Shown here: positions 1 to 64,000 of the stretch, in pieces
How positions within the stretch are numbered: position 1 is the first letter of the stretch
How the letters are laid out: every line of letters begins with the position of its first letter
Assembly: GCF_004117855.1 (NCBI RefSeq)
Contig: NZ_QWBW01000011.1
Span: 64,023 to 128,022 of the forward strand
Length of the DNA: 64,000 bases
Source: Modicisalibacter coralii
GTDB lineage: Bacteria; Pseudomonadota; Gammaproteobacteria; Pseudomonadales; Halomonadaceae
Direction: 5' to 3'
Program-made: the position numbers and the translations under genes
Notes under the pieces: generated by a model
Database searches by the model: none
The model's input: only the letters and a program-made list of their open reading frames with translations
What the model was told of the DNA's origin: nothing

Positions 1-365
1 TGCTGAAGCTGGAAGCCGGGCTGGGTCTCGAAGCGTACGGTCCGCTTGCTGGGCCGTAACGCCCGCTTGGGCTGGATGTACATCCGTACGATCGTGACGC
101 CGCCGCTGTAACCCTGCTCGCGAATCAACTGGAAGATCACTTCGGCGTTCCAGACGTTGTCGGCCAGCAACTGATCAATGATCGGCTTGTAGGGATCGAG
201 CTTGCTCGCTCGCGGCCTGGCCGGTCGCCCGGAAGGTGCCTCCTCGCGGGCCAGATGGCGGCGCACGGTCCGTTCGCAACAGCCGATCTGATGCGCAATG
301 TCCACGAGGTGGGCGCCTCGCTGGTGAAGTTGCCTTATCATGAGAAAGTCCTCTCGGCTCAGCAT
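1..365 (-). CDS. istA: IS21-family transposase IstA, N-terminal part
   Basis: Reading leftward from an ATG at 365, the frame stays open to the window edge (121 codons). The product starts MLSREDFLMIRQLHQRG, followed by a helix-turn-helix with the pattern DIAHQIGCCERTVRRHL and the basic linker RPARPRASKLDPYKP. It continues LLADNVWNAEVIFQLIREQG, the usual start of IstA before the DDE core. IstA cuts and joins the IS ends, normally with the IstB ATPase. Only the DNA-binding N-terminus is visible, so I cannot tell whether the gene is intact. It marks the left side of the accessory region. Confidence 0.8.
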   Translation of the reverse strand, partial: MLSREDFLMIRQLHQRGAHLVDIAHQIGCCERTVRRHLAREEAPSGRPARPRASKLDPYKPIIDQLLADNVWNAEVIFQLIREQGYSGGVTIVRMYIQPKRALRPSKRTVRFETQPGFQLQ

Positions 366-424
366 GGCGCGGCCCTTACCGGTTTGGTCACCAGCAAGGA
401 AAGGCCATGCGGGTCGGGGGGACA
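1..424 (-). mobile_element. IS21-family element, left part cut by window edge
   Basis: The element enters from the left edge and carries the 5' part of an istA-type transposase gene on the minus strand. Its outer end is probably near 424, where the plus strand reads ggggggaca; read on the minus strand this is a TGTCCCCCC start, and IS21-type ends normally begin with TG. The istB helper ATPase would lie further left, outside the window. The end position is a guess because the partner terminal repeat is not visible. Confidence 0.6.
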
Positions 425-528
425 ATCTGTGTTGATGATTTACGGACTTATAGCTCCGGCGTCGACACCGGACTCGATACCGCTTGCCGCTGTGCAGGGC
501 GTGTGTGCAATAAAAGTGAGGAAGTACC

Positions 529-936
529 GTGCAAGGCACAGTAAAATGGTTTAGCTCTGAAAAAGGTTATGGCTTCATTACGTCTGAATGCGGAAAAGAT
601 TATTACTTCAATGTTCAAGGTGTAAGTGGAGCAGTTTTGCCATCAAATGGAGACTCGGTTCAATTTGAATCAAGGTCAGGCAGTAAAGGCCCAAGAGCGA
701 TAAACGTTACGATTACCGAAAAAGCCCCTGAGAGAAATAGCCGCCCTTCCGATGACAGGATTAACTGTCCAAAATGTGCTAAAAAAATTGTACCTAGAAT
801 CATTACTTATCGAGGTAGTCCGAAAAAGTCTGTTTGTCCGTACTGTGCTGCAACCGTCAAGGATTTTAGCTCCAACATCATTGGTTACATAATTATGGTA
901 GTCATTGTTATCGCAGTGCTGATGAACGTGATGTGA
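529..936 (+). CDS. Cold-shock-domain protein with zinc ribbon and C-terminal membrane helix
   Basis: The 135-residue protein begins with a cold-shock domain (about residues 1-65: GTVKWFSSEKGYGFIT is the RNP1 region and DYYFNV the RNP2 position). A zinc ribbon follows with two CxxC knuckles, CPKC and CPYC (about residues 82-112), and then one hydrophobic helix to the end (IIGYIIMVVIVIAVLM). The start is GTG at 529 with a gaggaag Shine-Dalgarno about 6 bases upstream. The domain order suggests a nucleic-acid-binding protein held at the membrane. The gene is markedly AT-richer than the chromosomal genes and sits between insertion elements, so recent acquisition is likely. Its function is unknown. 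Confidence 0.8.
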   Translation: MQGTVKWFSSEKGYGFITSECGKDYYFNVQGVSGAVLPSNGDSVQFESRSGSKGPRAINVTITEKAPERNSRPSDDRINCPKCAKKIVPRIITYRGSPKKSVCPYCAATVKDFSSNIIGYIIMVVIVIAVLMNVM

Positions 937-1283
937 TCATAAATTGGATAGATGCGCGTTCAAATTTACGTCTTGTTTAACGCATGGGTTATGCCCTCTG
1001 TATGCGCTTAACTCCGTTTTCGGTTTTTCGCAGGTTGACACGGTGATGGTTGTAAGTATGTTTCGATGTTGCCGATGCAATGTAATCTCTCAGACGGTGG
1101 AGCATTCAGTGCTTCGCCTGATGGTAGCGCGAAGGAAGCGGCATGAGAGAGTGGGAGAGGACGCAAGTCTGTCCGAGGACCGTATAGCGGCAAAGAAGGT
1201 GGAGAATTTGTTAGTAATATATGGCTGGTTCGGAGTGTAGCCATGGTAAATCAATGGACTGACCGTGCAGTACAATAAACTTT
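937..1283. other. Non-coding stretch left of the IS481-type element
   Basis: No reading frame here resembles a protein. The stretch holds one copy of a roughly 80-bp sequence (1052-1130) that recurs ahead of the second cassette array at 17479-17556. The remainder is intermediate in GC and probably a remnant of the region upstream of a cassette array. No clear attC site follows the cold-shock gene. Confidence 0.5.
1052..1130. repeat. Copy 1 of an ~80-bp sequence found ahead of both cassette arrays
   Basis: Positions 1093-1129 match 17520-17556 at 33 of 37 bases (core gacggtggagc, then tgcttcgcctg). The stretch before it (gtaagtatgtttcgatgttgccgatg) is also alignable with 17479-17503. Both copies lie 5' of an attI-like junction and are non-coding. 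Confidence 0.65.
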
Positions 1284-1293
1284 AACCAGCGTG
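1284..1293. repeat. 10-bp direct repeat, left flank of IS481-type element
   Basis: The sequence aaccagcgtg occurs here and again at 2513-2522, immediately outside the two IS ends. This is the arrangement expected of a target-site duplication. Confidence 0.6.
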
Positions 1294-2512
1294 TACAGTG
1301 ATGGTATTCGCCTGACACATGCCCCCGTGGGCTCCCTATAGTTAAGCAGTGTTTTCTGCCGTTTTCCTGGGCTCCTTCTTCGTCGCCTTAGGGAGTCCCT
1401 TCTTGAAGACGGCATAGGGCGTCGCCCCCTTCATGTTGCGGCCCTGATGCGGCCGTTGCGTGTTGTAGATGACCAGATAATCGTCCAGGTCCTGCTGCAT
1501 CTCTTCCAGGGCCTCGTACCACTTGGTGCGCCCCTGGATGCGGAAGTGCTCGTCCAGAAGGGTACGGTGCAGCCGCTCGACGAAGCCGTTGCTCTGCGGT
1601 CGCCGAACCTTGGTGGTGCGATGCTCGATCTCTTCGAGCTGAAGGAACAGCTCATACGGATGCTGATCCTTCCGGCCGCAGAACTCTCGGCCGTTGTCGC
1701 TGAGCACCGTGCTGACTTTGGCGTTGTGGGCCTCGAAGAAAGGCAGCACGTCGTTGTTGAGCACATGTACTGCCGTGATGGGCAGTTTGCTGGTGTAGAG
1801 GCGCCCCCAGGCGTAGCGGCTGAAGCAGTCGATCACGGACTGCAGGTAGACCTTGCCGACCCCCTTGAGCGTGCCGACGAAGAAGGTGTCGACGGCCACC
1901 AGTTCACCGGTGTGGTGGACCTCGATATGGCGTTCGCGGAACTCAGGGCTGAAGCCTTCCAAGTGGCGAACCTGATCTTCGGTCAGCTCGATCTTCTGCT
2001 CGCGTGTGGCCTTCTCGAGCCGCAGCAGGCGCTCATGACGGGTCAGCAAGTCATGGCGTTCCCAGACGCCTCGGACTCCCGTAGAGCTGACCTGAATACC
2101 ACGTAGCGCCAGTTCTTGAGCGACGCGAACCGGACCGTGGGTGGGGAAGGCCAGGCTGTGCTCGAGAATGGCCGTTTCGATCTCTTCGCTGACGCGGTTG
2201 GGGTGTGGTCCCCGCGGCCCGGGAAGCTTGTCGACAAGCCCCTCGGAGCCGAACGTCTGATAGTTGCGACGGATCTCATAGAACTGCTGCCGGGAGTAGC
2301 CCATGACCTTGCAGGCCTTGCTGACGTTCTGCAGATCCTTGGCCAGTTCTAGGAGACTGAGCTTGCGTCGTGCTACCTTTTCTTCGGTGGTCATAGTCGT
2401 TTCCTCATGGTGTTACAGCCGAGCGTCAGACACTCGTTCTATAACCCACGGGGAGCACTATGGCCACTTTGCTTTTCAGCGGCCGACTGTCAGGTAAATA
2501 CCGTCACACCTC
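1294..2512 (-). mobile_element. Complete IS481-family-like insertion sequence
   Basis: About 1.2 kb with a single transposase gene. The terminal inverted repeats are 1298-1317 (gtgatggtattcgcctgaca) and 2488-2507, whose reverse complement is gtgacggtatttacctgaca: 17 of 20 bases match. A 10-bp direct repeat, aaccagcgtg, flanks the element. Removing the element and one repeat joins ...ctttaaccagcgtg to cagtttaaattt..., so it appears to have landed just ahead of the attI-like junction of the first cassette array. A truncated second copy lies at 4027-4226. Confidence 0.85.
1342..2394 (-). CDS. IS481-family DDE transposase
   Basis: The 350-residue transposase has an N-terminal helix-turn-helix (about residues 14-45, SKACKVMGYSRQQFYEIRR). 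A second winged-helix-like section follows, then an rve/integrase core with the DDE triad: D169 (VAVDTFFVG), D233 (LSDNGREF) and E273 (FVERLHRTLL). The C-terminal YNTQRPHQGRNMKG motif is typical of the family. The length is normal and the frame uninterrupted, so the enzyme is probably functional. The ATG at 2394 is chosen because it begins MTTEEKVARRKL and is the first start inside the element. Confidence 0.93.
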   Translation of the reverse strand: MTTEEKVARRKLSLLELAKDLQNVSKACKVMGYSRQQFYEIRRNYQTFGSEGLVDKLPGPRGPHPNRVSEEIETAILEHSLAFPTHGPVRVAQELALRGIQVSSTGVRGVWERHDLLTRHERLLRLEKATREQKIELTEDQVRHLEGFSPEFRERHIEVHHTGELVAVDTFFVGTLKGVGKVYLQSVIDCFSRYAWGRLYTSKLPITAVHVLNNDVLPFFEAHNAKVSTVLSDNGREFCGRKDQHPYELFLQLEEIEHRTTKVRRPQSNGFVERLHRTLLDEHFRIQGRTKWYEALEEMQQDLDDYLVIYNTQRPHQGRNMKGATPYAVFKKGLPKATKKEPRKTAENTA

Positions 2513-2522
2513 AACCAGCGTG
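2513..2522. repeat. 10-bp direct repeat, right flank of IS481-type element
   Basis: Second copy of aaccagcgtg (first at 1284-1293), the probable target-site duplication of the insertion. Confidence 0.6.
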
Positions 2523-2529
2523 CAGTTTA

Positions 2530-2569
2530 AATTTCTATCAGAGCGTACTGTCTAGTACCTGTCAAAACT
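2530..2569 (+). other. attI-like or cassette-boundary junction of array 1
   Basis: The stretch gagcgtactgtctagtacct followed by gtcaaaactctATG aligns with gagcgcgctatctaatacct followed by gttagggtttATG ahead of array 2 (17746-17778). In array 2 the junction contains a GTTAGGG core like an integron recombination site. Here the core has decayed to GTCAAAA. The gene starts right after the junction, as first cassettes usually do. Whether this is a true attI is inferred. Confidence 0.4.
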
Positions 2570-2571
2570 CT

Positions 2572-2955
2572 ATGAGAATCGAACCATTTTTCAATCTTGA
2601 TGATGTTTCCCTGAGTGTGAACCAGGATGAGTTGATCCAGCTGCTTGGCGCTCCAGTGAGCAACAGCGTAAACCGGTCGGGCTTGTATGAATTTGATTAC
2701 GGTCGGCGAATTTTTCGGTTTGCGAAAAGTGGTTTCTTGAGTGAGGTAACCATCGAGGCTGAGTTGGTAGAGTTTGGCAAAATTAGCGTTCCGTTTACTG
2801 TGTTGGTTGATTTTATAAACTCCAACGATCCTGGGGCTTTTGAAAAGTATGGATTCATAGTGAGCCCGGCTTACGGAGTAGCGTTCGATCCAGAGTACCA
2901 CCCCTGGGTTACAGTTCTAACCAGAAGAGGGCTGGACGCATGGAAAAAGCTTTAA
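2572..2955 (+). CDS. Hypothetical cassette protein (127 aa)
   Basis: A 127-residue soluble protein with no signal peptide, membrane segment or metal-binding motif. I do not recognise its family. It opens MRIEPFFNLDDVSLSVNQDE and has a central beta-rich part (YEFDYGRRIFRFAKSG) and a C-terminal VTVLTRRGLDAW. The ATG at 2572 is chosen because the sequence upstream belongs to the IS flank. No good Shine-Dalgarno is visible, which is common for genes placed directly behind an integron junction. The stop codon merges with a degenerate attC-like site. The gene is AT-rich compared with the chromosome. Confidence 0.65.
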   Translation: MRIEPFFNLDDVSLSVNQDELIQLLGAPVSNSVNRSGLYEFDYGRRIFRFAKSGFLSEVTIEAELVEFGKISVPFTVLVDFINSNDPGAFEKYGFIVSPAYGVAFDPEYHPWVTVLTRRGLDAWKKL

Positions 2956-3016
2956 CAAGCTACGTAGGTCGGTCGTCCCTGACGGGCCGCCGCTTCGCTG
3001 TGCATTATTTTGGTAG
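2952..3016 (+). other. Degenerate attC-like site after first cassette
   Basis: It begins tttaacaagctacg, like the TAACAAG starts of better sites in the window, overlaps the upstream stop codon and contains a G/C-rich imperfect hairpin (gtccctgacgggc). The expected closing GTTRRRY core is missing, so the site is probably dead. Confidence 0.4.
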
Positions 3017-3025
3017 GGATATGTC

Positions 3026-3490
3026 GTGCTTTCAAAGGTCATAAGTGGTGGACAAACTGGCGCTGACCGGGCGGCGCTCGATGCGGGCCTTGAATGGGGC
3101 TTTCCAATCGGCGGGAGTTGTCCTGTCGGGCGGATGGCTGAAGATGGGCCAATCAATGATGCCTATGGTTTGACCGAAATCGGCGGTGGATATCGCCAGC
3201 GGACGAAGCAAAATGTCATCGATTCAGACGGCACGGCCATTTTTTACGAGTCTTATCTTCAAGGGGGAACGGAGGCAACCGTTCTTTTTTGTATTAAGCA
3301 AGGAAAACCGTATAAGCTCATTGATATTGAACTGATTAAACCGGTGCGGGCAGCAGAACTCCTTGGTGAGTTCGCCCGTGAATTCAACGTCAGTGTATTG
3401 AATGTCGCAGGTCCCAGATCAAGCAGTTGCTCTGCAATATACAGTTATGTGAGACGGGCAGTGGGCCTTGTGATACAGCAATCAATATAA
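3026..3490 (+). CDS. Putative molybdenum-carrier-like (YpsA/LOG-type) protein
   Basis: The 154-residue protein begins MLSKVISGGQTGADRAALDA, the nucleotide-binding-like glycine motif of the predicted molybdenum-cofactor carrier family (MoCo_carrier, Rossmann-type). The family signature continues in GGSCPVGRMAEDG, LTEIGGGYRQRTKQNV and the late NVAGPRSSS loop. Length is normal for the family. The start is GTG at 3026 behind ggtaggga; the ATG at 3021 is out of frame. The link to molybdenum is by homology of the fold only, and the biological role is unproven. The gene forms one cassette with the attC at 3488-3567. Confidence 0.75.
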   Translation: MLSKVISGGQTGADRAALDAGLEWGFPIGGSCPVGRMAEDGPINDAYGLTEIGGGYRQRTKQNVIDSDGTAIFYESYLQGGTEATVLFCIKQGKPYKLIDIELIKPVRAAELLGEFAREFNVSVLNVAGPRSSSCSAIYSYVRRAVGLVIQQSI

Positions 3491-3567
3491 CCAGGCCAGG
3501 TGCGGTGATGGCTTTTTCGTTAAGGCTGCGCCTTTGCTACAAAGCCGTGCATGCTGCAAGCGTTAGC
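3488..3567 (+). other. attC site of the MoCo-carrier-like cassette
   Basis: It starts TAACCAGGCC at the stop codon of the preceding gene and ends AAGCGTTAGCG (GTTAGC core at 3562-3567). The internal arms ggcttttt and aaagcc pair imperfectly. It is clearly related to the sites at 18806-18888 and 21878-21957, which share gcggctgcgcctt, caaagc and gtgctgc blocks. Confidence 0.8.
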
Positions 3568-3683
3568 GCTATAGGTGAGTGTTGACGAGATTGGCTATTA
3601 CCTGGTGTCCGCCAGTCGAACTTGTCGACGAGCAGCTTTACTTGCACTAAAATCGAACGTGCTGCGACATTGGGTTATAAGAT

Positions 3684-4025
3684 ATGGATAAAGAGCTGGC
3701 GAATCGAATCGCTGAATTCGAGCCGCAGGATGGTAATTGGTTACCTCTTGAAGAGTTGCTTCAGCGAGCCCTTTTAGCCGCTGATATGCAGGTCTACTAT
3801 CCAGCAATTTTTAGGCTCTTTGAGCGTTATCCAGATGAGGATGGTGCAGGTGTTTTTTGGACCGCATTGCATGGCATGGAAGATGCAGGTGGCTATGAAA
3901 AAGATCTGCTGGAGTCTTTCCAGAGGTCTCCGTCAGAGATGACCGAGACAATATTGTTACGTCTGCGAAATTCGGGTAGTGAATATGTGTCAGATGTTCT
4001 TGTTGATGACTTGATCGGAGGTTAA
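3684..4025 (+). CDS. Hypothetical helical cassette protein, immunity-like
   Basis: A 113-residue, acidic and apparently all-helical protein with no signal peptide or membrane segment. The pattern WTALHGMEDAGGYEKDLLES followed by RSPSEMTETILLRLRNSG recalls small helical immunity-type proteins that guard against contact-dependent toxins. I cannot name the family and no partner toxin is present. The stop codon is only a few bases from the end of the truncated IS481 copy, so the cassette's own attC has been lost. Confidence 0.6.
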   Translation: MDKELANRIAEFEPQDGNWLPLEELLQRALLAADMQVYYPAIFRLFERYPDEDGAGVFWTALHGMEDAGGYEKDLLESFQRSPSEMTETILLRLRNSGSEYVSDVLVDDLIGG

Positions 4026-4026
4026 G

Positions 4027-4226
4027 TGTACAGTGATGGTATTCGCCTGACACATGCCCCCGTGGGCTCCTTATAGTTAAGCAGTGTTTTCTGCCGTTTT
4101 CCTGGGCTCCTTCTTCGTTCCCTTGGGGAGTCCTTTCTTGAAGACGGCATAGGGTGTCGCCCCCTTCATGTTGCGGCCTTGATGCGGCCGTTTCATGTTG
4201 TAGGTGACCAGATAGTCGTCCAGGTC
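4027..4226 (-). mobile_element. Truncated second copy of the IS481-type element
   Basis: Positions 4027-4226 repeat the left part of the element at 1292 onward with few mismatches: the terminal repeat (4033-4052) plus the 3' end of the transposase. Similarity stops abruptly after tcgtccaggtc at 4226, and the rest of the element and its right terminal repeat are gone. The copy has the same orientation as the complete one 2.7 kb away. Confidence 0.9.
4077..4226 (-). pseudogene. Transposase fragment (C-terminal ~50 codons)
   Basis: The minus strand encodes the last 50 or so residues of the IS481-type transposase, including RPHQGRNMKGATPYAVFKKG, and ends at a stop codon matching 1342. Small differences (Lys-Ala to Lys-Gly near the end, Thr-Gln to Met-Lys before RPHQG) show it has diverged slightly from the intact copy. 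Confidence 0.85.
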
Positions 4227-4253
4227 TGGCGCTATCTTTACCAGCGTCTCAAC

Positions 4254-4292
4254 CACACGGCGCCTTCCTTCGGGAGGCGCCGTGTGTCGTTT
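4254..4292 (+). terminator. Strong hairpin, likely plus-strand terminator
   Basis: cacacggcgcct (4254-4265) pairs perfectly with aggcgccgtgtg (4275-4286), followed by tcgtttt. No intact plus-strand gene ends just before it, so it is probably left over from a gene lost when the truncated IS joined this sequence. A near-identical stem lies at 23147-23179. Confidence 0.7.
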
Positions 4293-4401
4293 TGGGCCGC
4301 CTGTTCGGGCGGCACGACGAGCAAAAGCCGTGTCACCTCGATGCGTTGGGAAGGGGAGTTACCCCTTGAAAGAAGTCGATTGCAAATGGCGATCGATCTT
4401 C

Positions 4402-5142
4402 TCAGTCCGCAAAGGTGGGGTCTTCGGCATGGAGAATCGCCTTCATTTCTTCGAAATGGGCGATCGAAAAGTCCCGAATAGACTCCCAGTCGCGCGCCGT
4501 CGCTTCGGCGACTTCATCGGGCAGCACGTTCAGCGGCTGGCCGGTCGCGTAGGCTTGCACCAGCGTGCGGCAGGCGCGCTCGAGGGTGTACATGTCGTCG
4601 AATGCTTCGCCGACGGTCTCGGCCGCGACCATGACGCCGTGATTGCCCATCATCAGGCGGGTCTTGTCGCCCAGCAGTCCGGCGAGGCGTTCGCCTTCGG
4701 CTTCGCTGTTGGCCATGCCGCTGAAGCCATCGTCGATCGCGACGCGGTTGAAGTATCGCCCGGTGTTCTGGTCGATCGGCAGCACCCGGGGGTCTTTCAG
4801 CGTGGCGATGGTGGTGGCATAAGGGGGATGAAGGTGCAGCACGACGCGGGCCTGCGGCATCAATCGATGCATCTGGCCGTGGATCGACCAGGCCGTGGGA
4901 TCGACGACCTTGTTCAGATCCGGCGCTTCGCCGTCGAGATCGAACAGCACCAGGTCGCTTGCCCGAATGGTGGAGAAATGCTTCCACTTCGGGTTCATCA
5001 GAAAGCGCCGACCGTCGGCGGAAACCGCTGCGCTGAAGTGGTTGGCCACCGCTTCATGCAAACCCTGCTTGGCGACGATACGGAACAGGGCGGCCATGTC
5101 CACGCGCAACTGCCATTCGTCGGGGTGTGTCGATTCGGTCAT
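4402..5142 (-). CDS. Class II aldolase/adducin family protein
   Basis: The 246-residue enzyme has the class II aldolase metal site: H103 and H105 in VVLHLHPPYAT and H168 in MGNHGVM. The motif GFSGMANSEAEGERLA is also typical. Members use a divalent metal, usually Zn, to cleave or epimerise sugar phosphates, or as decarboxylases or dehydratases. The substrate is not predictable here. The gene ends the minus-strand series from the monooxygenase at 9694 and lies 117 bp after the LysR gene, so a role in the same pathway is plausible. The ATG at 5142 has the Shine-Dalgarno-like aggaag upstream. Confidence 0.85.
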   Translation of the reverse strand: MTESTHPDEWQLRVDMAALFRIVAKQGLHEAVANHFSAAVSADGRRFLMNPKWKHFSTIRASDLVLFDLDGEAPDLNKVVDPTAWSIHGQMHRLMPQARVVLHLHPPYATTIATLKDPRVLPIDQNTGRYFNRVAIDDGFSGMANSEAEGERLAGLLGDKTRLMMGNHGVMVAAETVGEAFDDMYTLERACRTLVQAYATGQPLNVLPDEVAEATARDWESIRDFSIAHFEEMKAILHAEDPTFAD

Positions 5143-5259
5143 GATAGGTCTTCCTGTTGGTGATTGTAATGTGAAGCCGGCTGATGAGTGATCGGGTTCG
5201 ATATCCCCTGACAGAACCCTTTCTTGTTCATGGCGTTTCTTGAAGGTGTGATCCTGTGT

Positions 5260-6204
5260 TTAGCCGTCGGTCTCTTTCGGGGGCTTGTCGCTGTCGCTCA
5301 TGAGGTCTACCAACTCGCTTTCCTTCAGAAAATCCTGCATTGCCTGGGCGACGGGGCTTAGGCGAATGCCTTTCAAGGTGGCGATTCCGACCGTCAGCGC
5401 CCGCACCTCGCCCTCCAGCGGGATGGCTCGGAATGCCTTGCCGTCCAGCGCCAGGTGGCGGCCGGGAGGCACGTTCAGCAGCGTGAAGCCAAAGCCATTG
5501 GCGACGAGCCCCCTGACCATGCCGATCGATGTCGCGCGGTGGGCGATCTTTGGCTGACGCGGCGCGTCGACGAACAGCGAAAGGAAGTAGTCCCGGCTCA
5601 TCGGCCAATCGAGCAGCACCATGGGGTAGTCGCTCAACGTCTCGATGGACACACGCTCGTGCGCGGCCAGCGGATGATCCGGCGCGACGGCGGCATAGGG
5701 CGGGAAACGGCATAGCGCCTGGAACTCGATATCGTCGGGGACCTGCATGTCGTAGACGATCCCGAGCTCGTAGCGTCCGCTGCGCAGCCCCTCGATGATG
5801 TCCATCTGATGGCCTTCGTCGCACTGTGGCTCGACCCGCGGGTAGGCTTTCAGAAACTCCTGCATGAGCCGGGGCATGAAAATGGGAGCGAAGGTCGGGA
5901 AGGCGACCATGCTCAATGGCCCGGCCACGTCCTGCCCCAGCGACACGGCGAATTGCATGAGCCCCTCGGCGTCGTGCAGCAGGGAGCGCGCCCGGGTCAA
6001 CAGCAGCTCGCCCCCTCGGGTCAGCGACAGGCCCTGGGCATGGTGGCGCACGAAGAGCTGGACACCCGCCATATCCTCGAGCTGTGCGATGGCGGCAGAG
6101 ATCGACGGTGGAGACACGTTGATCTTCTGGGCCGCGCGCGTCACGCTCCCCAACTCGCCGGCGATGACGAAATAACGCAACTGCTTTAGCGTGGCATGAA
6201 GCAT
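5260..6204 (-). CDS. LysR-family transcriptional regulator
   Basis: The 314-residue regulator has an N-terminal winged helix-turn-helix (about residues 3-62: LKQLRYFVIAGELGSVTRAAQKINVSPPSISAAIAQLED). A type 2 periplasmic-binding-like effector domain follows from about residue 92. It is transcribed in line with the dioxygenase gene upstream and the aldolase gene downstream, and probably controls this catabolic block in response to a pathway compound. No operator was identified. The C-terminus is a low-complexity acidic tail. Confidence 0.92.
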   Translation of the reverse strand: MLHATLKQLRYFVIAGELGSVTRAAQKINVSPPSISAAIAQLEDMAGVQLFVRHHAQGLSLTRGGELLLTRARSLLHDAEGLMQFAVSLGQDVAGPLSMVAFPTFAPIFMPRLMQEFLKAYPRVEPQCDEGHQMDIIEGLRSGRYELGIVYDMQVPDDIEFQALCRFPPYAAVAPDHPLAAHERVSIETLSDYPMVLLDWPMSRDYFLSLFVDAPRQPKIAHRATSIGMVRGLVANGFGFTLLNVPPGRHLALDGKAFRAIPLEGEVRALTVGIATLKGIRLSPVAQAMQDFLKESELVDLMSDSDKPPKETDG

Positions 6205-6339
6205 GGAAATTCCTTGATACGAGCTATCGCCGAGGCATCATGCGCTGGACCCGTGACAGCGTCCAGCCACGGCAGGTTCCAGCCCTCGACACGCAGTCGC
6301 TATCTCGCCGCCTTCGCATCGGCCGCCGGGCCGATCGCC

Positions 6340-7209
6340 TCAGCTCGCCGCATCCAGCCCCGATTGCTGAACGAAGAACGACGCCCCCTTCGGCTTCTGG
6401 GGCAGCCGCAGCACGTTGGCCGTGGTGCGTACCGTGCCGGTCTCCTCGCCACGCAGCAGCATGCCCTGATGCTGGCTCGGCAGCGGATTGTCGCCGTAGG
6501 GAAGGGCATCCTCGGCGGCGTACACGGTGATGAAGAGGGTCCGCGGCAGGTTCGAGGCATTCGGTGCGGAGGCGTGCAGCAACCGTGTATGCATGAAGCA
6601 CACCGAGCCCGCCGGGCCGATGCACTCGACCGGCGACTGGCACTCGCGCTCGACGACCTCGTCATCCACGCTGCCGGTGAAACGTCCCCCCTGCCAGTGC
6701 GAATAGAGCGGCTGCTTGTGGCTACCGGGGATGACCTGCAGCGGGCCGTTCTCGGCGGTCACTTCGCCGACCATCAGCAGCGCCGTCACCAGGTCGTCGT
6801 TGCTGTGCGGCGTGAACAGAAAATCCTGATGCCATTTCACCTGGGTTTCCGTGCTGGGCAGCTTGGAATTGACCTTGCTGTGATGCAGGCGCACGCCGGC
6901 GGCACCGATCAGCTCATGCACCATGTCGGTCATGCGGGAGTCGGCCGCCACCTGGAGATACGCCGGCGAGATCTCGGTCGGCGAGGCGACGCGGCGCAGC
7001 GAAGGGTGCTCGGCACTGTGGTCGCCGCCGACGTCGAAGCGGGCCCGGTGATCCAGGGTCTCGCCGTAGGCGGCGGTCTGCTCGCGGCTTTCGTCGACCC
7101 AGTGATTGAATGCCTCGTTCAGGGCGTTCAGCTCGCTGGCATCGAGCACGTTTTCGACGACGAGATAGCCATCTCGGTGGAACTGTTCGATCTGGGCTGC
7201 GTCAAGCAT
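6340..7209 (-). CDS. Phytanoyl-CoA dioxygenase (PhyH) family Fe(II)/2-oxoglutarate oxygenase
   Basis: 289 residues from the ATG at 7209 (MLDAAQIEQFHRDG), which has an aagg Shine-Dalgarno; an upstream in-frame ATG at 7269 is less likely. The iron triad is H127 and D129 (VKWHQDF) plus H212 (RLLHASAPN). A downstream Arg in LPRTLF would hold 2-oxoglutarate. GPLQVIPGSHK is the usual PhyH core. The family includes ectoine hydroxylase and several small-molecule hydroxylases. The substrate here is unknown, but the gene follows RidA, DUF1028 and monooxygenase genes, pointing to oxidative catabolism of an imported compound. Confidence 0.88.
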   Translation of the reverse strand: MLDAAQIEQFHRDGYLVVENVLDASELNALNEAFNHWVDESREQTAAYGETLDHRARFDVGGDHSAEHPSLRRVASPTEISPAYLQVAADSRMTDMVHELIGAAGVRLHHSKVNSKLPSTETQVKWHQDFLFTPHSNDDLVTALLMVGEVTAENGPLQVIPGSHKQPLYSHWQGGRFTGSVDDEVVERECQSPVECIGPAGSVCFMHTRLLHASAPNASNLPRTLFITVYAAEDALPYGDNPLPSQHQGMLLRGEETGTVRTTANVLRLPQKPKGASFFVQQSGLDAAS

Positions 7210-7275
7210 GGTGTCATTACCTTGTTGTTGAGAATTCACTTGTTGCAATCGGTCCGCGCGGCGGGTCACGCCGCG

Positions 7276-7947
7276 TTACTGATCTCCCGGCACGCCGTAG
7301 CTGGGCGCCGCGTCGGGCTTTCTGGCTCGCGCCACGTAGTCCTCGAGCTGCGGGGCATAACGCGACCACAGCTCGCGGAGACCGGCGATGGGGGCCTCTG
7401 CCCAGTCGATGCGAAGGTTGATCACCGGCCACGGTTCGTCGGGACGGGCGACGACGAGCCCCGCCGAGTAGACCGGCCCGGCTTCGCCGCCGGCAGCCAG
7501 CCCCGCCTCCATCGCGACCAGCAGTCGCTCCGCCAGCGGCCCTTCACTCTGCTCGAATGCCTCGACCATGGCCTGCGGCACCTTGGCATCGGCGAGCAGG
7601 TTGCCCGCCGCAACGCAATCCACGCCATCGGCACGACCGACCACGCCAAGCGCATTGTCGCCATCGTAGACCGCGGTGCGGCCCTGGCCGTCGATCAGCA
7701 ACAGCTGCCGGTATTCGGGGGCCGCTTCGCCCGCCAGCAGTTGCTGTAGCGTCTCCTGCGGGGAATGTCCGCCCGCCATCAGCTCGAGCCCCTTGGGGCC
7801 CAGTGCCGGATTGGTGACATTCTGGGTCAGTACCGCGCCATTGGGGCCGGCAAAGGCACAGCGCGCCGCGACACAGATGCTCGACGAGCTGACCGCGCAG
7901 CCGGTCTCGCCGGTTTCGGCGCAACGCGCCGCGATCGAAAAGGTCAT
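7276..7947 (-). CDS. DUF1028 family protein
   Basis: The 223-residue protein begins MTFSIAARCAETGETGCAVSS and continues VTQNVTNPALGPKG-like; these are the hallmarks of DUF1028, a family with an Ntn-hydrolase-like fold and no settled activity. The later segment VYDGDNALGVVGRADG is also conserved. The ATG at 7947-7945 overlaps the TGA of the upstream RidA gene, indicating translational coupling. DUF1028 genes often neighbour RidA and peptide transporters, as here, so a role in processing an imported amino-acid derivative is plausible but unproven. Confidence 0.85.
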   Translation of the reverse strand: MTFSIAARCAETGETGCAVSSSSICVAARCAFAGPNGAVLTQNVTNPALGPKGLELMAGGHSPQETLQQLLAGEAAPEYRQLLLIDGQGRTAVYDGDNALGVVGRADGVDCVAAGNLLADAKVPQAMVEAFEQSEGPLAERLLVAMEAGLAAGGEAGPVYSAGLVVARPDEPWPVINLRIDWAEAPIAGLRELWSRYAPQLEDYVARARKPDAAPSYGVPGDQ

Positions 7948-8363
7948 GCGTCCTCCTCGGGAATCACCGCGATCACGTCGATTTCCATCAGCCACTCCGG
8001 CTGCGCCAGACCGGCGACGACCAGTCCGGTCGAGATCGGGAACACCCCGCGCAGCCATTTGCCGACTTCCCGGTAGACCGGTTCGCGAAAGCGCGGATCG
8101 GTGATGTAGGTGGTGGTCTTGACGATATGCGACAGATCGCTGCCCGCTTCCTCGAGCAGTTGCTTGACGTTCGCCATCGCCTGCTCGGCCTGGGCGCGCG
8201 GGTCGCCCAGGCCGACCAGATTGCCGTCGAAATCCGTGCCCACCTGGCCGCGGACATAGACGGTGTTGCCGGCGCGCACCGCCTGGCACAGGTCATTGTC
8301 CAGCGTCTGGTTGGGGTAGGTTTCCTGGGTGTTGAACATGCGAATACGCGTATGCGTCGGCAT
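7944..8363 (-). CDS. RidA family (YjgF/YER057c/UK114) protein
   Basis: 139 residues from the ATG at 8363, starting MPTHTRIRMFNTQETYPNQT. The body has the RidA signatures VRGQVGTDFDGN, DPRAQAEQAMANVKQLLEEAG and HIVKTTTYI. RidA proteins are trimeric and hydrolyse reactive enamine/imine intermediates. This one belongs to a divergent subgroup, since the classical IPA-rich N-terminus and the late RxAV motif are not obvious. The start codon overlaps the stop of the monooxygenase gene (TGATG) and the stop overlaps the DUF1028 start, so the three genes form a tightly coupled operon. Confidence 0.88.
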   Translation of the reverse strand: MPTHTRIRMFNTQETYPNQTLDNDLCQAVRAGNTVYVRGQVGTDFDGNLVGLGDPRAQAEQAMANVKQLLEEAGSDLSHIVKTTTYITDPRFREPVYREVGKWLRGVFPISTGLVVAGLAQPEWLMEIDVIAVIPEEDA

Positions 8364-9694
8364 CAGCTGGCCCTCTGAGGACGTGGCGCGGCGTGCGGGA
8401 TCGTCTCGTCGTCCGCCGGTGCCGATTGTGCGAGTTCGGCCGCGTCGTAGTGGGCGAGATAACCGCGCATCTTGGCGATATGATCGGCGATGTGCTTGGC
8501 ATCGTGCCAGACACCCCAGATGAAGCTCGAGCCACGGCGGGAGAGCCACGGCAGCCCCAGGAAATAGACGCCGGGCTCGCTGGAGACGCCGCGCTGGTGG
8601 TCGGGCCTGCCGTCGCTATCGAACGCATCGACCTCGAGCCAGCCGTAATCCTGCGAGAAGCCCGTGGCCCAGATGATGGTGCTGATCCCGGCTTCGGCCA
8701 GATCGAGTTCGGCGAGTGGCTGCGTCACGCAGTCCGGGTCCGACGGGATGACACGCGCCTCCGGCTCCGGCGGCAGATCGAGGCCATTGCGCTCGACATA
8801 GGCGTCGGCGCCATCGAGCAGGGCCAGGTAATTGGCGTCGCCGGCATCCAGGTTGGCGCGCAGGTCCGGCGCGAAGCGTGCCACACCCGCCTCGAAGGCG
8901 TCGGTACGTCCGACCAGCGTCACCCCCTCGTGAGCGAGCCGCCGAAAATCGATGGTGTAGCCCCCGCGAGCGCCGGTCACCGCGATGGTGACGTGTTCCG
9001 AGCCCGGCTGGCGAACCTCGTTGTCCCACTCGCCGAGTACGCCGAGCCACCAGCAGAAATCGCGGCCGCGATAGGTTCGCGGCGGGCGGTGGTGGGGGCC
9101 GACGGAGAGATAGACTCGACGCCCCGCGCGGTTGAGTTCGGCGGCGACCTGAGTGCCGGAGGACCCGGCGCCGACGACCAGCACGGCGCCCTCGGGCAGT
9201 TGCTCGGGGTTGCGGTAATCGGCCGTGTGCAACTGGGTAAAGCGCGGGTCCTGCGGGGCGATCGCCGGAATGACCGGCGTCTGGAAGGCCCCTGTCGCGG
9301 CGACGACGCGCTGCGCCTCGATCCTGCCCCGCGAGGTCTCCACCGTGAAGCCGGGGCGGCCCCGATTCGCCGTCACACGGGTGACCTCGACGCCGGTACG
9401 CACGGGAACCTCGAATTTCCGTGCATAGGCTTCGAAATACGCTGCCACCTGCTCTTTCGGCACGAAGCCGTCCGGCGCCATGTCCGGGAATTCCATGCCC
9501 GGGAAACGGTCATGCCACGCCGGCCCGTTGGCGACCAGCGAGTCCCAGCGCGCCGTGCGCCAGCGCTCGGCGATGCGGTCGCGTTCCAGCACTAGGTGCG
9601 GCACGCCATGGCGGGTCAGGTGCTCGCTCATGGCGATGCCGGCCTGGCCCCCACCGACGATCAGCGTGTCGGTCTTCGTTATGTCATTCATCAT
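8363..9694 (-). CDS. FAD-dependent monooxygenase / NAD(P)-binding oxidoreductase
   Basis: About 443 residues. Two Rossmann motifs are clear: DTLIVGGGQAGIAMSEHL near the N-terminus for FAD and AVLVVGAGSSGTQVAAEL in the middle for NADPH. The spacing and the late ATGFSQDYGWL motif fit single-component flavin-containing monooxygenases of the CzcO/TrkA-like group. The start is one of three ATGs clustered at 9700-9689; 9694 gives the best distance from aagga. It is the first gene of the coupled RidA-DUF1028 series, divergent from the ABC importer at 10570, and probably begins oxidation of the imported substrate. Confidence 0.85.
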   Translation of the reverse strand: MMNDITKTDTLIVGGGQAGIAMSEHLTRHGVPHLVLERDRIAERWRTARWDSLVANGPAWHDRFPGMEFPDMAPDGFVPKEQVAAYFEAYARKFEVPVRTGVEVTRVTANRGRPGFTVETSRGRIEAQRVVAATGAFQTPVIPAIAPQDPRFTQLHTADYRNPEQLPEGAVLVVGAGSSGTQVAAELNRAGRRVYLSVGPHHRPPRTYRGRDFCWWLGVLGEWDNEVRQPGSEHVTIAVTGARGGYTIDFRRLAHEGVTLVGRTDAFEAGVARFAPDLRANLDAGDANYLALLDGADAYVERNGLDLPPEPEARVIPSDPDCVTQPLAELDLAEAGISTIIWATGFSQDYGWLEVDAFDSDGRPDHQRGVSSEPGVYFLGLPWLSRRGSSFIWGVWHDAKHIADHIAKMRGYLAHYDAAELAQSAPADDETIPHAAPRPQRAS

Positions 9695-10569
9695 CTTCAT
9701 GTCCTTGAGAGATCGCGCAATCGGCGGGTAACGCGCTGGGCCGGGCCCGTCGCTACGACGCCCCGCGGGAGACTGGCGCGGGATGGCGCTGTCGAGCGTC
9801 AACACGTGAGTGAAACCCCGCGGGGACGTCTCGGCTGCCGTCGTCGAAAGGGATGACGCGATGGGGCGGGGCCGGCTCGGCGGTGGGGCAGGGCACGACG
9901 CTGACGGCCGGGCTCTTGCGCCGGAAGGTGTAACCGGTCGCCGGGCCGGCACCGTTTGGGTGCATGGCATCAGGCCATGGCGCCGAATCGCTGCTCGGCC
10001 CTGGGCATCTCTGCGCTGTCGCGCACGCCGGAGAAGGGATCATCTCAACCTCCGATATTGTTATTGGCAACGCGAGGCGAGTCGCGTGGTTCTCATGGTA
10101 GATAGGCCGGCTGGATCATTAAAATATTGTTATCCGTTCTTTGGGTTCAGTTTTTTTGATTCAGCGGCCCTCGGTCCGCTCAGGCCAGTTTGCGCAGCAG
10201 TCCGAGGCGGGGCCGATGCCGATCTCAGCGATGCCACGCATGGCATGAGGGTTGCATTGAGTTTCTCGAGAAGGGCTATCACGACGGGCGGTGGGGCAGG
10301 CCATTGACGCGCTTGCGAAGCTTTAGCTTTACCTGAATCTGGACTGGTTAGGTTTTTGTTAATCAGGGGTGTGGATAATCATTATTTAACTTGGCTACGA
10401 CTTTCGGTTTAGTGGATTCCAGTGGTGGCGGTGTCAGGCCCTGACTGACCCATTGCAGTGCTCCACGGTAAAAGACCGCCATGCCCCTGGCAGATGGGCA
10501 CGGCGACAAACCAAGAACAATGACTGCACAGACACCACCGGCGACGGCGGTGTCGGGAGAAACGACAAG
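9695..10569. other. 875-bp divergent intergenic region
   Basis: It separates the minus-strand monooxygenase operon from the plus-strand ABC importer and should hold both promoters. Frames are open on both strands, but none has a recognisable product or good start. The middle (10050-10150) is AT-richer than its surroundings, with tattgttattggcaac and taaaatattgttatcc. A further AT-rich patch lies at 10340-10390. I could not define a promoter or LysR box with confidence. Confidence 0.5.
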
Positions 10570-12135
10570 ATGCAAAAACCCTTCGAACTGACTCGCCGGG
10601 GGTTCCTCGCCGGTTCCGCGACGCTGGGTGCCGGCCTGATTGTGGGGCCGGGACAGACGTGGGCCGAGTCCTGGAAGCCGAAACCGGGCGGTCACTTTCG
10701 CGTCGGCATTGGCGATTTCTCGGCCACCGACACCATGGATGTGACCACCAACGACACCAAGTTCTTCAACGTCGCGCAGATGACCACGCGCAACTGCCTC
10801 GTGGAGGTGGACGGCGACGGCAAGCTGATCCCGGAGCTCGCGACCAGCTGGGACAGTGACCCGGCCGCCAAGGTCTGGACCTTCAAGCTTCGCCAGGGCG
10901 TCACCTTCCACAACGGCAAGACGTTCGGCCCCGAGGATGTCGTCTTCACGCTGAAGCGCCATCTGGAAGCGGGATCCACCTCGGGCATCAAGCCCTTCCT
11001 CGGCGACGTGGAGTCATTCGAGGCCACCGGGCCGGATGAAGTCACCATTACGCTGTCCAGCGGTAACGTGGATATCCCGGCCATTCTCTCGATCCCGATG
11101 TCCGCCATCATCGCCGACGGCACTCGCGACCCCAACGACGGTAACGGGACCGGCCCCTATATTCTGGAAAGCTTCAGGCCGGCCATCGGTGCGTCGTTCA
11201 AGCGCAACCCCAACTACTGGAAAGAAGGGCGCGGCCACTTCGACAGCGTCGAACTGGTCGCCATCGCCGATCCGTCGGCACGCACGTCGGCGCTGATCGG
11301 TGGCAACATCAACACCTACAATCAGGTCGACCTCAAGACGGTGGAACTGCTCAAGCGCAGCTCCTCGGTGCGGATCATCTCGTTGCCCTCCAAGGCGCAC
11401 TACTGCTTCCCGATGATGCAGACGATGGCCCCGTTCAAGAACCCGGACGTGGTCGACGCGATGCGCTATGCCATCGACCGCAAGGACATGGTCCAGCGGA
11501 TTCTCAAGGGCTATGGCACGGTCGCTAACGACCAGCCGATCTCGTCGGCATACCCCTACTTCAATCCCGACATTCCCCAGCGCGAGTACGATCCGGACAG
11601 GGCAAGATCGCTGCTCAAGAAAGCGGGAATGAGCAACCTCAGCGTCGACCTCAACGTCTGCGAGGTGCCCTTTTCCGGGGCCACGGATGCGGCAGTCCTG
11701 TTCAAGCAGTACGCCAAGGACGCGGGCATCGACATCAACATCAAGCGCGTGCCGGACGACGGTTACTGGGACAAGGTCTGGACCCGGGTGCCGCTATGTA
11801 CCGCGCGCTGGTCGGGGCGGCCGACCGAAGGAATCATGATCGGCGGTGCCTACACCAGTGCGGCGGCAGAAGCCGGCTGGAACGAAACCGGCATGCGGGA
11901 TCCGCAACTGGATCAACTGGTTTCCGCGGCGCGCCAGGAGACCGACGAAGCCAAGCGCCGCCAGATGTATTACGACATGCAGGAAATCATCCATACCCGC
12001 GGTTCGAACAACATCTTTGCGTTCGCGAACATCACCGACGCTACCAGCAGCAAGGTCGCCACGCCGAAGAAGATCGCCACCAACCGCGATCTGGACGGCT
12101 TCCGAGCCACCGAACGCTGGTGGTTCTGGCACTGA
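10570..12135 (+). CDS. ABC transporter substrate-binding protein, peptide/nickel (SBP_bac_5) family
   Basis: 521 residues from the ATG at 10570, preceded by ggag. The N-terminus carries a twin-arginine signal (ELTRRGFLAGSATLGAG, then the cleavage-like TWAES), so the protein is probably exported folded by Tat. The mature part has the family 5 features: NCLVEVDGDGKLIPELATSW, WTFKLRQGVTFHNGKTF and MRYAIDRKDMVQ. It delivers peptides, opines or other small solutes to the permeases encoded downstream. The first gene of a five-gene plus-strand operon. Confidence 0.93.
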   Translation: MQKPFELTRRGFLAGSATLGAGLIVGPGQTWAESWKPKPGGHFRVGIGDFSATDTMDVTTNDTKFFNVAQMTTRNCLVEVDGDGKLIPELATSWDSDPAAKVWTFKLRQGVTFHNGKTFGPEDVVFTLKRHLEAGSTSGIKPFLGDVESFEATGPDEVTITLSSGNVDIPAILSIPMSAIIADGTRDPNDGNGTGPYILESFRPAIGASFKRNPNYWKEGRGHFDSVELVAIADPSARTSALIGGNINTYNQVDLKTVELLKRSSSVRIISLPSKAHYCFPMMQTMAPFKNPDVVDAMRYAIDRKDMVQRILKGYGTVANDQPISSAYPYFNPDIPQREYDPDRARSLLKKAGMSNLSVDLNVCEVPFSGATDAAVLFKQYAKDAGIDINIKRVPDDGYWDKVWTRVPLCTARWSGRPTEGIMIGGAYTSAAAEAGWNETGMRDPQLDQLVSAARQETDEAKRRQMYYDMQEIIHTRGSNNIFAFANITDATSSKVATPKKIATNRDLDGFRATERWWFWH

Positions 12136-12197
12136 TTTTCAAGTGATGACGGGCGTGACGTCTCGCGCGTCGCGCCCCCCAACTGCGTGGACCTGTC

Positions 12198-13154
12198 GTG
12201 AGCATTCTGACCAAGACCATCCTTCAGCGGCTGCTGATCGGGATCGCCATGCTGGCGGTCATCTCGGTAGTCATCTTCCTGGCCGTGGACCTGCTCCCGG
12301 GCGATATCGCCCGCGCCATGCTCGGCAACGCGGCATCCAACGAAGCCCTGGATGCCATGCGCGCCAAGCTCGGGCTCGACCAGCCGGCCATCATTCGCTT
12401 CCTTGACTGGGCAGGCGGCGTCCTGCACGGGGACTTCGGGGTTTCCCTCGCCACCCGCGAACCCGTCTCGGAGACCATTTCCACCCGCCTCTACAACACC
12501 CTGTTCCTGGCCGGCATGGCAGCCAGCATCGCCGTGCCGATCTCGCTGCTGCTGGGCATCGGCGCGGCCCTGTGGCGCGACAGCAAGTTCGACCGCATCG
12601 CGTCGCTGCTCACCCTGGGCGCGATCTCGGTACCGGAGTTCTTCGTCGCCTATTCGCTGGTGGCGCTGTTCGCCATCTACTTTCCGATCTTTCCGCCCAT
12701 CGCGACGCTGCCTCAGGGTGCCGGATTCATGGACCGGATCGATGTGCTGATCCTGCCGGCGCTGACACTCTCGTTTTGTGTCATCGCGCACATGATGCGC
12801 ACCATCCGCGCGGCGCTGATCGACGTGCTGGACAGCCCCTACATGGCGATGGCCGAAATGAAGGGCATCCCGATGCGCAGGCGGGTGCTGAGACACGCGC
12901 TGCCCAATGCCATGGCCCCGATCATCAACTCCATCGTGCTCAATCTGGCCTATCTGATCGTGGGCGTGGTGGTGGTCGAGGTGATCTTCGTCTATCCCGG
13001 CCTGGGCCAGGTTCTGATCGACAGCGTCGCCAAGCGCGACCTGCCGCTGGTACAGGCGGCCTGCCTGATCTTCGCCGCGCTCTACCTGTTCCTGAATACG
13101 GTGGCCGACGTGCTGGCCATCGCCTTCAATCCCCGACTCAGGTTCCCACGCTGA
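12198..13154 (+). CDS. ABC transporter permease, DppB type
   Basis: 318 residues with about six membrane helices, beginning with GTG at 12198. The first helix (LIGIAMLAVISVVIFLAVDLL) is followed by the periplasmic segment GDIARAMLGNAASNEALDAMRAKLGLD that marks DppB/OppB-type permeases. The EAA loop for contact with the ATPase is near MAEMKGIPMRRRVLRHALPN. The gene lies 62 bp after the binding protein and its TGA overlaps the ATG of the next permease. It forms half of the channel of the importer. Confidence 0.93.
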   Translation: MSILTKTILQRLLIGIAMLAVISVVIFLAVDLLPGDIARAMLGNAASNEALDAMRAKLGLDQPAIIRFLDWAGGVLHGDFGVSLATREPVSETISTRLYNTLFLAGMAASIAVPISLLLGIGAALWRDSKFDRIASLLTLGAISVPEFFVAYSLVALFAIYFPIFPPIATLPQGAGFMDRIDVLILPALTLSFCVIAHMMRTIRAALIDVLDSPYMAMAEMKGIPMRRRVLRHALPNAMAPIINSIVLNLAYLIVGVVVVEVIFVYPGLGQVLIDSVAKRDLPLVQAACLIFAALYLFLNTVADVLAIAFNPRLRFPR

Positions 13155-13990
13155 TGACCCTACCTTCCCGAATCTTCACTGCATTGCGCTGGCTGCTCAT
13201 CGCGGCGGTCGTGCTCTGGCTGGCCGCGGCGCTGGCCGCCGGTCTGGTCTCGCCGTTCTCGCCCGACGCCATCGTCGGTGGTGCCTGGTCGGGGGCGTTC
13301 TGGCAGGACACCTCCGAACACGCCGGGCAGATCCTGGGTACCGACCAACTCGGCCGGGACATGCTCACCCGCTTGCTCTACGGCACGCGCAACACCATGT
13401 TCGTGGCCCTGACAGCGACCTTCGCCTGCTTCGTGCTGGGGATCGTCTTCGGCTTCTGGGCCGCCATCGTGCGCGGCAAGTTCGACATGATCGCCTCGCG
13501 CATCGTCGATCTGATCATCGCCGTGCCGTCGCTGATCGTGACCCTGCTGGTGATCACCGCCATGGGGCCGTCGATTCCCGTACTGATCGGCGTCATCGCC
13601 GTCGTCGATGGCACCCGCGTCTACCGGCTCGCGCGGCTGGTCGGCATGAACGTCACCACCCTGGAGTTCTTCGAAACCGCCAAGCTGCGCGGCGAAAACA
13701 AGCTGTGGCTGATGACCCGGGAAGTGCTGCCCAATGTGGTACGGCCGCTGATCACCGAGTTCGGCCTGCGCTTCTGTTTCATTTTCCTGTTCATCGCCTC
13801 GCTGAGCTTCCTCGGTCTGGGCGTTCAGCCACCCACCGCCGATCTCGGCTCCATGGTGCGCGAGAATGCCCCGGCCATCTCCTTCGGGGTGCTGGCACCG
13901 CTGTTTCCCGCCGCCGTGATTGCCACCCTCGCCATCGCCGTCAATTTCGTCACCGATGCCATCGCCGATCGTGTTCGGCCGACGCCATGA
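13154..13990 (+). CDS. ABC transporter permease, DppC type
   Basis: 278 residues. An N-terminal helix is followed by the periplasmic GTDQLGRDMLTRLLYGTRN motif diagnostic of DppC/OppC permeases, then five more helices and the EAA loop FFETAKLRGENKLWLMTREVLPN. The ATG at 13154 shares bases with the upstream TGA, and its own TGA overlaps the ATG of the ATPase gene, so the three proteins are translationally coupled. It pairs with the DppB-type protein in the membrane. Confidence 0.93.
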   Translation: MTLPSRIFTALRWLLIAAVVLWLAAALAAGLVSPFSPDAIVGGAWSGAFWQDTSEHAGQILGTDQLGRDMLTRLLYGTRNTMFVALTATFACFVLGIVFGFWAAIVRGKFDMIASRIVDLIIAVPSLIVTLLVITAMGPSIPVLIGVIAVVDGTRVYRLARLVGMNVTTLEFFETAKLRGENKLWLMTREVLPNVVRPLITEFGLRFCFIFLFIASLSFLGLGVQPPTADLGSMVRENAPAISFGVLAPLFPAAVIATLAIAVNFVTDAIADRVRPTP

Positions 13991-15696
13991 GCCATGCCAT
14001 GAAGCCCAACCATCAGACATCCAACATCACCCCGTTCAGGAGCCGTGCCATGCGACCATCGGAATCCGATGCGGCGCTTCTCAGGATCGAGGACCTGCGT
14101 ATCGAAGTCGACAAGGAGGGCACCTGGTCCGAGATTCTTCACGGCGTCAGCGTTGCGCTGAAGCGCGGGGAAATCCTCGGCGTGATCGGCGAAAGTGGCG
14201 CCGGCAAATCCACCATCGGCCTGGCCGCACTGGGCTACACCCGCAATGGCGGGCGCTTCTCGGGCGGCAAGGTCTTTCTCGACGGTGTGGAGATGCTCTC
14301 CGCACCAACCGCCATCCTGGAGAAGATGCGCGGTACCCGGGTGGCCTATGTCGCCCAGTCCGCGGCCAGCCACTTCAACCCGGCCCACACGATCGGCGCG
14401 CAGTTCGCGGAAGTGCTGCGGCTGCGCACCGGCATGAAGAAGCAGGACATCGCCCGCAAGGCGGCGGATCTCTATGCCGAGCTCGGCCTGCCGGATCCGG
14501 AAACCATCGGCAACCGCTATCCGCACCAGCTCTCCGGCGGTCAGTTGCAGCGCGCGATGATCGCGATGGCGATGGCCACCGACCCGGACCTGCTGGTGTT
14601 CGACGAGCCGACCACGGCGCTGGACGTGACCACCCAGCTCGATGTGCTCGGCTGCGTCAAGCGGGTGCTCGACCGCGCCGGCGCCGCCGCGCTCTACATC
14701 AGCCATGACCTGGCGCTGGTCGCGCAACTGGCCGACCGCATCATGGTGATGCGCAACGGCGACATGGTGGAGACCGGCGCGACCCGCGAGATGCTGGCCA
14801 ATCCCCGGCAGACCTATACCCGCGAGCTGCTCGAGGGCCTGCAGACCCAGCGCGATGCCGTGTTCGTGCCGGAACCCGACACCCAGCCGCTGCTGCGTCT
14901 GGACCACCTGAGTGCCAGCTACAGCGGCTCGGAAAAGGTGCTGGACGACGTCACCGTTCACGTGCATCGCGGCGAGACCGTGGCCATCGTCGGCGAGAGC
15001 GGCTCGGGCAAGTCGACGCTGACGCGCTCGATCTGCGGGCTACTGCCGCCGATGGCCGGCGAGATGCTGTTCGATGACGCCGTGCTCCCGCCACGGCTCG
15101 ACAGGCGCCAACCCGACACGCTCAAGCGCATCCAGCTCGTCCATCAGCTACCCGATCTCGCGCTCAACAGCGCGCAGCGCATCGGCACCATCATCGGGCG
15201 CCCGCTCAAGGTCTTCCAGGGGTTGACCGGACGCGCCCAGGCGCAGCGCGTGACCGAGCTGCTCGAGATGCTCGAACTGCCGGCCAGCTATGCCCGACGC
15301 TATCCCGCGCAACTCTCCGGGGGTGAAAAACAGCGCGTGGCCATCGCCCGGGCGCTGGCCGCCGATCCCGCGCTGTTGATCTGCGACGAGGTCACCTCGG
15401 CGCTGGACCAGCTCGTCGCGGCCGGCGTGCTGCGCATCCTGCGGCGGCTCAAGCAGGAACTCAGCCTCGGCATGATCTTCATCACCCACGACATGGCCAC
15501 GGTGCGCGAGATCGCCGATACCGTCATCGTCATGCGCCAGGGCAAGGTCGTGAATCGCGGCTCGGTGCACGACGTGTTGAACGATCCCGACGAGCCCTAT
15601 ACCCGGGAACTGGTCGCCGCGGCACCGGAGATGGACCCGGACTGGATCACGCGGGTGCGGCCGAATTTCAACAACAGGCGCCGAACCGGCACCTGA
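13987..15696 (+). CDS. ABC transporter ATP-binding protein, fused DppD-DppF type
   Basis: 569 residues containing two complete nucleotide-binding domains. The first has Walker A GESGAGKST, signature LSGGQLQR and Walker B LLVFDEPTTALD. The second has Walker A GESGSGKST, signature LSGGEKQR and LLICDEVTSALD. The fusion replaces separate DppD and DppF subunits, as in YejF and GsiA. The second domain's Q-loop region reads IQLVHQLPDLALN, a slightly unusual variant, and its Walker B glutamate is followed by VTS instead of PTS/PVS. The ATG at 13987 overlaps the permease stop; an internal ATG at 14050 is an alternative. Confidence 0.92.
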   Translation: MSHAMKPNHQTSNITPFRSRAMRPSESDAALLRIEDLRIEVDKEGTWSEILHGVSVALKRGEILGVIGESGAGKSTIGLAALGYTRNGGRFSGGKVFLDGVEMLSAPTAILEKMRGTRVAYVAQSAASHFNPAHTIGAQFAEVLRLRTGMKKQDIARKAADLYAELGLPDPETIGNRYPHQLSGGQLQRAMIAMAMATDPDLLVFDEPTTALDVTTQLDVLGCVKRVLDRAGAAALYISHDLALVAQLADRIMVMRNGDMVETGATREMLANPRQTYTRELLEGLQTQRDAVFVPEPDTQPLLRLDHLSASYSGSEKVLDDVTVHVHRGETVAIVGESGSGKSTLTRSICGLLPPMAGEMLFDDAVLPPRLDRRQPDTLKRIQLVHQLPDLALNSAQRIGTIIGRPLKVFQGLTGRAQAQRVTELLEMLELPASYARRYPAQLSGGEKQRVAIARALAADPALLICDEVTSALDQLVAAGVLRILRRLKQELSLGMIFITHDMATVREIADTVIVMRQGKVVNRGSVHDVLNDPDEPYTRELVAAAPEMDPDWITRVRPNFNNRRRTGT

Positions 15697-15774
15697 GTCT
15701 CGCGCCGAGGCGGGCGCCGGCGGTCGACGCGACGGCTGGCGCTCTTTCACCACTTCCTGTCATCGGAGACGTCC

Positions 15775-17220
15775 ATGTCCGATCCCGGCAATCTGCTGGT
15801 CATCCTGTCCGACGAACACACCGCGGCGGCGCTTGGCGCGGCGGTCGCCGACGTCCAGGTCCACACCCCGTATCTCGATCGCCTCGCCGCGCGTGGGGTT
15901 CGCTTCACCAACGCCTATACGCCATCGCCCATCTGCGTGCCGGCCAGGGCCGCGTTCGCCACCGGGCGCCACGTGCACGACATTCGCCTGTGGGACAACG
16001 CCATGCCCTACGTCGGCGATCCCCGGGGCTGGGGCCATGCGCTTCAGGACAAGGGGATTCGGGTCGAGTCGATTGGCAAGCTTCACTACCGCGACGACGA
16101 GGATGACACCGGGTTCGACGCGCAGCACGTGCCGATGCACGTCGCCAACGGTCACGGCATGGTGTTCGGCTCGATCCGCCGGCTGGAGGATCGCGTGTTG
16201 CAGCGCGACACGCGCATGCTGGGCGACTACATCGGGCCGGGCGACAGCCCCTATACCCAATACGACGCCGCCGTGACCGACCTGACGCGGGAGTGGCTGG
16301 CGGCGAGAGCGCAGGAAGCGCGCCAGGATCCGTGGTGTCTTTACGTCGGTCTGGTCGCGCCGCATTTCCCGCTGATCGTTCCCCAGGCGTTTCTCGACCT
16401 CTACCCGGAAGGGAGCCTGCCGCCGATCAAGCTGCACCCCCGCGATGGCTACCAGCAGCACCCCTGGGTCCATCTGGAGTCCCTCGCCTTCGTCGGCGAC
16501 GAGGGAATGCGCGACGAGGCCGAGCGGCAGATGGCGCGCCGCGTCTACTACGCGCTCTGCAGTTACCTGGACCACAACATCGGCTGCATCCTGGACGCGC
16601 TGGAAGCGACCGGGCTGGACCGGAACACCACGGTCATCTACAGCAGCGACCACGGCGATAACGTCGGTGCCCGGGGTTACTGGGGCAAGGGCAACTTCTA
16701 CGAAGAATCCGTCACCGTGCCGCTGATCGTGGCGGGGCCGCGGCTACCCCGGGGCAGCGTATGCCGCACGCCGGTGTCGTTGATCGACATCTCGGAGACG
16801 ATCATCGATCACTTCGACGCACCGCTCGCCGGCGAGCGCCCCGGGCGCTCCCTGTATCGGATTCTCGCGGAGGCGGACGATCCCTCGCGGGGGGTGTTCA
16901 GTGAATATCACGCCGTGGGTGCGGTCTCCGGCGCCTTCATGGTGCGTCAGGATGGCTGGAAGCTGATTCACTACCAGGGCTTCGAGCCGGAACTCTTCGA
17001 TCTCAACACCGACCCGGGCGAGTTCAACGACCGCGCCCACGACCCCGCCTGCGCCGACCGGCTCGCCGCGCTTTACGAGGTGCTTTACGGCATCTGTGAC
17101 CCGGCAGAAGTCGATGCGCAGGCCTTCGCCGACCAGGAAGCCTTGATCGAAGGGTACGGCGGCCGCGAGGCCGCGCTGCAAATCGGCTCGCGCGGCGCGA
17201 CCCCGCCGCCAAGCCGCTGA
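15775..17220 (+). CDS. Sulfatase (choline-sulfatase / phosphonate-monoester-hydrolase-like)
   Basis: 481 residues. The N-terminal LLVILSDEHTAAALG gives a metal site. The sulfatase signature CVPAR starts at C54, which the formylglycine-generating system would oxidise to the catalytic residue. The second metal site SSDHGDNVG is present, as is the GKGNFYEESVTVPLIV segment typical of choline-sulfatase and phosphonate-monoester hydrolases. No signal peptide is seen, so it should act in the cytoplasm. It lies 78 bp after the ABC ATPase and probably hydrolyses a sulfate or phosphonate ester brought in by that importer. Confidence 0.88.
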   Translation: MSDPGNLLVILSDEHTAAALGAAVADVQVHTPYLDRLAARGVRFTNAYTPSPICVPARAAFATGRHVHDIRLWDNAMPYVGDPRGWGHALQDKGIRVESIGKLHYRDDEDDTGFDAQHVPMHVANGHGMVFGSIRRLEDRVLQRDTRMLGDYIGPGDSPYTQYDAAVTDLTREWLAARAQEARQDPWCLYVGLVAPHFPLIVPQAFLDLYPEGSLPPIKLHPRDGYQQHPWVHLESLAFVGDEGMRDEAERQMARRVYYALCSYLDHNIGCILDALEATGLDRNTTVIYSSDHGDNVGARGYWGKGNFYEESVTVPLIVAGPRLPRGSVCRTPVSLIDISETIIDHFDAPLAGERPGRSLYRILAEADDPSRGVFSEYHAVGAVSGAFMVRQDGWKLIHYQGFEPELFDLNTDPGEFNDRAHDPACADRLAALYEVLYGICDPAEVDAQAFADQEALIEGYGGREAALQIGSRGATPPPSR

Positions 17221-17225
17221 TAGCG

Positions 17226-17369
17226 GTGCCATCGAAAGACGCGCTGTTCGGCAACCCGCACGTCGATGACTCCGACGCCGTGCGCTTCTACACCCGTCGC
17301 CAGGTCATCTCACCACCTTGGTTGCAACGTAACGCCCAAGCAGTCGTTCAGTTCAACATCCCCGTGTAA
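17226..17369 (+). pseudogene. Short C-terminal gene remnant
   Basis: A 47-codon frame ending TAA at 17367-17369 reads ALFGNPHVDDSDAVRF, FYTRRQVISPPWLQRNAQAV and FNIPV. It has no proper start or Shine-Dalgarno, begins 6 bases after the sulfatase stop and is followed 23 bases later by a rho-independent terminator. This looks like the 3' end of a lost gene with its terminator kept. I do not recognise the family. A genuine small ORF cannot be excluded. Confidence 0.45.
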
Positions 17370-17391
17370 GCCACTCACACGCCAGAAACCA

Positions 17392-17424
17392 CGCCCGCGC
17401 CGCCCCGACGGCGCGGGCGTTTTC
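17392..17424 (+). terminator. Rho-independent terminator
   Basis: cgcccgcgccg (17392-17402) pairs perfectly with cggcgcgggcg (17409-17419) across a 6-base loop, followed by ttttcg. It closes the ABC importer/sulfatase operon and marks the last point of ordinary high-GC sequence before the cassette array. Confidence 0.88.
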
Positions 17425-17478
17425 GTGTAAGCACCGTTCATGCGACGAACTGTCGCTCGACGCCGAACCGCGCTAGGT

Positions 17479-17556
17479 TAAGTATCGTTTGATCTTGCCG
17501 ATACTCCCATAATGACCCTGACGGTGGAGCGTTCATTGCTTCGCCTGGCGGTAGCG
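17479..17556. repeat. Copy 2 of the ~80-bp sequence ahead of the cassette arrays
   Basis: It matches 1052-1130; the best part is 17520-17556 (33 of 37 bases identical). It lies in a 345-bp non-coding stretch between the terminator and the first cassette gene, about 210 bp before the attI-like junction. Confidence 0.65.
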
Positions 17557-17660
17557 TGGGTAAGATCAGGGGGCAGGGGGATTGCGTTAGTTTCAACGCG
17601 CCAGAACTGGCAAAGGCAGCAGGCACGCGAATTCTGCATAACGTGCCGAATTTTTCTTAG

Positions 17661-17772
17661 GATTCTTTTAGAATCAAAAGGTTAAGAGCGAACAGACTGG
17701 CTCGGTAAGATTGTTGAACGCGCCTGCTCGTTAAAGTGGGAAAACGAGCGCGCTATCTAATACCTGTTAGGG
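17661..17772 (+). other. attI-like region at the head of cassette array 2
   Basis: A non-coding, AT-richer stretch leads to tacctGTTAGGGtttATG; GTTAGGG (17766-17772) has the form of an integron crossover core. Upstream are two inverted repeats: gattc/gaatc (17661-17675) and ctcgtt/aacgag (17727-17748). The last 28 bases are alignable with the junction ahead of array 1 (2541-2569). An attI would normally sit beside a divergent intI gene. None is present here or elsewhere in the window, so the call is tentative. Confidence 0.45.
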
Positions 17773-17775
17773 TTT

Positions 17776-18810
17776 ATGCACATGCTCACACCAATGATGG
17801 TTCAGTACCTGGTCGGCCTTTGCTGCTTAAGGCACGACCCAAAAGCTGTCGATGTCACGATCGGGAACCTGGTCTTGGATGAAGCTGCCGGCAAAGAGCG
17901 TGATGTCGATGTGACGGTCACCGTCACTGACTCAAACGGTGAAGTGTCTGCTTTCAAAGCCTCTGAGGTAAAACACGAAGGTAAGCCCTTGGACGTAGTT
18001 GCGGTAGAGCAGCTCATTCTGAAGTTGGCTGACATGCCTAGAGTTACTCACAAAGCTATTTTTTCAACTTCGGGATACACCGATGGGGCTCAGGCCAAGG
18101 CAAAGAGGCACGAAGTAGATCTATACAGCATGCTGCCTTGGGATCGTCCAATAGCAGAAAATTTTCCAGACTTTCCAGGAGTTGGAACACCCGGCGAATT
18201 TTTGGCTCACTTTCAAAGTAGCTTGTTATATTGGGCTGAGTGGCAGAGCTATTTTGTTTCTACTACCGGGCCAGAGTCTTTCTCGTTCGAAGACGAAACG
18301 CCGCTGTTCTCGCCTGAGGGAAAGAATCATCAGCAGTATTCGACGATGCTTGATTATTTGAATGAAGTATTGATGCGATCTACTGGGCTCTTATGTACGC
18401 AAAGTCCCGCCAGTAATGTGCTTAAGACCTTTCCGTACAACATGCACAATGAAGCAGAGGGTTATATGGCTGGGCCCGCTTGGCCGCATACTCATACGCT
18501 TGACCTGTCAAATGACGAGGTTTATCTGCGATTGGAGGGACTTGCCCCGTTCCGCTTGGATTCCGTAACTATTTCAGGTCACTTGCAGTGGCGTAAACGA
18601 GTTATCGAACCACAGTTCCATATCTTTGAACGCGTCAGTGACCAGGCGATTTTCGCGGGTGCGGCAGTAGCTGACTATGGCGTTGATGATGGGCGTATGT
18701 TCGCCATGATTTTTCCAGCCAAGGGGCGTGAAGTCGGAATTCACCGTTTTCAGATACCAGAAAAACAGAGAAACTTGATCCGTGGTCTTAAGATACATAC
18801 ACCGCCCTAA
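17776..18810 (+). CDS. Mrr-like restriction-endonuclease-fold protein
   Basis: 344 residues. The N-terminal third has a PD-(D/E)xK nuclease core: acidic RDVDVTV (D43 or D45), then E64-V-K66 in KASEVKHEG, then the FSTSGYTDGAQAKAK motif (about 96-110) characteristic of Mrr-type restriction enzymes. The rest has no recognised domain and may recognise the target. Mrr relatives cut modified or foreign DNA. The start is ATG 17776, directly after the GTTAGGG core; ATG 17782 has better spacing from aggg. The stop codon lies inside the attC site. This is the first cassette of the array. Confidence 0.75.
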   Translation: MHMLTPMMVQYLVGLCCLRHDPKAVDVTIGNLVLDEAAGKERDVDVTVTVTDSNGEVSAFKASEVKHEGKPLDVVAVEQLILKLADMPRVTHKAIFSTSGYTDGAQAKAKRHEVDLYSMLPWDRPIAENFPDFPGVGTPGEFLAHFQSSLLYWAEWQSYFVSTTGPESFSFEDETPLFSPEGKNHQQYSTMLDYLNEVLMRSTGLLCTQSPASNVLKTFPYNMHNEAEGYMAGPAWPHTHTLDLSNDEVYLRLEGLAPFRLDSVTISGHLQWRKRVIEPQFHIFERVSDQAIFAGAAVADYGVDDGRMFAMIFPAKGREVGIHRFQIPEKQRNLIRGLKIHTPP

Positions 18811-18888
18811 CAATCGCAGGCACAGCGACGGCTTTTTCATTGCGGCTGCGCCTTCATTACAAAGCCGCGCGTGCTGCGGGCGTTAGAT
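18806..18888 (+). other. attC site after the Mrr-like cassette
   Basis: CCTAACAATCG at the stop codon starts the site and GCGTTAGAT (core 18882-18888) ends it. Inside, ggctttttcattgcggctgcg and cttcattacaaagccgcgcg form the imperfect hairpin typical of attC. It is closely related to the sites at 3488 and 21878. Confidence 0.88.
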
Positions 18889-18899
18889 TTTAGGAGTAC

Positions 18900-19334
18900 A
18901 TGTTGAAAGATCGTGTTTTGACTTTGCTACAAAAACTTAGGGGAGAAGTGCCTGGAAATACGTTTACTGGCACTGGAATTGTTGTTTATGATTCTCTTGA
19001 GAGTCTACCTCTATTTTTTATGAGCGATCATTCAAAAGTTGTTGAGGGCGATGTTTATAAAACAATTTTAGAAAGTAGCTTAGCAACAAATCCAAATCAT
19101 GATGGTTTTAACATGATTAATAGTGATTTTGAAATAACTCATAGGAATGTATATTTTGCCCCCCCAATAAATCAAGAAGTAGGCTTTGATAATTGTAAAG
19201 GCTATGGGACTAGGTATGTTGCAGCTTTAATGGGGTCTACAGTATCTGGTGTGTTACTAACTGCTGTTGTCAGTAATTCATATGGGATAGTTATCTTCAA
19301 AGATGGTGAGATTGTCTGGGAAAGCAAGCAGTGA
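18900..19334 (+). CDS. Stand-alone diadenylate-cyclase (DisA_N/DAC)-fold protein, divergent
   Basis: 144 residues with no signal or membrane segment. The order of motifs follows DAC domains such as CdaA: PNHDG (D68, G69; classical DGA, here DGF), then GTRYVAALMG (103-112; classical GTRHRAA, so only the first Arg of RHR remains), then VVSNSYGIVIFKDGEI (123-138; classical VVSEETGxISV). The classical enzyme joins two ATP into c-di-AMP. With the RHR and SEE residues changed, activity or product may differ. ATG 18900 follows taggag. The gene ends GTGA, overlapping the start of the membrane effector gene. Base composition is strongly AT-rich. Confidence 0.7.
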   Translation: MLKDRVLTLLQKLRGEVPGNTFTGTGIVVYDSLESLPLFFMSDHSKVVEGDVYKTILESSLATNPNHDGFNMINSDFEITHRNVYFAPPINQEVGFDNCKGYGTRYVAALMGSTVSGVLLTAVVSNSYGIVIFKDGEIVWESKQ

Positions 19335-19921
19335 TTAATTTATTTTCGATAACAAAGCTTATTGTTGTATTTGCGTTAATTTACTTTTTGATAATCACAG
19401 GCCTAATTTATCTATTGCCAAAAATTGGTATCGACGAACTTAGTGACACTCGCGTCGCTTTCTCTGTCGGTACTGTTTTTGAACTCCTAATAATATACTT
19501 GTTTTCTTCAGGGTGGAGGACGATATGGAAAGCACTCCCTTTGCTTAATAATTTTTTATTTCCTGATTTGAATGGGGAGTGGGAAGCTAAAATACATTGG
19601 AATTGGGGCGGTAAAAGTGGCTGCAAAGACGGTAAGGTTTTTATTAAACAGTCATTTATAAAGTTCAGCGTTGATTTAGTTACTGATGAGTCAGAGTCAA
19701 AAACTCTTTTAGTAAAGCCATTTAAAGACCCTGAGTCAGACCAGGCTGCTTTTTATTATATGTATCGCTCTGAATCAAAGGCAACTAGTTACACAAGCAA
19801 GAATGAACACAAAGGTGCAGCAATCCTACATCTAAGCCATGGAAATCGTAATATGATGTCAGGAAACTACTTTACTGATAGAGAAACCTTTGGATACTAC
19901 GAATTCACGAGAAAAATCTAA
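19331..19921 (+). CDS. 2TM-beta (S-2TMbeta/Cap15-like) membrane effector
   Basis: 196 residues. Two membrane helices (about 10-30, IVVFALIYFLIITGLIYLL, and 46-64, VGTVFELLIIYLFSS) precede a beta-rich domain that opens with FPDLNGEWEAKI (LNGEW at 80-84) and runs to YYEFTRKI. This architecture and the LNGxW motif match the SMODS-associated 2TM beta-strand-rich effectors, typified by CBASS Cap15. On cyclic-nucleotide sensing these disrupt the inner membrane. Start GTG 19331 overlaps the stop of the cyclase-like gene (GTGA), so the two are translated together. No CD-NTase gene is nearby. The family call rests on architecture and motif only. Confidence 0.68.
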   Translation: MINLFSITKLIVVFALIYFLIITGLIYLLPKIGIDELSDTRVAFSVGTVFELLIIYLFSSGWRTIWKALPLLNNFLFPDLNGEWEAKIHWNWGGKSGCKDGKVFIKQSFIKFSVDLVTDESESKTLLVKPFKDPESDQAAFYYMYRSESKATSYTSKNEHKGAAILHLSHGNRNMMSGNYFTDRETFGYYEFTRKI

Positions 19922-19970
19922 CAAGGAAATTCAGGTGACGCCTGCGGTGCACCTGATTTAGGCGTTATGC
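19916..19970 (+). other. attC site after the cyclase/effector cassette
   Basis: A short site starting TCTAACAAGG at the stop codon and ending GGCGTTATGC (core 19964-19970). caggtg and cacctg form the inner arms around acgcctgcggtg. About 55 bp long, a classical 59-base-element size. Confidence 0.88.
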
Positions 19971-19976
19971 ACAATT

Positions 19977-20531
19977 ATGACTGAAGACGATTACAAAAAA
20001 CGGTTGGTCAACCTGCTTCAAGATGACTTCGAACTTTTTCCAGAGTACGGAGGAGCTTGGCCGACCGGAGAAGTGGTCTATTTAGATTTCTTCTGTAAGC
20101 CCAAGCAACACGTGATCGATCAGGGCTTTTCAATCGATTGTTTTGCTGTGGAAGTGAAGTCACCCGATGTGGGGCGTGAACCTATAAAGAAATTGCTGGA
20201 TTGTGTTCTGCAATCATACTCTTACACGCTTTGTGATTTTAAAGGGCAGCGGCCAAAATTCACCTTAATTTACCCTGAGCCTCGCATGTTTTTTTGTGCT
20301 CAGAAGCCAGAAAAATACACAGGGCAGCACAACCCAATGAATGAGCCAGAGATCGATATAGTAAAGCGGCTTATGCAGCGGGCTAATGTCGGTGAGCTCG
20401 TTGAGGATAAGAACTTTGGGTACGAATTCCGTTTTTCCAGAAACAGAATGTATGACCCTGTAAGAGGACCCAGTAAAGTGGCAAATTTAGGTAGCGTTCG
20501 TCGTATCGGATCGCGGAAAGTGAAGGCATAA
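19977..20531 (+). CDS. Putative PD-(D/E)xK nuclease-fold protein
   Basis: 184 residues. The pattern YLDFFCKP (D37), FAVEVKSP (E59-V-K61) and KKLLDCVLQSYSYT (Q79, Y81) gives the D...ExK...Q order of the PD-(D/E)xK nuclease superfamily, in the branch that binds a partner rather than a classical restriction enzyme. No other domain is visible; the C-terminus is basic (SVRRIGSRKVKA). It is a complete single-gene cassette, starting 6 bases after the upstream core and with its stop inside the next attC. A nuclease role in defence or repair is inferred. Confidence 0.6.
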   Translation: MTEDDYKKRLVNLLQDDFELFPEYGGAWPTGEVVYLDFFCKPKQHVIDQGFSIDCFAVEVKSPDVGREPIKKLLDCVLQSYSYTLCDFKGQRPKFTLIYPEPRMFFCAQKPEKYTGQHNPMNEPEIDIVKRLMQRANVGELVEDKNFGYEFRFSRNRMYDPVRGPSKVANLGSVRRIGSRKVKA

Positions 20532-20612
20532 CAAGGCCATTAAGGTTATTCCGGGCCGATGGCCCTGCACCGGACGCCCCTGTCGGGGCGCCGCTTATGG
20601 CTGGCGTTAGCT
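20526..20612 (+). other. attC site after the PD-(D/E)xK cassette
   Basis: Starts GCATAACAAGG at the stop codon and ends GGCGTTAGCTC (core 20606-20612). Inside are the inverted repeats gggccgatggccc and ggacgcccctgtcggggcgcc. About 87 bp. Confidence 0.88.
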
Positions 20613-20626
20613 CTACGGGACTGCTT

Positions 20627-21331
20627 ATGAACAAAGATCTCATGGATTTATACGCAAGCAGATGGGGTGTCCTTAGCTCGCGTTTGAGCGAGTTGGATTC
20701 TAGCTGCTACACGAATCCATTCCTTATATCCGTTGACGAACATCGTTTAGAAAAGGCCAACTATCACATCATGATCTTTGGTCAAGAGACGAAGGGCTGG
20801 CACGACGGCGCCGGAAAAGTGAGGCAACCTAGCGAATTAATGGCCGGTTACGACAGTTTTTTCTGTCAAGGTAACTTTTACCGCGGATACGGAAGGAGCT
20901 CATTTTGGAAAGCGTTTCGATATTTCGAAAAAGAATTGGCGAAATATGAAAGTGATTTAAATATTTATTTCACTTGGAATAACATTAATAAAATTGGCCG
21001 GCCTAATGGGAAGACTGGCGTGGATTCGAAAGCGCGGATGGTTGAACGAGAATGTTTTCGAGTAATAGAAGATGAGATACAAATTACCCATCCAGACTTA
21101 GTGATATTCCTGACGGGGCCAAATCGTGACTCGGACATACGCTTCAGTTTTGACGAAGCGAGCATGAATGCAGCGACGCCTTCCCACTCCCAGCGCGCAA
21201 TATCGTTTGTAAGTGCGCCGACTTTACCCTCAACCAATGTTCGAACATATCACCCATCTTATTTCGGTGGCTTCAATCGGTCTCGCAGAGCTGTGCTCGA
21301 TATAGTAGCTAATTCGGCGACGCAAAGATGA
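20627..21331 (+). CDS. Putative uracil-DNA-glycosylase-fold-like protein
   Basis: 234 residues from ATG 20627 (MNKDLMDLYASRWG). YHIMIFGQETKGWHDG (about 46-61) resembles the motif 1 loop of UDG-superfamily enzymes, and VRTYHPSYFGGF near the C-terminus resembles their HPS motif 2. Between them lies ITHPDLVIFLTGPN, a typical core strand with loop. No iron-sulfur cysteines are seen. Such proteins can remove uracil or act on modified phage DNA, but the match is motif-level only and another Rossmann-like hydrolase is possible. It is a single-gene cassette; the first bases lie just after the GTTAGC core. Confidence 0.5.
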   Translation: MNKDLMDLYASRWGVLSSRLSELDSSCYTNPFLISVDEHRLEKANYHIMIFGQETKGWHDGAGKVRQPSELMAGYDSFFCQGNFYRGYGRSSFWKAFRYFEKELAKYESDLNIYFTWNNINKIGRPNGKTGVDSKARMVERECFRVIEDEIQITHPDLVIFLTGPNRDSDIRFSFDEASMNAATPSHSQRAISFVSAPTLPSTNVRTYHPSYFGGFNRSRRAVLDIVANSATQR

Positions 21332-21435
21332 AAGCTAACAATTCGCTGCAGTTGACCGCCCAAAGCGCTGGCGCGCTTTGGTCTCCCTCCGCAGCTTTTG
21401 GCTGCTCCGGTGGCAACTGAGCTTAGGCGTTAGAT
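21332..21435 (+). other. attC site after the UDG-like cassette
   Basis: Starts AAGCTAACAATTCG and ends TTAGGCGTTAGAT (core 21429-21435). A long site of about 104 bp with inverted arms: caaagcgctggcgcgctttgg is itself a hairpin, and gttgaccgccc / gtggcaactgag pair imperfectly. Confidence 0.88.
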
Positions 21436-21459
21436 GCGGTACAAACGAAAGGAACATGC

Positions 21460-21864
21460 ATGAACGTTACCCAAGCAAAGAATTCTTCTCGTAGCTTCCA
21501 TCTCGCATGCCAGCGTACCCTCGAACAACGCCAGACAAGTCATGGACAGGTCGAAATCCTCATGGTTCCGGGTGTTGTATGTGCAGCGTTTTCCATTGAG
21601 CTTGGAATAAAGGCTATAGCACTGGGAGAAGGGACACAGCCCACAGGGCACAAACTAGACAAATTGTTTGGAACCCTAAGTGCCCCTGAGCAAGACGCAA
21701 TCAAGGAGTCGATCGGCCTACCGAATACGGATTTCCAAAAAGAACTTGAAGCAGCGGCCGGTGCATTTGAGGAATGGCGATACATATACGAAGGTACAGA
21801 GACAGTATCGGCGAATCTCCAGTTTCTACAGAGATTTTCTAGTGCCGTGCAAAGTCGGCTGTGA
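21460..21864 (+). CDS. HEPN-like domain protein
   Basis: 134 residues. FSIELGIKAIALGEG, GHKLDKLFGTLSAPEQ and FEEWRYIYEGTE form the helical signature seen in small HEPN-like proteins (SxELxxKA ... GHxLxxLF ... WRYxYE). Some HEPN proteins are RNases in toxin-antitoxin or abortive-infection systems. The catalytic RxxxxH is not obvious here, so activity is uncertain. No antitoxin accompanies it. It is a single-gene cassette: ATG 21460 preceded by gaaagga, with attC on both sides. Confidence 0.65.
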   Translation: MNVTQAKNSSRSFHLACQRTLEQRQTSHGQVEILMVPGVVCAAFSIELGIKAIALGEGTQPTGHKLDKLFGTLSAPEQDAIKESIGLPNTDFQKELEAAAGAFEEWRYIYEGTETVSANLQFLQRFSSAVQSRL

Positions 21865-21877
21865 TCAGCTCGCACCT

Positions 21878-21957
21878 CGCAATCACAGGCACTGCGACGG
21901 CTTTTCCGTTGCGGCTGCGTCTCCATTCCAAAGCTGCGCGTGCTGCGGGCGTTATAT
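21878..21957 (+). other. attC site after the HEPN-like cassette
   Basis: gcaatcacaggcactgcgacggcttttccgttgcggctgcg leads to gcgtgctgcgggcGTTATAT (core 21951-21957). The opening core reads cacctcgcaatc rather than TAACAATC, so the first half-site has decayed. It is otherwise very similar to 18806-18888. It lies 14 bases beyond the stop codon, unlike the other sites. Confidence 0.75.
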
Positions 21958-21989
21958 GCATTTCACCCATAGTCGATGGAAACCTTTTG

Positions 21990-22391
21990 ATGACTGATTA
22001 CTTGGGTTCTTGCCTGTGTGGCACAGTAAGCTTTGAGATTAAAGGTGAATTTGACAGTTTTTATCTGTGCCATTGTCACCACTGCCAAAAGGATACGGGG
22101 TCGGCTCATGCGGCAAGTCTGTTCTCGCGGTCAGCTGAATTGACCTGGTTGGCGGGTGCCGATGCCGTGACTTCCTTCACGCTTCCTGGCACTCGGCATG
22201 GCAAGAGCTTTTGCAAGCTTTGTGGTTCGGCCTTGCCAAGCGCTCAGGTCGCCGGTTTGCTCGTCGTGCCGGCGGGGTGTTTGGACACTGACATCACCAT
22301 GTTGCCAACGGCACACATCTTTTCAGCCAGCAAGGCTGCCTGGGACCAAGGGCTAGGGGAAGTGCCGGAATTCGGCGGGCTGCCGGATTGA
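21990..22391 (+). CDS. GFA-domain (glutathione-dependent formaldehyde-activating-like) protein
   Basis: 133 residues from ATG 21990. Zinc-binding cysteines follow the GFA/CENP-V pattern: CLCGTVSFE near the N-terminus, CHCHHCQKDTGSAH (about 28-41), and CKLCGSALP. The family includes Gfa, which helps formaldehyde condense with glutathione, and many members of unknown role. It is commonly found in integron cassettes. It lies after the last attC-like site, with no recognisable attC after it, so it is either the terminal cassette or the first chromosomal gene. GC content is between that of the cassettes and the chromosome. Confidence 0.82.
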   Translation: MTDYLGSCLCGTVSFEIKGEFDSFYLCHCHHCQKDTGSAHAASLFSRSAELTWLAGADAVTSFTLPGTRHGKSFCKLCGSALPSAQVAGLLVVPAGCLDTDITMLPTAHIFSASKAAWDQGLGEVPEFGGLPD

Positions 22392-22635
22392 GTGAGCCTC
22401 TCATGACCGGTGGCCGGTGGCCGGTGGTCATTACAGGTGGATGCACCTGAGCGGCACGTCGCAAAGCCAACGGCCATGTAAAGAGCGAAGGGAGGAAGGT
22501 ATACGGCGCTGATCGGTGACCCTCAGGCATGTAGTGGGTTGAATCCGCCACTGCCGCCACCATCTTCCAAAGATAAGCCGTCGTGATGGCATTATCCGGT
22601 TTTATCGTTTCACCACACTCCACGGGAGGAACTCC

Positions 22636-23112
22636 ATGCCCTTTGCACCGTCCAGCATGCACGTCGAAAGCCCCGCCTTCGCGCCGAATGGGGCGATTCC
22701 CAAGCGCCATTCGGCGGAAGGCGAGGATCTGTCCCCGGCCCTGAGCTGGAAGGACGCGCCGGCGGGAACCCAGGGGTTCGCGGTGATCTGCCACGACCCG
22801 GATGCGCCGCTGGTCAAGGATGGCAGCTACGGTTACGTGCATTGGCTGCTCTACAACCTGCCGGCGGACGTCACCTCGCTGGAGGAGGGCACCAAGCTGG
22901 GCACCACCGGCGTCAACGATGGCGGTGCGACCGGCTACGGTGGCCCCATGCCGCCGGAGGGCCACGGGGTGCACCAGTACTATTTCTGGGTACTGGCGCT
23001 GGATACCCTCACCGAGCTGCCCGAGGGGCTGACGCAGCCGGAGCTGCTCAACCAGCTCGAACCGCACATTCTGGGCATGAGCCGTCTGGTCGGGACCTAT
23101 CGTCGCGACTGA
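22636..23112 (+). CDS. YbhB/YbcL family (PEBP, Raf-kinase-inhibitor-like) protein
   Basis: 158 residues. Conserved PEBP motifs are present: SPALSWKDAPAGTQGFAVIC, HDPDAPLVKDGSYGYVHWLLYNLP with its CMP-like ligand site, and GYGGPMPPEGHGVHQYYFWV. It is cytoplasmic and close to the usual length. Bacterial members have no settled function. ATG 22636 has a ggagg Shine-Dalgarno. This gene and everything to its right have normal high GC, so the accessory region ends in the 244 bp before it. That gap contains only a threefold ggtggcc run and no gene. Confidence 0.92.
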   Translation: MPFAPSSMHVESPAFAPNGAIPKRHSAEGEDLSPALSWKDAPAGTQGFAVICHDPDAPLVKDGSYGYVHWLLYNLPADVTSLEEGTKLGTTGVNDGGATGYGGPMPPEGHGVHQYYFWVLALDTLTELPEGLTQPELLNQLEPHILGMSRLVGTYRRD

Positions 23113-23146
23113 TCGGCTTTTGACGGTTTAGATGCCGCTCCAAACG

Positions 23147-23185
23147 CACACGGCGCCTCCCCTTGGGAGGCGCCGTGTGTCGTTC
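23147..23185 (+). terminator. Hairpin terminator after the PEBP gene
   Basis: cacacggcgcctcc (23147-23160) pairs perfectly with ggaggcgccgtgtg (23166-23179), followed by tcgttcc. The T-tract is weak, but the stem is long. The stem is almost the same as the one at 4254-4286. Confidence 0.75.
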
Positions 23186-23383
23186 CGGGCCCGCGAATTG
23201 GGCGTGTCGTCGCTGGCCCGTTGTACGTCGGTAGACGCTGACAGGCGGGCGTTTGCGGCCCCTCGCGTTCGGCAAAAGGCTGACAAGGCTGGCAAAAAAG
23301 GGCCGGTCAGTGGTCGATGAGTGATCTATGGTAGGGATGAGGCTCTGGCCCTGATGAATACTTGTCGATAGAGGAGGTGTTAC

Positions 23384-23986
23384 ATGCTCACTCATGTTTG
23401 GGGTCTATTGGCGCATCCGAATCGCGAATGGAAGCAGATCCACGACGAGAAGGAGACGATCACCCACCTCTATGGTCATCACGTGCTGATCATGGCGCTG
23501 ATCCCGGTGGCGTGCGCCTTCATCGGTACCACCCAGGTCGGCTGGGACTTCGGCGGCGGCCACACCATACGGCTCAATTACTTCGATGCCTTCGCCGCGG
23601 GTGTCGCCTTCTATCTGGCGATGCTGATCGCGGTGGGCTTCATGGGCACGGTGATCCATTGGATAGCGAAGCGCTATTCCAGCCGCCCCAGCCGGCGGCG
23701 TTGCATCATCTTCGCCGGTTACGTGGCCACGCCGATGTTCGTCGGCGGTGTCGTCGCGCTCTACCCGCTGGTGTGGCTGTGCATGCTGGCGGTGGTGCTG
23801 GGGCTCTGCTACAGCGCCTATCTGCTGTATCTGGGCATTCCCAACTTCCTGGATATCAGCCGTGAGGAGGGCTTCGTGGTCACCGGCTCCACGCTGGGCA
23901 TCGGCGTGCTGGTACTCGAGGCGCTGCTGGGCGTGACGGTGCTGCTGTGGGGCTACGGCGCCAAGCTGCTGGGCATCGAACTGTAG
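23384..23986 (+). CDS. Yip1-domain integral membrane protein
   Basis: 200 residues with five predicted membrane helices. The N-terminal VWGLLAHPNREWKQIHDEKET is the Yip1/DUF1282 signature (LxxPxxxW), followed by helices around 31-50, 65-90, 105-120, 126-145 and 165-190. Inner-membrane location; no known function in bacteria. ATG 23384 is preceded by gaggaggtgtta. A terminator follows at 24014. The 271 bp before it hold no gene. Confidence 0.87.
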   Translation: MLTHVWGLLAHPNREWKQIHDEKETITHLYGHHVLIMALIPVACAFIGTTQVGWDFGGGHTIRLNYFDAFAAGVAFYLAMLIAVGFMGTVIHWIAKRYSSRPSRRRCIIFAGYVATPMFVGGVVALYPLVWLCMLAVVLGLCYSAYLLYLGIPNFLDISREEGFVVTGSTLGIGVLVLEALLGVTVLLWGYGAKLLGIEL

Positions 23987-24013
23987 CGACCGGCGCTCGC
24001 CGTCGCAGTCACA

Positions 24014-24043
24014 AGGACCGGGCCCGGGGGCCCGGTCTTTTCG
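24014..24043 (+). terminator. Rho-independent terminator of the Yip1-type gene
   Basis: gaccgggcc (24016-24024) pairs with ggcccggtc (24029-24037), followed by ttttcg. It separates this gene from the convergent MmgE/PrpD gene. Confidence 0.85.
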
Positions 24044-24053
24044 TTATGGCCTG

Positions 24054-25349
24054 TCACAGCAGCGCGAGCAGGTCGCTCGCCGGTCGCGTTTCCAGTGTCT
24101 CGACGGCGTGGCGAATCGCCGTCGCGCGTTCACGCCCCAGCGCCGGTTCGGCGAGGGCGTGGAACTTGGCCTCCAGCTCGGCGTCGGCGAGCGGGTTGGT
24201 GGGGTTGCCGCGCGCCTCGCGGGGCGCGCTCTCCAGCACACGACCATCGTTGAGCTGCAACCGCGCCCGGGCCCAGCGCTCGGCCGGGAAGCGCGCGTTG
24301 AACGTCGCGTCCTCGCGGGTCTCGACGCGCGCCGCGATGTCGCGGACCACCGGGTCGGCCAGCGCCGTGGTCACGCCGTGGACGTCCACGGTGCCGAAGT
24401 ACACCGCGCAGGCCACCGGCCAGGGCAGGCTGTACTGGGCCTGCTCGGTATCGGCGGGGTGCACGGTATGCAGCCGCTTGGCCTCGTGGAAGGTGTCGAT
24501 CTTGATGCGCGCGATGTCGCGTACGTCCAGGGACTCGTCGACCAGGTCGAGCACCGCCTCGACGGCGGGCTGGGCCCAGCGGCACACCGGGTAGGACTTG
24601 AAGTACTGCTCGAACAGGTACCAGCGCTGGCCGAGATCGGCCCAGATCGGTTCGACGGCGGCGTCGGTCAGCGTCACGGCCGGCGCGCCGGTGAAGCCCT
24701 CCCGGGCCAGTAGCGCCGCCGAGACGCCGGTCATCGCGCCCCAGCCGGAGCCGTCCTTGACCATGGTGGGGTGATCGATGCAGCGCATCATCTGGCTGCG
24801 CGGCCCGTAGAACTCGGCGATGCCCAGCGCCTCGCGTAGTCGTGGGGCGTCCAGGCCGAACAGGCGCGAGGCGATCGCCGCCACGCCCAGGGCGTTCCAG
24901 GCGCCGGAGGTGTGGTAGTCGCACGCCGTGGCGTGCAGCGCGATGCCGGCGCGGGTGGCGATTTCGTAGCCCAGCGTCAGCCAGCCCAGCAGCGCCTTGC
25001 CGCTCAGCGCCTCCACCTCGGGCAGGGCGAGCAGGCCCGGCAGCACCGCCACGCCGGCGTGGCCCTTGGTCAGCACCTGGCCGTCGTGGGCGTCGAGGGC
25101 GTCGATCAGCCAGCCGCCGTGGAGCGCCACGCCGGTCGACGAGGCGCGCGCCGTCGAGAACAGCAGGGGCCGTTCGCCGCCGTGCTGCGCGGTGACGAAG
25201 CGCTCGGCGATCGTCGCCAGCGGTGTCCGGGTCGCGCCGGCGGCCACGCCGAGCAGGTCGAGCAGGCAGCGCCTGGCGTGCAGGTAATGGGCGTCATCCA
25301 GGCTCTCGGGGTCGAAGTCCTGAATCCAGTCGAAGGGCAGTGGGCTCAT
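24054..25349 (-). CDS. MmgE/PrpD family protein
   Basis: 431 residues with the family's typical run: YLHARRCLLDLLGVAAG, then GGWLIDALDAHDGQVLTKGHAGVAVLPGLLAL, then EFYGPRSQMMRCIDHPTMVKDGSGW. The length is usual. Known relatives are 2-methylcitrate dehydratase (PrpD), iminodisuccinate epimerase and cis-aconitate decarboxylase. The other 2-methylcitrate genes are absent, so propionate catabolism is unlikely. It is the last gene of a minus-strand series after an osmoprotectant-type importer and a C-N hydrolase, and probably acts on an intermediate of the same imported substrate. Confidence 0.88.
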   Translation of the reverse strand: MSPLPFDWIQDFDPESLDDAHYLHARRCLLDLLGVAAGATRTPLATIAERFVTAQHGGERPLLFSTARASSTGVALHGGWLIDALDAHDGQVLTKGHAGVAVLPGLLALPEVEALSGKALLGWLTLGYEIATRAGIALHATACDYHTSGAWNALGVAAIASRLFGLDAPRLREALGIAEFYGPRSQMMRCIDHPTMVKDGSGWGAMTGVSAALLAREGFTGAPAVTLTDAAVEPIWADLGQRWYLFEQYFKSYPVCRWAQPAVEAVLDLVDESLDVRDIARIKIDTFHEAKRLHTVHPADTEQAQYSLPWPVACAVYFGTVDVHGVTTALADPVVRDIAARVETREDATFNARFPAERWARARLQLNDGRVLESAPREARGNPTNPLADAELEAKFHALAEPALGRERATAIRHAVETLETRPASDLLALL

Positions 25350-25380
25350 GGGGCGGTTCCTGAAGACGTGAGTGGGTGGC

Positions 25381-26223
25381 TCAGCGGTAGCCGTCCATCA
25401 ACTGGCGGATCAGCGGCGTGTCGGCATCGCGCAGCGTGGGCAGTTCGAAGCGGGCCCGGGCGATGGCGGTTCGCGAGACGTCGGCGGCGATCAACTGTTC
25501 GCCGGCGTCGGCCTCGGCCAGCGATTCGCCGCGCGGGCCGAGAATGCGCGACCCGCCCCAGAAGTGGCTGTCGCCCTCGGGGCCGTAACGGTTGGCCATT
25601 ACCACCGGGGTGCCGTAGGTCATGGCGTAGAAGCGCACGTTCAGCACCCAGTTGTCCTCGTTGGAGAAGGATTCGCTGACGATGCCCGACGCCGAGTTGA
25701 TCGGCGCGCAGAGGATCGTCGGCCGGGCGAGCAGGGCGGCGTGGACCAGCGCCGGGTTCCACAGGTCGGCGCAGATCAGTTGCGTCGCCGTCCAGCCGGG
25801 GCGGATGGTGGTGTGCGTGAGCCGTTCGCCGTGGCTGAACCACTTGCCTTCCTCGAGGCCGCCGTAGGTCGGCAGGTTGAGCTTGCGGTGCACGCTGACG
25901 ACTTGGCCGTGCTGGAGCATCGCCAGGGCGTTGTAGTATTCGCCGGGGCTGGCTTCCTCGACGAAGCCGACCACCGTCTGCATGTCGCCGGCGGCGTCGG
26001 CCAGCGCCTGCAGTCGCGGGTCCTCGCGCGGGAAGGCGACGTCGATCACCCCGGCGCCGAGCCCGTAGCCGGTCAGCGAGAGTTCGGGGAAGACCAGCAG
26101 TTCGAGACCGCGCCGGCGCCCTTCGCCGATGATCGCGTGGTGGCGCGTCAGGTTGGCGTCGACATCGCCCAGCGCGGCGTTGATCTGGGCCGCGCCCACG
26201 CGCAATGTGTCCTGGTAGTGCAT
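25381..26223 (-). CDS. Carbon-nitrogen hydrolase (nitrilase superfamily), copy 1
   Basis: 280 residues from ATG 26223, with Shine-Dalgarno aaagggga. The nitrilase-superfamily triad is clear: E47 in FPELSLTGY, K114 in HRKLNLPTYGG and C151 in LICADLWNP. Enzymes of this type hydrolyse amides, nitriles or carbamoyl groups. It lies between the substrate-binding protein gene and the MmgE/PrpD gene, suggesting it acts on the imported compound. It is clearly paralogous to the enzyme at 30105: the motifs EGKWFSHG/EGKHFGKG and ADLWNP match, and the lengths agree within a few residues. Confidence 0.88.
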   Translation of the reverse strand: MHYQDTLRVGAAQINAALGDVDANLTRHHAIIGEGRRRGLELLVFPELSLTGYGLGAGVIDVAFPREDPRLQALADAAGDMQTVVGFVEEASPGEYYNALAMLQHGQVVSVHRKLNLPTYGGLEEGKWFSHGERLTHTTIRPGWTATQLICADLWNPALVHAALLARPTILCAPINSASGIVSESFSNEDNWVLNVRFYAMTYGTPVVMANRYGPEGDSHFWGGSRILGPRGESLAEADAGEQLIAADVSRTAIARARFELPTLRDADTPLIRQLMDGYR

Positions 26224-26304
26224 GCCGTCCCCTTTGCTGCGTTGGAAACGTTGCCGCGTTAAAAACGCGATGGCCGCCTCGCGGGCGGCCATCGTGAAGC
26301 GTGC

Positions 26305-27195
26305 TTACAGCAGGTCGTGTTCCTCGAGGAAGTCGTGGGCGACCTTCTCGATGGCTTGCTTGTCGACATCGACACTGGCGTTGAGCGAGGCCATGGTCTC
26401 GTCGTCGAGCAGCTCGGAGAGCTTGGCCATCTGCGCGTCGAGTTCGGGGTTGGCGTCGAGGGTCTCCTGGCGTACCACCGGCGTCAGCGAGTAGGCCGGG
26501 AAGAAGTTCTTGTCGTCCTTCAGGACCCGGAAGTCGAAGGCCGGGATGCGCCCGTCGGTGGCGAACACCAGGGCGACATCGACCTGGCCGTCGCGCAGCG
26601 CCGGGTAGGTCAGGCCGGAGTCCATGCGCTTGACGTTGGGGCGGCCGAAGCGGAAGCCGTAGGTCTGCTGCAGCGGGCGCAGGCCATCCTCGCGGGCGTA
26701 GAACTCGGCGTTGGAGGCGAAGGTCAGCGCCTTGCCGTCGTTGACCGCCTTGGCCAGGTCGGAGATCGTCTCGATGCCGCGCTTGTCGGCGTCTGCCTCG
26801 CGCATCGCCAGGGCGTAGGTGTTGTTGGCGTGGGAGGGCGCGAGCCACACCAGCCCCTTCTCGGCGTCGAGTTCCTTGACCTTCTGGTAGGTTTCCTCGG
26901 CCGACAGGCCCTCGGCGGACTCGTCGTTGTAGTTGATCAGCGAGGTCCCGGTGTATTCCCAGTAGAGGTCGATCTGGCCGTTCTCCTGGGCCTGGCGCAG
27001 CACCGCCGAGCCCATCCCGGCGCGCTTGTCGACGTCGTAACCCAGCCCCTGCAGGTACTGGGTGGTCATGCTGGTGAGGATCTGCTGCTCGGTGAAGTTC
27101 TTGCCGCCGACGACGATCTCGTCGGCCTGGGCGGTGGCGGCGATGCCGGCGCTCAGGGCGAGTCCGGCCAGTGTTGCGGTCAGGGTGCGAATCAT
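26305..27195 (-). CDS. Osmoprotectant/quaternary-amine ABC transporter binding protein (OpuAC-type), copy 1
   Basis: 296 residues. The N-terminal signal peptide ends in ATAQADE. The mature part begins VVGGKNFTEQQILTSM and includes VLRQAQENGQIDLYWEYTGT, the ProX/OpuCC/YehZ-type signature, and VDVALVFATDG. It captures glycine-betaine-like or choline-like solutes in the periplasm. It lies between the permease gene (27248) and the C-N hydrolase gene. A paralogue with the same motif order lies at 33235. Confidence 0.92.
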   Translation of the reverse strand: MIRTLTATLAGLALSAGIAATAQADEIVVGGKNFTEQQILTSMTTQYLQGLGYDVDKRAGMGSAVLRQAQENGQIDLYWEYTGTSLINYNDESAEGLSAEETYQKVKELDAEKGLVWLAPSHANNTYALAMREADADKRGIETISDLAKAVNDGKALTFASNAEFYAREDGLRPLQQTYGFRFGRPNVKRMDSGLTYPALRDGQVDVALVFATDGRIPAFDFRVLKDDKNFFPAYSLTPVVRQETLDANPELDAQMAKLSELLDDETMASLNASVDVDKQAIEKVAHDFLEEHDLL

Positions 27196-27247
27196 GGGCT
27201 TGGTTCTCCTTGCGGTTATTGTCGGGCGCGCGGATGGCCGCTCTCGA

Positions 27248-27979
27248 TCAGGCGCGCGCCGGGTTGACCCCGCGCGGCACGACGAGGAAGGCGACCAGCG
27301 CGATCAGGGCGTCGACGACGATGGCCAGCAGGGCGGTGGGAATGGCCCCGGAGAGCATCATCACGGTGTCGTAGAGGTCGATGCCGGTGAAGATCAATTC
27401 CCCGAGCCCGCCGGCGCCGATCAGAAAGGCCAGCGGCACGGTGCCCACGTTGATCGCCAGCGCCGTGCGAATGCCGGCGAAGATCACGTAGAGGGCGTTG
27501 GGCAGCTCGACCCGGAAGAGACGCTGCGCGGGTGACATCCCCAGCCCCGCGGCGGCCTCCATCAACGCCGGCGACACGCCTTTCAGGCCAACGTAGGTAT
27601 TGCGGGTGATCGGCAGCAGCGTCGCCACGGTCAGCCCGAAGACGGCCGGCGTGGTGCCGATGCCCAGAAAGCTCATCGACAGCGCGAGTACCGCCAGGGT
27701 CGGGATGGTGGTGCCGACGTTGAGCACCTGCATCAGCGATTCCGCCCAGCGGCTCATGCTCGGCCGCGAGAGCAGGATGCCCAGCGGTACGGCGATGGCG
27801 ATGGCCAGGCCGCCCGAGACGGCGGTCAGGAACAGGTGCTGGACGGCCAGGTAGCGGATGTCGGGAATGTAGTAGGCGAACTCCCCGATCATGCCGCTGC
27901 GCTGGGCCCAGACGCCGGCCGCGAAGAGCAGCATCGCCAGCCCCCAGCGCCCGGCGCTTTTCAGCGAGCGAATCGGCAT
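27248..27979 (-). CDS. Osmoprotectant ABC transporter permease, OpuCB/YehY type (2)
   Basis: 243 residues with about six membrane helices. The central EAA-type loop is ALMEAAAGLGMSPAQRLFRVELPNA, typical of BPD-family permeases in ProW/OpuCB transporters. GAGGLGELIFTGIDLYDT near the C-terminus is also usual. The gene is 3 bp from the ATPase gene, indicating coupled translation. It presumably pairs with the other permease (29182) to form a heterodimeric channel. The start is chosen at ATG 27979. Confidence 0.92.
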   Translation of the reverse strand: MPIRSLKSAGRWGLAMLLFAAGVWAQRSGMIGEFAYYIPDIRYLAVQHLFLTAVSGGLAIAIAVPLGILLSRPSMSRWAESLMQVLNVGTTIPTLAVLALSMSFLGIGTTPAVFGLTVATLLPITRNTYVGLKGVSPALMEAAAGLGMSPAQRLFRVELPNALYVIFAGIRTALAINVGTVPLAFLIGAGGLGELIFTGIDLYDTVMMLSGAIPTALLAIVVDALIALVAFLVVPRGVNPARA

Positions 27980-27982
27980 GCC

Positions 27983-29149
<1,167 letters not shown>

Positions 29150-29181
29150 GGCAGAACCTTGTCGATTGGGCGTTGTCGCGC

Positions 29182-29847
29182 TCAGGCAGCGGTGGCGTCG
29201 CGTTCCATCCCCTTGGGGGTCAGGCGCTTCTGCAGCGCCAGCAGGGCGTAGTCGACGACGATCGCCAGCAGGCTCACGGCCACCGCGCCGACGATCAGCT
29301 GGCGCGGATCGGACTGCGAGATGCCCCGGCTGATCAGGGTGCCCAGGCCGCCGGCGCCGATGTAGGCGGCGATCGCCATGACGCCGATGTTGAGCACCAC
29401 GGCGGTCCGCACGCCGGCCATGATCACCGGCACCGCCAGCGGAATCTCGACCATGCGCAGGCGCTGATTCTGGCTCATGCCGATGCCCCGGGCGGCCTCG
29501 CGCAGCGCCGGGTCGACGTTGTTGATGGCGGTGTAGGTGTTGCGGATGATCGGCAACTGGGAGTAGAGCAGCACGGCGATCACCGCGGGCACGTAGCCGA
29601 TGCCGTAACCGAAGATCGACAGCAGCGGGATCATCACCCCGAACAGGGCGATCGAGGGAATGGTGACGATGATCGAGGCCAGGTAGAGCACGCCCTTGGC
29701 CAGGCTCTCGTTCTTGGTGATGGCGATGCCGATGGGAACGCCGGTGAGCGTGGCGATCCCCACGGCCACGCTGACCAGGCTGATGTGTTCCAGGGTCAGG
29801 GTCCCCAGCAGCTCGAGATTATCGAGCACGTATTGCAGTAATTCCAC
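29182..29847 (-). CDS. Osmoprotectant ABC transporter permease, OpuCB/YehW type (1)
   Basis: 221 residues, six membrane helices. The EAA loop reads ALREAARGIGMSQNQRLRMVEIPLAVP, and the GAGGLGTLISRGISQSDP segment is conserved. It is the first gene of the minus-strand operon (permease, ATPase, permease, binding protein, C-N hydrolase, MmgE/PrpD). The 257 bp upstream, shared with the divergent C-N hydrolase at 30105, must contain the promoter; osmotic control is plausible but no motif was recognised. Confidence 0.92.
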   Translation of the reverse strand: MELLQYVLDNLELLGTLTLEHISLVSVAVGIATLTGVPIGIAITKNESLAKGVLYLASIIVTIPSIALFGVMIPLLSIFGYGIGYVPAVIAVLLYSQLPIIRNTYTAINNVDPALREAARGIGMSQNQRLRMVEIPLAVPVIMAGVRTAVVLNIGVMAIAAYIGAGGLGTLISRGISQSDPRQLIVGAVAVSLLAIVVDYALLALQKRLTPKGMERDATAA

Positions 29848-30104
29848 GGGCTTGGTCCTCGCACTGGCGAACGAGTATGTCGTTTGAGTGCTTAGAAATT
29901 TCTTATCTGAGAGGCGTTTTATAAGTTCGAATTATGAAGTGAGCATAACATGCTTTTCTCGGCCGCCCGCCGCAGCGGGCATTGGGATGTGCAATGCCAG
30001 TCATTTGAGGTGGCAATGAGCCCTGGATAGGAAATCCCCCGGCTTCGCCGTATCCTCGTCGACGATAATTCCGTGTTTTCATGCACCTCCCAGGAGGCCC
30101 TCAC

Positions 30105-30965
30105 GTGAGTGCTTACAGGGCGAATTACCGACTCGCCGCCGCCCAGATCAACTGCTCGCTGGCCGATGTCGCGGCCAATCTCGAGACCCATCGTCGACTC
30201 ATCGCGCAGGCCCGTCAGCGGGCTGTCGATGTGCTGCTGTTTCCCGAGCTGTCGCTGACCGGCTACGACCTGGGGGAGCGGGTCCCGGGGGTGGCGATGC
30301 GCCGTGACGATCCGCGACTCATCCGCTTGGCGGAGGCGGTCGGTGACATGCTCGTCGTGGTGGGCTTCGTCGAGACCGTGGGGCGTGGCGAGTATGCCAA
30401 CGCCATGGCGTGCCTGTGCCACGGCCGGGTCGTCGCCGTGCATCGCAAGCTCAACCTGTGCACCTACGGCGGCCACGAGGAGGGCAAGCATTTCGGCAAG
30501 GGGCAGGCGCTGACCGTGGCCGACGCCGACGGTCTCGCCTGTGGCGTGATGATCTGCGCCGACCTTTGGAACCCGGGGCTCGCCCATGCGGCCATGCTGG
30601 AGCGCCCCGACGTGATGCTCGCGCCGGTCAACGCGGCGACGGGGATGGTCGATGGCGATTTCGACGACGAAGGCAACTGGCTGCTCTGCCTGAAATTCTA
30701 CGCCATGATGTACGCCACGCCGCTGGTCATGGCGCACCGCTACGGCGCCGAGGGCGATGCCTGGTTCTGGGGCGGCAGTTGCATCGTGGGTGTCGACGGC
30801 GGCGTGCTGGCGCGGGCCGACGACGGCGAGGGGCTGGCGGTGGCCGCGATCGACACCGCCGATATCGCCCGGGCCCGCTTCGCCATGCCCACCCATCGCG
30901 ACGCCGACACCCCGCTGGTGGCCTCGCTGCTGGCGCGGCGGCTCGAGCGCGAGCGGCAGGGCTGA
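30105..30965 (+). CDS. Carbon-nitrogen hydrolase (nitrilase superfamily), copy 2
   Basis: 286 residues from GTG 30105, which has a strong aggagg Shine-Dalgarno seven bases upstream; an earlier ATG at 30081 overlaps it and is less likely. The triad is E48 (FPELSLTGY), K115 (HRKLNLCTYGG) and C151 (ICADLWNPG). It is paralogous to the enzyme at 25381 and divergently transcribed from the importer operon. Having one on each side of the transporter suggests gene duplication and perhaps two related substrates. Confidence 0.87.
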   Translation: MSAYRANYRLAAAQINCSLADVAANLETHRRLIAQARQRAVDVLLFPELSLTGYDLGERVPGVAMRRDDPRLIRLAEAVGDMLVVVGFVETVGRGEYANAMACLCHGRVVAVHRKLNLCTYGGHEEGKHFGKGQALTVADADGLACGVMICADLWNPGLAHAAMLERPDVMLAPVNAATGMVDGDFDDEGNWLLCLKFYAMMYATPLVMAHRYGAEGDAWFWGGSCIVGVDGGVLARADDGEGLAVAAIDTADIARARFAMPTHRDADTPLVASLLARRLERERQG

Positions 30966-30974
30966 GAACGCTCG

Positions 30975-33011
30975 TTACACCCAGCGTCGGGGGCGCCGCG
31001 TGATCCAGCGTCGATCGATGACGCGTTCGCCGTTCTCGAAGGCCTGCAACCGCGCTTCCAGATAGAACCCGTCGGCGTCGCAGCGCAGTTGTGCCCAGGT
31101 CTCGGTGTGGGCGCACCAGTCGTCGCGCCGGAAGGTCTGCCGCCAGCTCTTGCTCATGGTCGCGGTAGCCGGCGCGTCGGGGTGGATGGCGTAGCGTTCG
31201 TCCGCCGAGGCGACGTTGCGCAGGCCATGGTCGTAGGCGACCTCGCCGAAGTCGTCGACGATGGCGTGCCGCGTCCAGCCGTCGGTCAGCGAGTGGCTGA
31301 CCTCCCGGGACTGGCCGCCCGCGCGCACCACGCGATGCTGCACGGGGCCGGAGAACACCGCCGGCGCGAAGCTCACCGGCGGCGTTTCGTGCGCGGTGCG
31401 CTCGGGCAGGACGAGGTGGCAGCCAGTCTCGTGCAGGGTCAGGGTGACCGGGTAGGGACTCGGCCAGACCAGCGGCCAGTAGGCGGTGGTCACCGAGACG
31501 CGCAGCCGGTGGCCGGCGACGAAGCGGTGACAGGCCTGGTTGAGGCGCACGGTGACGTCGAGCGGGGTATCCCGGGGCACCTCGGACGGGGCGGCGTGGC
31601 TGTCGCGGTGGCAGAGGTTGAGCACACCGTAGGAGACGCGCTGCGACACGCCATCCGGCGATACGTCGCAGAGCCGCACGATCAGGTTGGCGCGGGGCTG
31701 GTCGACGCTGACGCGCAGCGCCAGTTCCGGGCGTCCCAGGATCACCGTGTCGCTTTCCAGCGGCGGAGTGTCGTAGACCAGCGAATGGGCGTCGTCGGCG
31801 CGCTGGTCGCCGGCGATCTCGGGGCCGCTGCTGTGAGGGATGTACTCGCCGCACTGCAGGCCGTTGTCGGCGGGTGCCCACAACCGTGCCTCGCGGTGGG
31901 TGGCGTCATCGTCCGGCGCCTGCAGTCGGCCGTCGCCCAGCGCCAGGGTGTGCGAGCGCACGTGCGGGCTCGGCCACTGCGTCTCGGCGAGCCACTCCCC
32001 GGGAATGTCGCGGCGTTGCGGGTCGGCGCCGGAGAAGCCCTGGCAGTACACGCGGTAGAGCGGCTCCGCCATGATCCCGGTGTCGCGATCCTTCAGCCAG
32101 TGATCCCACCAGCGCAGCGCTTCCTGGAGGAAGCCGATGGTCGGTCCTGGCATCGCCAGATGCGGGTAGGCGTGGGGCCAGGGACCGACGATGCCGCGTC
32201 GCGGCCCCGGGGCGTGTTCGACGATCTCGGCGACGAAGTTGACGTAGGCGTCGGCCCAGCCGGTGACCGCCAGGATCGGCGTGGTCAGCCGCGCATAGTC
32301 CTCGCACACCGAGCCGTGGCGCCAGTAGGCGTCGCGCGTCTGATGATCGAACCAGTGCTCGGCGACGAACGGCTGATGGGCGAGCCGGTGTCGCCAGAGG
32401 TCGCGCCAGTCGTCGCGCAGGGCGGGATCGGGCGGACGCGACATGAACGACAGCGACGACGCCGCCCAGCCGAAGTTCTCGTTGAGTACGCAGCCGCCCT
32501 TGTAGTGGACGTCGTCGTGGTAGCGGTCGACCGTGGCGCCGACGGCGATGATCGCGGCGAGCGCCGGCGGCCGGCGAGCGGCGACCTGCAGCGAATTGAA
32601 ACCGCCCCAGGAGATGCCCAGCATGCCGACGCGCCCGCTGCACCAGGGCTGCGCGGCGATCCAGGCGATCGCCGCGACGATGTCGTCCTGCTCGCCGGTG
32701 AGGTATTCGTCCTCGAGCACGCCGTCAGAGTCGCCGCTGCCGCGCAGGTCGATGCGCAGCGCGGCATAGCCGTGGCCGGCGAAGTAGGGGTGCATGCGTT
32801 CGTCGTCGGCGCTGGTGGCATCGCGCTTGCGGTAGGGAATGCACTCGATGATCGCCGGGACCGGGTGTGCGTCGGCGTCCGCCGGTCGCCACAGGCGCGC
32901 CGCCAGGCGCGTGCCGTCGGGCAACGGAATGAAGAGCGCCGGCTCCTCGACGATGGCGTGCGGAAAGTCGCGGACTTCCCGGGCGTCGGGTTGGCTGCCG
33001 CTGGGAAACAT
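30975..33011 (-). CDS. CocE/NonD family hydrolase (X-Pro dipeptidyl-peptidase-like)
   Basis: 678 residues from ATG 33011. The alpha/beta-hydrolase domain has the nucleophile S134 in GMLGISWGGFNS, and oxyanion and acid residues are expected in LRIDLRGSGDSDG and further on (VGPWPHAYPHL). A C-terminal jelly-roll domain (from about 400) matches the X-Pro dipeptidyl-peptidase/CocE architecture. These enzymes cleave esters or acyl groups, including cocaine esterase and glutaryl-acylases. No signal peptide. It converges on the C-N hydrolase at 30965 with 9 bp between them, and probably belongs to the same catabolic set. Confidence 0.88.
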   Translation of the reverse strand: MFPSGSQPDAREVRDFPHAIVEEPALFIPLPDGTRLAARLWRPADADAHPVPAIIECIPYRKRDATSADDERMHPYFAGHGYAALRIDLRGSGDSDGVLEDEYLTGEQDDIVAAIAWIAAQPWCSGRVGMLGISWGGFNSLQVAARRPPALAAIIAVGATVDRYHDDVHYKGGCVLNENFGWAASSLSFMSRPPDPALRDDWRDLWRHRLAHQPFVAEHWFDHQTRDAYWRHGSVCEDYARLTTPILAVTGWADAYVNFVAEIVEHAPGPRRGIVGPWPHAYPHLAMPGPTIGFLQEALRWWDHWLKDRDTGIMAEPLYRVYCQGFSGADPQRRDIPGEWLAETQWPSPHVRSHTLALGDGRLQAPDDDATHREARLWAPADNGLQCGEYIPHSSGPEIAGDQRADDAHSLVYDTPPLESDTVILGRPELALRVSVDQPRANLIVRLCDVSPDGVSQRVSYGVLNLCHRDSHAAPSEVPRDTPLDVTVRLNQACHRFVAGHRLRVSVTTAYWPLVWPSPYPVTLTLHETGCHLVLPERTAHETPPVSFAPAVFSGPVQHRVVRAGGQSREVSHSLTDGWTRHAIVDDFGEVAYDHGLRNVASADERYAIHPDAPATATMSKSWRQTFRRDDWCAHTETWAQLRCDADGFYLEARLQAFENGERVIDRRWITRRPRRWV

Positions 33012-33093
33012 GGCCTGTCCTGTCGTCGGAACGGGGCGATGCCGGCATCGCCCCGACGGTGAGACGAAAAAGGGGGAGAAACGAACGGTCAGG

Positions 33094-33234
33094 GGAGCAC
33101 TGAATAAATTGGCGAGCGGTGTAAAGCACGAGGCGTACGGCGCGCAGGGACCGCAGCCTATGGGGTATAGGTGAGGATCCTGAGCACCGCACAACGAAGT
33201 GATTTGCCCGCGCAGCCATTTATGCAGGGTTTCC
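33094..33234 (-). repeat. MITE-like repeat, copy A
   Basis: A 141-bp element ending GGAGCACTGAAT at the left; the right end reads as ggaaaccctgcat in reverse complement. Its reverse complement aligns along its length with 35715-35858, including matching ends and the blocks tgcgcg, gcggt, gctc, gccgtacgcct and cgctcgccaat. It abuts the stop codon of the binding protein gene (33235-33237). Confidence 0.75.
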
Positions 33235-34131
33235 CTAGAGGAGGTCGTGTTCGGTCAGGAAACTCCGAGCCACCTTGTCGATGTCCTGATCGTCGATGTC
33301 CACGCGGCTGTTGAGATCGATCAGCGTCGTGTCGTTCAGGGCGGCGGACATGCGGTTGAGCAGTGGCTTCAGGTCGGGATGCGCCTCGAGGGTTTCCGCG
33401 CGGACCACCGGCGCCAGCTGATAGACCGGGAAGAACTGCTGGTCGTCGTCGAGGACCTCGAAGTCGAAGGCGCCGTTGCGACCATCGGTGGCGAACACCA
33501 GGGCCACGTCGACCTCGCCGTCGCGCAGGGCGTTGTAGGTCAGCCCCGAATCCATGCGCTTGACGTCGGCGCGCGGGAAGCGAAAGCCGTAGGCCTCCTG
33601 CAGCGGCCGCAGGCCGTCGTCGCGGGCGTAGAACTCGGCGTTGGAGGCCAGCGTCAGCCCGGCCCCGTCGTTCATCGCCGCGGCCAGGTCCGAGAGCGTA
33701 TGGATGCCGCGCTGCTCGGCGTCGGCCTCGCGCATGGCCAGGGCATAGGTGTTGTTGGTGTCCGAGGGATCGAGCCAGACCAGGCCCTTGTCCGCATCCA
33801 GCCGCTTGGCGGTGGCGTAGGTCTCGGCGGCAGTGTCGGGTTGCGGCTGATCGTTGAACAGGATCACCGAGTTGCCGGTGTATTCCCAGTAGAGGTCGAC
33901 CTGACCGTTCTCCTGGGCCTGGCGCAGCACCGAGGTGCCCAGGCCGTCGCGCTTGTCGACGTCGTAGCCGTGGGCGTCCAGCAGTTGGGCGGTGGCCGAG
34001 GTGAGAATCAGGTGTTCGGTGTAGTTGAGGCCGCCGACCACGATCGGCTCGTCGGCGGCCTGGGCCGTCGCGGCCGCGCCGGCAAGGCTCAGCCCCAGGG
34101 TGGTCAGCAGTGTCGCGATGGGGTGCTTCAC
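33235..34131 (-). CDS. Osmoprotectant/quaternary-amine binding protein (OpuAC-type), orphan copy 2
   Basis: 298 residues. Signal peptide ATAQAADEP, then VVGGLNYTEHLILTSATAQ and VLRQAQENGQVDLYWEYTGN, and later VDVALVFATDGRNGAFDF. It follows the same motif order as the protein at 26305 and is its paralogue. No permease or ATPase gene adjoins it, so it may feed the transporter at 27248-29847 with a different ligand. The MITE-like repeat touches its 3' end. It is the second gene after the NhaC-type antiporter, 157 bp away. Confidence 0.9.
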   Translation of the reverse strand: MKHPIATLLTTLGLSLAGAAATAQAADEPIVVGGLNYTEHLILTSATAQLLDAHGYDVDKRDGLGTSVLRQAQENGQVDLYWEYTGNSVILFNDQPQPDTAAETYATAKRLDADKGLVWLDPSDTNNTYALAMREADAEQRGIHTLSDLAAAMNDGAGLTLASNAEFYARDDGLRPLQEAYGFRFPRADVKRMDSGLTYNALRDGEVDVALVFATDGRNGAFDFEVLDDDQQFFPVYQLAPVVRAETLEAHPDLKPLLNRMSAALNDTTLIDLNSRVDIDDQDIDKVARSFLTEHDLL

Positions 34132-34260
34132 AGCGAGAGTCCTCTGTTGTTATCGGATACGACTTTCGTCGCCGATCCAGAGTAACGCACCCCGCCGCGT
34201 CGATTGATGAGTATCCGTGATACCTGCGATAGCGGATCCCGCGGATGGGGCGGAGGCCAC

Positions 34261-34282
34261 ACGGCACTCCGGGGAGTGCCGT
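34261..34282 (-). terminator. Hairpin after the NhaC-type gene
   Basis: acggcactcc (34261-34270) pairs with ggagtgccgt (34273-34282), beginning 7 bp after the antiporter stop codon. No T-run follows on the minus strand, so terminator function is uncertain. Confidence 0.4.
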
Positions 34283-34288
34283 CGGGGG

Positions 34289-35695
34289 TCACCGGGAGGC
34301 GGGGGCCGGCGACCGGGCGTCGCGGTTGCTGACGATGGCGATGCCGGCCAGCGCCATGGCGATGGAGATCAGTGGCACCGTGTAATTGAGCACCGCGTAG
34401 GGCGCATAGGCCCAGGCACTGACGCCCAGCGCGCTGTAGACGAAGATCGCGTCGGTGCTCCACGGCACCAGCGCTGAGGTGATGGTGCCGCCGTCCTCCA
34501 GGGCCCGGGACAGGTTCTTGGGGTGCAGGTCCTTGTCGCGGAAGGCGTGGGCGTACATGCGCCCCGGGATGATGATCGAGATGTACTGCTCGGCGGTGAT
34601 CACGTTGGTCAGGAAGGAGGAGCCCACGGTGACGGCGCACAACGAGCGGCCGCTTCTGGCCAGCGCGACGATGCGCCCGACGATGGCGTCGAGCATGCCG
34701 GTACTTTCCATGATGCCGCCGAAGGTCATGGCGATGATCGCCAGCGAGATGGTGTACATCATGGCGTCGAGCCCGCCCTGGCTGAGCAGCTTGTCGACCC
34801 CGGCGTTGCCGGTATCGGCGACATAGCCGCCCTGGAGGATCGTGAACAGCGATTCGACGTCGCCGCCCTGCACCCACAGGTAGGCGAGGCTGCCCATCAC
34901 GATGCCCAGGATCAGCGTCGGCACGGCCGGCACCTTGCTGATCGCCAGCAGCGGGATCGCCAGCGGGATGACGAACAGCCAGGGCGTGATCACGCTGTTG
35001 GCCTCCAGATTGGTGATCACGGTGGTGATGGCCCGGTCGATGTCGGCGCCGCCATGCCCGCCGGCCATGATCCAGAACACGATCAGCGCGATCACCAGCC
35101 CCGGCACCGTGGTGTAGAGCATGTGCCGGATGTGGGCGAAGATGTTGGCGCCGGCGATGCCCGAGGCGAGGATGGTGGTATCGGACAGCGGCGACATCTT
35201 GTCGCCGAAGAAGGCCCCGGAGACGATCGCCCCGGCCAGGGCCGCCGGTGACAGGCCCATGCTGGTGCCCGCGGCCATGCCCGCCACGCCCAGGGTGCCG
35301 ATGGTCGACCAGGAACTGCCCATCATCAGCGTGCTGACCGCGCAGATCAGCATCAGGGTGGGCAGGAAATACTCCGGCGACAGGAACTCGAGCCCGTAGT
35401 AGATCATCGTGCCGACCACCCCGCCGGCGACCCAGGAACTGATCAGCAGGCCGACCAGCATCAGAATGATCACCGCCGGCAGCACCTTCTTGATGCCGTC
35501 GTAGACGAACTGTTCGATGTCCGCCCAGGCATAGCCGTAGCGCCAGGCCACCAGACCCGCGGCCACGGCGCCGATCAGCAGGGGAACGTGAGGGCTGCCG
35601 TCGAACATCATGATCGTCGTCATCATGGTAATGATCATCACGGCGAAGGGCAGCAGGGCGACGAGAAAGGGGATGGGACGTCGTTGTTCGGACAT
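34289..35695 (-). CDS. NhaC-family Na+/H+ antiporter
   Basis: 468 residues from ATG 35695 (MSEQRRPIPFLVALLPF), with aagg upstream. About eleven to twelve membrane helices; the segments MGSSWSTIGTLGVAGMAAG and FGDKMSPLSDTTILASGIAG are diagnostic of NhaC-type antiporters. Family members exchange Na+ for H+, and some relatives couple malate or lactate. In a halophile this fits sodium export. The gene lies between the orphan binding protein and hutH. Its promoter region holds MITE-like copy B. Confidence 0.9.
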   Translation of the reverse strand: MSEQRRPIPFLVALLPFAVMIITMMTTIMMFDGSPHVPLLIGAVAAGLVAWRYGYAWADIEQFVYDGIKKVLPAVIILMLVGLLISSWVAGGVVGTMIYYGLEFLSPEYFLPTLMLICAVSTLMMGSSWSTIGTLGVAGMAAGTSMGLSPAALAGAIVSGAFFGDKMSPLSDTTILASGIAGANIFAHIRHMLYTTVPGLVIALIVFWIMAGGHGGADIDRAITTVITNLEANSVITPWLFVIPLAIPLLAISKVPAVPTLILGIVMGSLAYLWVQGGDVESLFTILQGGYVADTGNAGVDKLLSQGGLDAMMYTISLAIIAMTFGGIMESTGMLDAIVGRIVALARSGRSLCAVTVGSSFLTNVITAEQYISIIIPGRMYAHAFRDKDLHPKNLSRALEDGGTITSALVPWSTDAIFVYSALGVSAWAYAPYAVLNYTVPLISIAMALAGIAIVSNRDARSPAPASR

Positions 35696-35714
35696 TAAAA
35701 CGACCTTGAAATGA

Positions 35715-35858
35715 GGAAACACTGAATCACTGCCTGCGCGAGCGCATCGCTGCGTTGCGCGGTACTCGAATGCTCGCCTAACTACCTGTTATGTCTCGCA
35801 TTCTGTGTTCCGTGCGCCTTGCTCTGCATCACGCTCGGCAATTGCTACAGCGCTTCCT
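35715..35858 (+). repeat. MITE-like repeat, copy B
   Basis: A 144-bp element beginning GGAAACACTGAAT and ending CAGCGCTTCC. It is the inverted counterpart of 33094-33234 and lies in the 202 bp between the antiporter start and hutH stop. Such elements carry no gene and move with transposase supplied by other elements. Confidence 0.75.
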
Positions 35859-35897
35859 GTGACTGTAGACGCCATCGCCCGCGACGCGGGCGTGGGG

Positions 35898-37427
35898 TCA
35901 GTGACTGGGCAACAGGCCGGGATCGAGCAGCGCGTTCAGCACGCCCGCGGCGAGCAGCGTTTCGGCCTGCTCGATGTCGGGGGCGAAGAAACGGTCCTCG
36001 GCGTAGTAGGGGACCCGCTCGCGCAGCCACGTGCGAGCCCGTTCCAGCGCCTCGGTGCTGTGCCGGCCCTCGCGGAAGTCGAGGCCCTGGCAGGCGGCCA
36101 GCCATTCGATGGCGACGATGCTGCGCACGTTGGCGGCCATTTCCCACAGCCGCCGACCGGCGGCGGGGGCCATCGACACGTGATCCTCCTGGTTGGCGGA
36201 GGTCGGCAGGCTGTCGACGCTGTGCGGGTGCGCCAGCGCCTTGTTCTCGCTGGCCAGGGCCGCGGCCGTCACCTGGGCGATCATGAAGCCGGAATTGACC
36301 CCGCCGTTCTCGACCAGAAAGGGCGGCAGCTGCGACATGTGCTGATCCATCATCAGCGAGATGCGCCGCTCGGTGAGCGAGCCGATCTCGGCGATCGCCA
36401 GTGCCAGGTTGTCGGCGGCCATGGCCACCGGCTCGGCGTGGAAGTTGCCGCCCGAAATGATATCGCCTTCGCTGGCGAATACCAGCGGGTTGTCGGAAAC
36501 GGCGTTGATCTCGACGGCCAGTACCTCGGCGGCCTGACGCAACTGGGTGAGTACCGCCCCCATCACCTGGGGCTGGCAGCGTAGCGAGTAGGGGTCCTGG
36601 ACCTTGCCGCAGTCGGCGTGCAGGTCACTGATCTCGCTGCGCTCGCCGAGCAGCCGGCGGTAGGCCGTGGCGGCGTCGATCTGGCCGCGCTGGCCGCGTA
36701 CCTCGTGGATGCGCGCATCGAACGGCGAACGCGAGCTGAGCGTGGCCTCGACGGTCAGCGCGCCGCACACCGTGGCGGCGGCGTACAGGTCCTCGGCCTC
36801 GAATAGCCCCTTGAGGGCGTAGGCGGTGGACACCTGGGTGCCGTTGAGCAGCGCCAGGCCCTCCTTGGGGGCCAGCGTGAGCGGCTCGAGGCCGGCGACA
36901 GCCAGCGCCTCGCGGGCCGGCAGCCACTCGCCGCGATGGCGTGCCTGACCCTCGCCGAGCAGCACCGCGCTCATGTGCGCCAGCGGGGCCAGGTCGCCGG
37001 AGGCGCCCACCGAGCCCTTGGCCGGGATCCGCGGGTAGACCTCGGCATCGAGCAGCGCGATCAGTGCATCGAGCACCACGCGGCGGATGCCGGAGAAGCC
37101 GCGCGCCAGGCTGTTGACCTTGAGCGCCATGATCAGTCGCACCAGGGCGTCGTCCAGCGCCTCGCCGGTGCCCGTGGCGTGCGAGAGCACCAGCGAGCGC
37201 TGCAGATCCTCGAGCCGGTGCTGGGGGATGCGCGTCTGGGCGAGCAGGCCGAAGCCGGTGTTGATGCCGTAGACGGTACGGTCCTCGGCGACCACGCGGT
37301 CGACGCAGGCAACGCCGGCGGCGATCGCGGCATCGGCCGGCGGTGGCAGGGCGAGGGACACCGGCGCCGCGAACACCTGGCGTGCCTGCGCCAGGGTCAT
37401 CTCGCCGGGTTGGATTTCAAGGGACAT
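35898..37427 (-). CDS. hutH: Histidine ammonia-lyase
   Basis: 509 residues from ATG 37427. The MIO prosthetic group precursor A142-S143-G144 sits in [26 protein letters not shown] (about 53-63) supplies the active-site Tyr, and [16 protein letters not shown] is conserved. The enzyme removes ammonia from L-histidine to give urocanate, the first step of histidine degradation. Length is normal. It is the last gene of the minus-strand hut operon, separated from hutU by a 184-bp gap carrying a REP-like repeat. Confidence 0.98.
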
Positions 37428-37499
37428 GCAGTGGCTCTCCTGAGCAGGCCTGAGCAAGGTATGTTGGTCATGGCGCGATGCGCTATACCGGCGACAAGC

Positions 37500-37588
37500 C
37501 CGAGCGAGGGCGCTGTAAACCCGTCCCTGGGCGTTGCCGATGCCTTCCCTGGCATCGAACCCTCGCTTCGACTCGTCCCCGGCGCTCA
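37500..37588. repeat. REP-like intergenic repeat, copy 1
   Basis: Between hutU and hutH. The core ggcgctgtaaacccgtccctgggcg, then ccgatgccttccctggcatcg, then ccctcgcttcg, is matched at 39399-39487. The arms cgagcgaggg and ccctcgcttcg make it a palindromic hairpin, and gatgcc/ggcatc forms an inner stem. Confidence 0.8.
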
Positions 37589-37611
37589 TCGCGCGAATGT
37601 ATGGGGTCGCG

Positions 37612-39324
<1,713 letters not shown>

Positions 39325-39398
39325 GGTGATGTCCTCGTTAGCGATGTCGGGCGTGAAACGGTGTTGTCCCCGAGGGCAGACCCTCCGGTGGGCAGGCA

Positions 39399-39487
39399 CT
39401 TCGCGAAGGCGCTGTGAACCCTTCCTTGGGCGCTACCGATGCCATCCCTGGCATCGGACCTTCGCTGCGGCCTGCCCCCGGGGCACT
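39399..39487. repeat. REP-like intergenic repeat, copy 2
   Basis: Between hutG and hutU. ggcgctgtgaacccttccttgggcgctaccgatgccatccctggcatcgg, written here only as a matched block, is about 85% identical to copy 1. The outer arms cgcgaagg and ccttcgctgcg pair imperfectly. Confidence 0.8.
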
Positions 39488-39512
39488 CTGCCGGTGCGTG
39501 CCATGCACCCAC

Positions 39513-40469
39513 TCAGCCAGTCAGGGTCAGAGTGTGGACGATCCGGGCGGCGACCTTGGCGGTCCGACCGTCGATGTCGTGTGTCGGGTTGAGTTCGGCG
39601 ATATCGGCCAGGGCCAGCTTGCCGCTGTCGCGGACCGCCTCGACCAGCGACTCGAGCAGCGCCAGTGGCACGCCGCGGGCGGCCGGCGCGCTGACGCCCG
39701 GCGCCTCGGCGGCGGGCAGCACGTCGAGGTCGACGGTCAGATAGAGCCGGTCGCAGCGCACCATGAAGCGTTGCAGGTCGCGCCGGATCGCCGGCAGCGT
39801 GGCGTGAGTGATGGCGCGATCCTCGCGGCTCAGCACGCCGAGCGATGCGGCCCGCGCGAACAGCGCCCGGGTGTTGCTGGCGCGACTGACCCCCAGACAG
39901 GCGTAGTGGAACGGCCAGCCACGCTGCCGGCAGTCGGCGGCGATCTGGGCGAAGGGGGTGCCCGATGAAGGGCCGTGCTGCGGGTCGCGCAGGTCGAAGT
40001 GGGCGTCGAGATTGACGATGCCGACCCTCGGCGTTCGTTCGTCGGCGGTTCGCCGGCGGGCTTGCAGATGCCGGGCCAGGCCCTGCCAGCTGCCGAAGGC
40101 GATCTCGTGACCGCCGCCCAGCACCAGCGGCGAGTGACCGGCGTCGAGCAACGTCGCCACGCGCTCGCCGAGGCGTCGCTGGGCGTCTTCGAGGGCATCG
40201 CCGTCGCAGCGCACGTCGCCGGCATCGTAGGCCGGGCCTCGGCGGTGCCAGGCCAGTGGCGCCAGGGCCCGGCGGATCGCCGATGGCCCGTCGACGGCGC
40301 CCGTCCGGCCGTGATTGCGTGCCACGCCGGCATCCGAGGCGAAGCCCAGCAGGGCGCAGCCCGGTGCGTCGCCCTCGGCGAGCGGTCGGATCCGCTGGTG
40401 CCAGCGTTCGCTGTCGGGCTCGGGGTCGGTGCGTCCCTGCCAGAGGCTGCGGTCGAGGGTCTCAGCCAT
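39513..40469 (-). CDS. hutG: Formimidoylglutamase
   Basis: 318 residues from ATG 40469, overlapping the end of hutI by 8 bases. Arginase-fold metal ligands are visible: [18 protein letters not shown] and [14 protein letters not shown], which bind two Mn ions. The enzyme splits N-formimidoyl-L-glutamate into glutamate and formamide, the last step of this hut branch. The alternative hutF route is not present. The start [12 protein letters not shown] has the shortest overlap with hutI and a ggggaa Shine-Dalgarno. Confidence 0.95.
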
Positions 40470-41670
40470 GGGTGAGTTCCCCTTTGAAGAGGCGCTGGCG
40501 CAGGCGACCGGGCTGCACGGCATAGGCGAGTTCGGCCGGGGTTTCGACGTCCCACACGCACAGATCGGCGGGCGCGCCGACTTCCAGGCGGCCGAGCTCG
40601 GTCCGGCCCAGGGCGCGGGCGCCGTGGGCGGTCATCCCGGCCAGCGCCTCGCGGGGCGTCAGCCGGAACAGCGTGCAGGCCAGGTTGAGCATCAGGGTGG
40701 GCATGAACAGCGGCGAGCTACCCGGGTTGGCGTCCGTGGCCACCGCCATCGGCACGCCGGTACGCCGCAGGGCGTCGATCGGCGGCGCTTGCGTCTCGCG
40801 CAGGGTGTGAAAGGCGCCGGGCAGCAGTACCGCCACGCTGCCGGCCGCGCGCAACGCCTCGACGCCGGCCGTGTCGAGGTATTCGATGTGGTCGGCGGAC
40901 AGCGCTCCATGACGCGCCGCCAGGGCGCTGCCACCGAGATTGGAGAGCTGCTCGGCGTGAGCCTTGATCGGCAGCGCGTGCGCCCTGGCGGCCCGGAAGA
41001 CCCGCTCGCACTGGGCGGGGGAGAAGGCGATGGTCTCGCAGAACACGTCGACGGCGTCGGCCAGGCCCTCGCGTGCCGCCGCGGGGAGGATCGCCTCGCA
41101 GACGTGATCGATGTAGCCGTCGGCGTCGTCGGCGAACTCCGGCGGCAGTGCGTGGGCGGCCAGCAGGGTGGTGACGACGCGAATCGGCAGCGCCTCGCCG
41201 AGGCGGCGCGCCACGCGCAGCATCTTCAACTCGTTCGCCAGGTCCAGGCCGTAGCCGGACTTGATCTCGACACAGGTCACGCCGTCGTCGATCAGAGCCT
41301 GCAGGCGCGGCAGAGCGCGTGCGAACAGGGTCTCCTCGCTGGCCTCGCGGGTGGCGCGCACGGTGCTGATAATGCCGCCGCCGCGGCGCGCGATCTCGGC
41401 GTAGTCGACGCCCTCGAGGCGCTGCTCGAACTCGTCGGCGCGATTGCCGCCGAACACCAGGTGGGTGTGGCAGTCCACCAGGCCCGGGGTCATCACGCCG
41501 CCGCGGCCCATCTCGCGGCAGTCGGCGAACGCCGCCGGATCGAAGCGTGACATCGGGAGGCGTTCGGCGATGCGCCCGTCCTCGACGATCACCGCCATCG
41601 GCTCGGGCAGGGTGGCGAGGCCGTCGAAGAGGGTCATGTCTCGCCATGCCATGCGTGTCGACCGGGTCAT
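40462..41670 (-). CDS. hutI: Imidazolonepropionase
   Basis: 402 residues. Amidohydrolase metal site [16 protein letters not shown] (about 67-82), catalytic region [10 protein letters not shown] and conserved [19 protein letters not shown] and [11 protein letters not shown]. It hydrolyses imidazolonepropionate to N-formimidoyl-L-glutamate. It is the first gene of the hut structural operon. ATG 41670 has a ggag Shine-Dalgarno. A HutC-type palindrome lies 20 bases upstream, so the operon is probably repressed by HutC until urocanate accumulates. Confidence 0.97.
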
Positions 41671-41689
41671 GAAAGTCTCCGTTATCCGT

Positions 41690-41703
41690 AATGTATATAC
41701 ATT
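41690..41703. promoter_or_regulatory. HutC-type operator ahead of hutI
   Basis: aatgtatatacatt is a perfect 14-bp palindrome of the GntR/HutC type (TGTATATACA core), 20 bases before the hutI start codon. Confidence 0.8.
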
Positions 41704-41887
41704 TAAGCGGTCGCCCGATACGCGTCAAGGTCGGCGACTCGCAGGCCACCGCTGCGGCGTGCATCGACTCTTCCACAAACCCATGGTTTTAAATGGATTT
41801 CTTGAGATTTCACGACGACGGCGAGGCGTTATTAGACCTTGGTCCAACTGACGCTGGCGGGAAAAGGGCGTGACGATGGGGGCGTCT

Positions 41888-41903
41888 TAATGTATATACA
41901 TTA
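41888..41903. promoter_or_regulatory. HutC-type operator ahead of the permease gene
   Basis: taatgtatatacatta is a perfect 16-bp palindrome with the same core as the site at 41690, about 27 bases before the permease start codon. The pair suggests one repressor controls both divergent transcripts. Confidence 0.8.
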
Positions 41904-41929
41904 AAAAATCACAACGAGAGGCGATTCCC

Positions 41930-43273
41930 ATGTCCCATTCCGACGAAGCCTTCGAGGGGGCCGATGAGACGCGAGCCGACGGTTCGCCGAGCAACGTCCT
42001 GCGTCTGTTCGTGCCCAGCCTGCTGGGTATCCTGATCTTCTTCGTGCCGTTGACCATCGACGGCAAGACCACCATTCCGCTCGATCACATGGTGACCGGG
42101 GCGCGTCATCTGCTGGGGGCGCTGGATGGCTGGTACGCGCTGGCGCTGATCGTTGCCGGGGCGCTGTATCCGGTGATCAGCGGGCAATGGCGGCGCAGTC
42201 TCACCGACCGGGTGTTCACCGTGCTCAAGTGGCTGGGGGTCGTCGCGGCGGTCATGGCACTGTCCGGCTGGGGGCCGGCGGCACTGTTCGAACCCGACAT
42301 GCTACCGTTTCTGTTCGACAAGCTGGTGATCTCGGTGGGGCTGATCGTGCCCATCGGCGCGGTGTTTCTGGCGCTTTTGATCAGTTACGGGCTGCTCGAG
42401 CTGATCGGCGTGCTGATGGAGCCGGTGATGCGGCCGGTGTGGCGCACCCCCGGCAAGTCGGCGATCGATGCGGTGGCCTCGTTCGTCGGCAGTTATTCGA
42501 TCGGCTTGCTGATCACCAACCGCGTCTACCAGGCGGGCCAATATTCGGCGCGCGAGGCGGCGATCATCGCCACCGGCTTTTCGACGGTCTCGGCGACCTT
42601 CATGATCATCGTCGCCAAGACCCTGGACCTGATGGCGGTTTGGAACCTGTATTTCTGGCTGACGCTGCTGATCACCTTCTTGGTCACGGCGGTCACCGTG
42701 CGCCTGCCGCCGCTGTCGCGCCTCGACGATACCAAGTCGGTCACGGAGGACGCGGTCCCCGCCGGGCAGCGCCTGAGCACCGCCTGGCGGACCGGGCTGG
42801 CGGTGGCCGCCCGGGCGCCGGGGTTGCGGCGCAACGTGGCCTTGAACGTCAAGGAGGGGCTGCTGATGGCGATCGGCATCCTGCCGTCGATCATGTCGGT
42901 GGGGCTGATCGGGCTGCTGCTGGCCAAGTACACGCCGCTGTTCGACTGGCTGGGCCTGGTGTTCTACCCGGTCACCGCGCTGTGGGGGCTCGACGAGGCC
43001 CGGGCGCTGGCCCAGGCGGCGTCAGCCGGGCTTGCCGAGATGTTCCTGCCGGCCCTGCTGATGGGCGATGCCGGCTTCGCGGCGCGCTTCGCCACCGGGG
43101 TGGTCTCGGTCGCCTCGGTGCTGTTCTTCTCGGCTTCGATCCCCTGCATCCTGTCGACCAGCATCCCGCTGTCCGTGGGGCGCATCGTCGTGGTGTGGTT
43201 CCTGCGCACGCTGCTCAGCCTGCTGCTGGCGATTCCGGCCGGGTACATGGTGCAGGCGCTGGCCGGCGGCTGA
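41930..43273 (+). CDS. YjiH family membrane protein, likely histidine/urocanate permease
   Basis: 447 residues with about ten membrane helices and the nucleoside-recognition (Gate) type motifs FVGSYSIGLLITNRVYQAGQ and ATGFSTVSATFMIIVAKT. YjiH proteins are uncharacterised but commonly lie in hut loci. Divergent from hutI behind its own HutC-type operator, it is probably the uptake system for histidine or urocanate in this locus. No other hut transporter gene is seen. ATG 41930, Shine-Dalgarno gagaggcg. Confidence 0.85.
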   Translation: MSHSDEAFEGADETRADGSPSNVLRLFVPSLLGILIFFVPLTIDGKTTIPLDHMVTGARHLLGALDGWYALALIVAGALYPVISGQWRRSLTDRVFTVLKWLGVVAAVMALSGWGPAALFEPDMLPFLFDKLVISVGLIVPIGAVFLALLISYGLLELIGVLMEPVMRPVWRTPGKSAIDAVASFVGSYSIGLLITNRVYQAGQYSAREAAIIATGFSTVSATFMIIVAKTLDLMAVWNLYFWLTLLITFLVTAVTVRLPPLSRLDDTKSVTEDAVPAGQRLSTAWRTGLAVAARAPGLRRNVALNVKEGLLMAIGILPSIMSVGLIGLLLAKYTPLFDWLGLVFYPVTALWGLDEARALAQAASAGLAEMFLPALLMGDAGFAARFATGVVSVASVLFFSASIPCILSTSIPLSVGRIVVVWFLRTLLSLLLAIPAGYMVQALAGG

Positions 43274-43292
43274 GTCGCGCCGGGCCCAGCGA

Positions 43293-44006
43293 TCAGGCGC
43301 GGCGCCGCTGCATGGAGGAACGCAACTTGTAGCGGTCGCCGGGATGAAGCAGCCGCGCGTAGCTGATCAGGTGGTCGTCCGACCACGTCCGGCGCACCAT
43401 GCTCAGGCAGGGGGCGCTGGCGGGGATCTCCAGCCATTCGGCGGTGTGGGCGTCGACCAGCACCGCCTCGACCACGTGCTCCATGTCGGAGATCGGGCAG
43501 GCGGCGACCAGGACTTCGTTGGGCGTGTGCCGGGCGAAGTCGGTGTCCAGGTAGTCGGGCACCCAGCGGGGATTGACGTAGCGATCCTCGAGCTGGATCG
43601 GCACGCCGTTCTCGCGATGGATCAGGATGCTGTGGAAGACCCGGGTGCCGAGGCGCACGCCGAGGCGCAGGGCGACCTCGTCGTCGGCCTCGATCGCCTC
43701 GCGGCGCAGCACGTCGTTGCTGTAGACATGGCCGCGGCCCTGCACTTCCTCGGCGATGTTGTGGATCTCGAGCAGCGAGGATTCCGCCTTGAGGTCGGTG
43801 ACGAAGGTGCCCAGCCCCGCCTGACGCACCAGATAGCCTTCGTGGACCAGGTCGCGGATCGCCTTGTTGGCGGTCATGCGGCTGACCTCGAACTGCGTGG
43901 CCAGCTGCTCCTCCGGGGGGATCTGGTGGTGGACGGGATACTCGCCCGTGCGGATGCGCTCGAGCAGGTACTGCTTGATCTGCTGATAGCGGGGCGCCCG
44001 GGTCAT
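43293..44006 (-). CDS. hutC: HutC, GntR-family (UTRA) histidine utilisation repressor
   Basis: 237 residues. The N-terminal winged helix has PRYQQIKQYLLERIRTGEYP and LATQFEVSRMTANKAIRDL (about residues 5-65). The C-terminal UTRA effector domain (from about 90) would bind urocanate, the usual inducer that releases HutC. It is transcribed toward and convergent with the permease gene, and lies 13 bp downstream of holA on the same strand, so part of its expression may come from the holA transcript. Its likely targets are the two palindromes at 41690 and 41888. Confidence 0.93.
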   Translation of the reverse strand: MTRAPRYQQIKQYLLERIRTGEYPVHHQIPPEEQLATQFEVSRMTANKAIRDLVHEGYLVRQAGLGTFVTDLKAESSLLEIHNIAEEVQGRGHVYSNDVLRREAIEADDEVALRLGVRLGTRVFHSILIHRENGVPIQLEDRYVNPRWVPDYLDTDFARHTPNEVLVAACPISDMEHVVEAVLVDAHTAEWLEIPASAPCLSMVRRTWSDDHLISYARLLHPGDRYKLRSSMQRRRA

Positions 44007-44019
44007 GAGGGTGTCTCCA

Positions 44020-45078
44020 TCAGGCGCTGCGATAGGCCTGGGGCATCTCGGCGAGCAGACCGCGGCCGCCGGCGAGGGTCAGGGCGAGATCGTTGAGGCC
44101 GTCCCAGACGGGCAAGGGCAGGCCGCCCTTGATCGCCTGGTCGATGCGCTGGGCGAACAGCAGCAGCTTGTGCAGGCGACGGTGGGGCAGCCGCTGCAGG
44201 GCCTGCTGGTAGTTGGGGCGCCGCTTCTCGGGGATCATCGGGCGCTGGGCCTTGCAGGCGTGTTCGAGGCTCTGGCCCTGATCGAGATGCTGGCGCAGCG
44301 AGAGCAGGGTGCGCATCTCGCGGGTCAGTGCCCACAGCACCACCGGTGCCTCGATACCCTCGCCGCGCAGGCCGCGGACGATGCGTACCGCGCGCTCGCG
44401 TTCGCCGCGCAGACAGGCGTCGGTGAGGGTGAAGACGTCGAAGCGGGCGTTGTCCTCGACGCCGCCGGCGATCGCCTCGACCCCGAGACGCGCGCCGGGC
44501 GGATGCAGCAGGGCGAGCTTCTGCAGCTCCTGGTCGGCGGCCAGCAGGTTGCCTTCGGTACGTTCGCCGAGCAGGCGCGCGGCGTCCATGTCGAGCTGCA
44601 GGCCGTGGCGGCCGGCCCGGTCACGCATCCAGAAGCCCAGCCGCGCGTGATCCACCGGCCACACCGGCACGAACAGGCCGAGCTTGTCGAGGGCCTTGAA
44701 CCACTTGCTCTGCTGCTGGCGGCGGTCGAGCCGGCCGGCGGTGATCAGCAGCACGTCGTCGCTGCCCCCGGCCTGGGCGGCGTAGGCTTCCAGGGCCTTG
44801 CCGCCTTCCTGGCCGGGGGCCTGATCGCCCAGGCGCAACTCGATCAGCTTGCTGGTGGCGAACAGCGACAGGCTGGCGGCGGACTCGGTGAGCCGCCCCC
44901 ACTGGAAGCCGTTCTCGACGTGGAGCACCTCGCGCTCCTCGACGCCGCGCTCGCGAGCGACCCGGCGCACCTCGTCGCAGGCATCGCGATGCAGCAGCGG
45001 CTCGTCGCCGGCGACGATCACCACCGGCGGCAGGGACTTGCCGAGCGCCTCCGGGAGCTTGTCGGGAAAGACCTTCAT
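44020..45078 (-). CDS. holA: DNA polymerase III subunit delta
   Basis: 352 residues, normal for HolA. The N-terminal FPDKLPEALGKSLPPVVIVAGDEPLLHRDACDEVRR is the conserved clamp-loader delta start, followed by a RecD-like AAA fold without a functional Walker A and a C-terminal collar domain. The subunit opens the beta sliding clamp in the replicase clamp loader. The ATG overlaps the stop of lptE by 4 bases (ATGA), and hutC follows, so leuS, lptE, holA and hutC are in one direction. Confidence 0.95.
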   Translation of the reverse strand: MKVFPDKLPEALGKSLPPVVIVAGDEPLLHRDACDEVRRVARERGVEEREVLHVENGFQWGRLTESAASLSLFATSKLIELRLGDQAPGQEGGKALEAYAAQAGGSDDVLLITAGRLDRRQQQSKWFKALDKLGLFVPVWPVDHARLGFWMRDRAGRHGLQLDMDAARLLGERTEGNLLAADQELQKLALLHPPGARLGVEAIAGGVEDNARFDVFTLTDACLRGERERAVRIVRGLRGEGIEAPVVLWALTREMRTLLSLRQHLDQGQSLEHACKAQRPMIPEKRRPNYQQALQRLPHRRLHKLLLFAQRIDQAIKGGLPLPVWDGLNDLALTLAGGRGLLAEMPQAYRSA

Positions 45079-45581
45079 GAGCTCGGGTCGAGACTCTGCA
45101 GGCGATCGAGCAGACGCGACGCGGCCTCGCGGCGCAGGTCCTTGATGGCCGCCTCGCGGCGGTCGCCGCGAACCAGCAGGTCGCTGGCGTTGGTCTGGTA
45201 GATCGACGACACCTCGAGGTCCTGGCGTTCGAGCAGGTAGGCGTCGTCTTGCACGCGCTGGACCGAGAAGGGCACGGACAGGCGCAGCTCGATGTCGCGG
45301 CTGCCGGCATCGTTGGTGGTCAGCGGCGTCTCCACGAGTCGCTCGGTACCCAGGTTGAGCCGCCAGGGCGCGTCATCGACCGTGTCGACGCCGCTACGCC
45401 GCAGGGTCTGGCGGACCGCGTCGGTGAGCGGTGCGGCCGGCCCGGCGAGCGTCAGGCGGTCGAGGCGCATCGCCACTTGGTCGCGGCCGCGCAGGTGAAA
45501 GCCGCAGCCCGCCAGAGAACCGGCGGCGAGCAGGGCGAGCGACCCGCCCAGCGAGCGGGTCAGGAAGGTACGACGGTTCAT
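45075..45581 (-). CDS. lptE: LPS-assembly lipoprotein LptE
   Basis: 168 residues from ATG 45581. The signal is lipoprotein type: AGSLAGCGFHLRG, with the acylated Cys in LAGC. It is preceded by MNRRTFLTRS, which also resembles a twin-arginine motif, unusual for LptE. CGFHLRG is the LptE hallmark. LptE plugs the LptD barrel in the outer membrane for LPS insertion. It lies between leuS and holA, the normal gammaproteobacterial arrangement. Confidence 0.94.
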   Translation of the reverse strand: MNRRTFLTRSLGGSLALLAAGSLAGCGFHLRGRDQVAMRLDRLTLAGPAAPLTDAVRQTLRRSGVDTVDDAPWRLNLGTERLVETPLTTNDAGSRDIELRLSVPFSVQRVQDDAYLLERQDLEVSSIYQTNASDLLVRGDRREAAIKDLRREAASRLLDRLQSLDPSS

Positions 45582-45612
45582 GGCGGTCTCCTTGCCTCGA
45601 CTCACGTCGATC

Positions 45613-49048
<3,436 letters not shown>

Positions 49049-49135
49049 GAACGCATTTCCAAACCCCGTTGATGATGGTGGCCGGGCGAAGCGAGAACCC
49101 TGGGTCATGCGCGTCCATTACCGGCGCGAACGCGA

Positions 49136-50614
49136 TCACCGGGCCGTGTCGCGCCTCGGGCCCGGCCGACGCAGGCCGGGCAGCAGCATCAGCCCGGCGA
49201 GTAGCCAGGCGGGCCAGCTGCCGGTGCGGGTGAAGGGCGTCTCGCCCTGCATGGCGCTCACGTCGCCGCTGACCAGGGTGGTCTCGAACTGCGGGGCGCG
49301 GGTGGTCACCCGGCCCTGCGGGTCGATGATCGCGGTGACGCCGTTGCTGGTGCCGCGCAGCACGTAGCGACCGTTTTCCAGCGCGCGCAGGCGGGCCATC
49401 TGGATGTGCTGCAGCGGGCCGATCGAACGGCCGAACCAGGTGTCGTTGGACACCGTCAGCAGGACGTCGGCGCGGCGCGCGCGGCTCGCCACCAGGTCGG
49501 GATAGATGATCTCGTAGCAGATCGCCGTGCCGATGGTCAGCCCGGCGGCGTGGATCGGTGCCTGGTCGCGCTCTCCCGCCGAGAAGCTCGACATGGGCAG
49601 GTCGAAGAAGGCGATGATGCCGCGCAGCAGGCTCTCCAGCGGCATGTACTCGCCGAACGGCACCAGGTGCTCCTTGCGATAGCTGCCCCGGGTGTTGCCG
49701 AGGCCGATCACCGCGTTGTAGTAGCCGCCGGCATCGCGCTCGACGATTCCGGTCAGCAGGGCGGCGTCCGGTGGCAGCGTCGTTTGCACGCGCTCCAGAT
49801 AGGGCCGGGCCTGGGACTCGAACATCGGCAGCGCGGTCTCCGGCCAGACGATCAGGTCGGTGCCGTCGGGCACCTCGCGGGTCAGCCGCGCATAGGTGTT
49901 GACCGCATTGCGCTGGCCCTCGGCGCTCCACTTCATCAACTGCGGCAGGTTGCCCTGCAGAAGTGCCACCTGCCGCGGTTCGCCCCGGGGCTGGGTCCAC
50001 TGGGCGGGCAGCAGCAGCGGCAGGCCCCACAGGACGACGAGCGGGGCCAGCGCCCACCAGCGCCGGCGCAGCAGCAGGTCGGCGCCCAGGGTGCCGGTCA
50101 GCACGGTGACCAGCGACAGCAGGAAGACCCCGCCGAGCGGTGCCAGCGGGGCGAGCGGCGAGTCGACGTGGGCGCTGCCCAGCAGCAGCCAGGGGAAGCC
50201 GGTGAACAGATAGGTGCGGGCGACTTCGCTGGCGATCCACAGGCCGGCGAAGCTGAGGCAGGCCAGGCGCGGCCCGGTGAAACGGCGGTAGAGCCAGAAC
50301 GGCGCGGCGTAGAATAGCGCCAGGGTGACGGCGAACAGCGCGGTCAGAAAGACCGCCAGCGGCACGCCCGTGTAGCCGTAGTCGTGGATCGAGACATAGA
50401 TCCACGAGGTCCCCGAGGCGAACAGCGCGAAACCGTAGCACCAGCCGCGCAGTGCGGCCTGCCCCGGGGTCAGGTCGTGGATGCCCACGTAGACCAGGGC
50501 CACGGCGACGGGGCCGAGCCACCACAGATGAAAGGGGGCGAAGGTGAGCGTGGTCAGGCAGCCGGCGATCAACGCGGCGATATAGCCCATCCACGGGCGG
50601 TAGACGGTCGGCAT
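49136..50614 (-). CDS. lnt: Apolipoprotein N-acyltransferase
   Basis: 492 residues. Eight or so membrane helices in the first 200 residues are followed by a nitrilase-like periplasmic domain. Conserved motifs include LIVWPETALPMFE (catalytic Glu), YRKEHLVPFGEYMPLE (catalytic Lys) and TAICYEIIYPDLV (catalytic Cys). It adds the third acyl chain to lipoproteins in the inner membrane. It lies 63 bp downstream of corC. Confidence 0.97.
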   Translation of the reverse strand: MPTVYRPWMGYIAALIAGCLTTLTFAPFHLWWLGPVAVALVYVGIHDLTPGQAALRGWCYGFALFASGTSWIYVSIHDYGYTGVPLAVFLTALFAVTLALFYAAPFWLYRRFTGPRLACLSFAGLWIASEVARTYLFTGFPWLLLGSAHVDSPLAPLAPLGGVFLLSLVTVLTGTLGADLLLRRRWWALAPLVVLWGLPLLLPAQWTQPRGEPRQVALLQGNLPQLMKWSAEGQRNAVNTYARLTREVPDGTDLIVWPETALPMFESQARPYLERVQTTLPPDAALLTGIVERDAGGYYNAVIGLGNTRGSYRKEHLVPFGEYMPLESLLRGIIAFFDLPMSSFSAGERDQAPIHAAGLTIGTAICYEIIYPDLVASRARRADVLLTVSNDTWFGRSIGPLQHIQMARLRALENGRYVLRGTSNGVTAIIDPQGRVTTRAPQFETTLVSGDVSAMQGETPFTRTGSWPAWLLAGLMLLPGLRRPGPRRDTAR

Positions 50615-50677
50615 GGGGCACTCCTTGTCGGGACGTGCCCCTTATACCAGAGCGTGGCGACAAACTCGACGCGGGGG

Positions 50678-51559
50678 TCAGTCGTCGGTTTCGTCGGCGG
50701 ACACCTCGGCGAGTTCCTCGGCCTGGAGCAGGCGGATGCGGCGGTTGTCGGCGCCCAGCACGGTGAAGCGCCAGCCCCCCAGGTCGGCCTGCTCGCCGCG
50801 ACGCGGCAGATAGCCGAAGCGCTGCATGACCAGCCCGCCGACGGTGTCGAACTCCTCGTCGGAGAAGGCGGTATCGAAGCGCTCGTTGAAGTCGTCGATG
50901 GGCGTCAGGGCACGGATCGCGAAGGTGCCGTCGCCCATGTCGCGGATGTCGTCTTCCTCGTCGGTGTCGTGCTCGTCCTCGATGTCGCCGACGATCTGCT
51001 CGAGGATGTCCTCGATGGTGACGATGCCCGCCGTGCCGCCGTATTCGTCGACCACCACCGCCATGTGGTTGTGGGTGTCGCGGAATTCCTTGAGCAGGCT
51101 GTTGAGCCGCTTGGATTCGGGAATGAACATCGCCGGACGGATGACGTCGCGCAGTGCCACCTGGCGGCGTTCGCCGTCGTTGACCTGCAGCAGCGGCAGC
51201 AGGTCCTTGACCAGCAGGATGCCGAGCACTTCGTCGAGATTCTCGCCGACCACCGGATAGCGGGAGTGGCCGGTCTCGAAGATCACCGGCAGATAGTCCT
51301 CGGGGGACTGGTCGATGCTGATGGCCGTGACCTGGGAGCGCGGGATCATCACCTCGCGGGTCTGCTGGTCACTGATCTGGAAGGCGCCCTCGATGATCGT
51401 CAGAGCATCCGGGTCGAGACGCAGCCGGGCGGCGGCCTCGCGGAGAAAGACCAGCAGTTCGTCACGGGAGCTTGGCTCGTCGGCGTCGCTGGAAAAGGCG
51501 CTGAACAACTTCTCGAGCCAGGACTTGTTGTTCTGGCTACTCGATCGGTCTTCGCTCAT
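50678..51559 (-). CDS. corC: CorC/YbeX-type protein (tandem CBS, Mg2+/Co2+ efflux)
   Basis: 293 residues. Two CBS domains (about 65-190: [24 protein letters not shown] and [22 protein letters not shown]) precede a CorC/HlyC-type transporter-associated domain. No membrane helix, as usual for this short form. Family members help magnesium and cobalt efflux. It overlaps ybeY by 4 bases and precedes lnt. Confidence 0.93.
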
Positions 51560-52088
51560 GCGTCGGGTCTCGTGTCCTCGCTGTCTCGTTCGCCGGGGTC
51601 GGGCGCATAAGGGTCGGGAATGTCGAAGTCGGCGAGAATCCGGCGCTCGAGCGCCTCCATCTCCTCGGCTTCCGCGTCATCTATATGGTCGTAGCCCAGC
51701 AAATGCAAGGTGCCGTGAATCACCATGTGCGCGTAATGATGCGCCAGCGGCTTGGCCTGTTCGCGGGCCTCGCGATCGACCACGCCGTGACAGATCACCA
51801 GGTCGCCGAGCAGGGGCAGATCGAGGCCGGCCGGGGCCTCGAAAGGGAAGGATAGCACGTTGGTGGGCCGGTCCCTGCCGCGGTAGTCGTGATTGAGGCC
51901 GCGGCTCTCGTCGTCGTCGACGAAGCGGACGGTGAGTTCGACCTCGCCGCCGCCCGCGCTGCCGGCATGGCGCCGATGGTGGGTCAGCGCGCCGGCGACC
52001 CAGCGCGCCAGCCGGGCCGCGTCGGGCAGGGCGTCGTCGGCGCCGTCGAGCGCCACCTGGCGATCGACGAGGACCCGGGCGTCATCGT

Positions 52089-52092
<4 letters not shown>
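51556..52092 (-). CDS. ybeY: Endoribonuclease YbeY
   Basis: 178 residues. The zinc triad is in [15 protein letters not shown], the family hallmark H3xH5xH pattern. Required for 16S rRNA 3' maturation and ribosome quality control. It overlaps ybeZ and corC by 4 bases each, so the genes are translationally coupled. The start [12 protein letters not shown] is chosen at 52092. Confidence 0.96.
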
Positions 52093-53165
<1,073 letters not shown>

Positions 53166-53286
53166 GAACAGAGAATCCGTGAGTTGAGGATGATGAAGTC
53201 AGCTTAATGCCCCGAGCGAGGTCGGGGCAATCGGGAAACGGCCGGGGGCGTTCCGCCGACGCCCGCCGAGGGCGCCGACGAGCGCG

Positions 53287-54636
53287 TCAGTAGCAGACCG
53301 GCGAGGCCAGTTCGCCACGCAGCGAGTTGGGCAGCGCCTCGTTGATCTCGACGTCGACGAAGGTGCCGATCAGTTCCATGGGATTGGCGGCGCGGAAATT
53401 GACCACGCGATTGTTCTCGGTGCGCCCCGAGAGCTGCCCCGGATCCTTGGGCGAGAAGCCGGTCACCAGGATGCGCTGGGTGGTGCCGACCATGCGCCGG
53501 CTGATCTGCATGGCGTTCTGGTTGATGCGCTCCTGGAGGATCGCCAGGCGCTGCTTCTTGACCGCTTCCGGGGTGTCGTCCTCGAGGCCGGCCGCCGGGG
53601 TGCCCGGGCGTGCCGAGTAGACGAAGCTGAACGAGACGTCGAAGCCGATGCGATGGATCAGGTCCATGGTCGCCTCGAAGTCGGCCTCGGTCTCGCCGGG
53701 GAAGCCGACGATGAAGTCCGACGAGAAGCTGATGTCCGGACGCAGCTCGCGGATGCGCTCGAGCTTGGCGACGTACTCCTCGGCGGTGTGGCCGCGCTTC
53801 ATGGCCGCCAGGACGCGGTCCGAGCCCGCCTGCACCGGCAGGTGGAGGTGGCTGACCAGCTCGGGGATCTCGCCGTAGGCCTCGATCAGGCTGTCCGAGA
53901 ATTCCACCGGGTGCGAGGTGGTGAAGCGGATGCGGTCGATGCCTTCCACCGCCGCCACGCAGGCGATCAGCTCGGCCAGATCGACCTCGTCGCCCAGGGC
54001 GTTCTCGCCACGGTAGGCGTTGACGTTCTGCCCCAGCAGGTTGATCTCGCGCACGCCCTGGTCGGCGAGGTGAATGACCTCGTCCATCACCGCCTCGAAG
54101 GGCCGCGAGACCTCCTCGCCGCGGGTGTAGGGCACCACGCAGAAGGTGCAGTACTTCGAGCAGCCCTCCATCACCGAGACGAAGGCGGTGGCGCCGTCGG
54201 AACTGGGCTTGGGCAAGTGGTCGAACTTCTCGATCTCGGGGAAGGTGACGTCGACCACCGAGATCGGCTTGGCGCTCTTGCTGCGCTGCTCGAGCATGTT
54301 GGGGATGCGATGCAGCGTCTGCGGGCCGAACACCATGTCGACGTAGGGCGCCCGCTTGCGCAGGTTCTCGCCCTCCTGGCTGGCCACGCAGCCGCCGACG
54401 CCGATCACCAGGTCGGGGTTGCGCTCCTTGAGCTTCTTCCAGCGCCCCAACTGGTGGAAGACCTTCTCCTGGGCCTTCTCGCGGATCGAACAGGTGTTGA
54501 GCAGGATGACGTCGGCTTCGCGCTCGTCGTCGGTCAGCTCCATTTGGTGCGATTCGCCGAGCAGATCCGCCATGCGTGCGGAGTCGTACTCGTTCATCTG
54601 GCAGCCGTGGGTCTTGATGAAGAGTTTCTTCGTCAT
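53287..54636 (-). CDS. miaB: tRNA-2-methylthio-N6-dimethylallyladenosine synthase
   Basis: 449 residues. The N-terminal UPF0004 domain has [18 protein letters not shown]. The radical-SAM cluster is in [17 protein letters not shown] (CxxxCxxC). A C-terminal TRAM domain ends at about 440. It adds a methylthio group to i6A37 in tRNA. Typical length. The 198 bp upstream are shared with the divergent DUF1820 gene. Confidence 0.97.
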
Positions 54637-54834
54637 AGCGTCGTGTCGGCGTCGGGCGCGACAAGTCCGTGTAAAGAGGGATGAATGCGTGCGGGAACGG
54701 GAATGGCGCGATTATACGGATCACCGGCACGGCTTGGCCAGCCCGCCGCCTTCTAAGGCGATGTGTCTGTGATATTCTTGGCGGCTGGACGGACCCGGCG
54801 GGGCCTTTGATTCTCATTGCGTGACGGGAGCGGT

Positions 54835-55161
54835 ATGGCGAAATCGATCTACCGGGTGGTCTTCTACAATCAGGGGGAGATCTGGGAACTCTATGCCCGG
54901 GACATTTACCAGAGCGATCTGTGGGGGTTCATCGAGGTCGAGTCCTTCGTCTTCGAGGATGCCTCGAAGCTGGTGGTCGACCCGTCGAGCGAGAAGCTGC
55001 GGCGCACCTTCGAGGGCGTCAGCCGCAGCTATGTGCCGATGAACGCCATCGTGCGCATCGACGAGGTCGAGCGCGAGGGCACGCCCCGGGCGGTCAAGGC
55101 CGAGGGCAAGGTCGCGGAGTTCCCGCGGCCCTTCAACATGCCGCCCCGGGACGACGGATGA
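54835..55161 (+). CDS. DUF1820 family protein
   Basis: 108 residues from ATG 54835 (MAKSIYRVVFYNQGEIWEL) with ggagcgg upstream. Signature YARDIYQSDLWGFIEVE and RTFEGVSRSYVPMNAIVRIDEV. Small cytoplasmic protein of unknown function that is common in gammaproteobacteria. Divergent from miaB. Confidence 0.88.
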   Translation: MAKSIYRVVFYNQGEIWELYARDIYQSDLWGFIEVESFVFEDASKLVVDPSSEKLRRTFEGVSRSYVPMNAIVRIDEVEREGTPRAVKAEGKVAEFPRPFNMPPRDDG

Positions 55162-55374
55162 TGATCAAAAAATGACCGATTTGTTGCCCTGGCAGGTCTC
55201 GCGGCCCGTCTGCTGATTCAACCACCCGGTTTTCCCAAGACTTATCCACAGAAAGTGTGGATGGGGACCAAGAGCCGGGCCGCCGACACGAACGGAATCG
55301 TGTCGGCGATGTCGACACATCGCGTGGAGCCAGCGCTCCCAGAGCCTTCCGACAGCTGAAGACAGCCGAAAAAA

Positions 55375-56007
55375 ATGCTCAAGATCAAGACGTTGATGTC
55401 AAGCCTCGCACTGGGGCTGAGTCTCACCGGGGCGGCCGGACAGGCCGATGCCCAATCGACCGACGACACCCGTTGGGTGGCCGACGACCTCAAGGCCTTC
55501 GTGCGTAGCGGCCCCACCGACAACTATCGCATCGTGGGGGCGCTGACCTCGGGCGAGCCGGTGACGGTGCTGGGTACCCAGGGCGACTACACCCGGGTGC
55601 GCGCCGAGAGTGGCGATGTCGTGTGGATCAAGAACGACCAGTTGCAGGACCAGCGCAGCCTGAGCGAGCGGGTGCCGGCGCTGAAGGAAAAGGTCGCCAC
55701 GCTCAGCGACAAGCTCGACGGCATCAACCAGACCTGGCAGTCGCGCACCGCGAGCATGACCGACACGCTCGAGGCCCGCGAACAGCGCATCGCCGAGCTG
55801 GAGCAGCGCAATGGCTCCCTCGACCAGCAGCTCGCCCAGGCCCAGACGACCCTGCGCGAGCTGCAGGCGCGCCTGGACACCCAGGAACAGGATCTGCTGA
55901 TGCGCTATTTCATGTACGGCGGCGGCGTGGCCGGTGCCGGTCTGGTCGTCGGGCTGCTGGTGCCGCACCTGCCGCGCCGCCGCAAGAAGCGCGACCGCTG
56001 GTTCTGA
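55375..56007 (+). CDS. SH3-domain membrane protein (YgiM/TIGR04211-like)
   Basis: 210 residues. Signal peptide (MLKIKTLMSSLALGLSLTG to ADA), a bacterial SH3 domain (about 30-90: WVADDLKAFVRSGPTDNYR, VTVLGTQGDYTRVR), then a coiled coil (about 100-175) and a C-terminal membrane helix (GGGVAGAGLVVGLLVPHL) with a basic tail RRRKKRDRWF. Typical of the YgiM family, proposed cell-envelope role. The start has no clear Shine-Dalgarno. 213 bp upstream contain no gene. Confidence 0.88.
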   Translation: MLKIKTLMSSLALGLSLTGAAGQADAQSTDDTRWVADDLKAFVRSGPTDNYRIVGALTSGEPVTVLGTQGDYTRVRAESGDVVWIKNDQLQDQRSLSERVPALKEKVATLSDKLDGINQTWQSRTASMTDTLEAREQRIAELEQRNGSLDQQLAQAQTTLRELQARLDTQEQDLLMRYFMYGGGVAGAGLVVGLLVPHLPRRRKKRDRWF

Positions 56008-56023
56008 GGACGAGAGGCGAGAC

Positions 56024-56668
56024 ATGCCCAACGAATGGCTCGACCGCTGGCGGGAAGGCCGGATCGGCTTTCACCGCGAGACGGTGCATCCGGCCCTCGA
56101 GCGTTACTGGCCGACGCTCGAGATCGATACCCCCGGCAAGGTCCTGGTACCGCTGTGCGGCAAGAGCCTCGACATGCGCTGGCTGGCCGACCGGGGCCAC
56201 CCGGTGCTGGGCATCGAACTCGCCCGTCAGGCGGTCGAACAGTTCGTCGCCGAAGGCCCGGGGGACGTGTCGCGCTACCGCCACGGGGTGTTCGAGGTCT
56301 ACCGCCAGGCCAGCATCGAGGTGTGGTGCGGCGATTTCTTCCATTTCCACATCGATCAGGCGCTGGAGATCCAGGCCTTCTACGACCGGGCCGCGTTGAT
56401 CGCGCTGCCCCCCGCCACCCGTCAGCGCTATGCCTTCCACCTCGCGCAATTGCTGCCGCCCGGGGCCAGGGGGCTGCTGATCAGCCTGACCCGGGAGCGC
56501 GACATCGAGAAGGGGCCGCCCTATTCGGTGGCGGCCGAGGAGGTGGAGCGGTTGTTCGCGCCGAACTTCGAACTCACCCAGTTGGCGGTGTCATCGCCGG
56601 ACGAGGCGGGCCTGGCGGAGCAGGTGTGGCGCCTGGTGCGGCGCGGCCCGGGCCGCTGGCGCGCGTAG
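56024..56668 (+). CDS. tpm: Thiopurine S-methyltransferase family protein
   Basis: 214 residues from ATG 56024. It begins MPNEWLDRWREGRIGFH, and LVPLCGKSLDMRWLADRGHPVLGIELA is the SAM site. VEVWCGDFFHF-type and YDRAALIALPPATRQRYAFH segments complete the TPMT family pattern. Bacterial Tpm methylates thiopurines and also selenite and tellurite. It follows the SH3 gene by 16 bp and is probably co-transcribed. Confidence 0.92.
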   Translation: MPNEWLDRWREGRIGFHRETVHPALERYWPTLEIDTPGKVLVPLCGKSLDMRWLADRGHPVLGIELARQAVEQFVAEGPGDVSRYRHGVFEVYRQASIEVWCGDFFHFHIDQALEIQAFYDRAALIALPPATRQRYAFHLAQLLPPGARGLLISLTRERDIEKGPPYSVAAEEVERLFAPNFELTQLAVSSPDEAGLAEQVWRLVRRGPGRWRA

Positions 56669-56708
56669 GGCAAGGTGCGGCGCCGGGCGCAGGGATCGAG
56701 AGGCGGGG

Positions 56709-57302
56709 TCAGCGTGACAGCAGCTCGCCGATCGCGGCGTCGCCGAAGGTCCGGTCGAGAGCGTCGCTGAGCAGCTCGGTCACCATCTGGTTGTTCTTGT
56801 CGTAATCCGGGGTCAGGGCGTAGCTCTGCGAGCGCCGGGAGGTGTAGACGCCGGTGTAGGTGGTGCCGTCGTTCTCGGCCACGGCCTGCAGCTTGGCGAC
56901 CAGTTGCGCCTTGTCGAGCATCGCCTGGGCGTTGCCCTTGGCGTAGCTCAACTGGGTGAGGGTCAGCGTCAGGCTGGGGCGGCCCTCGGCGGGCTGGGAA
57001 GTCGGCTGGAAGCCCATCTGGCGCAGGGCGGCCTCGGCCTGGGACTCGAGCTTGGGGATCACGGTGTGCGCGGGCAGGGTGATGGTGTCGGTGGACATGC
57101 GCTTGCCGCTGCGTGTGCCCAGTACGTCCGACTCGCGCCCGTCGACCGTGGCCAGGGTGACCATCTGGCCGTCGCCGGCCCGTGGCAGGTTGCCGGAAAC
57201 CGTCGGGTTGACGTCGAGATACTGCGGGCTCTGGGCGCAACCGGCGAGCAACAGCGTGGCCAGCAGCCCCATCAGGCCCAGCGCCCGGCGTGTGATTGGC
57301 AT
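56709..57302 (-). CDS. YajG-like lipoprotein
   Basis: 197 residues. Lipoprotein signal LLATLLLAGCAQSPQYL with LAGC. DUF/YajG domain: VNPTVSGNLPRAGDGQMVTLAT, then GTTYTGVYTSRRSQSYALTPD and LLSDALDRTFGD. It resembles E. coli YajG, an outer-membrane lipoprotein of unknown role. It converges on tpm 40 bp away. The conserved length suggests an intact gene. Confidence 0.85.
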   Translation of the reverse strand: MPITRRALGLMGLLATLLLAGCAQSPQYLDVNPTVSGNLPRAGDGQMVTLATVDGRESDVLGTRSGKRMSTDTITLPAHTVIPKLESQAEAALRQMGFQPTSQPAEGRPSLTLTLTQLSYAKGNAQAMLDKAQLVAKLQAVAENDGTTYTGVYTSRRSQSYALTPDYDKNNQMVTELLSDALDRTFGDAAIGELLSR

Positions 57303-57392
57303 CGTGATTCCTCCCTTGTCGATGGCGGGCCGCCGGATCGAGACGGCCCTTCGGGCTGCAGTATAACGCCCCGGCCACCAGAGGGAGAGTCG

Positions 57393-58472
57393 TCAGGAGG
57401 CGCCGGCGGTGACTCGCCGAGCGGCGGCGCCATCGAAGCGATGCCAGCGATGTGGTTCGACGAACAGGCGCTGACCGCGGCGGATCGCCAGGCGCTCGAA
57501 GTCGGCGTGGCGCACGGTGGCCAGCCACGGCTCGGCGAGCCAGTCGGCCTCGAGCTCGACGCGCACCTCGGCCCCCACCGGCGATACCGCCGTCACGCAG
57601 ACCGGCATGTGGGCGCGCTCGCTCGGCGCCTCGGCGAGGCGCAGCTCGTGGGGGCGCAGCAGCAGTTCCTCGCGGCCATCGTCGAGATCCACCGCCAGCC
57701 GCGCCGCGCCACACACGAACTGGCCGTCGCGGACGTCGCCCTCGAGGCGGTTGACGTCGCCCAGGAACTCGAACACGAAGCGGTTCGCGGGGCGGCGGTA
57801 GAGCGTCTCGGGCGCGTCGATCTGCTCGATGCGGCCGTCGCTCATCACCACCACCCGGTCCGATAGCTCCAGTGCCTCCTCCTGATCGTGGGTGACGAAC
57901 ACGCTGGTGAAGTTCAGCTCGTCGTGCAGGCGCCGCAGCCAGCGGCGCAGGTCCTGGCGTACCTTGGCGTCGAGCGCGCCGAACGGCTCGTCGAGCAGCA
58001 GCACGTCGGGCTTGAGCGCCAGGGCCCGGGCCAGCGATACGCGCTGCTGCTGGCCGCCGGAGAGCTGGGCGGGGTAACGGTCGGCGAACGCCTCGAGGCG
58101 CACCATCTCCAGCAGGCGCTGGACCCGGGCGCGGATCTCGCCGCGACTCGGCCGCTCGCGACGCGGCAGCACGGTGAGGCCGAAGGCGACGTTGTCGAAC
58201 ACGCTCATGTGCCGGAACAGCGCATAATGCTGGAAGACGAACCCGATGCGCCGGTCGCGCACGTGCACCCGGGTGACGTCGCGCTCGCCGAAGCGGATGG
58301 TGCCGCTGTCGGCGCGCTCCAGCCCGGCGATGATCCGCAGCAGGGTGGTCTTGCCCGACCCCGAGGGCCCGAGCAGGCCGACCAGCTCGCCGTCGCCGAT
58401 CTCGAGATCGAGCGGTTCCAGCGCGGTGGTGCGGCCGAAATGCTTGGCGACATTGCTCAGTTGGATGCTCAT
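57393..58472 (-). CDS. cysA: Sulfate/thiosulfate ABC transporter ATP-binding protein
   Basis: 359 residues from ATG 58472 (MSIQLSNVAKHFGRTTAL). Walker A GPSGSGKTT, signature LSGGQQQRVSLARAL and Walker B VLLLDEPFGALD. A TOBE-like C-terminal domain runs from about 240. The last gene of sbp-cysT-cysW-cysA. It overlaps the cysW stop by 4 bases. Confidence 0.96.
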   Translation of the reverse strand: MSIQLSNVAKHFGRTTALEPLDLEIGDGELVGLLGPSGSGKTTLLRIIAGLERADSGTIRFGERDVTRVHVRDRRIGFVFQHYALFRHMSVFDNVAFGLTVLPRRERPSRGEIRARVQRLLEMVRLEAFADRYPAQLSGGQQQRVSLARALALKPDVLLLDEPFGALDAKVRQDLRRWLRRLHDELNFTSVFVTHDQEEALELSDRVVVMSDGRIEQIDAPETLYRRPANRFVFEFLGDVNRLEGDVRDGQFVCGAARLAVDLDDGREELLLRPHELRLAEAPSERAHMPVCVTAVSPVGAEVRVELEADWLAEPWLATVRHADFERLAIRRGQRLFVEPHRWHRFDGAAARRVTAGAS

Positions 58473-59299
58473 GCGGCGGTCTCCCGGCGCGCGGCGCGCC
58501 ATTCCAGCCCGGCCTTGGCGGCCAGGGTGAGCAGGGCGATCAGCGCCAGCAGCGATGCGGCGGTGAAGGCGCCCACGGTGTTGTAGTCCTGATAGAGCAG
58601 TTCGACGTGCAGCGGCAGGGTGTTGGTCTCGCCGCGGATCGAGCCGGATACCACCGACACCGCGCCGAACTCGCCCACCGCCCGGGCGTTGGTGAGGATC
58701 ACCCCGTAGAGCAGGGCCCAGCGGATGTTGGGCAGGGTCACCCGGCGGAAGACCGTCCACCCCGAGGCGCCGAGGGTGACCGCGGCCTCTTCCTCGCGGG
58801 CGCCCTGGGCCTGCATCAGCGGGATCAGTTCGCGGGCGACGAAGGGGCAGGTGACGAACAGGGTGACCATCACGATCCCCGGCCAAGCGAACATCAACTG
58901 GATGTCGTGGCTGTCCAGCCAGCCGCCGATCCAGCCGTTGCGGCCGTAGAGCAGCAGGTAGACCAGACCCGCGACCACCGGCGAGACCGCGAACGGGATG
59001 TCGATCAGGGTCTGCAGCAGACGCCGCCCGGGGAACGCGAAGCGGGTGACCAGCCAGGCCAGGAAGACCCCGAACACCAGGTTGACGGGGATGGTCAGCA
59101 GGGCGACGAACAGCGTCAGGCCGATCGCCGCCAGCGTGTACTCGTCGCTGAGGTTGGCCCAGAAGGTCGTCACGCCCTCGGCGAAGGCCTGGGCGAAGAT
59201 CGCCACCAGCGGCAGCAGCAGGAACAGCGCCGCGAGCAGCACGGCGAGGCCGATCAGCAGCCGGCGCGTACCGGGCGTGTCACCGATGCGATGCATCAT
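58469..59299 (-). CDS. cysW: Sulfate/thiosulfate ABC transporter permease CysW
   Basis: 276 residues, six membrane helices. The EAA loop EEEAAVTLGASGWTVFRRVTLPN and VSVVSGSIRGETNTLPLHVELLYQDYN are diagnostic of CysW. ATG 59299 is within the end of cysT (ATGATGA). It forms the channel together with CysT. Confidence 0.95.
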   Translation of the reverse strand: MMHRIGDTPGTRRLLIGLAVLLAALFLLLPLVAIFAQAFAEGVTTFWANLSDEYTLAAIGLTLFVALLTIPVNLVFGVFLAWLVTRFAFPGRRLLQTLIDIPFAVSPVVAGLVYLLLYGRNGWIGGWLDSHDIQLMFAWPGIVMVTLFVTCPFVARELIPLMQAQGAREEEAAVTLGASGWTVFRRVTLPNIRWALLYGVILTNARAVGEFGAVSVVSGSIRGETNTLPLHVELLYQDYNTVGAFTAASLLALIALLTLAAKAGLEWRAARRETAA

Positions 59300-60150
59300 C
59301 GACCTCCATGCAGGCGCCGGATGAAGCGGCCCTGCCACAGGTTGAGCGCCAGCAGCAGGACCAGCGACGTGGCCAGCACCACCGAGGCGATCGCCGAGGC
59401 GCCCACGTAGTCGTATTCCTGCAGCTTGACGAAGATCATCAGCGAGGTGATCTCGGTCTCGTAGGGCATGTTGCCGGCGATGAAGATCACCGCGCCGAAT
59501 TCGCCCAGCGAGCGCACGAAGGCCAGCCCGGTGCCGGTGACCAGCGCCGGCCACAGGTGCGGCAGGATCACCCGCCGAAAGGCCTTGGCGTCGCTGGCGC
59601 CGAGGGTCAGCGCCGCTTCGTCGACCTCGCCGGGCAGGTCCTCGAGCACCGGCTGCACGGTACGCACCACGAAGGGAATGCTGGTGAAGGCCATCGCCAG
59701 GGCGATGCCTACCCAGGTATAGGCGATCTCGATGCCCAGCGGCGCGAGCAGCCGCCCCATCCAGCCGTTGCTCGAATACAGCGTCGCCAGGGTGATGCCG
59801 GCGACCGCGGTGGGCAGGGCGAAGGGCAGGTCCATCAGCGCATCGAGCAGGCGCCGGCCGGGAAACTCGTAGCGGACCAGCACCCAGGCCATCAGCAGGC
59901 CGAAGACAGCGTTGATCAGCGAGGCCACGGCGGCGCCGCCGAGGGTCACCAGGTAGCTGGCGACCACCCGGCCTTCGCTGATGATCGCCCAGTACTGGGC
60001 CGGGCTGAGCTGCGACAGTTGTCCGACCAGGCTGGTCATCGGCAGCAGCAGAACCAGCGACACGAACAGCAGGGTCACGCCCAGCGAGAGCCCGAACCCC
60101 GGCAGTACCCGCTGGGACGCTGCCCCGGTCAGCACGGCGAGTCGGCTCAT
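59296..60150 (-). CDS. cysT: Sulfate/thiosulfate ABC transporter permease CysT (CysU)
   Basis: 284 residues, six membrane helices. EVDEAALTLGASDAKAFRRVILPHLWPALVTG is the EAA loop, and EFGAVIFIAGNMPYETEITSLMIFVKLQEYDY marks CysT. Overlaps sbp by 4 bases upstream and cysW downstream. Confidence 0.95.
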   Translation of the reverse strand: MSRLAVLTGAASQRVLPGFGLSLGVTLLFVSLVLLLPMTSLVGQLSQLSPAQYWAIISEGRVVASYLVTLGGAAVASLINAVFGLLMAWVLVRYEFPGRRLLDALMDLPFALPTAVAGITLATLYSSNGWMGRLLAPLGIEIAYTWVGIALAMAFTSIPFVVRTVQPVLEDLPGEVDEAALTLGASDAKAFRRVILPHLWPALVTGTGLAFVRSLGEFGAVIFIAGNMPYETEITSLMIFVKLQEYDYVGASAIASVVLATSLVLLLALNLWQGRFIRRLHGGR

Positions 60151-61169
60151 CGACGCTGCAACTGGTCCAGCACGCCGCCGCTGGCGAAGTGGGTGTCCAT
60201 CACCTGTTCCCAGCTACCGAAGACGTCCTCCACCCGCAGCAGTTGCGTGTCGGGGAAGCGGTCGGCGAATTCGGCCTTCACCGTCTCGTCGTTGACGCGA
60301 TAGTTGAAGCCGGCCAGCAGGCGCTGTGCCTCCTCGGTGTAGAGGTAGTCGAGGTAGTCGTGGGCCAGCTCGCGGTTGCCGTTGCGCTCGGCGTATTCCT
60401 CGACCACCGCCACCGGGAACTCGGCGAGGATGCTCACCGGCGGCACGACCACGTCGTACTCGTCGCTGCCGTATTCCTGGCTGATGTTGTTGACCTCGGA
60501 TTCGAAGCTGATCAGCACGTCGCCGATGTTGCGCTCGACGAAGGTGGTGGTGGCGCCGCGACCGCCGGTATCGAACACCTTGACGTTGCCGAGGAAGCGC
60601 TTCATGAAGTCGCGGATCTTCGCCTCGTCACCGTCGAACTTCTGGTCGGCGTAGGCCCAGGCGGCGAGATAGGTGTAACGCCCGTTGCCCGAGGTCTTGG
60701 GGTTGGGGAAGACGATGTCGACGTCGTCGGCGACCAGGTCGTCCCAGCTCTCGATGTGCCTCGGGTTGCCCTCGCGCACCAGGAAGGCGGTGGTGGAGAA
60801 GTAGGGGGAGGCGTTGTTGGGGAACTGCTGCTGCCAGTCCTCGGCGACCAGGCCGGCGTCGGCGAGCACGTTGACGTCGGTGACCTGATTGTAGGTCACC
60901 ACGTCGGCCTTGAGGCCCTGGAGGATGGCGCGGGCCTGCTTGGACGAGCCACCGTGGGACTGCTTCACCTCGACGCTCTGGTCGTGGCTGGCTTGCCACC
61001 AGTCGACGAACTTGGGATTGATGGTGGCGAAGAGCTCGCGGGCAATGTCATAGGAGGAGTTGAGCAGTTCGCGATCGGCGGCCATGGCCGGGGAGGCGAT
61101 CCCGCCGGCCAGGGTGGCGGCGGTGGCCGTGGCGACGACGCTGCGCCGCAGGAAAGTGAAGAACGGCAT
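60147..61169 (-). CDS. sbp: Sulfate-binding periplasmic protein
   Basis: 340 residues from ATG 61169. The signal peptide is MPFFTFLRRSVVATATAA to AMAADRE. The mature protein has LLNSSYDIARELFATINPKF and SHGGSSKQARAILQGLKADVVTYNQ, the sulfate-site signature, and WDDLVADDVDIVFPNPKTSGNGRYTYLAAW. It delivers sulfate or thiosulfate to CysTW. First gene of the operon; CysB control is expected but no site was defined. Confidence 0.95.
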   Translation of the reverse strand: MPFFTFLRRSVVATATAATLAGGIASPAMAADRELLNSSYDIARELFATINPKFVDWWQASHDQSVEVKQSHGGSSKQARAILQGLKADVVTYNQVTDVNVLADAGLVAEDWQQQFPNNASPYFSTTAFLVREGNPRHIESWDDLVADDVDIVFPNPKTSGNGRYTYLAAWAYADQKFDGDEAKIRDFMKRFLGNVKVFDTGGRGATTTFVERNIGDVLISFESEVNNISQEYGSDEYDVVVPPVSILAEFPVAVVEEYAERNGNRELAHDYLDYLYTEEAQRLLAGFNYRVNDETVKAEFADRFPDTQLLRVEDVFGSWEQVMDTHFASGGVLDQLQRR

Positions 61170-61284
61170 GTCGGCTCCAGGAAACGTGTGAGTTGAGCGA
61201 AGGCTAATCCAACTCAAATGGAATTACAACAATGTCGGTTATTCGTTATTTGAATAAGCGTGTCGCGGCTCTCTCATATCGGCC

Positions 61285-62478
61285 TCAGCGCGGTGAGGCG
61301 TCACGGGGCGCCGACAGGGGGCGGCTGACCAGCCACAGGCCGATGGCCGGGCCGGGCAGCAGCAGCCAGCTCAGCCACACGCCACTCACCGGCCACAGCG
61401 GCATCAGCAGGATCAGCGAGAGCACCGAGATACCGAAGCCGATGGCGTTCTGCAGGGTCAGGCCGGTGCCCAGCAGTGCCGCCGGGCAGGCCCGCGCCGA
61501 GAGCGCCGAGAAATGCGCCGAATCGACGATCGCCAGCGCGCTCCAGACGCCCAGCAGGACCACGTGCCAGGAAGCGGGCAACTGACTCAGCCACGGGTAG
61601 AGCAGACAGCAGCCCGCCGAGCCGGCCAGGCCGGCGGCCGCCACGGCACGGCTGCCGACGTGCTGGCTCAGCCAGCCGCCCAGCCAGCAGGCCGGGCCGC
61701 CGATGGCGATCAGCGCGAAGCTGCCCAGCGCCAGCGTGACGGCGTCGGTGCCGGGCAGGGCGTGAGCCAGCAGCAGCGGCAGCAGGGCCCACAGCGTGTA
61801 CAGCTCCCACATGTGACCGAAGTAACCCCCGGCGGCGCGTCGGTAGCCGGGAATCCGAAACACGCTGACATCGAGCCGGGTGCCGGAGGGTGAACGCCCT
61901 CGGTGGTCGCGTCGCGTGGCGCGCATGGTCTCGGGCTCGCCGAGGGTCAGGAGCATCGCGCCACCACCGAGCGCCAGCAGCGAGGCGCCCCACACCGCGC
62001 TGGCCCAGGGCAGTTGCCAGCGATCCAGCAGGCTCAACCCCTGCAGGGCATGGGGGAGCGCCGTGCCCAGCACCAGCATGCCCACCAGCCAGGCCAGGCC
62101 CAGCCCGGTGCGTCCCGGTGCCCAGCCGACCATCAACTTCATGCCGATCGGGTAGATGCCGGCCAGCGTCATGCCGGTGATCAGGCGCAGGCCGACCGCC
62201 GGCCACAACCCGCCGGCGAAGGGCAGCAGGGCATTGCTGACGGCGCCGATCAGGCAGGCGAGCGCGAACAGGCGGCTGGCATCGAGGCGGTCGGCCAGGC
62301 CGCTCAGGCCGATGCCCAGGGTACCCAGCAGAAAGCCGACCTGCACCGCGCCGGTCAGCCAGCCCAGATCGGTGGGAGCCAGCGACCAGACCGTCTGCAG
62401 CGCGCCGATCACCGCGTTGGGCGTGAACCACAGGGCGGTGCCGAACCATTCGGCGAGGGCGATCACGAGTATCGGCAT
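61285..62478 (-). CDS. MFS transporter
   Basis: 397 residues from ATG 62478 (MPILVIALAEWFGTALWFTPN), which has ggag upstream; starts at 62517 and 62655 add only low-complexity sequence. Twelve membrane helices and the A-like motif GLADRLDASRLFALACL between helices 2 and 3. The sugar-porter and drug-efflux signatures are absent, so the substrate is unknown. It lies 116 bp from sbp with the same orientation and may have its own promoter. Confidence 0.85.
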   Translation of the reverse strand: MPILVIALAEWFGTALWFTPNAVIGALQTVWSLAPTDLGWLTGAVQVGFLLGTLGIGLSGLADRLDASRLFALACLIGAVSNALLPFAGGLWPAVGLRLITGMTLAGIYPIGMKLMVGWAPGRTGLGLAWLVGMLVLGTALPHALQGLSLLDRWQLPWASAVWGASLLALGGGAMLLTLGEPETMRATRRDHRGRSPSGTRLDVSVFRIPGYRRAAGGYFGHMWELYTLWALLPLLLAHALPGTDAVTLALGSFALIAIGGPACWLGGWLSQHVGSRAVAAAGLAGSAGCCLLYPWLSQLPASWHVVLLGVWSALAIVDSAHFSALSARACPAALLGTGLTLQNAIGFGISVLSLILLMPLWPVSGVWLSWLLLPGPAIGLWLVSRPLSAPRDASPR

Positions 62479-62572
62479 GCAGCGTCTCCGGGCGGCGTCG
62501 GCTTCCGATTGGCCCATGGCGGTGCCGATGTGTCGATGACACCTTGGTCGCGGCGTGGCGTTTCGCGGGGGC

Positions 62573-62598
62573 GGGCGGGCCCCGCTACGGGCCCGCCC
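62573..62598 (-). terminator. Hairpin after the gamma-glutamyltransferase gene
   Basis: gggcgggccc (62573-62582) pairs with gggcccgccc (62589-62598), starting 14 bp beyond the ggt stop on the minus strand. No T-run follows. Terminator role uncertain. Confidence 0.4.
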
Positions 62599-62611
62599 GG
62601 CGAGCGACGGG

Positions 62612-64000
62612 TCAGAGGCCCATCGCCGAGGAGGTCGAACGGCGCGGGTCGGCACCGCCGTAGAAGACGCCGTCGTCGATCAGGATCGACTGCGCGGCGC
62701 CCATCGCGTCCTGCTGGCTGACGGTATGCCCCATCGCCTCCAGCAGCGCGATGGTGTCGGGGCTCACGCCCTGCTCGATGCGGATCTCGTCGGGCAGCCA
62801 CTGATGGTGGATGCGCGGCACGCTGACCGCGGTCTGGACGTTCATGTCGTGGTCGATGACGTTCATCAGCACCTGCAGGGTGGTGGTGATGATCCGCGAA
62901 CCGCCGGGGCTGCCGGTGATCAGGAAGTTCCGGCCGTCCTTCTTGACGATGGTCGGGGTCATCGACGACAGCATGCGCTTGTTGGGTTCGACCTTGTTGG
63001 CCTCGCCGCCGATCAGGCCGTAGGCGTTGGGCACGCCGGGCTTGGCCGAGAAGTCGTCCATCTCGTTGTTGAGCAGGAAGCCCGCCCCGTCGACGACGAT
63101 CCCCGAGCCGTAGCTGAAGTTGATGGTGTAGGTGTTGGAGACCGCCAGGCCCTGGTCGTCGGCGATCGAGAAGTGGGTGGTCTCGTTGGATTCGTAGGGC
63201 AGCGGCTTGCCGGGGGCGATCTCGCTGCTCGGCGTGGCCCGGTCTAGCGGGATCTCGGTGCGCAGCGCCTCGGCGTAGGCCTTGGAGGTCAGCCCCGCGA
63301 GCGGCACGTCGACGAAGTCGGTGTCGCCCAGGTACTTCGAGCGGTCGGCGTAGGCGCGCTTCATCGCCTCGGCCATGAGGTGGATGGTGCGCGCCGAATT
63401 GAAGCCCATGGCGCCGATGTCGTAGCCCTCGAGGATGTTGAGCATCTGCACGATGTGCACGCCACCGGAGGAGGGCGGGCTCATGGCGTAGACGTCGTAG
63501 CCGCGGTAGCTGCCGTGGCTGGGCTCGCGGATCGTCGGCTGATAGGCGGCGAGATCCTCGCGGGTCATCAGGCCGTCGTGCTTTTGCATCTCGGCGGCGA
63601 TCAGCCGGGCCGTCTCGCCCTCGTAGAACTCGCGCGGGCCCTGGGCGGCGATGCGCTTGAGGGTGGCGGCGAGCTGCGGCTGGCGGTAGATCTCGCCCAC
63701 CCGGTAGCTGCTGCCGTCGGCCTTGAAGAACTTGGCGCGGGTCGCCGGCCACTTCTCGAGGCGGTCGCGGGCCTGTTCGACGCCGTCGACGAAGCGCTGC
63801 GGTAGCGGAAAGCCGTTCTCGGCCAGGTCGATCGCCGGCGCCAGGGCCTCGGCGAGGCTCAGGGTGCCGTACTCGTCGAGCGCCAGCGCCAGCCCGGCCA
63901 CCGTGCCGGGCACCCCGGAGGCGTTATGGGTATAGCGGGACAGTTCCGGGACGGCCTCGCCGGCGTCGTTCTGGAACATCGTCTCGTAGGCGTGGGACGG
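62612..64000 (-). CDS. ggt: Gamma-glutamyltransferase, 5' end beyond the window
   Basis: The frame is open to the right edge (463 codons visible, starting PSHAYETMFQND). It includes the autoprocessing site YESNETTHFSIADDQGLAVS, whose first Thr, at codon 63181-63179, would become the nucleophile of the small subunit, and the C-terminal GGSRIITTTLQVLMNVID, conserved in GGT. The enzyme transfers or hydrolyses the gamma-glutamyl group of glutathione in the periplasm. The signal peptide and the start of the large subunit are missing because of the window edge, not because of a mutation. Confidence 0.93.
   Translation of the reverse strand, partial: PSHAYETMFQNDAGEAVPELSRYTHNASGVPGTVAGLALALDEYGTLSLAEALAPAIDLAENGFPLPQRFVDGVEQARDRLEKWPATRAKFFKADGSSYRVGEIYRQPQLAATLKRIAAQGPREFYEGETARLIAAEMQKHDGLMTREDLAAYQPTIREPSHGSYRGYDVYAMSPPSSGGVHIVQMLNILEGYDIGAMGFNSARTIHLMAEAMKRAYADRSKYLGDTDFVDVPLAGLTSKAYAEALRTEIPLDRATPSSEIAPGKPLPYESNETTHFSIADDQGLAVSNTYTINFSYGSGIVVDGAGFLLNNEMDDFSAKPGVPNAYGLIGGEANKVEPNKRMLSSMTPTIVKKDGRNFLITGSPGGSRIITTTLQVLMNVIDHDMNVQTAVSVPRIHHQWLPDEIRIEQGVSPDTIALLEAMGHTVSQQDAMGAAQSILIDDGVFYGGADPRRSTSSAMGL

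Follow-up and report, generated by a model that had tools for sequence, protein, structure and literature searches.

A predicted Mrr_cat-type nuclease gene as the first cassette behind an attI site in Modicisalibacter coralii

Introduction

In Mrr of E. coli the winged helix comes first and the nuclease last. Plasmid 'restriction endonucleases' that carry the Mrr_cat domain (PF04471), such as WP_217005078.1, WP_235765227.1 and WP_269598950.1, are single genes in which an N-terminal Mrr_cat-type domain is followed by a C-terminal part without a Pfam family. Defence genes are also kept in integrons: Darracq et al., in 'Sedentary chromosomal integrons as biobanks', reportedly describe anti-phage defence genes in integron cassettes.

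The gene described here lies in a 64,000-nucleotide stretch of Modicisalibacter coralii DNA (the window), and its predicted protein, P0001, shares features with each of these systems. Its nuclease is of the same type as that of E. coli Mrr, while the order of domains differs, the nuclease of P0001 being N-terminal and a Pfam search of the protein finding no winged-helix family. With the plasmid enzymes it shares the single-gene organisation, an Mrr_cat-type domain at the N-terminus whose D, E and K are in register, and a C-terminal part outside Pfam, but the two C-terminal regions cannot be aligned (hhalign probability at most 0.5% across 14 proteins). Like the cassettes of Darracq et al., it is a defence-type gene stored in a cassette array; unlike them, it stands in an array with no recognisable intI and is unmatched by PADLOC models. 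A literature search in which subscription journals are thinly covered gave, among the matches listed and judged by title and start of abstract, no description of this nuclease gene; with the same coverage it gave nothing on a Halomonadaceae integron integrase and, for Halomonas integrons or attI, only seemingly unrelated work.

Table 1. Features of the cassette array, in window coordinates
Feature	Position	Strand	Remarks
attI, family-wide integron type	17609..17766	+	core GTTAGGG 17766-17772; nhmmer model match 17609-17769
Cassette 1 (nuclease gene and attC)	17767..18882	+	identity to Billgrantia zhangzhouensis (L007): cassette 98.3%, leader 64.1%
Nuclease ORF (protein P0001)	17776..18810	+	344 codons, no internal stop; likely start 17782
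Predicted Mrr_cat-type PD-(D/E)xK nuclease domain	17782..18135	+	about residues 3-120; D45, E64, K66
C-terminal region without family match	18136..18807	+	residues 121-344, about 224 residues; conserved
attC of cassette 1	18805..18888	+	bottom strand folds
Cassette 2	18883..19964	+	DAC-domain gene 18900-19334 overlapping 2TM/Cap15 effector gene 19331-19921
Cassettes 3-5	19965..21951	+	ORFs 19977-20531, 20597-21331, 21460-21864; no family match

Domain structure of the protein

Profile comparison shows the first ~120 residues of P0001 to be a PD-(D/E)xK nuclease domain of the Mrr_cat type. The assignment rests on this comparison. Pfam's own model stays below its cut-off: PF04471 scores 17.9 bits over residues 39-117 of P0001, against a gathering cut-off of 21, and matches three of the six family members at E ≤ 10. 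When the six-row alignment of the family was compared by hhalign with three proteins above the PF04471 cut-off, E was about 7e-6, the matches covering residues 40-120, 42-119 and 63-119 of the family alignment, respectively. D45, E64 and K66 aligned with an invariant D, E and K in all six rows examined, two of which come from the cassette 1 nuclease family, and the Mrr-type core that the first-pass annotation had placed in the first third of the protein is thus borne out. Against 14 Mrr_cat-type proteins, the N-terminal part gave hhalign probabilities of 76-89% in six, 45-51% in two and 0.6-32% in six. Conservation of the ExK pair in homologues had been set beforehand as a test, and E64 and K66 are kept in all four family sequences that reach them (the window and loci L007, L009 and L010, described below), a count that leaves out L008, which begins past these residues, and L011, which holds the end of the protein only. 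The motif TSGYTDGA is present in the same four sequences, and L008 has TSGYTNGA.

The gene follows the attI core directly, its first ATG (17776) lying 3 bases downstream of GTTAGGG, as had been noted earlier together with its first position in the array. At the same time, we infer that the second ATG (17782, M3) is the likelier start, since the frames of L009 and L010 align from 17782 and the AGGG of the core would then stand at the usual Shine-Dalgarno distance. The stop codon of the ORF falls within the attC of cassette 1.

The remainder of the protein had been said to belong to no recognised family, and this view holds: residues 121-344 have no significant match in Pfam, NCBIfam, PADLOC, PHROGs or PDB sequences, and no end-to-end match of P0001 to a known Mrr family was found. 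One family member matches phrog_2870 at 0.37, which is not significant; of the other Pfam families, two are matched, each by one of the six members (0.012 and 0.26). AlphaFold models were too poor for fold assignment, both for the whole protein with the six rows (mean pLDDT 54.5, pTM 0.38) and for residues 119-344 (mean pLDDT 40.1, pTM 0.36). A Foldseek search with the poor whole-protein model against PDB and BFVD returned nothing at E ≤ 0.001; its top matches, none of them significant, include nucleases (EndoMS, prob 0.98, E 0.044; AF1548, 0.85, E 0.3; MspJI, 0.63, E 0.5; a phage 'restriction endonuclease', prob 1.00, E 6e-3) together with unrelated proteins (half of UvrC, a metallo-beta-lactamase, Argonaute, NUDIX).

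A C-terminal part without family match is common in the Mrr_cat-type class; in five other Mrr_cat-type proteins that were scanned, Pfam gave nothing over cut-off downstream of the nuclease domain. We considered whether the C-terminal region of P0001 is the common tail of the Mrr_cat plasmid enzymes and found no support for this, the hhalign probability staying at or under 0.5% for every one of the 14 proteins. The strand pattern that the two share was seen by eye only. With tail profiles built from 13 proteins (L080 left out), column-shuffled controls scored as high in 9 of 40 cases for all 13, in 1 of 40 for 12 and in 3 of 40 for four. For a tail profile of eight proteins picked after the pattern had been seen, 0 of 40 shuffled controls did so, yet the probability was 1.2%.

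Homologues and their surroundings

A pattern scan of a collection of 84,980 genomes, which detects close relatives only, found five loci. L007, in Billgrantia zhangzhouensis, holds the same cassette in first position; L008, in a Halomonas MAG, lacks the N-terminal part and has its own, different attC-like end; L009, in Paraburkholderia oxyphila, is full length, with no attC seen; L010, in a MAG, is broken near residue 217; and L011, where its contig begins, keeps the final 43 aligned residues. Genome searches were similarly sparse, with 1 of 398 genomes in the phylum (the gene's own genome only), 2 of 201 in the family, 3 of 275 in the family by profile, and 1 of 144 in the genus of L009, this one being L009's own; the family searches meet the L007 genome again and not a further case, and G978 in the profile search is probably the genome of L008. 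In the class search 4 of 369 genomes matched; besides the gene's own genome there were three partial matches (18-24 bits), one of them an accepted Mrr_cat protein (P0007) and the other two taken for chance. Five scans of viral_contigs with the nuclease family found none, and neither plasmids nor phages had a tblastn match to P0001 at E ≤ 0.01. The C-terminal 219 residues have one plasmid match, in a replication protein (E 0.9), and three of the four weak plasmid matches of the L009 protein are annotated as restriction endonucleases (E 2-5, not significant).

Over residues 1-120, 121-235 and 236-344, respectively, identity is 85%, 79% and 86% to L008 and 81%, 45% and 68% to L009; to L010 it is 77% and 67% over the first two parts. 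On these few sequences the middle part (121-235) changes fastest, as a specificity region might. The dN/dS ratio against L008 is 0.05 over 278 codons (0.03-0.08 across the three regions), and against L007 it is 0.25, rising to 0.89 in residues 1-120, on few counts (9 synonymous, 8 non-synonymous); against L009 and L010 synonymous sites are saturated. Residues 121-344 are, by this measure, under purifying selection. Relatives that are 65-98% identical in other genera, together with the ratio against L008, confirm by comparison that the ORF is not a chance one.

The surroundings of the homologues vary. The L010 homologue begins 24 bp past a DrmC-like ORF (1.2e-132); that ORF in turn lies downstream of a phage-type integrase and of a PDC-S39 gene (5.8e-120). 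In L007 an Old-like ATPase-TOPRIM gene (3.1e-91) is the second gene downstream. The neighbours of L009 are an ankyrin protein (a PDC-M72A match in the repeats only) and a transposase fragment, with no clear defence gene next to it. The GTTAGGA that precedes the L010 gene could mark it as a cassette and could just as easily be the Shine-Dalgarno sequence of a gene that follows the DrmC-like one, and we do not claim a cassette there.

Mobility of cassette 1

The bottom strand of the cassette 1 attC folds with a z of -4.26, and 0 of 200 shuffles did as well, as would be expected of the attC of a gene cassette. The other four putative attC sites gave z values of -1.11, -2.12, -3.45 and -0.13, the last being degenerate, and the attC pattern matches for cassettes 1-4. 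Sequence similar to the cassette 1 attC occurs in 7 plasmid records.

Comparison with L007 separates the cassette from its leader. The cassette is identical at 1097 of 1116 positions and the attI leader at 98 of 153, with 84% identity between the two genomes over one chromosomal stretch (picked regardless of coding strand). The core sites are where the similarity among relatives breaks off, again as in a gene cassette. The nuclease gene is in first position in both genomes and the chromosomal neighbours differ, with a sulfatase gene in the window and a 459-aa ORF in L007. At the level of DNA identity, this comparison shows that cassette 1 moved independently of its attI, and it offers a clean natural case of one cassette behind two diverged attI sites.

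Cassettes ending in attI-derived sites are reported for mobile integrons in PMC12901181. On Salinivibrio proteolyticus plasmid NZ_CP114585.1 (L065, 2486-3355), an Mrr_cat 'restriction endonuclease' gene begins ~20 bp past a sequence 91% like the cassette 1 attC, and this nuclease may travel as a cassette too.

The attI site and the apparently missing integrase

We searched for the leader element with an nhmmer model of 160 positions built from 17 copies. In 13 of 25 intI loci the element sits upstream of intI at a distance of ~50 bp (47 to 59 as measured from alignment ends). Of the other loci, L055 has a split copy and L063 one truncated where its contig ends, and ten lack the element, eight of which have a distant intI (45-60% identity), the other two being L060 and L062. 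Among the 17 aligned copies, 15 have CTGTTA at the end of the shared sequence; past this point the copies differ, as judged by eye, except for L007 with the same cassette. What had been described as an attI-like core is, on this comparative evidence, a genuine attI.

The window leader matches the region from intI to the first cassette of Billgrantia zhangzhouensis, where an apparent insertion sequence (by eye) splits the leader from an intI that has a stop codon. In Modicisalibacter coralii itself no intI over cut-off was found in the genome (74 contigs, 99.99% complete), so that a complete integron is not seen there; five partial intI matches (best 86 bits) are of a kind that appears in 14 of 14 control genomes. 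The integron appears to have lost its integrase. Across the family, the attI element, or just its last ~65 bp, matches 136 of 201 genomes (at a loose E ≤ 0.1, no more than three candidates being scored in nearly every genome), and intI is over the family cut-off in 43 of 201. Dispersed attI copies without integrase seem to be common in the host's family.

Several smaller features accompany these copies. Window positions 17538-17558 match, over 21 bp (90%, E 0.002), the sequence directly past the intI stop in L018, and the match recurs upstream of many intI-less attI copies, perhaps as the trace of a deleted intI. An inverted repeat, GCTCGTT...AACGAGC (17715-17760), occurs in many intI-less attI copies and, by eye, not in the copies of B. 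zhangzhouensis. In L070 (2200-2041 and 9549-9392), L071 (2999-2840 and 11070-10934) and L072 (3759-3600 and 5935-5789), two attI copies share a strand at a spacing of 2-8 kb, and the stretch holds no intI; G489, G453 and G474 have no intI at E ≤ 1e-30 among the matches listed. Downstream of a second, partial attI copy on another contig of the M. coralii genome (L069, 2084-7209) lie a PDC-S31 match (8.7e-50) and an ORF of 1272 aa that matches PD-Lambda-4_A weakly (0.0017). Rfam at gathering scores had no match in the whole window.

Function

Taken together, P0001 is, by a cautious reading, probably a rare stand-alone, single-gene nuclease of restriction type that acts against phages and has spread as a cassette. 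In favour we count the nuclease domain with its three catalytic residues, the conserved C-terminal region, the mobility of the cassette, and the company the gene keeps: the DrmC-like/PDC-S39 island in L010, the Old-like gene in L007 and the 2TM CBASS-type effector in the window. Against it we count that PADLOC gave 0 families at E ≤ 1 for P0001 and no matching system model, that L009 has no clear defence neighbour, that the L010 copy is broken near residue 217, and that the few differences from L007 give a ratio of 0.25 (0.89 in residues 1-120).

In such a restriction nuclease the C-terminal region would recognise a feature of invading nucleic acid, for instance base modification, a particular structure or a phage product, and on recognition the N-terminal nuclease, probably dimeric, would be licensed to cut foreign DNA. 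As the first cassette behind attI the gene would be the best transcribed of the array if the leader holds a promoter; a promoter scan of 17400-19000 gave one match against 1.4 expected, inside cassette 2, and none in the leader. The core site may at the same time supply the ribosome-binding sequence. Since the cassette has no second gene, the host would have to be protected either by the recognition rule itself, as with Type IV enzymes, or by tightly limited activation.

The first-pass annotation is supported in part: its nuclease, attI, first cassette, ExK pair and lack of a family for the rest all stand, and the new targeting domain it proposed for that rest is the part we hold less firmly. 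Residues 121-344 could be an undescribed recognition domain, the gene then being a single-gene restriction system with its own target rule that moves between integrase-less integrons as a first-position cassette and is elsewhere joined to a DrmC/PDC-S39 island; we put this forward as a tentative picture and have real doubts about it. If phage were restricted, the set of defence genes that integrons keep would gain a single-gene nuclease, and its C-terminal region could reveal a new rule of recognition.

Two of the defence neighbours, the 2TM effector in the window and the Old-like gene in L007, are of the abortive kind, and they would suit a toxin-like nuclease whose C-terminal region senses infection and whose nuclease cuts the whole cell's DNA or RNA. 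We nevertheless think it unlikely that P0001 works this way, as the cassette has no antitoxin or partner ORF and the annotation of the Mrr_cat class in plasmid records is that of restriction enzymes. The gene order of L010, behind the DrmC-like and PDC-S39 genes, suggests a part of a larger system that is inactive or weak when alone in a cassette; with one such case only, and no such neighbours in the window, L007 or L009, this is improbable. There is just as little reason to expect a cargo gene for regulation or repair, or a non-cutting sensor: cassettes carry many functions, and PF22722, the Pfam family of inactive relatives, matches two of five comparison proteins below cut-off, but it has no match in P0001, and the catalytic residues are intact in the family sequences that reach them.

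Other cassettes of the array

A GFA family gene closes the array, with no attC seen behind it. The cassette 3 ORF at 19977-20531 (184 aa) shows by eye a D...EVK stretch and could be another PD-(D/E)xK nuclease; it has no match in Pfam, PADLOC or NCBIfam and nothing useful in PDB. In cassette 2 the DAC domain, of diadenylate-cyclase type, matches PF02457 with 32.4 bits (cut-off 27) and the cyclic-dinucleotide effector matches PF18153 with 75 (cut-off 31.2) as well as the PADLOC 2TM effector (4.2e-34). From its domains, the pair resembles those of CBASS or Panoptes, with a different cyclase. The word 'diadenylate' is absent from the Panoptes paper (PMC12657218). Relatives of the DAC protein, at 29-37% identity, occur in six plasmid records.
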